37,961 bases of DNA. It comes from a virus. This document shows positions 1 to 37,961 of the stretch, in pieces. A model generated the notes under the pieces. It saw only the letters and a program-made list of their open reading frames with translations, was not told where the DNA came from and ran no database searches. Each line of letters begins with the position of its first letter. Within the stretch, counting starts at the first letter, position 1. The translations under genes and the position numbers were made by a program. The DNA lies in the IMG/VR virus record IMGVR_UViG_3300037635_001819, positions 1 to 37,961 of that record; one strand, 5' to 3'.

Positions 1-24
1 GTACCTATTGTCTCACTTAAATAA
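1..24 (+). CDS. 3' end of an upstream late gene (partial)
   Basis: The first bases read VPIVSLK and then TAA, whose last A is the first base of the next ATG (TAATG coupling). This stop-start overlap is the junction style used through most of the genome, so a gene probably ends here. Too little is present to identify it; by position it would be the last tail-fibre-region gene. Confidence 0.3.
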   Translation, partial: VPIVSLK

Positions 25-275
25 TGGAAGCAGCAGTGACTGCTCTTATCGCTTTAATTGGTGGTGGGGCAGCTTTAAATAACAGATTACACAACAGAAT
101 AAATAACGTGCATGACCGCATTAGTGGTCTTGACAGACGTATTGATGCTATCGAATTAAACGTAGCTCAAGACTACGTATCTAAAGCTGACCTTACAGTA
201 ATAGTTCAACGTATGGAAGACCATATGGTACGTATCGAAAACAAATTAGATCAAATCGTATTGAGGAACACTTAA
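24..275 (+). CDS. Small membrane/coiled-coil protein, holin-like position
   Basis: 83 residues. Residues 2-18 are hydrophobic and small (AAVTALIALIGGG), which fits one membrane segment. Residues 23-80 are charged and heptad-like (Arg, Asp, Ile, Leu), which fits a coiled coil. It sits just before small terminase, where T7 carries its lysis gene 17.5 (holin), and it is fused by TAATG to the gene before and touches the gene after. Function is not certain: a holin or spanin-type lysis protein or a membrane-anchored late protein would all fit. The idea of a lysis role is inference from topology and position only. Confidence 0.6.
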   Translation: MEAAVTALIALIGGGAALNNRLHNRINNVHDRISGLDRRIDAIELNVAQDYVSKADLTVIVQRMEDHMVRIENKLDQIVLRNT

Positions 276-464
276 ATGCCATTCAAATTAGTAGATGTAA
301 CACGCGGCAAAGTTTTGCAAGAGTTTGACTCTCTTGAAGAAGCAGAAAAAACTCTGCGACATCAGTCAGTAGAGGATTACGTAAGGCTTGAAATCCAGGA
401 AGAAGTCGTAGCCAAACCAAAACCCAAAGCAAAAAAAGCTAATGTTAAAAAAGAAAGCGACTGA
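276..464 (+). CDS. Small late protein with Lys-rich tail, unknown
   Basis: 62 residues. It starts immediately after the preceding stop codon and overlaps the small terminase gene by 23 nt. The first 45 residues look folded (FKLVDVTRGKVLQEF, then an acidic helix), and residues 46-60 are a basic Lys/Pro/Ala tail (KPKPKAKKANVKK), suggesting nucleic-acid contact or a flexible tail. I do not recognise a family. The position between the putative lysis gene and terminase implies late expression. Confidence 0.6.
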   Translation: MPFKLVDVTRGKVLQEFDSLEEAEKTLRHQSVEDYVRLEIQEEVVAKPKPKAKKANVKKESD

Positions 465-687
465 AGATCAGTTCAACGAGCTGCACAATCTAGTTACTAA
501 AGAATTTCTTTCGCGAATCAAAGCTGGAGAAGCTACAACACAAGATTTAAAAGCTGCATGTGATTGGTTAGCAAAAAATGACATTAGTGGGGTTGCTACT
601 GAAGGTAATCCACTGTCAAAGCTTGCCAGCATTATGCCGTCCGTAGATCCAGAACTAGTACAGAGCAGACTTTATGGCAAGCGGTAA
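442..687 (+). CDS. Terminase small subunit (DNA maturase A, T7 gp18-like)
   Basis: 81 residues, close to T7 gp18 (89). The small terminase recognises concatemeric phage DNA and hands it to the large subunit for cutting and packaging. The sequence is helical, with the stretch DLKAACDWLAKNDISGV followed by a proline-bounded tail, the type of sequence annotated as small terminase in cyanopodoviruses. The strongest support is context: it lies upstream of the large terminase, as in T7 (18 then 19), though three genes are inserted between them here. Identity is by position and general resemblance, not by catalytic motif. Confidence 0.65.
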   Translation: MLKKKATEDQFNELHNLVTKEFLSRIKAGEATTQDLKAACDWLAKNDISGVATEGNPLSKLASIMPSVDPELVQSRLYGKR

Positions 688-937
688 AACATCACAGTAT
701 TACAAAAAGAATCCTGAAGCTCGTAAGCGTCGTCTTAAGCAACAGGCTAAATATAACAAGACTAAAAAAGGGCTAAAGATACGGACGGCTGCTAACAAAT
801 GCAATCGAAAGATGGGTACTTACGGTAATGGTGATGGTAAAGACTCAAGTCATACCGGCCCCAATACATGTAAAAAAGAATCTATGAAGATTAACCGTAC
901 TCGTCCACGAAAAGGTAAGAAATACGCATCCAAATGA
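674..937 (+). CDS. Small very basic protein, probable DNA-binding or virion component
   Basis: 87 residues, very rich in Lys/Arg/Asn/Gly (SQYYKKNPEARKRRLKQQAK, later TYGNGDGKDSSHTGPN). It begins inside the last codons of the small terminase gene and ends with an ATGA overlap to the HNH gene. Such basic proteins with an early YKKNPEARKRRL helix recur in marine phages and large viruses. A DNA-binding or DNA-condensing role is inferred from composition. Two Cys (in ANKCNRK and PNTCKK) are spaced too widely for an obvious zinc knuckle. Confidence 0.6.
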   Translation: MASGKTSQYYKKNPEARKRRLKQQAKYNKTKKGLKIRTAANKCNRKMGTYGNGDGKDSSHTGPNTCKKESMKINRTRPRKGKKYASK

Positions 938-1263
938 CACCATTACTCCCCACTCCTGAACACTACCTTTACAACCTAATAACCATGACATCCTCTGAAG
1001 CTAAGCGCCTTTGGAGGCGCAGCATTAAAGAGCATTTTAATTGCACATGTGTTTATTGCGGAGAAACTTATGAATTACATGAACTTACATTGGATCACGT
1101 CCAACCTCGAACTTTCGGTGGAGAAGATATTACAAGTAATCTTGTACCAGCCTGTCTCAAATGTAATCAGGATAAAGGGAGTAATGAATGGAAGAGTTGG
1201 ATGAGAGATACCTTTGGCCAAAATTTACTTAGGGAAGGGCTTATTCTTTCCCATATCTCTTAA
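934..1263 (+). CDS. HNH endonuclease (free-standing)
   Basis: 109 residues. The core is a classic zinc-stapled beta-beta-alpha-metal nuclease: CVYCG (about residues 39-43), LDHVQP with the general-base His, a GGEDITSNL segment, then CLKCNQDKG, giving two CxxC zinc pairs and an HNN-type active site. It nicks or cuts DNA. It separates the small terminase from the large one, a common site for HNH genes; some phage HNH proteins near terminase are packaging cofactors, others are homing endonucleases. Since two introns in this genome lack their own nuclease, this is one candidate for acting on them in trans (inference). The start overlaps the previous stop (ATGA). Confidence 0.85.
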   Translation: MTPLLPTPEHYLYNLITMTSSEAKRLWRRSIKEHFNCTCVYCGETYELHELTLDHVQPRTFGGEDITSNLVPACLKCNQDKGSNEWKSWMRDTFGQNLLREGLILSHIS

Positions 1264-2067
1264 ATGAATAAAGAACTTACTATTAAAGAGCGGGCTGCTC
1301 TGTTAATGGGTCTTATGAGTAACTCTTCTTCAGTACAAATGCCTACTAAAGAGGCAAGGGAAGCTCTTAAAATCTTAAACAGTTTGCAGACTAATACTTC
1401 TAAAACAAAAGGCCCCGCCAAAATCATTAAAAATCCTGTCACAAATACAAAAGTTGTGATGAGTCAAAATCCTAATGCTGGTGGAGGAAATGACGTTTCT
1501 TTCACGACAGGTAGGGGTTATCAAAGACCTGGCAAACCTAACTCACCAACGCAGCTTCAAGGTATTCAAGCAACTTTAAATCAGATGCTTAGTGAAATAC
1601 CAATTAAAGGGACAACAGGTGATTCACGCTATACCGCTTCTCCGATTTTTGACGAAAAAGATTTGGATAGGTCTCTTTCTGGTCGTGGTTCTTACGAAGG
1701 TCAACGTGCTCGAGCTTATCGTCGTATGACTAAAGGTGCTTTCGCTTTACCACCAGATAATGACACTATGCGTGGTAATCGTCTAGGTGAATCTAGGTGG
1801 CAACCTAGAGGTGCTAAAAGCCGTTACGCAAAAGCTGTCAATTACGACTTAACTGATGTTGTTAAACAGCTTGGTATTAAAGGTGCAACTCGCACTGCTA
1901 TACGAAGTATTCCTGTTATTGGAAAATATCTTCAGGCATATATGACAGCTGAAGATACAGTAAAAGGACTTACTGGCAAAAGTCCTACTGGAGAATCTAT
2001 TAAATTTGCCCAGGAATCTATTCGAGATCAATCAATGCCGAGACCAGCCACATTAATGATTCGATAA
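1264..2067 (+). CDS. Hypothetical late protein between HNH and terminase
   Basis: 267 residues, beginning directly after the HNH stop codon and ending 4 nt before the terminase start. The N-terminus is helical (LTIKERAALLMGLM), the middle (residues 70-180) is Gly/Ser/Arg-rich and low in order, and the C-terminus has a helix-prone stretch (VVKQLGIKGATRTAIRSI). No enzyme motif was found. The disordered, basic middle and the late position fit a minor virion or packaging-associated protein, but this is a guess. Confidence 0.6.
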   Translation: MNKELTIKERAALLMGLMSNSSSVQMPTKEAREALKILNSLQTNTSKTKGPAKIIKNPVTNTKVVMSQNPNAGGGNDVSFTTGRGYQRPGKPNSPTQLQGIQATLNQMLSEIPIKGTTGDSRYTASPIFDEKDLDRSLSGRGSYEGQRARAYRRMTKGAFALPPDNDTMRGNRLGESRWQPRGAKSRYAKAVNYDLTDVVKQLGIKGATRTAIRSIPVIGKYLQAYMTAEDTVKGLTGKSPTGESIKFAQESIRDQSMPRPATLMIR

Positions 2068-2071
2068 CTAT

Positions 2072-3802
2072 ATGACTAACGTCTTAGAGGCGTTACAGGA
2101 TGATTTCAAGCTGTTCCTACAAGCACTGTGGGGTCAGCTTGACCTTCCTACGCCAACACGCGCTCAATACGCAATCGCTGATTACTTACAGCACGGTCCT
2201 AAACGTCTACAAATCCAAGCTTTTAGAGGAATCGGTAAATCTTGGATTACTGGTGCGTTCGTTCTTTGGACTCTTTTTAAAGATCCTGAAAAGAAAATCA
2301 TGATCATTTCTGCATCTAAAGAACGTGCAGACAACATGTCCATCTTTCTACAGAAACTGATAATTGAAACACCATGGTTGGTGCATTTGCGCCCTAAATC
2401 TGATGACTCCCGTTGGAGTCGCATCTCATTTGACGTTAATTGTTCCCCTCACCAAGCTCCTTCTGTTAAATCAGTCGGTATTACTGGCCAGCTTACCGGT
2501 AGTCGCGCTGATTTAATGATTCTGGACGACATTGAAGTTCCTGGCAACTCAATGACAGAAATGATGAGGGAAAAACTTCTGCAACTTTGTACTGAAGCTG
2601 AATCTATCCTTACTCCTAAAGATGATAGCCGTATTATGTACCTTGGAACGCCACAGACGGTGTTTACGGTCTACAGGAAGCTCGCAGAACGTAACTATAG
2701 ACCTTTTGTATGGCCAGCACGTTTCCCGCGCTCTCTGGCTAATTACGAAGGGCTGATAGCACCTGCTTTACAAGCTGATATTGATCAAGGTGCTGAAAAA
2801 TGGCAAGTAACTGACCCAGATAGATTTAATGATGAAGATCTTATTGAACGTGAAGCAGCAATGGGCCGAAGCAACTTCATGCTTCAGTTCATGCTTGATA
2901 CAAGCCTCAGTGACTCTGAAAAGTTCCCCCTTAAAATGGCTGATCTTATCGTCACCTCTGTTAACCCTACCTCTGCTCCTGACTCAATCGTCTGGTGCTC
3001 AGACCCCAGAAATGTTATCAAGGAACTCCCCACTGTCGGATTACCTGGAGATTATTTCTACAGTCCAATGCAGCTTCAAGGTGACTGGGAGCCCTACCAA
3101 GAGACAATCTGCAGCGTTGATCCGTCGGGTAGAGGCTCGGATGAAACGGCAGCAGCTTTTATCTCACAACGAAATGGTTTTCTGTACTTGCACGAAATGC
3201 GTGCTTACAGAGATGGATACTCTGACACAACGCTTTTGGATATTCTAAAAGGTTGTCGTAAGTTTAATGTTACCAAACTAGTTATAGAAACTAACTTCGG
3301 TGACGGTATTGTCGCTGAACTATTTAAAAAACACCTTATTCAAACAAAACAAGCTATAGATGTCGAAGAAGTTAGAGCAACAGTCCGTAAAGAACAACGT
3401 ATCATTGATTCGTTGGAACCCGTTCTTAATCAGCATAGGCTTGTTGTGGATCGCTCTGTTGTTGATTGGGACTACAACTCCAACAAACAAGCCGCTCCTG
3501 AAGAACGACTTCTCTACATGCTCTTCTATCAGATGAGTCGTATGTGTCGTGAAAAAGGCGCAGTTAAACACGACGACAGATTGGATTGCCTTAGTCAAGG
3601 TGTTCAATACTTTACAGACTGTATGTCTATATCGGCTCAAGAGGTCATTAATACACGTAAACGTGAAGAGTGGAATGACATCCTTAGAGCCTCTATAGAA
3701 GACCCCCAAGGCTCCGCTAATCACCTTGTATTAGGTCTAAATAAAGACCAAAGAGAGCTAGCTAGAGGTAACCCCGGAAACTCAGTCCCTAACTGGGTTT
3801 AG
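2072..3802 (+). CDS. Terminase large subunit (DNA maturase B, T7 gp19-like)
   Basis: 576 residues (T7 gp19: 586). This is the ATP-driven packaging motor with a C-terminal RNase H-like nuclease that cuts concatemers. Walker A is AFRGIGKS with Lys at residue 56, essentially the T7 form. Walker B is LMILDDIEVPG with Asp 152/153. The nuclease domain opens with CSVDPSGRGSDETA (about residues 348-361), giving its first metal-binding Asp, and ends with KHDDRLDCLSQ near residue 510. It is preceded by a gene 4 nt away and followed by a strong hairpin terminator. Identification is secure. Confidence 0.96.
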   Translation: MTNVLEALQDDFKLFLQALWGQLDLPTPTRAQYAIADYLQHGPKRLQIQAFRGIGKSWITGAFVLWTLFKDPEKKIMIISASKERADNMSIFLQKLIIETPWLVHLRPKSDDSRWSRISFDVNCSPHQAPSVKSVGITGQLTGSRADLMILDDIEVPGNSMTEMMREKLLQLCTEAESILTPKDDSRIMYLGTPQTVFTVYRKLAERNYRPFVWPARFPRSLANYEGLIAPALQADIDQGAEKWQVTDPDRFNDEDLIEREAAMGRSNFMLQFMLDTSLSDSEKFPLKMADLIVTSVNPTSAPDSIVWCSDPRNVIKELPTVGLPGDYFYSPMQLQGDWEPYQETICSVDPSGRGSDETAAAFISQRNGFLYLHEMRAYRDGYSDTTLLDILKGCRKFNVTKLVIETNFGDGIVAELFKKHLIQTKQAIDVEEVRATVRKEQRIIDSLEPVLNQHRLVVDRSVVDWDYNSNKQAAPEERLLYMLFYQMSRMCREKGAVKHDDRLDCLSQGVQYFTDCMSISAQEVINTRKREEWNDILRASIEDPQGSANHLVLGLNKDQRELARGNPGNSVPNWV

Positions 3803-3804
3803 GT

Positions 3805-3826
3805 GCGATAGGCAGTGTATACAGGG
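3805..3826 (+). repeat. 22-bp exact repeat, copy 1 (second copy in the RNA polymerase gene)
   Basis: These 22 bases, starting GCGATAGGCAGTG and ending TACAGGG, recur exactly at 11227-11248, inside the RNA polymerase coding sequence, same strand. Copy 1 lies just after the terminase stop codon. A 22-base match by chance in 38 kb is very unlikely. The role is unknown (see findings). Confidence 0.8.
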
Positions 3827-3847
3827 GGAGAGAGGGTGGACTCGAAC
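3827..3847 (-). other. tRNA 3'-end-like fragment (minus strand)
   Basis: On the minus strand these bases read GTTCGAGTCCACC followed by CTCTCTCC, which looks like a T-loop (TTCGAGT), the 3' half of a T-stem and an acceptor 3' strand of serine-tRNA type. The 5' half of the T-stem and the rest of a tRNA are absent, so this is not a functional tRNA gene. It could be a scar or attachment-like core taken from a host tRNA, or chance; register against a standard tRNA-Ser acceptor is off by one. Confidence 0.35.
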
Positions 3848-3857
3848 TTTGTATAGA

Positions 3858-3881
3858 GGGGAAGACATCAACTTCCCCTTT
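3858..3881 (+). terminator. Intrinsic terminator after the large terminase gene
   Basis: A 7-bp perfect stem GGGGAAG/CTTCCCC with a 7-nt loop, followed by TTT. It is placed 55 nt after the terminase stop, where the late transcript of a T7-like phage would end. A second hairpin follows directly. Confidence 0.7.
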
Positions 3882-3884
3882 ACT

Positions 3885-3906
3885 AATGTCCCCGGGAATG
3901 GACATT
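3885..3906 (+). terminator. Second hairpin in tandem with the terminase terminator
   Basis: A 7-bp perfect stem AATGTCC/GGACATT around an 8-nt loop, with no strong T-run after it. It may reinforce termination or protect the 3' end of the late mRNA. It starts 6 nt after the preceding stem. Confidence 0.5.
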
Positions 3907-3975
3907 CTGTAAGTACTGCCCAACAACAAAAGACACAAAAGACACAAACTAGAACTAACTCCTTATTGATCTTGT

Positions 3976-3992
3976 AATTCATTGAATGAATT
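3976..3992. promoter_or_regulatory. 17-bp palindrome upstream of a post-terminase gene
   Basis: AATTCATT-G-AATGAATT is a perfect odd-centred palindrome about 50 bp before the gene at 4044. Part of it (TTAATTCATT-like) recurs at about 4024-4033. It could be an operator, a terminase or replication signal near the genome end, or an AT-rich hairpin. Between 3803 and 4043 I see only this element, the repeat, the tRNA-like piece and the two hairpins, and no gene. Confidence 0.4.
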
Positions 3993-4043
3993 CACTTATC
4001 AATTCCGTGATTACTGTCGTTAGTTAATTCATTTAATACTTAT

Positions 4044-4418
4044 ATGAAACCAGAAGAGTTCACAGGTAATTCTCACGACATGAGATACGAATATCACCGT
4101 GTAAGAGAAGGCCCTAATTACTTCGTTAGTTACTACAAGCATTCCTCCCGTCTTCATTATGACCCTAAAGATACTTGGCGTACTCTTGGTGTTGCTAAGT
4201 TCACTGATACTGGTAAAGCTCTCAAAGAATGGTGCCTCCTGATGGATGAAACCTACGGTCAGCCACAACGAGATAAATGGTTGATACATGCCGCTGCGGG
4301 AGCGAGCGAAGGTCACGACGAAGGAGTGGCCGAGGCGAGCGGGAGAAAGGATACTTCCTTCGCTTCTGAAGCAATGGAAGAAGAAAATCCCTGTTCTAAT
4401 ACTAAAATGGTGACTTAA
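4044..4418 (+). CDS. Hypothetical protein after terminase
   Basis: 124 residues. Residues 1-75 look folded, with Tyr/His/Arg-rich strands (NYFVSYYKHSSRLHYD) and then a helix (TGKALKEWCLLMDETYG). Residues 83-124 are Ala/Gly/Glu-rich and probably disordered. The corresponding DNA at about 4290-4350 (GCTGCGGGAGCGAGCGAAGG and onward) is clearly more GC-rich than its surroundings, which hints at an added or repeat-derived tail. No family recognised. The next gene starts directly after its stop. Confidence 0.55.
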   Translation: MKPEEFTGNSHDMRYEYHRVREGPNYFVSYYKHSSRLHYDPKDTWRTLGVAKFTDTGKALKEWCLLMDETYGQPQRDKWLIHAAAGASEGHDEGVAEASGRKDTSFASEAMEEENPCSNTKMVT

Positions 4419-4580
4419 ATGTACTGCAGCCTTATTACGTTCCTCTGTATTGTCGGAGGTGTACAGGTCGGTCCAGAACAATACAAGATTGATGTGTACA
4501 ATCAGATGGATAAGGCTTTTTACGAAGTTTATGTCCCGATACAACACAAAGATCAGGTTATTAGCCTCATAAATTTTTGA
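4419..4580 (+). CDS. 53-residue protein with hydrophobic N-terminus
   Basis: The ATG follows the preceding TAA with no gap. The first 18 residues (MYCSLITFLCIVGGVQVG) are hydrophobic, like a short membrane segment or signal; the rest is mixed and polar with a Tyr/Val-rich strand (AFYEVYVPIQ). No family recognised. It is the last gene before the non-coding stretch that likely holds the genome ends. Confidence 0.5.
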   Translation: MYCSLITFLCIVGGVQVGPEQYKIDVYNQMDKAFYEVYVPIQHKDQVISLINF

Positions 4581-4998
4581 CATAATTTTCAGAAGGGATT
4601 ACGTATATGCAGGGCCGCAGGGTCGTACCCCCATGCCCCCTTTTTGTGCCCTGCTGTACCGTTTTTGCCGCGCTGGATAGAGGATCCAGCCGCCAACACT
4701 GGCCAGGGGTGGCACGGCAATGGCACGAGGCTGACACTGCGCCGTGCTGTTACATCTCTTAATCTCACACAATCTGTAGCGATTCCAGCCATAGCAATGG
4801 ATCACAGCAATATAAGGACAGCCAGCCTGTTACATCAGCACAACTGATAACCGCTGCTATCACTGGCATCCTATCCATTACGGTACAGGTTGATACCTAT
4901 TCATTGTTGTCCGTTGTGGATAGGTCGGATAAATTGACATCAAGCAACAGCACTCGCTACAACGCTGCTCTGCTTACAACCTATTCACCCACGAACAA
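4581..4998. other. 418-nt non-coding, GC-rich structured region (candidate genome-end region)
   Basis: No convincing gene is seen here on either strand. About 4605-4760 is much richer in GC than the genome and contains nested inverted repeats: GCAGGGC at 4609-4615 with GCCCTGC at 4648-4654, GGGT/ACCC at 4620-4630 inside it, and a 7-bp hairpin GCTGGAT/ATCCAGC at 4672-4690. CCTATCCA at about 4870 pairs with TGGATAGG at about 4917. T7-like genomes have terminase at the right end and early genes at the left end, so the direct terminal repeats and concatemer junction should fall between 3803 and 4998; this is inference from gene order. Confidence 0.5.
4934..4963 (+). promoter_or_regulatory. Candidate host sigma70-type early promoter
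   Basis: A perfect -35 TTGACA at 4934-4939, an 18-bp spacer, and TACAAC at 4958-4963 (4 of 6 matches to TATAAT). It lies 36 nt upstream of the first early gene, where host RNA polymerase must start transcription after entry. The -10 is weak, so confidence is limited. Confidence 0.4.
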
Positions 4999-5256
4999 AT
5001 GAATGATCCCATCGAGCACTTTCTAGCTGCTCTCCTGCTCCTTTGTGAGGGCCTCTGCTGGGTCATCAACGAACTAGCAGGTCACCACGTCCAACAGCTT
5101 CCAACCTTCAAACCTTTTCAACCTGTCCAACTGCTCACACGTGCTCTTCTTATTGAAGAAGCAAAGATCCTCAGATCACTAGGCAACACATACAAACAAA
5201 TTGCCACTGCACAACAGATCAGCAGCTCCACAGCCTGGCACTACGTCAACGGCTAG
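4999..5256 (+). CDS. First early gene: small protein with C-terminal HTH-like segment
   Basis: 85 residues. Residues 7-25 are hydrophobic (FLAALLLLCEGLCWVINEL), either a membrane helix or a buried helix. Residues 53-85 (ILRSLGNTYKQIATAQQISS then STAWHYV) resemble the resolvase or Hin type helix-turn-helix, with the 'ask repeatedly, choose pathway' spacing. It could be an early transcription regulator. It is first in the early block after the candidate promoter. Confidence 0.6.
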   Translation: MNDPIEHFLAALLLLCEGLCWVINELAGHHVQQLPTFKPFQPVQLLTRALLIEEAKILRSLGNTYKQIATAQQISSSTAWHYVNG

Positions 5257-5297
5257 CACCAAGGACTCAACCCACCTAATCATCACAGTCATCCACC

Positions 5298-5477
5298 ATG
5301 TCTTTTGAATTTAACGAGAGCTACATCAAGCCAAGCGACCCAAACGAAATCAAAGACGATGCCCATCGTTTGTTTCATGCAATGACTCACGATGATCTCG
5401 TAAATCTAGCTTCAACCTACTTCCCTTCAGATCTTCTAGCTGAATTGATCGATGACAAAATGATGGGGAGGGTTTGA
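5298..5477 (+). CDS. Small early protein, unknown
   Basis: 59 residues, acidic and helical (EIKDDAHRLFHAMTHDDLVN). It starts at an ATG preceded by CACAGTCATCCACC, a relative of the leader found before other early genes, and its stop overlaps the region just before the next ATG. No family recognised. Small acidic early phage proteins often bind and inhibit host enzymes, but nothing here shows that. Confidence 0.55.
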   Translation: MSFEFNESYIKPSDPNEIKDDAHRLFHAMTHDDLVNLASTYFPSDLLAELIDDKMMGRV

Positions 5478-5479
5478 TC

Positions 5480-6091
5480 ATGTCACGTAAGAACACCAAT
5501 AACATCAAGGCTGTTTACGCTTTGGCTAGCGTTGATGACATCGTTCAAGGCACACAATGGTATGAACAGGCAGCATTAGCAGCGCACGAGCTTTCAAAGG
5601 CTTATGACGTTCACGAACTAGCTGCTGTTTGTGTCATCGCTGCGCTGTCACCACGTAATAAATGGAGCCGTAATCTTGTCGATGCTGAGAATTTAATCGA
5701 AGCTTATAAAGCTGATTCAAACAGTGCCATACATGTAAAAGTTTGTACGTTCAATAAGAACAAACATAAGGCAATTGAGATTCTTTCTTATTACGATCAA
5801 CAGGGTTACTCTTCTTTTGATCATGCCCTGTCTATTTTGTCAGGTCCAAAACTCATTGAGTTTGCAACATGTATCAGTGGCTTACATGATGATGTTTGCA
5901 TAGATGGGCACGCCTACTGCATATGGAACGGTGGAAGAACGTCACTAGCTGACGTGCCAGCCATAGGTGTAAAACTAAGAAAAGAAATTAAGGCTGACTA
6001 TGTTAAATCAGCCAAGAAGATGGGTGTTTCTCCTGCTGTTATGCAAGCCATTACCTGGTGTACGTGGAGACGCATTCATAACGTTGCATAA
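5480..6091 (+). CDS. HhH-glycosylase-fold-like protein (DUF7178 type)
   Basis: 203 residues from ATG 5480, which I prefer over a TTG two codons upstream. The pattern AALSPRNKWSRNLVDAENLI, then NKNKHKAIEIL, LSGPKLIEF, DDVCIDGHAY and finally QAITWCTWRRI matches a phage family annotated as DUF7178, whose G.K..F / D.H layout recalls helix-hairpin-helix DNA glycosylase folds. A DNA repair or modification-related role is possible, but catalytic residues are not proven. It is the largest early gene, and a pair of hairpins follows it. Confidence 0.65.
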   Translation: MSRKNTNNIKAVYALASVDDIVQGTQWYEQAALAAHELSKAYDVHELAAVCVIAALSPRNKWSRNLVDAENLIEAYKADSNSAIHVKVCTFNKNKHKAIEILSYYDQQGYSSFDHALSILSGPKLIEFATCISGLHDDVCIDGHAYCIWNGGRTSLADVPAIGVKLRKEIKADYVKSAKKMGVSPAVMQAITWCTWRRIHNVA

Positions 6092-6124
6092 CCTATCCAC
6101 ATAGACATATTGACTCTCTCCTTT

Positions 6125-6142
6125 AGGGGCTTAATTGCCCCT
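6125..6142 (+). terminator. Hairpin after the DUF7178-type gene
   Basis: AGGGGC-TTAATT-GCCCCT, a 6-bp perfect stem without a T-run. It lies 34 nt after the stop codon and directly before a second stem with a T-rich tail. Confidence 0.45.
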
Positions 6143-6147
6143 TAATG

Positions 6148-6186
6148 AGGGACTCACATCCCTTGTCTTTTCTTTTCTTTTTTATC
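6148..6186 (+). terminator. Probable intrinsic terminator or attenuator within the early block
   Basis: A 5-bp stem AGGGA/TCCCT with a 6-nt loop, followed by a long T-rich run (TGTCTTTTCTTTTCTTTTTT). Together with the hairpin just upstream it would reduce host polymerase read-through from the first early genes. Confidence 0.5.
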
Positions 6187-6456
6187 ATGATTAATCCTTT
6201 TGGGTATCAGACACTGATTAATGTCATGGGGACATCTCATTCAGTGAACAATGTCACAACGGATCTAATCAATGGTGAGGTTGTTGTCGAACAATCCTCC
6301 GGAGTTGTAACCGTTCATGATCATGTGTCACGACTTGCAATTCTAAACCTCATCTACGGCAAAAGTATTTCAATTGATCTTTGGGTAGATAACAATCTAT
6401 CTGACGATATCAACTGCTATTTTGATCATAAGCTGGCGTCAAACTATAGCGATTAA
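6187..6456 (+). CDS. Early protein, unknown
   Basis: 89 residues from ATG 6187; an ATG at 6145 would add 14 residues but lies inside the hairpin. Predicted mostly beta: NVTTDLINGEVVVEQSSGVV, then a helix HVSRLAILNLIYG. No family recognised and no strong Shine-Dalgarno sequence. A long run of T lies after the stop. Confidence 0.5.
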   Translation: MINPFGYQTLINVMGTSHSVNNVTTDLINGEVVVEQSSGVVTVHDHVSRLAILNLIYGKSISIDLWVDNNLSDDINCYFDHKLASNYSD

Positions 6457-6484
6457 ATATTATTTTTTTTTTTGGATGTCACAC

Positions 6485-6508
6485 TCACAATCATCAAGGA
6501 CGCAGACC
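6485..6508 (+). promoter_or_regulatory. Repeated translation leader, copy 1
   Basis: TCACAATCATCAAGGACGCA then GACC leads to the ATG at 6509. Almost the same sequence precedes the ATG at 7219. The AAGGA core is a Shine-Dalgarno sequence 8 nt from the start. Confidence 0.55.
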
Positions 6509-6673
6509 ATGTATTCAGTACAAGTGCTCAACGGCAACCGTTGGGAAGATCTAAAAACGTATCAACCCAGATCATGGGACAACGCTGTGATGCTGTTTAC
6601 GGCATACATGGAAAGGTTTCAGATGCATGACTATCGAATCTTCCCTGTTGTTTCTTTGCCTGAGGTTAAGTGA
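6509..6673 (+). CDS. 54-residue early protein, unknown
   Basis: The start is fixed by AAGGA 8 nt upstream and by the shared leader. The sequence begins MYSVQVLNGNRWEDLKTYQP and contains an amphipathic helix (WDNAVMLFTAYMERFQM). It looks like a small alpha/beta fold. No family recognised. It is coupled to the next gene by a TGATG overlap. Confidence 0.55.
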   Translation: MYSVQVLNGNRWEDLKTYQPRSWDNAVMLFTAYMERFQMHDYRIFPVVSLPEVK

Positions 6674-6915
6674 TGACTAATCAGGAAATGGACCGCATGA
6701 ATGATTCACTACAGGATCAAATGCTTGCAGAGTATGAACGGCAACAAGAGCGTGACTATGACGCCATGGTCAACGAAGAACCACCGTATGACGAAGAACT
6801 AACGATGCAAGCACGCATTGAAGCTTACCCGGCTCACTATCAACCTTTTCCGTGTGACTTCAGAGGCAGAATTTATGGGCGGTATCAATGTGATGATCTC
6901 AAATGCAACGAATAG
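6673..6915 (+). CDS. Acidic early protein with a CDFRGRIYG segment
   Basis: 80 residues. Residues 1-50 form an acidic helix (MTNQEMDRMNDSLQDQML and onward). The C-terminus carries QPFPCDFRGRIYGRYQ, which strikingly resembles the conserved DxRGRxY block of T7-type RNA polymerases (this phage's own polymerase has FDYRGRCYPIPAF). No other polymerase motif is present, so it is not a polymerase fragment with activity; function unknown. ATG 6673 overlaps the previous TGA. Confidence 0.55.
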   Translation: MTNQEMDRMNDSLQDQMLAEYERQQERDYDAMVNEEPPYDEELTMQARIEAYPAHYQPFPCDFRGRIYGRYQCDDLKCNE

Positions 6916-7193
6916 TCTATGAGCTTGGCGGCAAGGCTCCGGCTGTTGTCTTAACAGATGACGATCGCAAACAGTTCAAAGACGCTTTAAAAAAATTAAA
7001 TGCTTCTAAGTTTGCCAATGATATTGGCGTAACACGGACGCATTTATATTCTCTTATTAGTTCTCACCGTCTAGAACTATTACGGTTTATGCAAATTGAA
7101 AAGAAACTAGGACTTTTTCTTTTGTCTTATAAAGACGTTGAAACCTTTTTAGTTCCAATTTGCACTGATTTAACTCTTCGCGCTCGCGCTTAA
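6903..7193 (+). CDS. Probable HTH DNA-binding protein
   Basis: 96 residues. Residues 33-60 (NASKFANDIGVTRTHLYSLI) fit a Cro/CI-like helix-turn-helix: helix, tight G-V turn, recognition helix. The rest (FMQIEKKLGLFLLSYKDVETF) fits the C-terminal part of such a domain. It may be an early transcription regulator. It overlaps the previous gene by 13 nt and is followed by the leader repeat of the next gene. Confidence 0.6.
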   Translation: MQRIVYELGGKAPAVVLTDDDRKQFKDALKKLNASKFANDIGVTRTHLYSLISSHRLELLRFMQIEKKLGLFLLSYKDVETFLVPICTDLTLRARA

Positions 7194-7198
7194 CTTTC

Positions 7199-7218
7199 CA
7201 CAATCACAAGGACGCACC
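7199..7218 (+). promoter_or_regulatory. Repeated translation leader, copy 2
   Basis: CACAATCACAAGGACGCACC leads to the ATG at 7219, with AAGGA 6 nt before it. It matches the leader at 6485-6508 apart from a two-base insertion in each of two places. Confidence 0.55.
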
Positions 7219-7521
7219 ATGCTTTCACAACCTTCAGTCATGTATACCTACTACATGAAAGATGCTCAGGTCTTTTGGGCAGAATGTGACGACTCTCTTA
7301 ATCTCCATGATTATGAAGACAACACTATTTGCATCAATGGAGTAAATGCTACTGCCATGTTTATGGCTTGTCGCAATGCATTATGTAGTAATCGTAATGT
7401 ATTTAATGAGCTAAAGACCAAGGATCATACGATTGAGTCTGCTAAAGAAATGATTGCCGCACTGCAAAAGTATGTTGACAAGAACGATACTTCTTCAGGA
7501 AAAACCAAAGGTGAAGAATGA
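7219..7521 (+). CDS. Early protein, unknown
   Basis: 100 residues. An N-terminal alpha/beta part (MYTYYMKDAQVFWAECDDSL) is followed by a helix rich in Ala/Met/Cys and a C-terminal coiled stretch (ESAKEMIAALQKYVDKN). No family recognised. The start is set by the Shine-Dalgarno sequence in the shared leader, and the stop overlaps the next ATG (ATGA). Confidence 0.55.
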   Translation: MLSQPSVMYTYYMKDAQVFWAECDDSLNLHDYEDNTICINGVNATAMFMACRNALCSNRNVFNELKTKDHTIESAKEMIAALQKYVDKNDTSSGKTKGEE

Positions 7522-7610
7522 ATCCAGCATTCATCAACTATCTCAAAACTAAATACAAAGCACTTCAACGTATCATTCAACAACATGAACACAGAAAAAC
7601 AACCAAATGA
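7518..7610 (+). CDS. 30-residue basic peptide
   Basis: Starts with ATGA overlapping the previous stop and runs to TGA at 7608-7610. It is helical and basic (INYLKTKYKALQRIIQQHEH). Translational coupling argues that it is made; length and lack of a family limit confidence. Confidence 0.4.
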   Translation: MNPAFINYLKTKYKALQRIIQQHEHRKTTK

Positions 7611-7818
7611 TGCACTATCTCTTGATGATGACTATTTTATCAAGAACGCAATCAGCTGTTGGCTGCACCATTTTCCAAATCATAAATGGGCACCAATCTA
7701 TCAAAAACTAAGAAACCGCGATTCTTTCGTGTCACCCGAGGCCAAACCTATTGCCAAACAACGACCAGCGCGAAAAACTAAATCAACTGAATCAGTCACA
7801 ATCACCGAAGGAGTATGA
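7585..7818 (+). CDS. Early protein, unknown
   Basis: 77 residues, overlapping the peptide gene upstream by 26 nt. A helical middle (DDYFIKNAISCWLHHFPNHK) precedes a basic, disordered tail (AKPIAKQRPARKTKS). No family recognised. Confidence 0.5.
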   Translation: MNTEKQPNDALSLDDDYFIKNAISCWLHHFPNHKWAPIYQKLRNRDSFVSPEAKPIAKQRPARKTKSTESVTITEGV

Positions 7819-7951
7819 AGTTAAGCTGACAAGTGGGGAGACGTTTTATCTTTTGTCTCATAATTCCATGGACGCAGCGTATTCAGCTCTTGAATTGTCG
7901 ATGAATAGATCTTGTAAATTATTAAATGTGAGAATTGTAGATGAATGGTAG
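7751..7951 (+). CDS. Small early protein, start uncertain
   Basis: The recognisable folded part is EYEVKLTSGETFYLLSHNSM through DAAYSALELSMNRSCKLLNV and RIVDEW, reading like a conserved small phage protein. The frame opens at TTG 7751, overlapping the previous gene by 68 nt. A good AAGGAG followed by ATG at 7815 would fit a start, but that ATG is in another frame and stops after four codons (MKLS). Either the start is TTG 7751 or a small indel has shifted the natural ATG out of frame. Confidence 0.5.
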   Translation: MPNNDQREKLNQLNQSQSPKEYEVKLTSGETFYLLSHNSMDAAYSALELSMNRSCKLLNVRIVDEW

Positions 7952-8297
7952 CTCTAAACGTAAAAAGTATTTTCCCAACAAATGGAAACAATTCAAGGAC
8001 GTACCCGATCAATTCTTTGAACCACACCTCTACACAGATGTGATGGACTGGAAAGTCAGGGGGTGGATGCTTCCGAATGATGTTTATTGCATCATCAGGG
8101 CGACCAACCTACGAACTTCCAAAGTCAAAGAGTACGTGTACAAGCGACAAAAACCTGCGGAAACCAAAATCCAACGGTTCTGTTTAACCCAAACCCACTC
8201 TCTTGCTATTACGTATCATGACGAACAACAGTACATCGGGCCAGCCACATTTCCAGAGTCATTCGATGACGACGACGACTTTTACTTTCCTTTGTGA
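7941..8297 (+). CDS. Early protein, unknown
   Basis: 118 residues. A basic start (NGSSKRKKYFPNKWKQF) and a beta-rich middle (WMLPNDVYCIIRATNLRTSK) with a poly-Asp run near the end (SFDDDDDFYFPL). The terminal acidic and aromatic tail resembles the protein-docking tails of ssDNA-binding proteins, but no OB-fold can be argued from the rest. No family recognised. It overlaps the previous gene by 11 nt. Confidence 0.5.
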   Translation: MNGSSKRKKYFPNKWKQFKDVPDQFFEPHLYTDVMDWKVRGWMLPNDVYCIIRATNLRTSKVKEYVYKRQKPAETKIQRFCLTQTHSLAITYHDEQQYIGPATFPESFDDDDDFYFPL

Positions 8298-8391
8298 CAC
8301 GTTGATGGAAGAAATCAAAGCTCATCCTCATAAGGATGAAATTCTCACAATCATGGACGCACAAGTGCAAGATGACACAACTCTTAATTGA
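8266..8391 (+). CDS. 41-residue early protein, possible
   Basis: ATG 8266 lies within the Asp-run codons of the preceding gene; a shorter version could begin at ATG 8305 (MEEIKAHPHKDEILTIM). The C-terminal half is a plausible small helix. No Shine-Dalgarno sequence is strong. The following 69 nt to 8461 hold no gene. Confidence 0.35.
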   Translation: MTTTTFTFLCDTLMEEIKAHPHKDEILTIMDAQVQDDTTLN

Positions 8392-8460
8392 GTTTTATTA
8401 CTCACATTTTACACTAATGGGGTCTGCATCTTTTTACAGTTTGTTTAATGCCATTAATGC

Positions 8461-8802
8461 ATGAAACGAGTTGTTGTCACTTTGTCCGATGCTGATGCGA
8501 GAGTTTTAAAACTGTATGCAGCCAAATGGAATCTTACGATTTCTCAAGCGTTAGAGGAGATGTCAAGGTCTCACATCCATGGTTCTGCATCGGTTTGTTC
8601 TTTTGCGCGTGACTTACTTATCAATGAAAAGATATCAATTGATAAGCGTGCCACTAAAGGTTGTTTTGGATTCAAGTGTCGTTGTTGTGCCTATACACTA
8701 CAATGCCGCACAGGTCTGTATCAAGGTGATTGGGAGATTGATATCCGTCACAAACATTTATTGCTAGAAAGTCAACCAGAAACAGATAATGATTCTCATT
8801 AA
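8461..8802 (+). CDS. RHH-like protein with a cysteine cluster
   Basis: 113 residues. The first 40 residues (MKRVVVTLSDADARVLKLYA, then helix WNLTISQALEEMS) fit a ribbon-helix-helix DNA-binding fold: a beta strand of hydrophobic/basic residues, helix A, turn and helix B. Residues 67-84 hold CFGFKCRCCAYTLQC, five Cys that could bind a metal. Likely an early DNA-binding regulator; the target is unknown. Confidence 0.55.
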   Translation: MKRVVVTLSDADARVLKLYAAKWNLTISQALEEMSRSHIHGSASVCSFARDLLINEKISIDKRATKGCFGFKCRCCAYTLQCRTGLYQGDWEIDIRHKHLLLESQPETDNDSH

Positions 8803-8835
8803 TTATGTTAATTTCTTCACACTTGTTTTTTTCCA

Positions 8836-9045
8836 GTGATCATCTTCTCTTTCGGCAATTTCTATCTTGGGCGTGATCCCGATTGTGCTCCATTCTTTGA
8901 TCTACAGATCCACTTGGGTACATACCGCCTAGAGTGGGGAAACGCAATACCCAGTTCTAGTGGATCCAATTCGGACTCAAGTGACAGATGCACGGATGGA
9001 GAAGATCCATCTTGCGTTCGAGCTGCTCCGACTCAGGGACCGTGA
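8836..9045 (+). CDS. Small early protein, GTG start
   Basis: 69 residues from GTG 8836. The first 40 residues (MIIFSFGNFYLGRDPDCAPF, then LQIHLGTYRLEWG) are a compact beta pattern with alternating aromatic and Gly residues that looks conserved rather than random. The tail (Ser/Asp/Cys-rich) overlaps the next gene by 86 nt and looks like a shadow of it, so the functional part is the first half. No family recognised. Confidence 0.45.
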   Translation: MIIFSFGNFYLGRDPDCAPFFDLQIHLGTYRLEWGNAIPSSSGSNSDSSDRCTDGEDPSCVRAAPTQGP

Positions 9046-9316
9046 GATGCCTGGTCAGGTTGCTTGCACATTCTTTTATGTCGCCTCTCACGATGGCTGT
9101 CATAAGCAAGCACTTGAACAAGAGCTAAACATGACAACTGCTTCAGCCAGTAGAAACACAGATCTTTTATCCAAAGGTCGTGTTGGTCGTGGTGCTCAAG
9201 GACTGGGTTTAATCAAAAAGGAGGTAGACCCAACAAATCGTCGTCGTCAAACACTAGAGCTAACAACTTTAGGTAAAGACCTAGCCCGAATGATCAAGCA
9301 AACCATCTATGACTGA
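8960..9316 (+). CDS. MarR-like winged-helix regulator
   Basis: 118 residues from GTG 8960 (an ATG at 8996 is an alternative). It has a MarR-type winged helix: CTFFYVASHDGCHKQALEQE then LNMTTASASRNTDLLSKG (recognition helix) and a wing with GLIKKEVDPTNRRRQTLELT, closing with TTLGKDLARMIKQ. It would bind DNA as a dimer. It lies immediately upstream of, and overlaps, the integrase gene, so control of integrase or of the early-to-middle switch is the natural guess. Confidence 0.7.
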   Translation: MDPIRTQVTDARMEKIHLAFELLRLRDREMPGQVACTFFYVASHDGCHKQALEQELNMTTASASRNTDLLSKGRVGRGAQGLGLIKKEVDPTNRRRQTLELTTLGKDLARMIKQTIYD

Positions 9317-10172
9317 AATTCGAACCTGGGAACAGGCAATGCGTTACACGTTCACTACTCGCCATACGTGGAGACACGGCAATGGTAAGCAGGCAGCGCA
9401 AATCAATTGCAATCATTTCACTCGATTACGTGGATCTTCTTTCCCAGTTAAAAAGATCACACAACCTATCATCGCTCAAATTTCTATTGAACTTGAGGAT
9501 GAAGGTAAGTCAGATGCAACTATCAACCGAATTGTTTCGGCTGTAAGTACTGTCTTACGTCACTGTGAGTTTGATGGACTTATTGAAAACGTGCCTAAGT
9601 ATAGGCGTCGTCAAGAAACTGAAGGTCGAGTAACTTGGTTTACAAAGCCAGAAGTTAAACAATTGCAGAATGTGTCCACTAATGTATTTCAACGCCAAGA
9701 CTTAAGTGAAATCATTGGATTTGCTGCCTATACAGGTATGCGCCAAGGAGAAATACTTAAGATCCGAAAGAAAGACATTGATCTGGTCGCTAACAAGATT
9801 CACGTTGGCGGTGTGCCTACACAAGTCACAAAAGCTAAAAACTGGAGGGCAATCCCTATTCATGAATCAATCCTCGAGTTGGTGACAGACCGTTGTTCAC
9901 AAGCATCACGGTCAGACATCAGGATTTTCGGGGACGAGTGGCGAGACAAGGATCAGCTTCTGAGAGCCTTTAAGAAGGCCAACAGGCTGATCGGCAAGGA
10001 CGAAGCGTATGTCTTCCACACACTGCGTCACAGCTATGCCACATGGCTTGCTGAAGCGGGTGTACCCATTAGGAGCATCCAATCCTTATGTGGCCACAAA
10101 CGTGTAGAGACCACTTTGCGCTACGCCCACGCCTCAGATACAGCTCTCACGGACGCAATGCTTGCCATCTAA
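9309..10172 (+). CDS. int: Tyrosine-family integrase
   Basis: 287 residues. It catalyses site-specific recombination between phage attP and a host tRNA gene. Catalytic residues are visible: Arg145 in TGMRQGE, His237 and Arg240 in HTLRHSYATW, His263 in GHKRVETT, and the nucleophile Tyr272 in LRYAH; a Lys in the beta hairpin KAKNWRAIPI (about 178-180) completes the set. The N-terminal half is a SAM-like core-binding domain. The gene overlaps the winged-helix gene, and a tRNA-Leu piece follows 92 nt later, matching the arrangement known in P-SSP7-type phages. Confidence 0.95.
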   Translation: MTEIRTWEQAMRYTFTTRHTWRHGNGKQAAQINCNHFTRLRGSSFPVKKITQPIIAQISIELEDEGKSDATINRIVSAVSTVLRHCEFDGLIENVPKYRRRQETEGRVTWFTKPEVKQLQNVSTNVFQRQDLSEIIGFAAYTGMRQGEILKIRKKDIDLVANKIHVGGVPTQVTKAKNWRAIPIHESILELVTDRCSQASRSDIRIFGDEWRDKDQLLRAFKKANRLIGKDEAYVFHTLRHSYATWLAEAGVPIRSIQSLCGHKRVETTLRYAHASDTALTDAMLAI

Positions 10173-10263
10173 GCGTGTCTAATAGGTCACTCAGTTACCC
10201 TTGTTTCTGAGGAACACCTCGTTTTAACTGGCACACTGTGACAGCTGAAACCCAGAGCCCATC

Positions 10264-10301
10264 TGGCGGAATTGGTAGACGCGCTGGTTTTAGGTTCGAG
10301 C
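10264..10301 (+). other. Attachment site attP: partial tRNA-Leu(UAG) gene
   Basis: CTGGCGGAATTGGTAGACGC and the next 13 bases match the 5' half of a cyanobacterial tRNA-Leu: D-arm with AATTGGTAGA, then CTGGT and the loop TTTAGGT with anticodon TAG. After the loop the sequence reads TCGAG instead of the ACCAG needed to close the anticodon stem, so it is no functional tRNA. The identity block before the break marks the probable crossover core, used with the integrase just upstream. Confidence 0.85.
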
Positions 10302-10325
10302 GCGGTTCCGTAACACTTACGTATA

Positions 10326-10347
10326 GGTCAGGGTTAATTCCTTGACC
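10326..10347 (+). terminator. Hairpin between attP and RNA polymerase
   Basis: GGTCAGG/CCTTGACC with one bulged T and a 7-nt loop, followed by TTCCTTT. It could end the early transcript after integrase or be a processing site. Between 10173 and 10412 there is no gene, only attP and this stem. Confidence 0.45.
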
Positions 10348-10412
10348 TTCCTTTCTATGACACCTGTCCACTAAGGATAGGTTCTAATCACCGGTTCTAA
10401 CGCGGATTTTTA

Positions 10413-12755
10413 TTGACAACCTTTGAAGAAATCGGTGCTCAAATTAAACTTGAGCGGGAGCAAATCAAGCGTGGTCTTGAGAAGCTACACAACAACACAA
10501 AACAACTTGAAAAGAAAAGTTATTCAAGTGCAAGTGTTTATGGAGTGTCTTCTATTGAGGAGCTTGTTCCTCTTGTGGTTGAACGCATTAAAGTCACGAC
10601 TAATCGCATTAAGGAAGGAAAGACAGGCGTTAATTTCAAAGAAATCAAGCCATTCCTTGCTGAACTTGAGGCTAATGATGCAGCAGTCATCGCTAGCAAG
10701 ATCACCTTTGACACTGTATTTAGTGCTAAACAAAAGTCAAACTTGGTGGCCAATGTCACTGATTGCATTGGCTTGGCAATTGAGCAGGAATGCATGTTGC
10801 GTCATTACGAACGTACATGTCCTGGCCTCCTCCACACACTTCAAAAAAACTATTGGCATAAGTCCATAGGCACTACTCAAAAGGTGACGGTCATCCGAAC
10901 CCTTATGAATCGCTATGACGTGGAGCATTGGAAGCCTTGGGGTCGAGCTAATCGTGTCCGTTTAGGTGGGTGGCTGCTCGACTGTATTTGTGAGGTAAGC
11001 GGCTGGTTCTGTATCGATAGCCGCCAGGAAGGTCGCAAACGTGTCAACTACGTGATCCCTACGCCTGAATTTATGGCGATCAAAGACCAATTGATGGCAC
11101 AAGCAGAAATGTTCAGCCCTATTGCTTGGCCAATGATCGTGCCACCTAACGATTGGCAGGCTGACGGTACTGGTGGCGGCTACATCCTCAATGAAGTGAT
11201 GGAGGGCTACGACATGGTTCGTAGGGGCGATAGGCAGTGTATACAGGGAAAGACTCCAGTTGATTTTCTGAACCGCATTCAGCAACCCAGCTACACCCTC
11301 AATCCATTCATTGTTGACGTTGCAAAGACGTTGCAAGAGCGTGGAATTGGGGTTGGTAAGTTCATCCCTGTCATTGAGATGCCACTGCCTCCTAAGCCTG
11401 TAGACATTGCTGACAACAAAGACTCACGCAAAGACTACAGACGAAGAGCAGCAGAGGTAATGAATATCAATGCTCAAGCCTTCAAGCGTTCATGTCGTAC
11501 ACGTATGACTATGAATGCTGTTGAAGTGTTTGAAAAGTATGAGAAGTTCTACATTCCGTGGTCATTTGACTACAGAGGTAGGTGCTATCCAATTCCTGCA
11601 TTTCTCACTCCTCAGGGAGATGACTTCTCTAAGTCACTACTCTTGTTTCACAATCAAGCGTTGATGACGCCTGAAGCAGAAGATTGGTTGGCGTTCGAGT
11701 GTTCGACAACATATGGAAACTCTAAGCTTCCTATGACTGAACGGATTCTTTGGACATTAGACAACCATGATCTAATCACCAAGGTCGCTACTGATCCCAT
11801 TGGCAACCTGTCCACTTGGGAAGAAGCAGATGAGCCTTGGCGTTTTTTGGCTGCGTGCGATGCTTACTACCATTCCGTAATTTTGTGTGACAGGAATTAC
11901 ACAAATCTGCCAGTCGCAGTAGATGCAACTGCTTCAGGACTTCAGGTGCTGTCAGGGTTGTGCCGCTGTGCATCAACTGCAAAGCTTGTTAATGTACTGC
12001 CTAGTGACACACCACAAGATGCATATTTAGTTATTGCAGAAGCTTGTATTGATTCCATACCAGATCGGATAAAACCTTTTTGGGATAGAAAGAAAACCAA
12101 GCGGACTGTGATGACTATTCCTTACAATGCAAAGCCATTTTCCAATCGTTCTTATATTAGAGAAGCGCTTAAAGAAGATGGCATTGAAGTAGATAAGGAT
12201 GAGCTTACTCAGATTGTTAACGCAGTTAGAGGAGCTATGTGTCTTAAATTTGAAGGACCAATGAAGGTCATGAAGTGGATTGAAGAAGAGGTAGGTAAAG
12301 CTATTGATAGAGGCGCTAGTAAATTAACTTGGACTACTCCATCAGGGTTCGTAGTAACGCAGTCTTTGATGAAGAAACAGGTTGAGCGCATTCGTCTTCA
12401 ATTGCTTGGAGAATGTAATATTTTTGTAGCAACAGCTGATAAGAATGAAGTTGACAAATTACACCACCTAAATGCTACTTCACCAAATCTAATCCATTCG
12501 CTCGATGCAAGTCTCCTCCACCTATCTGCACTACGCTTCAACGCTCCGTTGGCCCTCATACACGACTCGGTTCTATGTCGTGCTACTGACATGTCTACTC
12601 TTTCAACCATTGTTCGTGAGACATACATGCACTTATTTGCAGAACAAGACTACTTAAAGTCTTGGGCTGAGCAGATAGGCGCTGAAACCGAACCCCCAAT
12701 TATTGGAACACTGAACCCTGAATCAGTAATTAACTCCACCTATTTTTTCTGTTAA
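10413..12755 (+). CDS. T7-type single-subunit RNA polymerase
   Basis: 780 residues (T7: 883). It transcribes the phage middle and late genes from phage promoters. Catalytic residues correspond to T7: Asp504 in DATASGLQ (T7 D537), Lys563 in TKRTVMTIPYNAKPF (K631), Tyr571 (Y639), Asp718 in ALIHDSVL (D812), and the FDYRGRCYPIPAF block. The only start near the N-terminus is TTG 10413; an in-frame TAA at 10398 closes the frame upstream and there is no early ATG. A weak start may limit polymerase level. The stop overlaps the next ATG. An internal 22-bp repeat lies at 11227-11248. Confidence 0.97.
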   Translation: MTTFEEIGAQIKLEREQIKRGLEKLHNNTKQLEKKSYSSASVYGVSSIEELVPLVVERIKVTTNRIKEGKTGVNFKEIKPFLAELEANDAAVIASKITFDTVFSAKQKSNLVANVTDCIGLAIEQECMLRHYERTCPGLLHTLQKNYWHKSIGTTQKVTVIRTLMNRYDVEHWKPWGRANRVRLGGWLLDCICEVSGWFCIDSRQEGRKRVNYVIPTPEFMAIKDQLMAQAEMFSPIAWPMIVPPNDWQADGTGGGYILNEVMEGYDMVRRGDRQCIQGKTPVDFLNRIQQPSYTLNPFIVDVAKTLQERGIGVGKFIPVIEMPLPPKPVDIADNKDSRKDYRRRAAEVMNINAQAFKRSCRTRMTMNAVEVFEKYEKFYIPWSFDYRGRCYPIPAFLTPQGDDFSKSLLLFHNQALMTPEAEDWLAFECSTTYGNSKLPMTERILWTLDNHDLITKVATDPIGNLSTWEEADEPWRFLAACDAYYHSVILCDRNYTNLPVAVDATASGLQVLSGLCRCASTAKLVNVLPSDTPQDAYLVIAEACIDSIPDRIKPFWDRKKTKRTVMTIPYNAKPFSNRSYIREALKEDGIEVDKDELTQIVNAVRGAMCLKFEGPMKVMKWIEEEVGKAIDRGASKLTWTTPSGFVVTQSLMKKQVERIRLQLLGECNIFVATADKNEVDKLHHLNATSPNLIHSLDASLLHLSALRFNAPLALIHDSVLCRATDMSTLSTIVRETYMHLFAEQDYLKSWAEQIGAETEPPIIGTLNPESVINSTYFFC
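11227..11248 (+). repeat. 22-bp exact repeat, copy 2 (inside RNA polymerase gene)
   Basis: Identical to 3805-3826. Here it encodes part of RGDRQCIQGK in the polymerase, so this copy is fixed by coding need and the copy after terminase is the likely derivative. Confidence 0.8.
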
Positions 12756-13333
12756 TGACCCGAAACACATTTGTAACTCCAGAGCCTGTTGTCCTTGAAG
12801 GATATCAAGCTGTAATGACACCTTCTAAATTTGGCTATTCACTTGGCGCACTAGTCGATGAATCAATGGTTGAGTCTCTAGAAGAAGACCGCACTGAGTC
12901 CCTTAAGTGGGCTGAATCAAAACTAAAAAATCCAAAACGTTCAGTACTAAAGCCTGAACCTTGGGAAGAAGTAAGTAAAGGAAAATATAAAGTAAAGTTT
13001 TCTTGGAATGAGGATGCACGTCCGCCTGTAGTAGATACTGATGGGACTCTTATTACTGATGAACGCCTCCCACTTTTTAGTGGTTCAAAAGTAAAGCTCG
13101 CTTTATTCCAAAAGCCTTACATCTTGCGAGATGGTGTCACCTATGGCACCAGTTTAAAACTGAAGGGTATTCAGGTTGTCTCGCTGTCTTCATCAGCTGG
13201 TGTTGATGTAGGGGATATGTCTACTGAGGATGTCGTTGATCTATTCGGCACAACAGCTGGATATAAAGCAATGATGCCAAACGTAATTCCAGCTGAACCT
13301 AGTTCTGTTGAAGAAGACGACGACGACTTCTAA
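12755..13333 (+). CDS. Single-stranded DNA-binding protein (T7 gp2.5-like)
   Basis: 192 residues (T7 gp2.5: 232). It coats ssDNA and recruits the polymerase and helicase. The centre is beta-rich, fitting an OB fold (YKVKFSWNEDARPPVVDTDG, then KLALFQKPYILRD), and it ends with the diagnostic acidic tail with terminal aromatic, EEDDDDF. It lies between RNA polymerase and endonuclease I exactly as in T7-like phages. Start overlaps the polymerase stop (TAATG). Confidence 0.9.
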   Translation: MTRNTFVTPEPVVLEGYQAVMTPSKFGYSLGALVDESMVESLEEDRTESLKWAESKLKNPKRSVLKPEPWEEVSKGKYKVKFSWNEDARPPVVDTDGTLITDERLPLFSGSKVKLALFQKPYILRDGVTYGTSLKLKGIQVVSLSSSAGVDVGDMSTEDVVDLFGTTAGYKAMMPNVIPAEPSSVEEDDDDF

Positions 13334-13687
13334 ATGGCATTTCGATCAGGACTGGAGGAGAAGGTCGCGGATCTTCTCTGCAACCTGTCTGTTGACTACG
13401 AATACGAAACAGAGAAAGTACCTTACACAATTCCACACTTATACACGCCAGACTTTTTGTTACCTAATGGTGTAGTGCTGGAATGTAAAGGGTACTGGGA
13501 TGCTGCAGACAGACGGAAGATTAAAGCCGTTAAGCAACAGCATCCTGAGTTAGATCTTCGTATGGTCTTCCAGGCTCCTTACAACACAATCTCTAAAAAA
13601 TCTAAGACTACTTACGCAAAATTCTGCGAGAAATTAAACATACCTTGGTGCTCCTTTGCGAACATCCCACTTAAATGGCTCACATAA
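13334..13687 (+). CDS. Endonuclease I, Holliday-junction resolvase (T7 gp3-like)
   Basis: 117 residues (T7: 149). A PD-(D/E)XK nuclease that cuts branched DNA and host DNA. Motifs: FRSGLEEKVA with catalytic Glu8, TPDFLLPNG with Asp40, and VLECKGYW with Glu50 and Lys52, aligning one-to-one with T7 E20, D55, E65 and K67. It begins right after the SSB stop. Its final 32 nt overlap the primase-helicase gene. Confidence 0.95.
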   Translation: MAFRSGLEEKVADLLCNLSVDYEYETEKVPYTIPHLYTPDFLLPNGVVLECKGYWDAADRRKIKAVKQQHPELDLRMVFQAPYNTISKKSKTTYAKFCEKLNIPWCSFANIPLKWLT

Positions 13688-15269
13688 CGAGTCTGAATTT
13701 GTAAGACACATACCATGTCCGCAGTGCGGCTCATCGGATGCCAACGCTCTATACAGCGACGGACATGAGTGGTGCCACAAACAATGTGGTTATTACAAAC
13801 ACGCTGACGGCAACACATCCACTAATCACAGTCATCAATTGAACCATGTCGAACTCAAAGGCTCAGCCAGACGGCTGCAATCAAGAGGAATTTCTGAACG
13901 TACCTGTGAACTATTCAAGACCTACAAAGATGGTACGATCCTACGCCACTATTATTTCGACAGTTCTGGGAAGGCTGTCGGGGCAAAAGTAAGGACTAAA
14001 GATAAGCAGTTTCGTTGTGAAGGAGATGTCAGCAGTCTTTATGGCATGCAGCTCTTCAAACATAAAACAGCTAAAGATCAAAAGCTAATAATTGTTGAAG
14101 GGGAAATGGACGCGATGAGCGTCTATGAGTGCCAACCTTGGCCTGTAGTCTCCATTCCAAATGGTGCAGCTGCGGCTAAGAAAGCAATCCAAAAGAACTA
14201 CGAATGGATCAACCATTACGACAAGATTGTCCTTTTCTTTGATAACGATGAGGCAGGCCAGGAGGCCGCTAATCAGGCCGCTAGTGTATTACCACCTAGC
14301 AAGACTTTCATAGGCTTTTTAGACGAATATAAGGACGCCTCGGAGGCATTACAAGCTGGAGACAATGAAGCAGTACGTCAAGTATTGAACTTCAACCATA
14401 AACAGTACCAGCCTGACGGCATTGTTGATGCCAAAACTCTTTTAGAGCTAGTAACTACACCTTCACCACCATCTGACCATGACTACCCATTTAAAGGACT
14501 CAATAAGTTATTACACGGGATCAGATATGGAGAGCTTGTCACGCTTACTGCAGGCTCTGGCGTGGGGAAAAGTTCCATTCTCAGAGAGATATGTGCTTAC
14601 CTTCTCAGCAAGGGAGAGCGGTGCGGTTATCTGGCGCTTGAGGAATCAAATCGACGAACCGCACTGGGACTCATGTCCGTCGCCGCTAGAAAATCTCTAC
14701 ACCTCGGTGAACAACAACGAGGCGAGCTAACAGAGATCTTTGACCAGACAATTGCTAACTGGAACCTTCATTTGTTTGATGGTTTCGGTAGCTACGACCC
14801 TGATCATATCTACAACCGCATTGAATACATGGCGGCTGGACTAGATACAAAGGTCATCTTCCTTGATCACCTATCCATTCTTTTGTCTGGATTAGAAGGA
14901 GACGAGCGGCGGATGATAGATAACACTATGACCCGGCTTCGCTCACTTGTGGAGCGCACTGGCATCACCTTGTTTCTTGTATGTCACACAACAACACCAC
15001 CTAATGGACAATCACATGAAGAAGGAGGCAGGGTACAGCTCCGAAGCCTGCGCGGAAGTAGGAGCATTGGTCAACTTAGCGACGCAGTTATTGCACTCGA
15101 GCGAGATCAACAGAGCGGATCTGAACGAAATGCTACGACAGTGCGAGTCCTTAAAAATCGCTATTCAGGCGAAGTTGGTGAAGCTTGCCAACTGAATTAC
15201 GACCTTGATACTTGTAAATTTAATGAAACAGCAGCAACCGCAGAGTTTGACGCAACGTCAGATTTCTAA
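13656..15269 (+). CDS. Primase-helicase (T7 gp4-like)
   Basis: 537 residues (T7 gp4A: 566). It makes RNA primers and unwinds DNA as a hexamer. An N-terminal zinc site (Cys21, Cys24, Cys40, Cys44; CPQCG and CHKQC, one residue wider than in T7), a TOPRIM primase with IIVEGEMDAMS and VLFFDNDEAG, then a RecA-like helicase with Walker A AGSGVGKSS (about 299-307), Walker B VIFLDHLSIL, and H4-like LRSLRGSRSIGQLSD. The start is TTG 13656: no ATG/GTG lies between it and the zinc motif, so this rare codon is needed to keep the zinc domain. Confidence 0.96.
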   Translation: MRTSHLNGSHNESEFVRHIPCPQCGSSDANALYSDGHEWCHKQCGYYKHADGNTSTNHSHQLNHVELKGSARRLQSRGISERTCELFKTYKDGTILRHYYFDSSGKAVGAKVRTKDKQFRCEGDVSSLYGMQLFKHKTAKDQKLIIVEGEMDAMSVYECQPWPVVSIPNGAAAAKKAIQKNYEWINHYDKIVLFFDNDEAGQEAANQAASVLPPSKTFIGFLDEYKDASEALQAGDNEAVRQVLNFNHKQYQPDGIVDAKTLLELVTTPSPPSDHDYPFKGLNKLLHGIRYGELVTLTAGSGVGKSSILREICAYLLSKGERCGYLALEESNRRTALGLMSVAARKSLHLGEQQRGELTEIFDQTIANWNLHLFDGFGSYDPDHIYNRIEYMAAGLDTKVIFLDHLSILLSGLEGDERRMIDNTMTRLRSLVERTGITLFLVCHTTTPPNGQSHEEGGRVQLRSLRGSRSIGQLSDAVIALERDQQSGSERNATTVRVLKNRYSGEVGEACQLNYDLDTCKFNETAATAEFDATSDF

Positions 15270-15363
15270 ACCTAACCCACCTACATCTGAAGCAATTAAA
15301 AAAGCACAGTTCGTAGATAAAACATACCAATGGACTAATGCTCGTATTCGATCTGGAGACTGA
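15223..15363 (+). CDS. 46-residue basic peptide bridging helicase and polymerase genes, possible
   Basis: ATG 15223 lies in the last codons of the primase-helicase and the frame stops in the first codons of the exonuclease subunit. It is Gln/Lys-rich (MKQQQPQSLTQRQISKPNPP, then SEAIKKAQFVDKTYQW). It spans the only gap (68 nt) in the replication block, where T7 carries small genes 4.3-4.7. Weak evidence: length and position only. Confidence 0.35.
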   Translation: MKQQQPQSLTQRQISKPNPPTSEAIKKAQFVDKTYQWTNARIRSGD

Positions 15364-15853
15364 CGGTCTACTTGATGATGTTACCAAAATCCACTGCCTT
15401 GTTATTTATGACAGCGAGGCTGATACAACTTGCATCTACAACGATCAAGGTAATCAAGAACCAATTGTCCGTGGAGTACAACGACTAGAAGATGCAGATG
15501 TTTTGGTCGGTCACAACATCATTGGCTTTGACTTACCTGTACTCCAAAAGATTTACCTATGGTTTGATCCGCAAGCTTTTGTGTTGGACACACTGCTTCT
15601 TTCTAGGCTCTATCACACTGATAGGGCAGAGACAGATAAGCAGCTAGATATTTCACGTATGCCATTACAGCTACGTGGACGCCATTCATTGGAGTCATAC
15701 GGCTACAGACTAGGTGAATACAAAGGTGAGTTTGGAAAAACTACCGACTGGCAGGAATGGTCTCCAGAAATGGAAACCTACTGCGCCCAAGATGTACTAG
15801 TAACCACCAAATTATGCGACCACTTCCACCAATACCTGAGTGGGTCAAGCTAG
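15338..15853 (+). CDS. DNA polymerase, 3'-5' exonuclease part (split T7 gp5)
   Basis: 171 residues. Proofreading DnaQ-like domain: Exo I VFDLETDGL (Asp5, Glu7), Exo II VGHNIIGFDLPVL, Exo III YCAQDVLVTTKL, matching T7 gp5 D5/E7, D65 and D174. The frame then stops at TAG 15851-15853, and the polymerase domain resumes in the -1 frame, overlapping by 40 nt. So the normal single 5-gene product is made as two polypeptides, unless a frameshift joins them. The two chains probably assemble. Confidence 0.92.
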   Translation: MLVFDLETDGLLDDVTKIHCLVIYDSEADTTCIYNDQGNQEPIVRGVQRLEDADVLVGHNIIGFDLPVLQKIYLWFDPQAFVLDTLLLSRLYHTDRAETDKQLDISRMPLQLRGRHSLESYGYRLGEYKGEFGKTTDWQEWSPEMETYCAQDVLVTTKLCDHFHQYLSGSS

Positions 15854-17097
15854 AGCACGACGTTGCTCGACTATTAACTAAACAAGAACTACATGGATGG
15901 TATTTTGATGAACGCGCTGCATGGGAACTTGCATCGTCTCTCAGAAAACAACTTGAAGAAACTCACAAACTATTACTTAACAGGTATCCTTACGTTGCCG
16001 GACCAGTATTTACTCCTAAGCGAGATAATCGGACCACAGGCTATGTCAAAGACGCTCCGTTTACCCGTTTAAAAGACACAAACATTACCTCACGAGATCA
16101 TATTTCATGGATATTGCAGACGTATCATGGTTGGAAGCCGACCCAGATGACAGCTACTGGGAAGCCGATTATCGACGAGGTTGTACTGAAGGAGATGGCT
16201 GCCTCAGGTGGGCCATCAGTTGCTTTGGAGTTTCTGAAATGTCTCGATATTACGAAGAGCTTGGGGATGATCTCCGAAGGCACCAACGCATGGCTCAAGC
16301 TATGTACGACTGCTAAACGTATACATCACCATTGCTCAGTTGCAACAGTTACGCACAGATGTGCGCACCGAAATCCCAACCTTGGACAGACAAAAAGTGA
16401 CCCAGAATTCAGAAAACTATTCCAAGCTACACCCGGTCAAGTCATGGTCGGAGCTGATCTTGCTGGGATTGAACTTAGGCTGCTCGGCCACTACCTTGCT
16501 CGTCATGACGGTGGCAGGTATGCGGATATCCTCCTCAATGGAGACATTCACCAAGTTAATGCCGACGCCCTCAAAGTTACTCGAAAGCAAGTTAAAACCA
16601 TCAGCTATTGCTTCACCTATGGCGGGGGAAATGTCAAGCTTGGACATACCTTTGATCCCCAACTAAGCGAAGAAAAAGCTAAAGCTAAAGGTGCTCAGAT
16701 TAGGAAACAGTTTGTAGCAGCAATTCCCGGTCTTGATAAATTACTAGCAGGCATTAAGGAAGCTAGTAAAAGAGGCTATATCAAATCAATAGACGGGCGT
16801 CGCATCAAAGTTGACAGTCCACACAAGGCATTAAATATGCTTTTGCAATCATCAGCCGCAGTAATTGCGAAGCGCTGGATGGTAATTACAAACGACACTA
16901 TTAAACAAACAGGGCTGTGTGCATCACAGCTCGCATTTATACATGACGAACTCCAATACGAATGTTCCGCTGAACACGCAGCTGACCTTTCAACATCCTT
17001 GGTATTTAGCAGCCTCGCAGCTGGAGAATATTACAAGCTCAGAATTCCAATCGAAGCAGAAGCAGTTATCGGCCAAACGTGGGCTGACACACACTAG
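15814..17097 (+). CDS. DNA polymerase, polymerase part (split T7 gp5, family A)
   Basis: 427 residues from ATG 15814 (MRPLPPIPEWVKLEHDVARL), chosen because homology begins at the EWVKLEHD segment; the frame is open further up to 15757. Family A motifs: A VGADLAGIELRLLGH (Asp215), B KVTRKQVKTISYCFTYGGGN (Lys261, Tyr265), C FIHDELQYEC (Asp378). Tyr265 corresponds to T7 Tyr526, which lets the enzyme accept dideoxynucleotides. With the exonuclease part this totals about 598 residues against 704 in T7, so loops such as the thioredoxin-binding one are probably reduced. Confidence 0.93.
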   Translation: MRPLPPIPEWVKLEHDVARLLTKQELHGWYFDERAAWELASSLRKQLEETHKLLLNRYPYVAGPVFTPKRDNRTTGYVKDAPFTRLKDTNITSRDHISWILQTYHGWKPTQMTATGKPIIDEVVLKEMAASGGPSVALEFLKCLDITKSLGMISEGTNAWLKLCTTAKRIHHHCSVATVTHRCAHRNPNLGQTKSDPEFRKLFQATPGQVMVGADLAGIELRLLGHYLARHDGGRYADILLNGDIHQVNADALKVTRKQVKTISYCFTYGGGNVKLGHTFDPQLSEEKAKAKGAQIRKQFVAAIPGLDKLLAGIKEASKRGYIKSIDGRRIKVDSPHKALNMLLQSSAAVIAKRWMVITNDTIKQTGLCASQLAFIHDELQYECSAEHAADLSTSLVFSSLAAGEYYKLRIPIEAEAVIGQTWADTH

Positions 17098-17128
17098 TAC
17101 TTTTGACTCTAGTAGATGTGGTGACATT

Positions 17129-17407
17129 ATGGAATTAACCGTATGTCGTGATGCCTTATTACGTGGTGCAGATGTATTTAGAAATGTCTCCTGTGTAGGC
17201 AAGGCCGATCTTGTTTTTGTGAAAGAAGGTGATGTTCTAAAGGTTGATGTGAAGACTCTTTACTTCGATCCGCGTATCAATACGTATACCTCTAATTCTG
17301 AAAAACCGTTGCCAGGTATCTACCACGTTTTAATTGACAATGAGAACTGGAAACCTCGTTGGAATAAACGCCATGTACCACCAGGCTGGGAGAACTTTTG
17401 GGAATGA
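17129..17407 (+). CDS. PD-(D/E)XK nuclease-like protein
   Basis: 92 residues from ATG 17129. Pattern: an acidic residue in the first helix (MELTVCRDALLRG, Glu2), then VGKADLVFVKEG (Asp27) and KVDVKTLYF (Asp40-x-Lys42), the core of a restriction-endonuclease-like fold, as in resolvases and the homing enzyme I-Ssp6803I. Sequence just upstream in frame (DSSRCGDI) looks like part of the same domain, but there is no ATG/GTG/TTG between it and the polymerase stop, so the true start is uncertain. It sits between polymerase and exonuclease, suggesting a DNA-processing or mobile-element role. Confidence 0.65.
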   Translation: MELTVCRDALLRGADVFRNVSCVGKADLVFVKEGDVLKVDVKTLYFDPRINTYTSNSEKPLPGIYHVLIDNENWKPRWNKRHVPPGWENFWE

Positions 17408-18144
17408 AACTACTTATTGATGCAGACTTTATAGTCTATAAATCTTGTGCAGGTGCCGAAGATGAAATTGATTGGGGTGATGACGTAATCACAGTAATCA
17501 GTAAGTTTTCAGAAGCCTACAAAAACGTCGTCCGTGATCTTACAAAGATTAAGGCCGAGTTTATGTGGGATGTACCTGAAATGATTTTGTTCTTCAGTGA
17601 CTCTAAGAATTTTAGGAAGAAAATTTATCCTGATTACAAGGGTCATCGAAATCGTAAAAAGCCATGTGGTTACCGCCGTGTCATCACTGAACTAGGTAAA
17701 ACTTACGAGGTGATTAGGTTGCCTGAGCTTGAAGCTGATGATGCCATGGGTATCTATGCAACAGCACATGAAGGCAATGTCATTTGCTCACCGGACAAAG
17801 ATATGCGTCAGATACCTGGCAAGTTATTTGACATGAAAGAGTTGACCACGATTGACCCTGTAGAGGGTGCTAAGTGGCATCTTATTCAGACATTGGCAGG
17901 TGACCAAACTGACGGCTACTCCGGCGTACCTGGAATTGGAATCAAACGAGCTGTTGCTTTGTTTGAAGAGGATGGTTACACATGGCAGACCGTAGTCAAA
18001 GCTTTCAAAGCTAAAGACTTAACAGAAGAAGATGCGCTTATAAATGCACGACTAGCAAAGATCCTTACCTGTAACGACTATGACCCAATCGAACATACCG
18101 TCATTCCTTGGACCCCCGCCCCCGATTATCGAGCTGACAGTTGA
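17404..18144 (+). CDS. 5'-3' exonuclease (T7 gp6-like, FEN family)
   Basis: 246 residues (T7 gp6: 300). It degrades host DNA, removes primers and processes recombination ends. Motifs: LLIDADFIVY (first metal Asp), YPDYKGHRNRKK (helical arch basic residues), LEADDAMG and CSPDKDMRQIPG (metal cluster), and AGDQTDGYSGVPGIGIKRA (helix-two-turn-helix DNA site). ATG 17404 overlaps the previous stop; I prefer it to a TTG two codons earlier. The 3' end overlaps the NblA-like gene by 65 nt. Confidence 0.94.
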   Translation: MKLLIDADFIVYKSCAGAEDEIDWGDDVITVISKFSEAYKNVVRDLTKIKAEFMWDVPEMILFFSDSKNFRKKIYPDYKGHRNRKKPCGYRRVITELGKTYEVIRLPELEADDAMGIYATAHEGNVICSPDKDMRQIPGKLFDMKELTTIDPVEGAKWHLIQTLAGDQTDGYSGVPGIGIKRAVALFEEDGYTWQTVVKAFKAKDLTEEDALINARLAKILTCNDYDPIEHTVIPWTPAPDYRADS

Positions 18145-18319
18145 GCAGTCATTCAAGATCAGAAGACTTGAAGACTTGCTTCCTAAAGCTGATAAGGAAG
18201 ACATCATCACATTGTTCATGGCGTTACAACGTCAAAACTTTGCCTTAGCTAACACCGTATCCAACCTAGTAAAACAATGGCCCACTCACCTGAACACTAC
18301 GGACACAATTGGAATGTAG
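18080..18319 (+). CDS. nblA: NblA-like phycobilisome degradation adaptor
   Basis: 79 residues. Residues 16-66 carry the NblA signature: IELTVEQSFKIRRLEDLLPK, then a helix EDIITLFMALQRQNF, and AL(A)NTVSNLVKQW. In cyanobacteria NblA dimers link phycobilisome subunits to Clp protease; viral copies are known from freshwater cyanophages and have been reported in T7-like marine ones. Here it would dismantle the host antenna during infection and free amino acids. The start overlaps the exonuclease gene by 65 nt with no alternative start before the domain. Identification rests on sequence pattern and the cyanophage setting. Confidence 0.8.
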   Translation: MTQSNIPSFLGPPPPIIELTVEQSFKIRRLEDLLPKADKEDIITLFMALQRQNFALANTVSNLVKQWPTHLNTTDTIGM

Positions 18320-18564
18320 GAGACTTCATCCATGATCAAGGTCTGAACTTTTTCTTAGGTTCTGCTATTAAATACATTTGCCGTTGTGAATACAAAGGCG
18401 ACAAACGAAAAGACTTAACCAAAGCAATCCACTACATACAACATGAACTCGACAAAACCCAATCGGATTGGGATGACACTATTAGATCAAGCGGAGGAAT
18501 TCCGCGTTGCTTACAATCTTACGACGAATGGGAATCAGAGGCAGACTCAAAAGGCTTTGATTGA
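18277..18564 (+). CDS. DUF3310 protein
   Basis: 95 residues. Pattern PEHYGHNWNVGDFIHDQGLN, then FFLGSAIKYICRCEYKGDKR, KDLTKAIHYIQHEL, which is DUF3310, a small helical protein common in phages and sometimes fused or adjacent to nucleotide enzymes. The exact activity is not established. It overlaps NblA by 43 nt upstream and the MazG-like gene downstream, consistent with nucleotide-metabolism context. Confidence 0.85.
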   Translation: MAHSPEHYGHNWNVGDFIHDQGLNFFLGSAIKYICRCEYKGDKRKDLTKAIHYIQHELDKTQSDWDDTIRSSGGIPRCLQSYDEWESEADSKGFD

Positions 18565-18826
18565 TGAAGAGTGGAGTGAGTTCCACGAAGCATTTTATTT
18601 TGAAGATGAGTGTGACCAACTTAAGGAGTTAGCTGACCTTGTATATGTTTGCTTTCAAATGGCTGCTTCCCAAGACTGGGATCTAGACGAAGCCATGCGA
18701 AGAGTACATAGATCAAATATGTCAAAGCTAGGGGAAGACGGTAAGCCTATCTATAGAGGAGACGGCAAAGTTCTTAAAGGACCAAATTATGCACCACCAA
18801 ACCTTAAAGATTTAACAGACAAATGA
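18473..18826 (+). CDS. MazG-like NTP pyrophosphohydrolase
   Basis: 117 residues from ATG 18473 (an upstream ATG at 18443 would add 10). The signature is EExxE with downstream ExxD: IDEEWSEFHEAFYFEDECDQ followed by LKELADLVYVCFQMA, the metal-binding helices of the all-alpha NTP pyrophosphohydrolase fold. It would hydrolyse (d)NTPs or ppGpp-like nucleotides; cyanophage MazG proteins are proposed to alter host physiology or clear non-canonical dNTPs. The stop overlaps the nrdA start (ATGA). Confidence 0.85.
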   Translation: MTLLDQAEEFRVAYNLTTNGNQRQTQKALIDEEWSEFHEAFYFEDECDQLKELADLVYVCFQMAASQDWDLDEAMRRVHRSNMSKLGEDGKPIYRGDGKVLKGPNYAPPNLKDLTDK

Positions 18827-20199
18827 CTAATTTAATCTCCCGCACAGGCCGGGTACAATCTTGGATTGATGATCCAACAGGACGACTTCCTGTCAGCTGC
18901 ACAGTATTTGTAGTTGAAAATGAGATGGAAGGACCGAATGGTATCGAAGCTAGCTGGAGGTTTGCTAGTCATGCCCTTAGGTATGGCGCAGGTTGTGCTA
19001 TCCATCTAGATAATCTTGATCCAAAAGGACATCAACGACCTTCAGGTGTTACTGCATCTGGTCCTGTAAGTTTCGGTAAAATTTATAGCACCTTAAATGA
19101 AATACTACGCAGAGGTGGTGTCTACAAAAACGGTGCGATTGTTTTACATATTTCGCTCAATCACCCTGATGCTCTTGACTTTATTACTACTCCTAGATCG
19201 GAACTACCTTGGGTCAAACGATGCATCAACATCACTGAAGAGTGGTGGCAGGATTGTACGTTCAAGGAAGAGCTACTACACGGAATCAAGTCCGGTGACA
19301 TCTGGTTAAACAAAGTTAAGTATGACAATGAAGGAAACAGGATCAGAGGCAACGTTTGTCTTGAGGTGTACTTGCCAAGCCGAGGCACCTGTCTTTTGCA
19401 GCACATCAATCTCGGTGCCTGTGAATTTGACGACATTCCACGAGCTTTCTTTGAAGGGATGCAGGAACTGTGTGCCTTACATGGCAGAACTGGTGTTGGC
19501 GATTCAGGAGAATATCTCCCCAGTGAAACTGATCGACAGGTCGGCCTCGGAATGTTGGGACTTGCCAACCTCTTACGAAGGTACGGAGTAACTTACGAGC
19601 AATTCGGTGAAGCGCTTGATCAATATAATCGCTTCAGAAGTAAACCATTTCACTCAGCTGCTTATGAACTTGTCTCTCAAATTGCTTCAGGAATTAACCA
19701 AGCAGCCGCAGTCGCTCGCAACGCTAATATGGTTCGAGCCTTTGCTATCGCTCCAACCGCCAGTTGCAGTTATCGAAGCTTGGATCTGGATGGCAATACT
19801 TGCACACCAGAAATCGCTCCACCTATCTCGCAGACAGTTGATCGCGACTCAGGTACTTTCGGAGTACAAACTTATAACTACGGTGATGTAGAGATTGCAT
19901 CAGAAGTAGGTTGGAATAATTATAAACGAGTTGCAGACGGCATCATGACGATGCTTGATCGCACAGGACTTCTTCATGGTTATAGCTTCAACTCTTGGAG
20001 TGATGTAGTGACCTACGACAATGCGTTCGTGGAAGAGTGGCTTAGGTCTCCGCAAACCTCTCTCTATTACTCATTACAGGTAATGGGAGACACTCAAGAT
20101 AAGACTGATGCATATGCTGCAATAGATGCAGAAGATGTGGATAAGTATCTAGAGGAACTTTTTAACAATGAAGAACTTACATGTGATTGTCAAGAATGA
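18823..20199 (+). CDS. nrdA: Ribonucleotide reductase catalytic (alpha) subunit, short cyanophage type
   Basis: 458 residues, far shorter than NrdA (about 760) with no N-terminal ATP-cone. It reduces ribonucleotides to deoxynucleotides for phage replication. Key residues: first redox Cys in RLPVSCTVFV, the catalytic NVCLE block (Asn, radical Cys, Glu), LGACEF, and the redox tail TCDCQE. Cyanopodovirus copies were once called class II; the adjacent diiron small subunit shows that this one is class I. It is ATGA-coupled to MazG and to nrdB. Confidence 0.9.
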   Translation: MTNLISRTGRVQSWIDDPTGRLPVSCTVFVVENEMEGPNGIEASWRFASHALRYGAGCAIHLDNLDPKGHQRPSGVTASGPVSFGKIYSTLNEILRRGGVYKNGAIVLHISLNHPDALDFITTPRSELPWVKRCINITEEWWQDCTFKEELLHGIKSGDIWLNKVKYDNEGNRIRGNVCLEVYLPSRGTCLLQHINLGACEFDDIPRAFFEGMQELCALHGRTGVGDSGEYLPSETDRQVGLGMLGLANLLRRYGVTYEQFGEALDQYNRFRSKPFHSAAYELVSQIASGINQAAAVARNANMVRAFAIAPTASCSYRSLDLDGNTCTPEIAPPISQTVDRDSGTFGVQTYNYGDVEIASEVGWNNYKRVADGIMTMLDRTGLLHGYSFNSWSDVVTYDNAFVEEWLRSPQTSLYYSLQVMGDTQDKTDAYAAIDAEDVDKYLEELFNNEELTCDCQE

Positions 20200-21145
20200 A
20201 CCCTTACGAGAAGCTACAAAACAGAAAAAGAAAATGGACACCAGTTCAGACCACTGCCGGATCATGCAAGGCAGGGGCGGAAGAAGCGGTACACCGTGCT
20301 CTTGCGTTGCGACACATGGAACTACCTGTGGGAGATTTTATCCGTGATGCATTGGCAACCGACGTACCAGCACTATCGCGGGAGCTATTGGAATCCAATG
20401 TCAAAGACGAAGAAAACCACGACTTGGCACTTGGTTACATTGCCAATGCTTACGGTGTTAATCAAAAAGCTGAGGCTGAAGCGTTACGGTTACGTGATGC
20501 TTGGACAGCGCATCCGGATCACACGATCCTCAAAGCGATGGTTGCCGAACGTGCAATTTTCTTCGTTCTTCTACCATTCTTTCGCGCTAATGGTGACGCT
20601 GGAATGCGGACAGTAAGTGCGGACATAAGTAGAGATTGAAGCGTTGGTTTCTACTATAAAAAACTAGGTGAATTGCTGGAACTCCTCCTTCTATGGACAA
20701 TCAGCAGCCAAGCCAGTCTACAAGCTGGAAGGTTCAACGACTAACTCCCGAGTGGCAACACAGTAATGGAGACACGAGTGCCTAGCACCTTTTTTGGTGA
20801 AGATATAGTCTGACCTGCATCAATGGTAAAGATGTAGAAGTAAAGGATAAAGAGCCTTTACGATAACACTTGGAACAAATTCACGTTGCTGCCAATAGCA
20901 TTGTTTGTCGGGAGCTGGGGCTTACTGTCAGTCCTTCTCTTGATAAACTCCGCAAGGCAACTATCAATTGGGTAATGCAACCACTAGGTAGCAATGCCGA
21001 TAAATATTTAGACAGAAAATTTTGGCTGGATTCAAGCGACCGATTGATGTATGAAGGCAAAGCTCCTGAGCTTTCTTTCACCAAGGCTGGCCGTGTTCCG
21101 GCGTTCTTTGAACATAGTAATGTCAATTTACCCCAATACGCTTGA
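20196..21145 (+). CDS. nrdB: Ribonucleotide reductase small (beta) subunit, interrupted by a group I intron
   Basis: Join 20196-20636 and 20873-21145, giving 237 residues; the first exon is translated from ATG 20196, overlapping the nrdA stop. Spliced codons read ...ISRD|EQIHVAAN. Predicted diiron ligands: Glu42, Glu72-x-x-His75, Glu118, Glu148-x-x-His151, with spacing close to R2 (30, 46, 30). The position equivalent to the E. coli radical tyrosine is Leu79, so no tyrosyl radical is expected at that site; a Mn/Fe or other cofactor may replace it (inference). The intron divides the gene right before Glu148, the final ligand motif. Unspliced RNA stops at TGA 20637. Confidence 0.88.
20637..20872 (+). 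ncRNA. Group I intron in nrdB (236 nt, no ORF)
   Basis: The 5' splice site follows U20636: exon AGUAGAGAU pairs with intron GUUUCUACU over nine pairs with the terminal U-G wobble, a textbook P1. The core has the elements AATTGCTGGAACTCCT, GACAATCAGCAGCCAAGCC, GGTTCAACGACTAA (P7 5' strand at 20739-20743) and GGTGAAGATATAGTC (P8 end plus P7 3' strand at 20803-20810). The last nucleotide is G20872. Splicing restores the NrdB frame exactly. It resembles phage group I introns of the type in T4 and Twort genes; T4 also has one in nrdB. No homing nuclease lies within it. Confidence 0.93.
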
Positions 21146-21302
21146 GCCTATTTACGGTCCAGAGCTAAGCACCATCCTTAAAGAGATGGAACAAATCTTT
21201 CCACCCGTTACTCCTACACCAGACTGGACCGCAAGTCAGATCATGTATAGATCTGGACAACGTGCAGTTGTGGAGTGGTTAATCCAAAGGATAGAAAACT
21301 AA
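21120..21302 (+). CDS. 60-residue protein between nrdB and head genes
   Basis: ATG 21120 overlaps the 3' end of nrdB by 26 nt. It starts MSIYPNTLEPIYGPELSTIL and has a helix GQRAVVEWLIQRI; a compact small fold. No family recognised. It ends with a TAATG overlap to the next gene, so it is part of the nrdB-to-portal transcript. Confidence 0.55.
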   Translation: MSIYPNTLEPIYGPELSTILKEMEQIFPPVTPTPDWTASQIMYRSGQRAVVEWLIQRIEN

Positions 21303-21553
21303 TGTGCCTTAACAACCAACAACCTAGTGCTCCGCAGATCAAACAGATGGCACCACCGCCACCGGTCAAGCCTCTACAAATTGCACAACGATCAACGCTA
21401 CCAACTAAACAAGTATCAGTAGAAGAGTCCAAACCTGTAGCGTTTGGAGCTAAGTCAAAACGTGATGCTTCCAAACCTGTTAAACGTGACGCAGCTTCAT
21501 TGCTTGTACCTATGTCGGATACAGGTAACACTGCAGGCGGTATCAACGCATGA
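21302..21553 (+). CDS. Tail assembly / host-range protein, T7 gp7.3-like
   Basis: 83 residues. The body is Pro/Lys/Ala-rich and probably disordered (QMAPPPPVKPLQIAQRS), and the end SLLVPMSDTGNTAGGINA resembles the C-terminus of T7 gp7.3 (SVARSSGGGINI). It sits directly before the portal gene, just where gene 7.3 is in T7. gp7.3 is a virion tail protein needed for infection. Confidence 0.7.
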   Translation: MCLNNQQPSAPQIKQMAPPPPVKPLQIAQRSTLPTKQVSVEESKPVAFGAKSKRDASKPVKRDAASLLVPMSDTGNTAGGINA

Positions 21554-23106
21554 CTACTGCTCGCGAACAATACAGCAAACTAAGTAGTGACAGACATCAG
21601 TTCCTTGATTCAGCTATTGAATGTTCGGAGCTGACGTTACCTTATTTAATTAGACAAGACAACGAAGGTCATAATCACAAACGCCTGCAGACACCGTGGC
21701 AATCAGTTGGTAGTAAAGCTGTTGTAACTTTAGCTGCCAAGCTAATGCTTGCTCTGCTGCCTCCACAAACTACGTTTTTTAAACTACAAGTTAAAGAAGA
21801 TAAGCTGGGAGAAGACATCACAGCTGAGATAAAAAGTGAGCTAGACCTTTCTTTTTCAAAGATGGAACGCACCATCATGGAAGCTATTGCAGCTACCAAT
21901 GATCGGGTTGTCGTTCACCAAGCATTGAAGCATCTGATTGTAGGTGGCAATGCGTTGATCTTTATGGGTAAGGAAGGGCTTAAGCATTATCCACTTAATC
22001 GCTACGTTGTAAGTCGTGATGGTAACGGTAACGTTATAGAGATCGTCACCAAAGAAAGCATTGACAAAAAAATGTTGGAGAATGAGATCAAAGAATCTCA
22101 CCCTAACAATGTTTCTGAAGACGGGTCAGGTCACGACGATGAGGTAGACATTTACACCCACGTCAAGTATGACAACGGTCGTTGGCATTGGCATCAAGAA
22201 TGCTACGACAAAGTGATGGCAGGAACGAAAAGTTCTGCTCCTAAAAATGCAACACCTTGGCTTTGCCTTCGCTTTAATACAGTCGATGGTGAAGACTACG
22301 GTCGCGGCAGGGTTGAAGAATTTCTAGGAGACCTACGGTCGCTAGAAGCATTAAGTCAAGCACTAGTTGAAGGCTCTGCAGCAGCTGCAAAGATTGTCTT
22401 CCTTGTCAGCCCTTCGTCTACAACTAAACCCCAGACACTTGCTAACGCTGGTAATGGTGCAATCGTACAAGGCAGGCCAGATGATGTCAGTGTTATCACT
22501 ACTGGTGGTAAGACAGCTGACTTCGCTACAGCCGCAAATCTTGCTCAACAATTAGAGCGAAGAATTGGAGAGGCATTCTTACAGCTAAACATCCGTCAGT
22601 CTGAGCGCACAACTGCGGAAGAGGTACGCCTCACCCAACTTGAATTGGAACAGCAACTTGGAGGATTATTCAGCCTCCTAACTGTTGAGTTCCTTGTGCC
22701 CTATCTGAATAGGACCATGATGGTCTTGCAGCGTAATGGTCAACTACCTAAGATCCCTAAGGATTATGTTAGTCCTACTATTGTTGCAGGTGTTAACGCC
22801 TTAGGTCGTGGCCAAGATCGTGAAAGTCTTACCACATTTATTACTACAATTGCTCAGACATTAGGTCCAGAAGCGTTGATGAAATACATCGAACCATCTG
22901 AAGCAATCAAACGACTAGCTGCAGCACAAGGTATTGACTATCTAAACCTTGTAAAGCCAGAAGAAAAGATCCAGCAGGAAGCGCAGATGCAGCAACAGAT
23001 GGCGCAGCAACAATCTCTTGTGGATCAAGCTGGTCAACTGGCAAGCGCACCAATGATGGACCCTTCAAAACAACCAACAGAACAACCTCAATTAGAAAAT
23101 GGCTGA
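21550..23106 (+). CDS. Portal protein (head-tail connector, T7 gp8-like)
   Basis: 518 residues (T7 gp8: 536). The dodecameric portal is the DNA entry and exit ring and nucleates head assembly. It is recognised by TPWQSVGSKAVVTLAAKLML, the WLCLRFNTVDGEDYGRGRVE block, LDLL-like LGDLRSLEALSQALVEGSAA and RQSERTTAEEVRL, and by a Gln/Met-rich tail (EAQMQQQMAQQQ). Start ATG overlaps gp7.3-like stop (ATGA); the end overlaps the scaffold start by 8 nt. Confidence 0.95.
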   Translation: MTTAREQYSKLSSDRHQFLDSAIECSELTLPYLIRQDNEGHNHKRLQTPWQSVGSKAVVTLAAKLMLALLPPQTTFFKLQVKEDKLGEDITAEIKSELDLSFSKMERTIMEAIAATNDRVVVHQALKHLIVGGNALIFMGKEGLKHYPLNRYVVSRDGNGNVIEIVTKESIDKKMLENEIKESHPNNVSEDGSGHDDEVDIYTHVKYDNGRWHWHQECYDKVMAGTKSSAPKNATPWLCLRFNTVDGEDYGRGRVEEFLGDLRSLEALSQALVEGSAAAAKIVFLVSPSSTTKPQTLANAGNGAIVQGRPDDVSVITTGGKTADFATAANLAQQLERRIGEAFLQLNIRQSERTTAEEVRLTQLELEQQLGGLFSLLTVEFLVPYLNRTMMVLQRNGQLPKIPKDYVSPTIVAGVNALGRGQDRESLTTFITTIAQTLGPEALMKYIEPSEAIKRLAAAQGIDYLNLVKPEEKIQQEAQMQQQMAQQQSLVDQAGQLASAPMMDPSKQPTEQPQLENG

Positions 23107-23857
23107 AACTCTTACATACGATTCCACCCCAGCTGATGCTCCTGAACTAAATGCAGACGAACAGGACTCGTTAGCTGTCGGTGAAGAGATGCAGACTGCC
23201 CAGGATGATCTCCTGGCTGGCAAATATAAAAATGCACAAGAGCTTGAAAGTGCATACATGGAGCTGCAAAAGAAACTTGGTGAGCGTTCAGATGAACCTG
23301 AAGAAATTCAAGTTGTAGACGAGAAGCCAGAAACACCTGAATCAGTATCTTTCCTCAACGATGCTTCTTCTGAATATGCTGAGAATGGTGAACTGTCAAA
23401 AGAAACAATGAGCAAGCTTGCTGATATGTCTAGCGAAGAGCTAGTGCAAGCTTATATTGAATCTCAAGCTAATCAAGAAACTGCTGCAGTCAGCTTGTCT
23501 GACAAGCAAGTCAACTCTATTAAAGAACGTGTTGGCGGTGAAGAGCAGTACAACACTATTGTTAATTGGGCTGGTCAAAACCTTGATCAAGAATCTATTG
23601 ATGGTTTTGATTCATTGATTGAAACCGGTAATGTCAAAGCCATTGAGATGGCTGTAGCAGGACTGAAGTCAATGTACGAAGCACAGAACGGTAGTGAAGG
23701 CCGACTCATTACAGGCAAGTCACCTTCCACTGTTGGCGATTCATTTAAAAGCCAAGCTGAAGTTGTAGCAGCAATGAGTGATCCTCGGTATGACCGTGAT
23801 CCTGCATACAGAAATAACATCATTGAAAAACTAGACCGATCCGACAATTTCTTTTAA
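23099..23857 (+). CDS. Capsid scaffolding/assembly protein (T7 gp9-like)
   Basis: 252 residues (T7 gp9: 307). The acidic, helical, low-complexity composition typical of scaffolds: EELVQAYIESQANQETAA, ELESAYMELQKKLGE. It directs capsid shell assembly and then leaves. It lies between portal and capsid as in T7, with 8-nt overlap to the portal. Its end (SDPRYDRDPAYRNNII) resembles the C-terminal capsid-binding helix region of other gp9 proteins. Confidence 0.88.
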   Translation: MAETLTYDSTPADAPELNADEQDSLAVGEEMQTAQDDLLAGKYKNAQELESAYMELQKKLGERSDEPEEIQVVDEKPETPESVSFLNDASSEYAENGELSKETMSKLADMSSEELVQAYIESQANQETAAVSLSDKQVNSIKERVGGEEQYNTIVNWAGQNLDQESIDGFDSLIETGNVKAIEMAVAGLKSMYEAQNGSEGRLITGKSPSTVGDSFKSQAEVVAAMSDPRYDRDPAYRNNIIEKLDRSDNFF

Positions 23858-23862
23858 ATCAT

Positions 23863-23922
23863 ATGAAAACTAAAGGCAAGGGTTCTTGCGGAGGCAAGAA
23901 AGGTGGCAAAGGGTACAAATAA
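23863..23922 (+). CDS. 19-residue Gly/Lys micro-protein, possible
   Basis: ATG AAA ACT AAA ... reads MKTKGKGSCGGKKGGKGYK. It starts 5 nt after the scaffold stop and overlaps the next basic gene. Composition matches the neighbouring Lys-rich small genes. Very short, so only modest confidence. Confidence 0.4.
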   Translation: MKTKGKGSCGGKKGGKGYK

Positions 23923-24121
23923 AAAACTAAAGATTTCTCAGTCATTCGATGTCAATAGTCCTTACATGCCTGGCGGGCAGGATTACAAAGGTATTCCTAA
24001 TGCCTCACCAGAAATGTTGAGGAGACTACAAAAGAAAAAGATTAAGAATCCAGGTGGGCAATCGTTGCCACCAGTAAGGAAAGCTAAAGCAAAAACTAAA
24101 AGGAAAAAAAGTTATGGTTAA
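23903..24121 (+). CDS. Small Lys-rich protein before capsid
   Basis: 72 residues from GTG 23903. Basic: KLKISQSFDVNSPYMPGGQD then a Lys-rich tail (RKAKAKTKRKK). The SPYMPGGQDYKG segment looks ordered and the tail fits nucleic-acid binding. It overlaps the next small gene (ATG within its last codons). A virion DNA-binding or head accessory role is inferred from location between scaffold and capsid. Confidence 0.5.
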   Translation: MAKGTNKKLKISQSFDVNSPYMPGGQDYKGIPNASPEMLRRLQKKKIKNPGGQSLPPVRKAKAKTKRKKSYG

Positions 24122-24239
24122 TAAAAAGAAACCTACTACTAAAAAGATTAAAGGCGCTGATGGTAAGGCGTGCTGGAAAGGTTACTCATATGCAGGAACT
24201 AAAAACGGCAAAGACAAATGTGTCAAAACTAAAAAGTAA
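24114..24239 (+). CDS. Small Lys-rich protein before capsid, second
   Basis: 41 residues: MVNKKKPTTKKIKGADGKAC then WKGYSYAGTKNGKDKC. The C-(x)n-C pair with WKGY and the Lys ends resemble small cyanophage basic proteins. The start overlaps the preceding stop. A hairpin follows 3 nt after the stop. Confidence 0.5.
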   Translation: MVNKKKPTTKKIKGADGKACWKGYSYAGTKNGKDKCVKTKK

Positions 24240-24242
24240 TAC

Positions 24243-24260
24243 GTGCCCCCTCAGAGGCAC
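24243..24260 (+). terminator. Hairpin after the small basic genes
   Basis: GTGCC/GGCAC 5-bp stem, 8-nt loop, followed 12 nt later by GATTTTT. Probably a weak terminator or RNA processing site ahead of the capsid leader. From 24261 to 24359 there is no gene; a duplicated phrase ACCTGGGA/ACCTGGGG occurs at about 24307-24340. Confidence 0.45.
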
Positions 24261-24359
24261 ATAATATCTGATTTTTCCTTGTTAACTTCCAAGGAACGGT
24301 TACGGACCTGGGACTGGAAAAACCTGGGGCTACCACAATTAAAATAAGTACTTAACTCC

Positions 24360-24467
24360 ATGCCTACACCTAAGAAAAAAACAACAAAAAAACCAAGAGA
24401 TGTTGCAGGTGTAAGAGCTGCACAAAATGCAGCTTATACCAAGCTTCTTAAAAAGAAAAAAAAGTAA
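24360..24467 (+). CDS. 35-residue Lys-rich protein before the riboswitch
   Basis: MPTPKKKTTKKPRDVAGVRA, then a helix ending KLLKKKKK. A third short basic gene in this cluster, in a different frame. The riboswitch-like element starts 8 nt after its stop. Composition and cluster position suggest a DNA-associated virion protein; this is not proven. Confidence 0.45.
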   Translation: MPTPKKKTTKKPRDVAGVRAAQNAAYTKLLKKKKK

Positions 24468-24474
24468 GCACACG

Positions 24475-24520
24475 TCCGTTCATCCTTCGGGACGCATGAC
24501 ACCATAAGCATGGAACGGGG
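24475..24520 (+). promoter_or_regulatory. Glutamine-II riboswitch candidate (Downstream-peptide motif)
   Basis: P1 CCGTTC (24476-24481) pairs with GAACGG (24513-24518). Inside it are ATCC-TTCG-GGA, a P2 with the stable TTCG loop, then CGCATGACACC-ATAAGCAT. CGTTCA...GGAACG, the P2 and the GACG after it match my memory of the glnA/Downstream-peptide class, which binds glutamine in cyanobacteria and marine phage. What follows supports it: a Shine-Dalgarno sequence and short peptide, as the class name implies. It would tie capsid-region expression to nitrogen status, if functional. Confidence 0.72.
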
Positions 24521-24535
24521 CTTGTGGAACTTCTT

Positions 24536-24541
24536 AGGAGG
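24536..24541 (+). promoter_or_regulatory. Strong Shine-Dalgarno sequence for the leader peptide
   Basis: AGGAGG is 5 nt from the GTG at 24547, the best ribosome site in the window. It lies downstream of the riboswitch candidate, so ligand-dependent masking is possible. Sequence AACTTCTT just before it could pair partly with AGGAGG. Confidence 0.65.
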
Positions 24542-24546
24542 TTACT

Positions 24547-24594
24547 GTGCAGAGCAAGACTTATTGCTATCGCGGTGTTAAGTACACCAAGTGA
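24547..24594 (+). CDS. Leader peptide with YRGVKY core (downstream peptide)
   Basis: 15 residues, GTG start: MQSKTYCYRGVKYTK. YRGVKY matches the short core of cyanobacterial DUF4278 proteins (LTYRGV.Y), the class to which the nitrogen regulator PirA belongs. Known Downstream-peptide RNAs precede such small genes. Ideal Shine-Dalgarno spacing and the riboswitch candidate argue that it is translated. A role in PII-linked nitrogen control of the host is inference. Confidence 0.65.
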   Translation: MQSKTYCYRGVKYTK

Positions 24595-24755
24595 GATAGA
24601 TCTTACAGGGGGGTGCAATTCCCCTCATCACTTTTGGCTTTGGCCCGGTAAGCCGGATACCCTTAGCCGTCTAGACGGTGGGATAGACCACAATACAAAT
24701 TAAATAGTACTCAAAGATCTTTGAGAGTCGTACATAATTACTTCTCTTTTTTATA
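24595..24755 (+). ncRNA. Structured 5' leader of the major capsid gene
   Basis: 161 nt without a gene, with successive hairpins: AGGGGG/TCCCCT (24607-24625), the perfect palindrome CCGTCTAGACGG (24667-24678) inside a CCC/GGG-flanked stem, and the 16-bp palindrome CTCAAAGATCTTTGAG (24710-24725). Then a T-rich stretch leads to the capsid ATG, with no Shine-Dalgarno sequence. These are probably mRNA-stabilising, processing or attenuation stems. A phage promoter may lie here, but I cannot assign one. Confidence 0.5.
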
Positions 24756-26105
24756 ATGGCACATCAGTCTTCAGACCTGACAACCAATCTGGTTAATCTA
24801 GGTCAATCTAATCTTTCCGGTGATAAGCGAGCTTTGTATCTCAAGCTTTTCAGTGGTGAGATGTTCAAAGGCTTCCAGCACAATGCAATCGCTCGCGATC
24901 TTGTGATGAAGCGTACACTTAAGAACGGCAAATCTTTACAATTTATTTACACTGGGCGCACCACGGCGGAATATCATACGCCGGGAAATGCGATTTTGGG
25001 AAACAGCGACGGCGCTCCCCCAGTGGCAGAGAAGACCGTCACGGTCGATGATTTGCTGATCAGTTCAGCTTTCGTTTACGACCTGGACGAAACACTTAGT
25101 CACTACGATTTGAGGTCGGAGATATCTCGTAAAATCGGCTACGCCTTGGCAGAAAAATATGACCGCTTGATCTTCCGTGCAATTGCTCGTGGTGCTCGTG
25201 CAGCATCCCCAGTAAGCGCTACTAACTTCGTAGAGCCCGGTGGTACACAGATCCGTGTTGGTTCTTCTACCAACGAATCTGATGCTTTCTCCTCTACCGC
25301 ATTGGTTGCTGCCTTCTATGACGCAGCCGCTGCAATGGACGAGAAAGGAATTAGTTCAGACGGACGTTGCGCCGTATTGAACCCAAGACAATTTTATGAA
25401 TTGATCCAAGCTGTTGGTTCTAATGGTCTTGTGAACCGTGACGCTCAGGGCTCTGCTCTGCAAGGCGGCAACGGCATCATTGAGATCGCTGGTATCCACA
25501 TCTACAAGTCAATGAACATCCCGTTCCTTGGCAAGTACGGCACCAAGTTTGCCGGTACGACTGGTCAGACTTCTCCTGGTAATACCGGTGACTTCATTGG
25601 TCCTGACCTGGAAGATGCTTCTGCAGCTACTACTGGTATCAACAATGACTACGGCACAGCCTCCGAATTCGGTGCAGTGTCTGCTGGTCTTATTTTTCAA
25701 AAGGAAGCAGCCGCTTGTGTCGAAGCAATCGGTCCTCAAGTCCAAGTGACTTCTGGTGACGTTTCTGTCATCTATCAGGGTAAATAACATTGCCCCTCTA
25801 ATTGGTAACAGTTAGATAAACATCGGATGAATTCAGGGAAACCTAAGGCGAAAGCTATGGCAATCCTGAGCTAAGCCTCTCAAGCGTGAGAGGAAAGTGC
25901 ATCGACTAGATGGTGTGGCACGCTTGCCACGTAATACATCAATAGCGTCCGACACCCTACTGGGTGAAGATATAGTCAGTGCCATCAGAAATGATGGAAT
26001 ACCACGGATGTAATCCTTGGCCGCTTGGCCATGGGTGCAGATTACCTGAACCCCGCTGCAGCCGTTGAGCTGTATGTGGGTTCTACAGCTCCTTCTGCAT
26101 TCTGA
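24756..26105 (+). CDS. Major capsid protein (T7 gp10-like), interrupted by a group I intron
   Basis: Join 24756-25781 and 26007-26105, 374 residues. It forms the HK97-fold capsid shell. Exon 1 shows gp10 features: SLQFIYTGRTTAEYHTPGNA, LISSAFVYDLDETLSHYDL, RCAVLNPRQFYELI, GIHIYKSMNIPFLGKYG. The splice YQG|DVILGRLAMGADYLNPAA restores the C-terminus that ends in TAPSAF. Unspliced RNA ends at TAA 25785-25787, giving a 343-residue product without the last 31 residues, so two forms could exist, reminiscent of T7 10A/10B although the mechanism differs. Confidence 0.95.
25782..26006 (+). ncRNA. Group I intron in the capsid gene (225 nt, no ORF)
   Basis: The 5' splice site follows U25781. P1 is a hairpin, GGGU-AA with UUGCCC, with the U-G wobble at the splice site. 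The core has GGGAAACCTAAGGCGAAAGC, GGCAATCCTGAGCTAAGCC, CATCGACTA (P7 5' strand 25904-25908), ACCCTACTGGGT (P8) and GAAGATATAGTC (P7 3' strand 25972-25977). GGGAAACCT and GGCAATCCTGAGC are close to the cyanobacterial tRNA-Leu(UAA) intron, so it is related to the IC3 group. It ends at G26006. No ORF. It is of a different type from the nrdB intron. Confidence 0.93.
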
Positions 26106-26121
26106 TTTAAATACTTTATTG

Positions 26122-26147
26122 GGGTCTCTTCGGAGGCCCTTTTTTTT
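26122..26147 (+). terminator. Strong intrinsic terminator after the capsid gene
   Basis: A perfect 7-bp stem GGGTCTC/GAGGCCC (one G-U pair) with the stable TTCG loop and eight T. It lies 17 nt after the capsid stop, equivalent to T7 terminator Te/TΦ after gene 10, where a fraction of transcription ends so that capsid mRNA is most abundant. Confidence 0.9.
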
Positions 26148-26153
26148 AACTAT

Positions 26154-26762
26154 ATGTCCTCAACTATTGGCACCGATACCGAACTATCCGCAGTGAACTC
26201 AATCTTGGGGAGCATCGGTCAATCGCCTGTTACCCAACTGAATACAGAAAACCCAGAGATTTCTTTCATCTATAACATCTTCAAAGAAGCACTAGTGGAT
26301 GTACAGAATGAAGGCTGGGTCTTTAATCGTGAAGATGGTGTACCACTTACACCAGATCAAAATGGCTACATCTTTGTACCTGTAGATGTACTACGTCTTG
26401 ACATCAGCAAAGGTCAAAGTGATCGGAGCACTAATGTAGTTAAACGCAAAGGTCGTTTATATGACAAGGTAAAGCATACAGATGTATTTGCTAATCCTGT
26501 AACAGTAGACATTGTACGTATCTATGACTACGAAGATCTGCCTTCAGTATTTCAAAGGTATATCTCTTACAGAGCTTCTACCCGTGCTGCAACCCAGCTG
26601 GTAGCTAACCCGCAACTTGTACAACTGCTAGGCCAGCAGGAGGCTATTGCTCGTGCAGCCTGTATGGAATACGAATGTAATCAAGGTGACCATAACTTTA
26701 TGGGATTCCCAGACAACAGTAATTATCAAACATATCAACCATATTCTGTACTGAGGCGCTGA
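26154..26762 (+). CDS. Tail tubular protein A (T7 gp11-like)
   Basis: 202 residues (T7 gp11: 196). It forms the ring between portal and nozzle. N-terminal LSAVNSILGSIGQSPVTQLN and the middle DVQNEGWVFNREDGVPLTPD are the hallmark of the gp11 family. The start is 7 nt after the capsid terminator T-run and its stop overlaps the gp12 start (TGATG). Confidence 0.93.
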   Translation: MSSTIGTDTELSAVNSILGSIGQSPVTQLNTENPEISFIYNIFKEALVDVQNEGWVFNREDGVPLTPDQNGYIFVPVDVLRLDISKGQSDRSTNVVKRKGRLYDKVKHTDVFANPVTVDIVRIYDYEDLPSVFQRYISYRASTRAATQLVANPQLVQLLGQQEAIARAACMEYECNQGDHNFMGFPDNSNYQTYQPYSVLRR

Positions 26763-29623
26763 TGGCAACAATTACCCAAACGATTCCGACTTATGTCTTA
26801 GGTATTTCAGAACAACCTGATGATAAGAAGTTGCCAGGTCAGGTAAGGAAGGCTGTAAATGTAGTGCCTGATGTCACAGAAGGTTTGATGAAGAGACCTG
26901 GAAGTAAGTTTGTCAATACACTGAGCGGTGTCCAAACAAATGGATGTTGGTTCAACTACTACCGTGATGAGAACGAAGGTTCTTATATAGGTCAAGTAGC
27001 ACGGAATGGTGTTGTCCGTGTATGGCGTTGTAGTGACGGTGCAGCTATGACAATCAATAACAGCAACTCACCAAACACTTACTTGGCACATAGTGCTGAT
27101 GGTGATGTACAAGCTCTGACAATTAATGATAGTACTTTTTTAGTTAACAGAACTAAGACTGTAAACATGACAAGTGCTGTAGCTGCGTCTAAGCCAGACA
27201 CACATTCTGTATATGTAGAGCTAAAGCAAATTGTACCTAGACGTCAGTATGCACTAAACATCTTTAGTAATACAACTACTGTGGCTGAAAAGTCTGCCGT
27301 TACAGTAACTGTAGACATGCCTTTTAATAACAATATCAGTGGTGAAGATAATGCAAAATATTCAGGTTCAAAAGTACAAGTAGATAGCGCAACTGGTATT
27401 GCCGTACGGGTGACTATTACCGGACAGCCTTTTGTTGAAGGCTATGATAACAGCCCGCCTAATGCTCGTTATGACTCAATGTATACGGCAAGAGTCGATC
27501 TGCTACATGGAGGTTCTTACTCAGGAACCTTGCCTAGCTTTACTGTAAATGTCGAAGGTATTAATCATACCGTCACAGTAACCAAAGAAGTATCTGCATC
27601 ATATAAAGGTAACTTAAATAGAGTCCGACCTGTTCCAGTTGATCTTGAAGCAGAAGCAGGTACTTCAGTAGCTAGTCTACTTAGTTCAATTAAAGAACAG
27701 ATTACTGGTGTGACTGCAACTGTCATTGGTAGTGGTTTGTACCTTACACACACTTCTGCATTTAATGTAGAAGCTTTGGAAAGTGATCTATTTAATATCG
27801 TCACTGATAACGTCAATGATGTAACAAGCCTGCCAAAGCAATGCAAAAATGGATACATTGTAAAAGTAACAAACTCAGCGCAACTTGTTGAAGATGATTA
27901 CTATCTTAAATTTGAAGGAGACAATAATCAAGATGGTTCTGGTTACTGGTCAGAATGTGCTGGGCCTGGTGTAACTACAACTATTGACCCTGCAACGATG
28001 CCTTATATCTTGCAACGTACAAATGCCAGCACCATGACTCTTGGGCAGTACAGCTGGTCACAACGTGAGGTAGGGGATAATCTAACTAATAAGCTGCCAA
28101 CATTTATTACCAAAAAAATTAACAAGGTTTTGTTTCACAGAAATCGCCTTGTGATGTTGAGTGGCTCAAATATTATTCTTAGTCAGCCTGGCGATCTAGG
28201 TAACTTTTGGAATAAGACAGCTCTCACCTTTAGTGGTGTAGATAGGATTGATATTTCTTGTAGTTCCTCTAGCCCTAACCAGTTGGTTGACGGCATTGAA
28301 ATGAATACAGGTCTCGTCTTATTTAGCGGTAATGCACAGTACTTATTTTCAACTGATAGTGACGCACTGAATCCTGAAACAGCAAAAGTATATTCACTAG
28401 CAACGTATAATTACAACGTTGATGTAGCACCAATCTCATTGGGCACCTCAATTGCTTTTATTGATAATGCTGGTAAATACAGCAGATTCTTTGAGATGGT
28501 CAACATCGGACGGGAAGGCGAGCCTGATGTCATTGAAAACAGTAAGGTTGTTTCAAGGCTGCTTGGTACTGGACTTAATCTAATTGCAAACTCTAGAGAG
28601 AATTCATTTATACTTATGAGTTCTTCAGGTAGTCAAGATGTAATTGGATATCGCTATTACAACCAAGGCGATAAAAGAGTACAGACTGCGTGGTTTAGCT
28701 GGCGTCTACGTCGCCCTATTAAATACCACTACATCATTGATGATGACTACTTCGTTATTCATGATGATAGTACACTTACTAGGATGTCTTTAAAGACAGC
28801 TACATCTACACCAACAATTTTTGATAACGAAGATGAGTTTGATATTCATCTAGATCACTTTACTACTGTAGCTACTGGGTCAATGACCTATAACACTACT
28901 ACACGTAAGACAACGTTTGCTTTACCTGCAGCGTTTAATACAAGTGGTTCTGTAGCAGCTATCGTCACTAACAATAGTGATGACAAAGGACGTTATCAAA
29001 TCGTTGAAGGTATGGAGCAGTCTTTTGAATCATTGGTTGGAGAGTATTCGGAGATTGATGTCAACGATAGTATCAATGCTGAATTCATTGATTTGAATAC
29101 TGCTGATCTAGAAGGTTCAACAGTCTATGACCTCGAGTCTGGCACTACTCATCTCAACTCATTAGCAGGCAGTTCAACTGAGTACGACTCAGGTGGGCAG
29201 ACGGTATCACTAACTGGCGATTGGACAAACAACCCAATCACGATTGGATACCTGTTTGAGATGAGTGTGGAGTTGCCTACTATCTATGCAACGAAGACTC
29301 AAAGCAACCGTGTTGTAGCTGATACATCTTCCTCTTTGATTATACAAAGACTTAAATTTAACTTCGGAAACATTGGTGAGTTTTGGACGACTCTTAAACG
29401 TAACGGTAAGCCTGACTATGTAGATAAGCACGAATCCTCAATGCTTAATTCCTACTCTTCTAATACAGCACCTTACGAAAGTGAAAGTTTACGGACTGTG
29501 CCGGTGTACGAACGTAATACCAATGTAAATGTCATCCTTAAATCCACCCATCCATCACCAGCCACCTTGCAATCAATGGCTTGGGAAGGAGAATACAATT
29601 CCAGATTTTATAAGAGGGTCTAA
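26762..29623 (+). CDS. Tail tubular protein B / nozzle (T7 gp12-like)
   Basis: 953 residues (T7 gp12: 794). It forms the tail nozzle. Starts with TIPTYVLGISEQPDDKKLPG and ends with a conserved-looking YERNTNVNVILKSTHPSPAT and EGEYNSRFYKRV. It is larger than in T7, with an extra beta-rich insertion, about residues 130-370 (many Thr/Val/Gly), a possible receptor-facing domain. The region at 29598 is shared with the start of the gp13 homologue. Confidence 0.92.
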   Translation: MATITQTIPTYVLGISEQPDDKKLPGQVRKAVNVVPDVTEGLMKRPGSKFVNTLSGVQTNGCWFNYYRDENEGSYIGQVARNGVVRVWRCSDGAAMTINNSNSPNTYLAHSADGDVQALTINDSTFLVNRTKTVNMTSAVAASKPDTHSVYVELKQIVPRRQYALNIFSNTTTVAEKSAVTVTVDMPFNNNISGEDNAKYSGSKVQVDSATGIAVRVTITGQPFVEGYDNSPPNARYDSMYTARVDLLHGGSYSGTLPSFTVNVEGINHTVTVTKEVSASYKGNLNRVRPVPVDLEAEAGTSVASLLSSIKEQITGVTATVIGSGLYLTHTSAFNVEALESDLFNIVTDNVNDVTSLPKQCKNGYIVKVTNSAQLVEDDYYLKFEGDNNQDGSGYWSECAGPGVTTTIDPATMPYILQRTNASTMTLGQYSWSQREVGDNLTNKLPTFITKKINKVLFHRNRLVMLSGSNIILSQPGDLGNFWNKTALTFSGVDRIDISCSSSSPNQLVDGIEMNTGLVLFSGNAQYLFSTDSDALNPETAKVYSLATYNYNVDVAPISLGTSIAFIDNAGKYSRFFEMVNIGREGEPDVIENSKVVSRLLGTGLNLIANSRENSFILMSSSGSQDVIGYRYYNQGDKRVQTAWFSWRLRRPIKYHYIIDDDYFVIHDDSTLTRMSLKTATSTPTIFDNEDEFDIHLDHFTTVATGSMTYNTTTRKTTFALPAAFNTSGSVAAIVTNNSDDKGRYQIVEGMEQSFESLVGEYSEIDVNDSINAEFIDLNTADLEGSTVYDLESGTTHLNSLAGSSTEYDSGGQTVSLTGDWTNNPITIGYLFEMSVELPTIYATKTQSNRVVADTSSSLIIQRLKFNFGNIGEFWTTLKRNGKPDYVDKHESSMLNSYSSNTAPYESESLRTVPVYERNTNVNVILKSTHPSPATLQSMAWEGEYNSRFYKRV

Positions 29624-30053
29624 ATACATACATCCAATCACTCAAGAGGCTGCTTTAGAGGTGGCCTCTAATCTACGTTCAGATGACCGTAGAGAGATAG
29701 AAGAAGGGTATGGGTTAGATCCTATGGTTGCAATACCAGAAGGGGCTTCTAGCGGCTTCTGCATACATTTCACAGTCCCTGACGGCAGGATTGCCGGACT
29801 AGCGGGGGTGGGTGATAACGGAGCTGTATGGATGCTCTGCACACCAGCAATCCATGACTATCCAGTCTTATTTACAAGGCAAGCTAAAAAGTTTATTGAC
29901 AGTAGGACAGAAGATGTTCTGTGGAACTATGTAGATAAACGTAATACTGCACACATAAGACTACTTAAATTTTTAGGGTTTGACTTCCACGAAGAGCTGG
30001 AGTTTGGACCTAACAACTTACCCTTTATTTATTTTACTAGATGGATCCATTAA
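29598..30053 (+). CDS. gp13-like protein, GNAT-like fold, apparent ATT start
   Basis: About 151 residues from ATT 29598. EDVLWNYVDKRNTAHIRLLK then FLGFDFHEELEFGP aligns with T7 gp13 (DTLWNYVWVGNTSHIRFLKT), a virion morphogenesis protein with a GNAT-like fold. No ATG/GTG/TTG lies between the deep ATG at 29529 (95 nt inside gp12) and the homologous part; GAAGGAG at 29585-29591 sits 6 nt before ATT 29598, giving MPDFIRGSKY. ATT starts are rare but real (infC). ATG 29529 is the alternative. Confidence 0.82.
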   Translation: MPDFIRGSKYIHPITQEAALEVASNLRSDDRREIEEGYGLDPMVAIPEGASSGFCIHFTVPDGRIAGLAGVGDNGAVWMLCTPAIHDYPVLFTRQAKKFIDSRTEDVLWNYVDKRNTAHIRLLKFLGFDFHEELEFGPNNLPFIYFTRWIH

Positions 30054-30742
30054 CTATTGGCACTATGGGGATGGGCCTATTTAAAGCAGGTATGAACCTG
30101 TTTGATAATAGCGCAGCTAATGCAGCTCATGAGCAGAACAAGGCCAGAGTTGGTCAAATCAATAGAGCAAATCAAGCCACACACTTCAATAACTTATCGA
30201 TTAGAGCGAGGGCTTTAAATAAGCAGTCAACGGCTAAAGAACAAATCTATAATATTGATAATGCAGCTATGCAGCGTAAAGCTAGCAGGAATCTAGCTTT
30301 CAATCGTGCTACACAAGATTCATTGCAAGCCAATCAAAGTGATGTAATTAAATTATTTAGAAGTATGTCCGGTCCTAGGTCTGGTCAAATGAATTTAGAT
30401 TCCTCTTTGCTAGCTGAAATGGGTAGAGCTGGGTCAGATCGTAGAAATAAACTTATGAGAAGCCAAGATGACCTGCTAACCAGTGGCTATATGGATAACT
30501 TTCAAGCGCAAAATCAGCGTAGTCAGGTTAAAAACTCTATTAGTACTCAACCGATTTATCAGCAGTATACACAAAATTACTCGCCAGTTAAATCTGGTTC
30601 AAATATGACTAATAAACTTTTAGGCCTTGCAGGTGATTTAGGTACTACAGCTATGGATAGTTTAAAAATGCACAATAGTCTCAAGCCACCTGAAATTGGC
30701 GACACACCGCTTGATCCGACATTTGCTTACTGGGGTCAATAA
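30041..30742 (+). CDS. Internal virion protein (T7 gp14-like)
   Basis: 233 residues (T7 gp14: 196). N-terminal hydrophobic stretch TIGTMGMGLFKAGMNLFDN then an Asn/Gln/Arg-rich helical body (AANAAHEQNKARVGQINRAN). T7 gp14 enters the host outer membrane to form the ejection pore. The start overlaps gp13-like by 13 nt; gp15-like starts in TAATG overlap at its end. Assigned by order, size and amphipathic composition. Confidence 0.85.
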   Translation: MDPLTIGTMGMGLFKAGMNLFDNSAANAAHEQNKARVGQINRANQATHFNNLSIRARALNKQSTAKEQIYNIDNAAMQRKASRNLAFNRATQDSLQANQSDVIKLFRSMSGPRSGQMNLDSSLLAEMGRAGSDRRNKLMRSQDDLLTSGYMDNFQAQNQRSQVKNSISTQPIYQQYTQNYSPVKSGSNMTNKLLGLAGDLGTTAMDSLKMHNSLKPPEIGDTPLDPTFAYWGQ

Positions 30743-33231
30743 TGACAAACTCTTACCAGCCTTTAAAGGCTAAAGATTATAACGAAGGTTTTGATGAAAA
30801 CCAAAAACTTCAACAGGAATCGCTAAGGAATTTTTTTAGTAATACAGAGAAGGATGATCAAGCTAACTTAGCTAACTTCCGATCTGCTACAGCACAATCA
30901 AAAGAAACTATTGATTCCTTATCTAAGTTTAGTTCTACTTTGATGGGTTATCTCACCGAAGAGAGGCAAAAGCAAAATCAAAAGGAAATGAATCAAGGCT
31001 TGATGGATTCATTCTATGGAGGCCCTAACCAAGAGCAACTTGACCAAGTTGAATCTGAAGAAGCGGCAATGGTTGATCAAAGTTCTCAAGCAAATAAAGT
31101 CGCTGAAAAAATTGACTCTGAAACAGGACATACACTTATAGGTCAGAAAGTACGAGATGTAAGTCCTTGGAGAAAGTACGGACAATATGTGGGTGATGTG
31201 CAAAAAACAATGTCGATGCTTCCAATGCTTAGAAAACAAGCAGAAGAAGACATGGTTGTAGCCGTTGATGGCGTTAATTTAACTTACGATGGTCTTAAAA
31301 CTGCTGAAGAGTACCAAGCATGGCAGGACAGATTTACTGAAAAAGTTTTAGGTCTATTCCCTGGTATTAATCCAGCACTTGCTCAGAAATACATCTTTAA
31401 AGATTTAAGGGAATCGCTAGAGACTTCAGCGATTGGCTGGGCCACTAATCGAAAAAGAATTGAAGCTCAAGAGCGTATTGAAGCTTCTAAAGACCGGATA
31501 GCTTCAGCCAGAACTAGTGCTGATTTTGGTGCTGTTTGGCTAACTGAAGTTCAATCAGGAAACCTTACTAGAACACAAGCTTCACAACTACTTAAAGATC
31601 TAGTCAATGACAAAGTTATTACACAACAGCAAGTTGCTGTTCTTAGGAATCACGAGTTTGACCACCGTGGTATGGGCCGGACTACTGTCGGGAAAGCATT
31701 CGAGCGGGACTTCGCAGCTTTAGATCAGGACTTTATCGACATCCAACGACAAGATTTAAACAACCGAAGGTTACAACAAGATCTTGTCATGGATGATTTC
31801 GATAATCAATTTGAAGGGATACGGAGATCTCGCGGGCCCAACAATCCATTTAATGAAGCAGAGATCGAGTCTTTTAAGCAAAACCTAATTGACCAAGATA
31901 TACCTAGGTCAAGAGTAGATGCTTATTTTAAGGACTACGAAACACAAGAAGACAGCAATGACGAGGATGCAAAAGAATACTTAGATAGATTGCGTTCTCC
32001 AAATGGCAGAGGTTATCTTGTACCTAATGATCTCAAAAACTTTTCTACTAATATTCAAAACCAGTATAGTAACTATGTCGCTAGTGACGCTGAACTAGCC
32101 GAAAACCATTCTCAACTCTTTAAGGAAGCTGACGAAATTATCGCTGGCAAAGTTTTAGACCAGTATGCATTGGATGAAGGGGAGGTGCCTAAAGGATCTA
32201 GAGGTGATGCAGCGGAACGCAAGCAACGGGCTCAGGCTAGTTATAGAACAAGATTTCAGCAATATCTTCGTAGTGGTAAATATTCTGTACAAGACGCTCA
32301 CGTCAAAGCTCTACAAGATATTAAAGATAACATTGAGGTTGGTACATTTACTGTCCAACAAACCGTCACCGCTGACAACTATAAACAACAAACCTTAGAC
32401 AAAGCACGTCTCCTTTTACAGGCTAATGAAGATGCTTATCAAACTCAAGTCCTTCCAGGTACTGATTTTTATCTAATCGAACTTCAAAACTACCGTGCAA
32501 CTGGTCGTGGCGGAATCCCACAGTTTTATTATGAGTTAGCACGTAACCAAGGTGTCACAGCCTGGGACATTGCTAATGGTCAGCTAATTGCTAGTGGTGG
32601 TAAAGGTTTAGCTAAACCTGAAGCTGAGTTAAAAGCAGACTTACAGGATCCTGATGTCAGGAGACTGCAGAACTACCGCTCCACTGTTTCTAGGACATTT
32701 AGAAGTGGAGTTATGACTGGAGACAGTAAAATGTTTTTGGATGCAGTTGCCTCTGTTGAGTCTAAATCATATGGAGAATATGATGCATACAATTTAGCTG
32801 GATCTAATAATGGTTATAGTGCTAGTGGTTCTGGCAATAGTGCCGAAGATAATAGGTTTGGCGCTCCATTATCTGATATCAGTGTAGGTCGTATTTTAGA
32901 TCTACATAGCTCTGGGCAATTACACGCTGTTGGTAGGTATCAATTTATTGCTCCTACATTTAGTGAAGTATTCAGCTTGCTTCATAGGCAAGGGCTGATT
33001 GATGAGAACACTAAGTTTGATGCAAAAACACAAGATCTATTTGCAATGACAAGAGCTAGGCAGCGTATCGGTTGGCCTGGTCAGAACACCGCACAAGGTC
33101 TGATCAACGAATGGAGAGGACTTAAGTTCCTATTCCAACAAGACCCAGCTATGGCTGAACGGATGTTAGGTGTTTTAAATAACGAACCTTATATGCAACC
33201 TCAGACATTAATGCCTGGTATTACTAATTAA
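30742..33231 (+). CDS. Internal virion protein gp15-like with C-terminal lysozyme-like domain
   Basis: 829 residues (T7 gp15: 747). Mostly helical, charged ejection-core protein (RTTVGKAFERDFAALDQDFI). Near residues 663-760 there is a muramidase-like domain: AVASVESKSYGEYDAYNLAG with putative catalytic Glu about 672, HAVGRYQFIAPTFSE about 730 and TQDLFAMTRARQRIG; this is the SVES...GRYQ...T...QD layout of lysozyme-like phage enzymes. In T7 the wall-cutting domain is on gp16; here it is on gp15. It would open peptidoglycan during entry. Confidence 0.85.
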   Translation: MTNSYQPLKAKDYNEGFDENQKLQQESLRNFFSNTEKDDQANLANFRSATAQSKETIDSLSKFSSTLMGYLTEERQKQNQKEMNQGLMDSFYGGPNQEQLDQVESEEAAMVDQSSQANKVAEKIDSETGHTLIGQKVRDVSPWRKYGQYVGDVQKTMSMLPMLRKQAEEDMVVAVDGVNLTYDGLKTAEEYQAWQDRFTEKVLGLFPGINPALAQKYIFKDLRESLETSAIGWATNRKRIEAQERIEASKDRIASARTSADFGAVWLTEVQSGNLTRTQASQLLKDLVNDKVITQQQVAVLRNHEFDHRGMGRTTVGKAFERDFAALDQDFIDIQRQDLNNRRLQQDLVMDDFDNQFEGIRRSRGPNNPFNEAEIESFKQNLIDQDIPRSRVDAYFKDYETQEDSNDEDAKEYLDRLRSPNGRGYLVPNDLKNFSTNIQNQYSNYVASDAELAENHSQLFKEADEIIAGKVLDQYALDEGEVPKGSRGDAAERKQRAQASYRTRFQQYLRSGKYSVQDAHVKALQDIKDNIEVGTFTVQQTVTADNYKQQTLDKARLLLQANEDAYQTQVLPGTDFYLIELQNYRATGRGGIPQFYYELARNQGVTAWDIANGQLIASGGKGLAKPEAELKADLQDPDVRRLQNYRSTVSRTFRSGVMTGDSKMFLDAVASVESKSYGEYDAYNLAGSNNGYSASGSGNSAEDNRFGAPLSDISVGRILDLHSSGQLHAVGRYQFIAPTFSEVFSLLHRQGLIDENTKFDAKTQDLFAMTRARQRIGWPGQNTAQGLINEWRGLKFLFQQDPAMAERMLGVLNNEPYMQPQTLMPGITN

Positions 33232-33242
33232 ACAATGAGGCA

Positions 33243-36200
33243 ATGCCAAATTATTTCGACAAAACGTTTGACTACACTGATGAATTAGAAGCAGGCAGGG
33301 TTGAATTTGAGTTGCGTCAAAAAGCTCAAAAAGAAGCCGAAGAAAAAGAAAGCCTGAAAGCACAGAAAGAGAATGAAGAAGAGGTGAGTAAAGAAGAGGC
33401 TTTAGAAAGCTTTAACTTATCCAGCTCTAGCCAAAAGCCAGTACCACAACCTGTCAGTCCTGATGCACCTCTGTATGAAGCAGAAGTAAACCAACAAACT
33501 GAGGATCCTTCTACGTTTGGTCTTGGTGAAAACATCATTGAAGCCCGCAATGCAATTGCTAAAGGCGGTTTAGATGCTATTGAAAGTACTATCACTGCAC
33601 CTGAACGCCTGACTGATGCAGCTAAAGGTGAAGAGATTGGAGACCCAGACTATAAACTTGACTGGGATCCAATGCAGAATACACCTACACCGCTTGTACG
33701 TACTTGGTGGGGCGGTTTACTTGAAGATGTAAGTCATTACGGCTCTTTTGGTCTCGGCCTTATCGTCGGTACTGCAGGCAGTGCAGTTGGTTTAGGAGCT
33801 ACCGGTGTAGGTATGACTTCAGCTGGAATTGCTGCTTTACTTTCTAATAAGCACGACGGACATAACTTGTCTGGTGAGATTGTAAAGAAAGTTCCGGAAA
33901 TGGGTTTAGTTCTCGGTCCTTTAGCTACTAAAGATTCTGATCACCCGTTACTTAAAAAACTTAAGACCGTCACTGAAGAAATGTCTTTGGCTGGGCTGTT
34001 CGACAAGATCTTAGGAAAACTATTTGGTGCTGCTGGTGCTGATAAAGCTATTGCTAGGAATAAAAATGTAGAGCTTCAAATTATTGAAAAAGGAAAGCAA
34101 GAGTTTGATGAAGCTATTGAGATGGTTACCGTCAGAGACATTTCAAATCAACAAGGAATTGACGGAGTAGTTGGTCAAAAAGCTTTACCTTCAGCTGGGC
34201 AAACAGGCAGACCAACGGTCCTTTTCCGTGGTCACATGAACAAACCTGTCGCTGATCCTTGGCAAGGCTCACCTAATTCAACCAACACTCCTTACGACAT
34301 CCACGACCAGCTAAACAAGATTGATAAAGATCCTACGGCTGCTTCTGGGAGTACTGATTCCCCACTTACACCTGCACAAGCAGAGCGGATGGCGCAAGAG
34401 AATGGGATGGCTGAAAAAGTCATGCAAGAAAAAGCCCAAGAATTAATTGGAGATGTCCGCTATCGCAATCTTGTAAATGAAGCCAAGGCTACAGGCAAAA
34501 CATTCCGTGAAGTGTTTGAGCCTGCTTATGGTCGCTACATGCGAATGATGGGTAGGAACGTCAACGGTATGGAACCTGACGAGTTCTGGAAGCCAATTAT
34601 GGATGAAACTTCAGCTAGGTCTGGAGGTCCAGAAAGCGTTGATTTTTGGTCACCTGAAAACGTAGTTACTGCTGACCTTGTTAATTCAGCACTCTTTAAA
34701 CAGTTGCGTGACTTATCTATTGGCGTCCGTGAAATGAAGGATGTGATTGATGTATTTGATACTGACGGTCCGATGAAAACGATTGCTGACCGCCTCGTTG
34801 TTGGATTAGCAAATGTCAAAAAAGCACGTTGGATGCAAGGCAGTCAATTCAGAAAGCTACAAGGATTAAAAGGTAAAGCTAAACGCGAAGCCTATGAGGC
34901 ATCTACAGCTGCTAGAGATGAGGCTTTTACCAATATTGATGAAAGCGTAAGAGATACTGTCAACATGGCAATGCAATTTATTGGCAAATCTGGTAACGAA
35001 AAGATCTTTGACGGCATTATTGAAGCTATGTCTTTAGGTAATCAGGTTGAGAACTGGACTGATCTAGATAATTTTATGCGGAAAAAACTGCATGGTTTTA
35101 CTAATGAAAATATTACCTTGCGAGAACTAACAGGCGTAATGGTTAATAGCATCTTGTCAGGCATTAAGACTCCTGTACGTGCTTTATGGGGTACTGGTTC
35201 TGTTGCATTCATGCAACCTATGGGCAGAGCAATTGGAAGTGTTCCAGGTGCAATTATCAAAGGCGATGCTACTGCTCTACGCGGTCACTTAGCAGCAATG
35301 AATGCTTATGCCAACATCCTTCCTGAAGCTTTTGATGTTTTTAAAAAGCGAATGGATGCTTATTGGTCAGGTGATTTTGCCGACATGCGTACTAGATACT
35401 CTGAATCGGTTAATAACGATGAGCATTGGGCAGCTATGGACCGTTGGGTTGAAATGAATGGGACGCTTGGGGATAAAGCTTCTTTTAGTATTGCTTGGAC
35501 AGCTAGAAAATTAAATGACAACCGCATGCTGTCCTATAGCCCACGACTCATGGCCAGTATTGATGACACTTATAAGGTCATTATGGCGCGAGCTAGAGCA
35601 CGGGAAAAGGCCACTGTGGCAGCTTTAGAGATGAAAAAATCTGGAGATCTATTTGATGTCCAACCTAGTGACATTAAAAACTTAGAAAATAAGTTTTACA
35701 ACGAGTTACTAGATGCAGAAGGTAACATCGATCTTAGTAAAGACAGCTTCCTTGAAAAAGCATTTAAAGAAGCCACGCTTACTGAAGATCTACAAGGTTT
35801 TAGTAAAGGGCTGGACAATTTGATGGGAAACTTTCCTTTGTCAAGACCTTTCTACTTGTTTGCAAGAACTGGCATTAATGGTTTGGATATTACATTTAAA
35901 CATACTCCTGGTTTAGGCCTTCTGCACAAAAAGCATCTTGCAATTATGACAGCTGATCCTAATAATCTAGAAAGTGTTGCTAAGTATGGGATTCAAACGA
36001 TTGAAGATCTTAATTCCGAAAAGGCTTTAATTACTGGACGTCAGGCAATCGGTACTGCTGTTACTTTTATGGGTGCTCAGAAATATATGGGGGGTGAACT
36101 TACAGGAAACGGTCCCTCAGATCCTGGCCTAAAAGAAGCTTGGGTTAAAGCAGGTTGGCAAGAACGTAGCATCAAGATCGGTGGGGCCTGGATTAGTTAC

Positions 36201-37109
36201 GACCAGTTTGAACCATTTTCTATGATCCTTGCCTCAATGGCAGATATTGGGGATAATCTTGAATATATGGGACCGCAGTGGGTTGAAAATACCTACAAGC
36301 AGCAATCTTTTGCTTTAGGCGCTGCCCTCACTTCCAAGTCTTATTTACAAGGTCTTGGAAACTTGGTTGATCTCTTTAAAGGTGAGCCTGGTTCGATGGG
36401 TCGTATTGTAGCAAATACCATGAACAATTCAGTTCCACTGGCTGGACTACGTAATGACTTTGGTAAATTAATTACACCTTACCAACGCGAACTAGTTACT
36501 GGTATTAGTGACAGTATTCGCAACAGGAATTTAGGCAGTGAACAACTGACGCAGGATCCCTTGTCAATCAAATACGACATGTTGAATGGCAAGCCGATGA
36601 AGGACTGGCCGTTTTGGCAACGTATGGTTAATACAGTACTTCCAATTAACTTTTCAATTGACAAGATGACTCCTGGCCGAAAGCTATTCCTTGAGAGTGG
36701 TTATGACGCACGAATGACTGTTTACTATGGACCTAATGGTGAGAATCTTACTAGCAGTGCTGAAGTTAGATCGTTGTATATGAAGGCTATTGGTGACCAA
36801 AACCTTGAAGCAAAGTTTGACGAATTGGCGAGGCGTCCTTCAGTTAAAAACTCAATGAATGAAATGCGATCTGATCTAAATAATGGAAGAAGAGAAATTG
36901 ATCCGATGACAGCCTACACACATAACATCTTGCTAAGTTCAGCTATTGACGAAGCACGGAAAAAAGCTTGGAGAACAATTGCTGACCACCCATCCGTCGT
37001 TGCTTTGAAAGCTGAACAAAATAAAGTTGAAAAAGCAACACGAGATCGCCGCAATTCCCTGCGAGAAAACGTTATTCCACGTATCCTTGAAATTAACAAT
37101 TACCAATGA
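33243..37109 (+). CDS. Internal core protein (T7 gp16-like), 1288 residues
   Basis: The size matches T7 gp16 (1318). A charged, disordered N-terminus (QKAQKEAEEKESLKAQKENE) is followed at about residues 165-205 by a Gly/Ala hydrophobic stretch (SFGLGLIVGTAGSAVGLGAT, then TSAGIAALLSNK) that could cross a membrane during ejection. No N-terminal lysozyme motif is seen, in contrast to T7. It would pull DNA into the cell and line the periplasmic tunnel with gp14 and gp15. Stop overlaps the tail fibre start (ATGA). Confidence 0.88.
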   Translation: MPNYFDKTFDYTDELEAGRVEFELRQKAQKEAEEKESLKAQKENEEEVSKEEALESFNLSSSSQKPVPQPVSPDAPLYEAEVNQQTEDPSTFGLGENIIEARNAIAKGGLDAIESTITAPERLTDAAKGEEIGDPDYKLDWDPMQNTPTPLVRTWWGGLLEDVSHYGSFGLGLIVGTAGSAVGLGATGVGMTSAGIAALLSNKHDGHNLSGEIVKKVPEMGLVLGPLATKDSDHPLLKKLKTVTEEMSLAGLFDKILGKLFGAAGADKAIARNKNVELQIIEKGKQEFDEAIEMVTVRDISNQQGIDGVVGQKALPSAGQTGRPTVLFRGHMNKPVADPWQGSPNSTNTPYDIHDQLNKIDKDPTAASGSTDSPLTPAQAERMAQENGMAEKVMQEKAQELIGDVRYRNLVNEAKATGKTFREVFEPAYGRYMRMMGRNVNGMEPDEFWKPIMDETSARSGGPESVDFWSPENVVTADLVNSALFKQLRDLSIGVREMKDVIDVFDTDGPMKTIADRLVVGLANVKKARWMQGSQFRKLQGLKGKAKREAYEASTAARDEAFTNIDESVRDTVNMAMQFIGKSGNEKIFDGIIEAMSLGNQVENWTDLDNFMRKKLHGFTNENITLRELTGVMVNSILSGIKTPVRALWGTGSVAFMQPMGRAIGSVPGAIIKGDATALRGHLAAMNAYANILPEAFDVFKKRMDAYWSGDFADMRTRYSESVNNDEHWAAMDRWVEMNGTLGDKASFSIAWTARKLNDNRMLSYSPRLMASIDDTYKVIMARARAREKATVAALEMKKSGDLFDVQPSDIKNLENKFYNELLDAEGNIDLSKDSFLEKAFKEATLTEDLQGFSKGLDNLMGNFPLSRPFYLFARTGINGLDITFKHTPGLGLLHKKHLAIMTADPNNLESVAKYGIQTIEDLNSEKALITGRQAIGTAVTFMGAQKYMGGELTGNGPSDPGLKEAWVKAGWQERSIKIGGAWISYDQFEPFSMILASMADIGDNLEYMGPQWVENTYKQQSFALGAALTSKSYLQGLGNLVDLFKGEPGSMGRIVANTMNNSVPLAGLRNDFGKLITPYQRELVTGISDSIRNRNLGSEQLTQDPLSIKYDMLNGKPMKDWPFWQRMVNTVLPINFSIDKMTPGRKLFLESGYDARMTVYYGPNGENLTSSAEVRSLYMKAIGDQNLEAKFDELARRPSVKNSMNEMRSDLNNGRREIDPMTAYTHNILLSSAIDEARKKAWRTIADHPSVVALKAEQNKVEKATRDRRNSLRENVIPRILEINNYQ

Positions 37110-37961
37110 CAATTGAACCTACAGTAAACAGTTACTGGAGAGGCGATGGTGACGGCACTAACGTAATCTTCACCTTTCCCTTTTCTAAATTTGAAGACGA
37201 CGATGTGTTCGTCTATGTCTATAACACAACCAGTGGTGCTTGGGATATTCAGACCGTCAGTACCAACTATACAATTAGTGGCTCTACCATTACGTTTGGA
37301 ACCGCTCCTGCAAGCCCACCCAGTGCAGGATTCGGCAACGTACTGATTCTGCGGTCTACTGACTACCAACAGACTCGTGCTTTATTCACAGCTGGTAGTT
37401 CTATACGTGCAAAGGACTTGGAGGATAACTTCCTTCAGTCTATCTTTGCTGACCAAGAGTTTAGAGATCTAAAGGTTGACAAAATTGCTCCAGAGTTCTG
37501 GGCTGACGTAGATATGAAACTACGTAAGATTAAAAATCTTTCTGACCCAACTCTTGATACTGATGCAATCAACAAGAAGTATATGGATGACAGGCGTACT
37601 AATACGCTTGTACAAAACGACATTCCTACTGCTGATCAGACCATCAAAGGGCTGCATTGGCTTAAAGATGCCAACGGTATCAATCAAGTTCACCGAATCT
37701 ATGACGGCTCAGGCTGGGTAGAAGTTGCTTCTGGTATTCCTTTTGTTCCTGAGACTGGTACTAGGGTTCGGTACGTAGACACCTTGAATGGTTCTGATGC
37801 AGTAAGTAACGATGGTTTCTTTAACACCAATCCTCTTAAGACAATCAAACGTGCTTTGACGCTTGTTAATGCTGATCCTGCAGGTGACGGTACGTTGATC
37901 TGGGTCAATGCTGGTATATACCAGGAGATCTTGCCTCTATCAATTGCTAAAGCAAACGTTT
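37106..37961 (+). CDS. Tail fibre protein (T7 gp17-like), N-terminal part
   Basis: The reading frame stays open to the window edge (285 codons). Residues 1-140 match the gp17 N-terminal attachment domain that docks to the tail: TVNSYWRGDGDGTNVIFTFP, FSKFEDDDVFVYV, LRSTDYQQTR, ALFTAGSSIRAKDLEDNFLQ. From about residue 215 VDTLNGSDAVSNDGF...IWVNAGIYQE looks like the start of a pectin-lyase-type beta helix, typical of receptor-binding fibres. The C-terminal receptor part is beyond the window. Confidence 0.92.
   Translation, partial: MTIEPTVNSYWRGDGDGTNVIFTFPFSKFEDDDVFVYVYNTTSGAWDIQTVSTNYTISGSTITFGTAPASPPSAGFGNVLILRSTDYQQTRALFTAGSSIRAKDLEDNFLQSIFADQEFRDLKVDKIAPEFWADVDMKLRKIKNLSDPTLDTDAINKKYMDDRRTNTLVQNDIPTADQTIKGLHWLKDANGINQVHRIYDGSGWVEVASGIPFVPETGTRVRYVDTLNGSDAVSNDGFFNTNPLKTIKRALTLVNADPAGDGTLIWVNAGIYQEILPLSIAKANV

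What the first reader, a model, noticed from the sequence alone, without database searches (positions are those of the whole stretch)
25782..26006. Group I intron near the 3' end of the major capsid gene, of tRNA-Leu intron type
The intron has GGGAAACCT and GGCAATCCTGAGC phrases typical of cyanobacterial tRNA-Leu(UAA) introns, so it may come from the host. It separates residue 342 from the last 32. Unspliced RNA stops two codons into the intron, giving a 343-residue capsid form. In T7 the capsid gene makes two forms by frameshifting at nearly the same place, so splicing may do the equivalent job here.
Basis: partly seen in the sequence, partly recalled or inferred. Interest (0 to 1): 0.82.

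Follow-up and report, generated by a model that had tools for sequence, protein, structure and literature searches.

The report
Self-splicing intron in phage capsid gene
A 225-base piece of self-removing RNA interrupts the main shell-protein gene of an ocean cyanophage; it is a mobile phage-type intron that must be cut out to make the normal shell protein, not a borrowed host tRNA intron or a switch for making two shell proteins, although related introns turn out to occupy at least eight different places in the same gene in other ocean phages, up to four at once.

Summary
The joined exons give a 374-aa protein matching cyanophage P-SSP7 capsid end to end, and near relatives have the exact empty site. 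Two interpretations fail. (1) It is not tRNA-Leu/IC3 type: it has covarying P7.1 and P7.2 helices linked by GUA, the IA2 hallmark, and groups with phage introns; the quoted phrases also occur in introns of several non-Leu tRNAs and of other phages. (2) It is not a T7 10A/10B equivalent: codon 342 aligns with residue 318 of T7 10A, so exon 2 encodes the end of the short form; intronless relatives make one form; related introns sit at seven other capsid positions, where unspliced products would end anywhere from residue ~32 to 343. The intron lacks an endonuclease, is patchily distributed (3 of 80 nearest relatives) and is more conserved than the exons, so it moves horizontally. Introns of this family occupy at least eight sites in marine T7-like capsid genes; one contig has a four-intron capsid gene. 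Splicing itself is inferred. A second intron in this window splits the RNR beta gene.

The parts
24756..25781 (+). Capsid gene exon 1 (codons 1-342)
   Evidence: matches P-SSP7 capsid 2xd8
25782..26006 (+). Group IA2 intron, 225 nt, no ORF
   Evidence: RF00028 98.3 bits; structure with covariation over 21 relatives; empty site in L003/L004
26007..26105 (+). Capsid gene exon 2 (32 codons + stop)
25778..25795 (+). P1: exon GGGU 25778-25781 with internal guide GCCC 25792-25795, U.G at the splice site
   Evidence: P1 changes together with the exon at other insertion sites
25787..25791 (+). P10 strand ACAUU, pairs with exon 2 start GAUGU 26007-26011
   Evidence: covaries with exon 2 in L140 (9 bp) and L084 (4 bp)
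25785..25787 (+). In-frame UAA that would end the unspliced reading at residue 343
25797..25816 (+). P2 hairpin with GUAA loop
   Evidence: all 8 pairs with changes on both sides
25823..25952 (+). P3: 25823-25829 with 25946-25952
25832..25870 (+). P4 (25832-25838/25864-25870) enclosing P5, with the GGGAAACCU...GGCAAUCCUGAGC phrase
25876..25893 (+). P6a hairpin
25904..25977 (+). P7 (G-binding helix): GACUA 25904-25908 with UAGUC 25973-25977
   Evidence: invariant in 21 rows
25909..25940 (+). P7.1 (25909-25912/25937-25940) and P7.2 (25915-25920/25925-25930) joined by GUA: IA2 hallmark
   Evidence: criterion from PMC3428280
25953..25966 (+). P8 hairpin
25982..25997 (+). P9 hairpin with GAAA loop

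Best explanation
This is a self-splicing group IA2 intron of phage type, without a homing endonuclease, in the major capsid gene of a P-SSP7-like marine cyanophage. In the capsid mRNA it should excise itself using guanosine and join codon 342 to codon 343, giving one 374-residue capsid protein. The early UAA overlaps the P10-pairing strand; it most likely only keeps ribosomes out of the ribozyme core, and the truncated 343-residue product is a by-product. The intron persists by horizontal transfer into the conserved YQG|D site of intronless capsid alleles, by recombination possibly helped by an endonuclease supplied in trans. It belongs to a family that has colonised at least eight sites of the same gene in marine T7-like phages. 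Shown by sequence: intron identity, limits, subgroup features, empty sites, patchy spread. Inferred: that it splices in vivo, that the stop is incidental, and how it moves.
For: Rfam hit. 60 pairs over 21 relatives: 99% of cells paired, 35 pairs with changes on both sides, covariation 0.414 against at most 0.078 when slid. P1 and P10 change along with the exons. Empty sites and full-length match to P-SSP7. Intron identity exceeds exon identity (L146: 95.6% against 75%; L084: 86% against 66%), and intron presence needs about 10 changes on the capsid tree, at least 6 forced by supported branches. 3 of 80 nearest relatives carry it, 77 have the empty site. Grouping with phage introns. Eight sites in the same gene; four introns in one gene, whose five exons join to a clean 329-aa capsid. 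HNH_3, HNH and GIY-YIG models found no endonuclease in 19 intron-bearing relatives; Endonuclease_7 matched in two, about 8-9 kb from the intron.
Against: No RNA or protein data, so splicing is inferred. An endonuclease of an untested family, or on a missing part of an incomplete contig, is not excluded. The window itself has a small HNH ORF (934-1263) whose target is unknown. The MCP clade in the broad tree has only moderate support (79% SH-aLRT), and the tRNA introns in that tree were picked by the shared phrase.
Confidence: 0.9

Rival explanations
1. One reading: partial splicing makes two functional capsid forms (343 and 374 aa), doing the job of the T7 10A/10B frameshift.
For: The unspliced reading is open to residue 343, close in length to T7 10A (345 aa). 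Regulated splicing of a psbA group I intron is reported in cyanophage S-PM2 (PMC5931967).
Against: Codon 342 aligns with 10A residue 318; exon 2 is homologous to the last 27 residues of the short T7 form. YQGDV and most of exon 2 are invariant in 12 intronless capsids. Intronless relatives make only the long form. L140 and L108 lost the two-codon stop. At other sites truncation would leave as few as 32 aa.
Confidence: 0.03
2. Host-derived IC3 tRNA-Leu(UAA) intron that moved into the capsid gene.
For: Shared P4-P6 phrase GGGAAACCT...GGCAATCCTGAGC.
Against: P7.1/P7.2 present with covariation, absent in the cyanobacterial tRNA-Leu introns; separate clade in the tree; the capsid-intron profile matches cyanobacterial tRNA-Leu introns mostly over the P4-P6 part only, at about 30-44 bits.
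Confidence: 0.03
3. A cis-regulatory use: splicing efficiency sets the timing or dose of capsid protein (for example coupled to guanosine level or light), the intron being kept for that.
For: [quoted passage not shown] many lineages carry introns in this gene.
Against: 77 of 80 closest relatives lack it, including 98%-identical ones; positions vary; no regulatory domain beyond the compact core.
Confidence: 0.08

Closest known systems
Group IA2 introns of phages (Twort, SPO1, T4, Pf-WMP3 DNA polymerase; PMC3428280)
   Same: Core helices, P7.1/P7.2 joined by GUA, exon U and terminal G, protein-coding phage gene; Pf-WMP3 is a T7-like cyanophage
   Different: Here in the capsid gene, 225 nt, no endonuclease; Pf-WMP3 intron encodes HNH I-PfoP3I and lacks P2
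Capsid-gene intron of mycobacteriophage LittleE (PMC3706429) and that of lactococcal phage Tuc2009 as cited there
   Same: Probable group I intron in a major capsid gene; in LittleE shown to be spliced by RT-PCR
   Different: LittleE intron is about 819 bp with an endonuclease ORF, one site; no homology to the window intron was tested
Group I introns in psbA of Synechococcus phages S-CBWM1 and S-PM2
   Same: Cyanophage introns; S-CBWM1 psbA intron is about 70% identical over 175 nt and falls near the capsid introns in the tree
   Different: Different gene; psbA introns are associated with homing endonucleases
Twort orf142 (one gene with three introns; Landthaler and Shub 1999, title as cited in PMC11878797)
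   Same: Several group I introns in one phage gene
   Different: Window gene has one; relative L369 has four, in a capsid gene
Cyanobacterial tRNA-Leu(UAA) IC3 introns
   Same: P4-P6 phrase
   Different: No P7.1/P7.2, different gene, separate clade

Membership tests
Group I intron | Covariance-model match and helices P1-P9 with conserved P3/P7 core | tested here: met
   98.3 bits; 99% of cells paired, 35 covarying pairs
Group I intron | 5' exon ends in U paired to G; intron ends in G; P10 with 3' exon | tested here: met
   GGGU/GCCC, terminal G, 5-bp P10; both vary with exons in relatives
Group I intron | Self-splicing with guanosine | not testable with these tools
   needs RNA experiments
Subgroup IA2 | P7.1 and P7.2 linked by G-U-A between P7 5' and P3 3' | tested here: met
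   criterion
Subgroup IC3 (tRNA-Leu type) | No P7.1/P7.2; P3' follows P7 directly | tested here: not met
Subgroup IC3 (tRNA-Leu type) | Groups with tRNA-Leu introns in phylogeny | tested here: not met
   (quick tree, SH-aLRT)
Mobile (homing) intron | Encodes or is linked to a homing endonuclease | tested here: inconclusive
   No ORF in the intron; HNH_3, HNH, GIY-YIG absent from 19 intron-bearing relatives, Endonuclease_7 in two but about 8-9 kb from the intron; one HNH ORF at window 934-1263, about 25 kb from the intron
Mobile (homing) intron | Same-site horizontal spread: patchy presence, intron more similar than host gene | tested here: met
T7 gene 10A/10B dual capsid | Shorter form is a complete capsid; longer form adds a C-terminal extension at its end | tested here: not met
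   Shorter form would lack 27 residues aligned to T7 10A itself

The most novel reading that the evidence does not exclude
The capsid gene of marine T7-like phages is an intron hotspot in which one family of endonuclease-free IA2 introns hops between look-alike sites of the same gene (codons 34, 121 and 342 share GGU|GA and similar guide sequences), possibly by reverse splicing, producing genes with two to four introns. The multi-site occupation is observed; the hopping mechanism is the unproven part.
Probability: 0.25. Interest if true: 0.65.

Novelty: new member of a known kind. Interest (0 to 1): 0.45.

Why it matters
The single intron is ordinary in kind, but it shows that capsid-gene surveys and automatic annotation of marine T7-like phages will miss or truncate a widely used marker gene. 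The wider family (at least eight sites, up to four introns in one gene, no endonuclease) offers a natural system for how endonuclease-free introns spread and how a very highly expressed gene tolerates several ribozymes.

Tried and rejected
AlphaFold model of the intronless capsid L003 with 12 sequences: pLDDT 28.8, useless; the argument uses sequence alignment to T7 and to solved homologues instead. Pattern TAYCARGGTAAATAAC in viral contigs gave 81 stretches; capsid introns were recognised in only about 15 of them and no endonuclease-bearing copy of this intron was seen. Automatic splice-site choice misplaced a few introns outside site 342 (L179a, L152, L154, L127); these were reread by hand, and two table entries (L179, L324) were not recovered by the exact-string check. 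Paper searches found capsid introns in LittleE and Tuc2009 but none described in T7-like cyanophages; the library is open-access only, so absence there is weak. The idea that the early stop is a conserved signal was dropped: L140 and L108 lost it while keeping P10.

Full report
What is there. The capsid ORF 24756-25787 runs 342 codons into an insertion of 225 nt (25782-26006) and then reads AAA UAA. Exon 2 (26007-26105) adds 32 residues. cmscan identifies the insertion as a group I intron with 98.3 bits, E 2.1e-24. The joined 374-aa protein aligns with the whole P-SSP7 capsid (2xd8, E 1.5e-192), across the junction and to the last residue. L003 and L004, 98% identical in protein, have the same codons with nothing between; L145, another contig, is identical including the intron, so an assembly artefact is unlikely.

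Structure. Twenty-one related introns were aligned. A structure with P2, P3, P4, P5, P6a, P7, P7.1, P7.2, P8 and P9 pairs in 99% of cells; 35 of 60 pairs have changes on both sides, and no shuffle or slid version comes near. P1 is GGGU/GCCC and P10 is GAUGU/ACAUU. At other insertion sites P1 is rebuilt to fit the local exon (GAGU/GCUC, GGCU/GGCC, CAGU/GCUG, ACGU/GCGU), and P10 follows the 3' exon (9 bp in L140, 4 bp in L084). This fixes both splice sites.

Subgroup. P7.1 and P7.2, joined by GUA, lie between the 5' strand of P7 and the 3' strand of P3. That is the criterion used to call the intron of T7-like cyanophage Pf-WMP3 IA2 (PMC3428280). In cyanobacterial tRNA-Leu introns fetched by the same phrase, GACGGGAGC follows P7 with no insertion. 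A tree puts the capsid introns together and near phage introns (S-CBWM1 psbA, a Klebsiella jumbo phage, other viral contigs), with tRNA-Leu introns in their own clade; support is moderate, but the structural difference is clear.

Not a T7-type double capsid. In an alignment with T7, window residue 342 corresponds to 10A residue 318 of 345. T7 10A ends where the long cyanophage form ends, so the 343-residue product would lack a conserved piece of the shell protein rather than equal 10A. YQGDV and most of exon 2 are invariant in 12 intronless relatives. The early stop lies in the strand that forms P10; it is absent in L140 and L108. Introns at other sites would truncate at very different positions, in one phage after 32 residues. 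An early stop in a phage intron is most simply read as protecting the ribozyme core from ribosomes (inference, from general knowledge of the T4 td intron).

Mobility. On the capsid tree the intron appears and disappears about ten times, at least six forced by supported branches (quick tree). Introns are 81-96% identical to the window's where the exons are roughly 61-89%. Among the 80 best relatives found with a query that ends at the insertion site, 3 have the intron and 77 the empty site. No endonuclease is encoded in the intron; HNH_3, HNH and GIY-YIG models find none in 19 intron-bearing relatives, and Endonuclease_7 matches in two of them about 8-9 kb from the intron (many are fragments). 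How it moves is therefore open: recombination, an endonuclease in trans, or reverse splicing, for which direct evidence is lacking in general (PMC3984707).

Beyond the window. The search brought up related introns in capsid genes at window-numbered codons 34, 72, 115, 121, about 186, 212, 337 and 342. Introns at one site mostly form one clade. L140, L179 and L181 have two introns; contig 3300020414_000298 (L369) has four, and its five exons join to a clean 329-residue Syn5-like capsid protein. Fourteen further intron-bearing contigs each showed a single RF00028 match and eight intronless relatives showed none.

Novelty. Group I introns in phage capsid genes are known (LittleE, shown by RT-PCR; Tuc2009 as cited there: PMC3706429), IA2 introns in T7-like cyanophages are known (Pf-WMP3), and one phage gene with three introns is known (Twort, title cited in PMC11878797). 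The window intron is a new member of a known kind. The multi-site capsid family was not found described in the papers searched.

Noticed in passing
window 20596-20837 (CM hit; intron roughly 20606-20866): A second group I intron (66.7 bits) splits the ribonucleotide reductase class Ia beta gene: ORFs 20187-20639 and 20870-21145 match consecutive parts of phrog_6799. Not close in sequence to the capsid intron; exact splice sites not fixed.
   Followed up: partly
L369 1461-3155 (- strand), contig IMGVR_UViG_3300020414_000298: Capsid gene with four group I introns (224, 206, 233, 224 nt); five exons join to a 329-aa capsid protein.
   Followed up: yes
L140, L179, L181: Capsid genes with two group I introns each, at different pairs of sites.
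   Followed up: partly
window 24474-24594: Glutamine-II riboswitch (42.8 bits) upstream of the capsid gene, followed by a 15-codon ORF 24547-24594 (VQSKTYCYRGVKYTK) with a strong ribosome-binding site; the riboswitch is also upstream of the capsid gene in P-SSP7, L003, L004, L113 and L369.
   Followed up: partly
window 15338-17097: DNA polymerase appears as two overlapping ORFs (15338-15853 and 15757-17097) matching consecutive parts of phrog_17, with a frame change near 15830; sequencing error, frameshift or split gene not decided.
   Followed up: no
window 934-1263: Small HNH endonuclease ORF (PF01844, E 6e-14) close to the terminase gene; not found in the 19 related intron-bearing contigs searched.
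   Followed up: no
window 9309-10172: Tyrosine integrase gene in a T7-like cyanophage genome.
   Followed up: no
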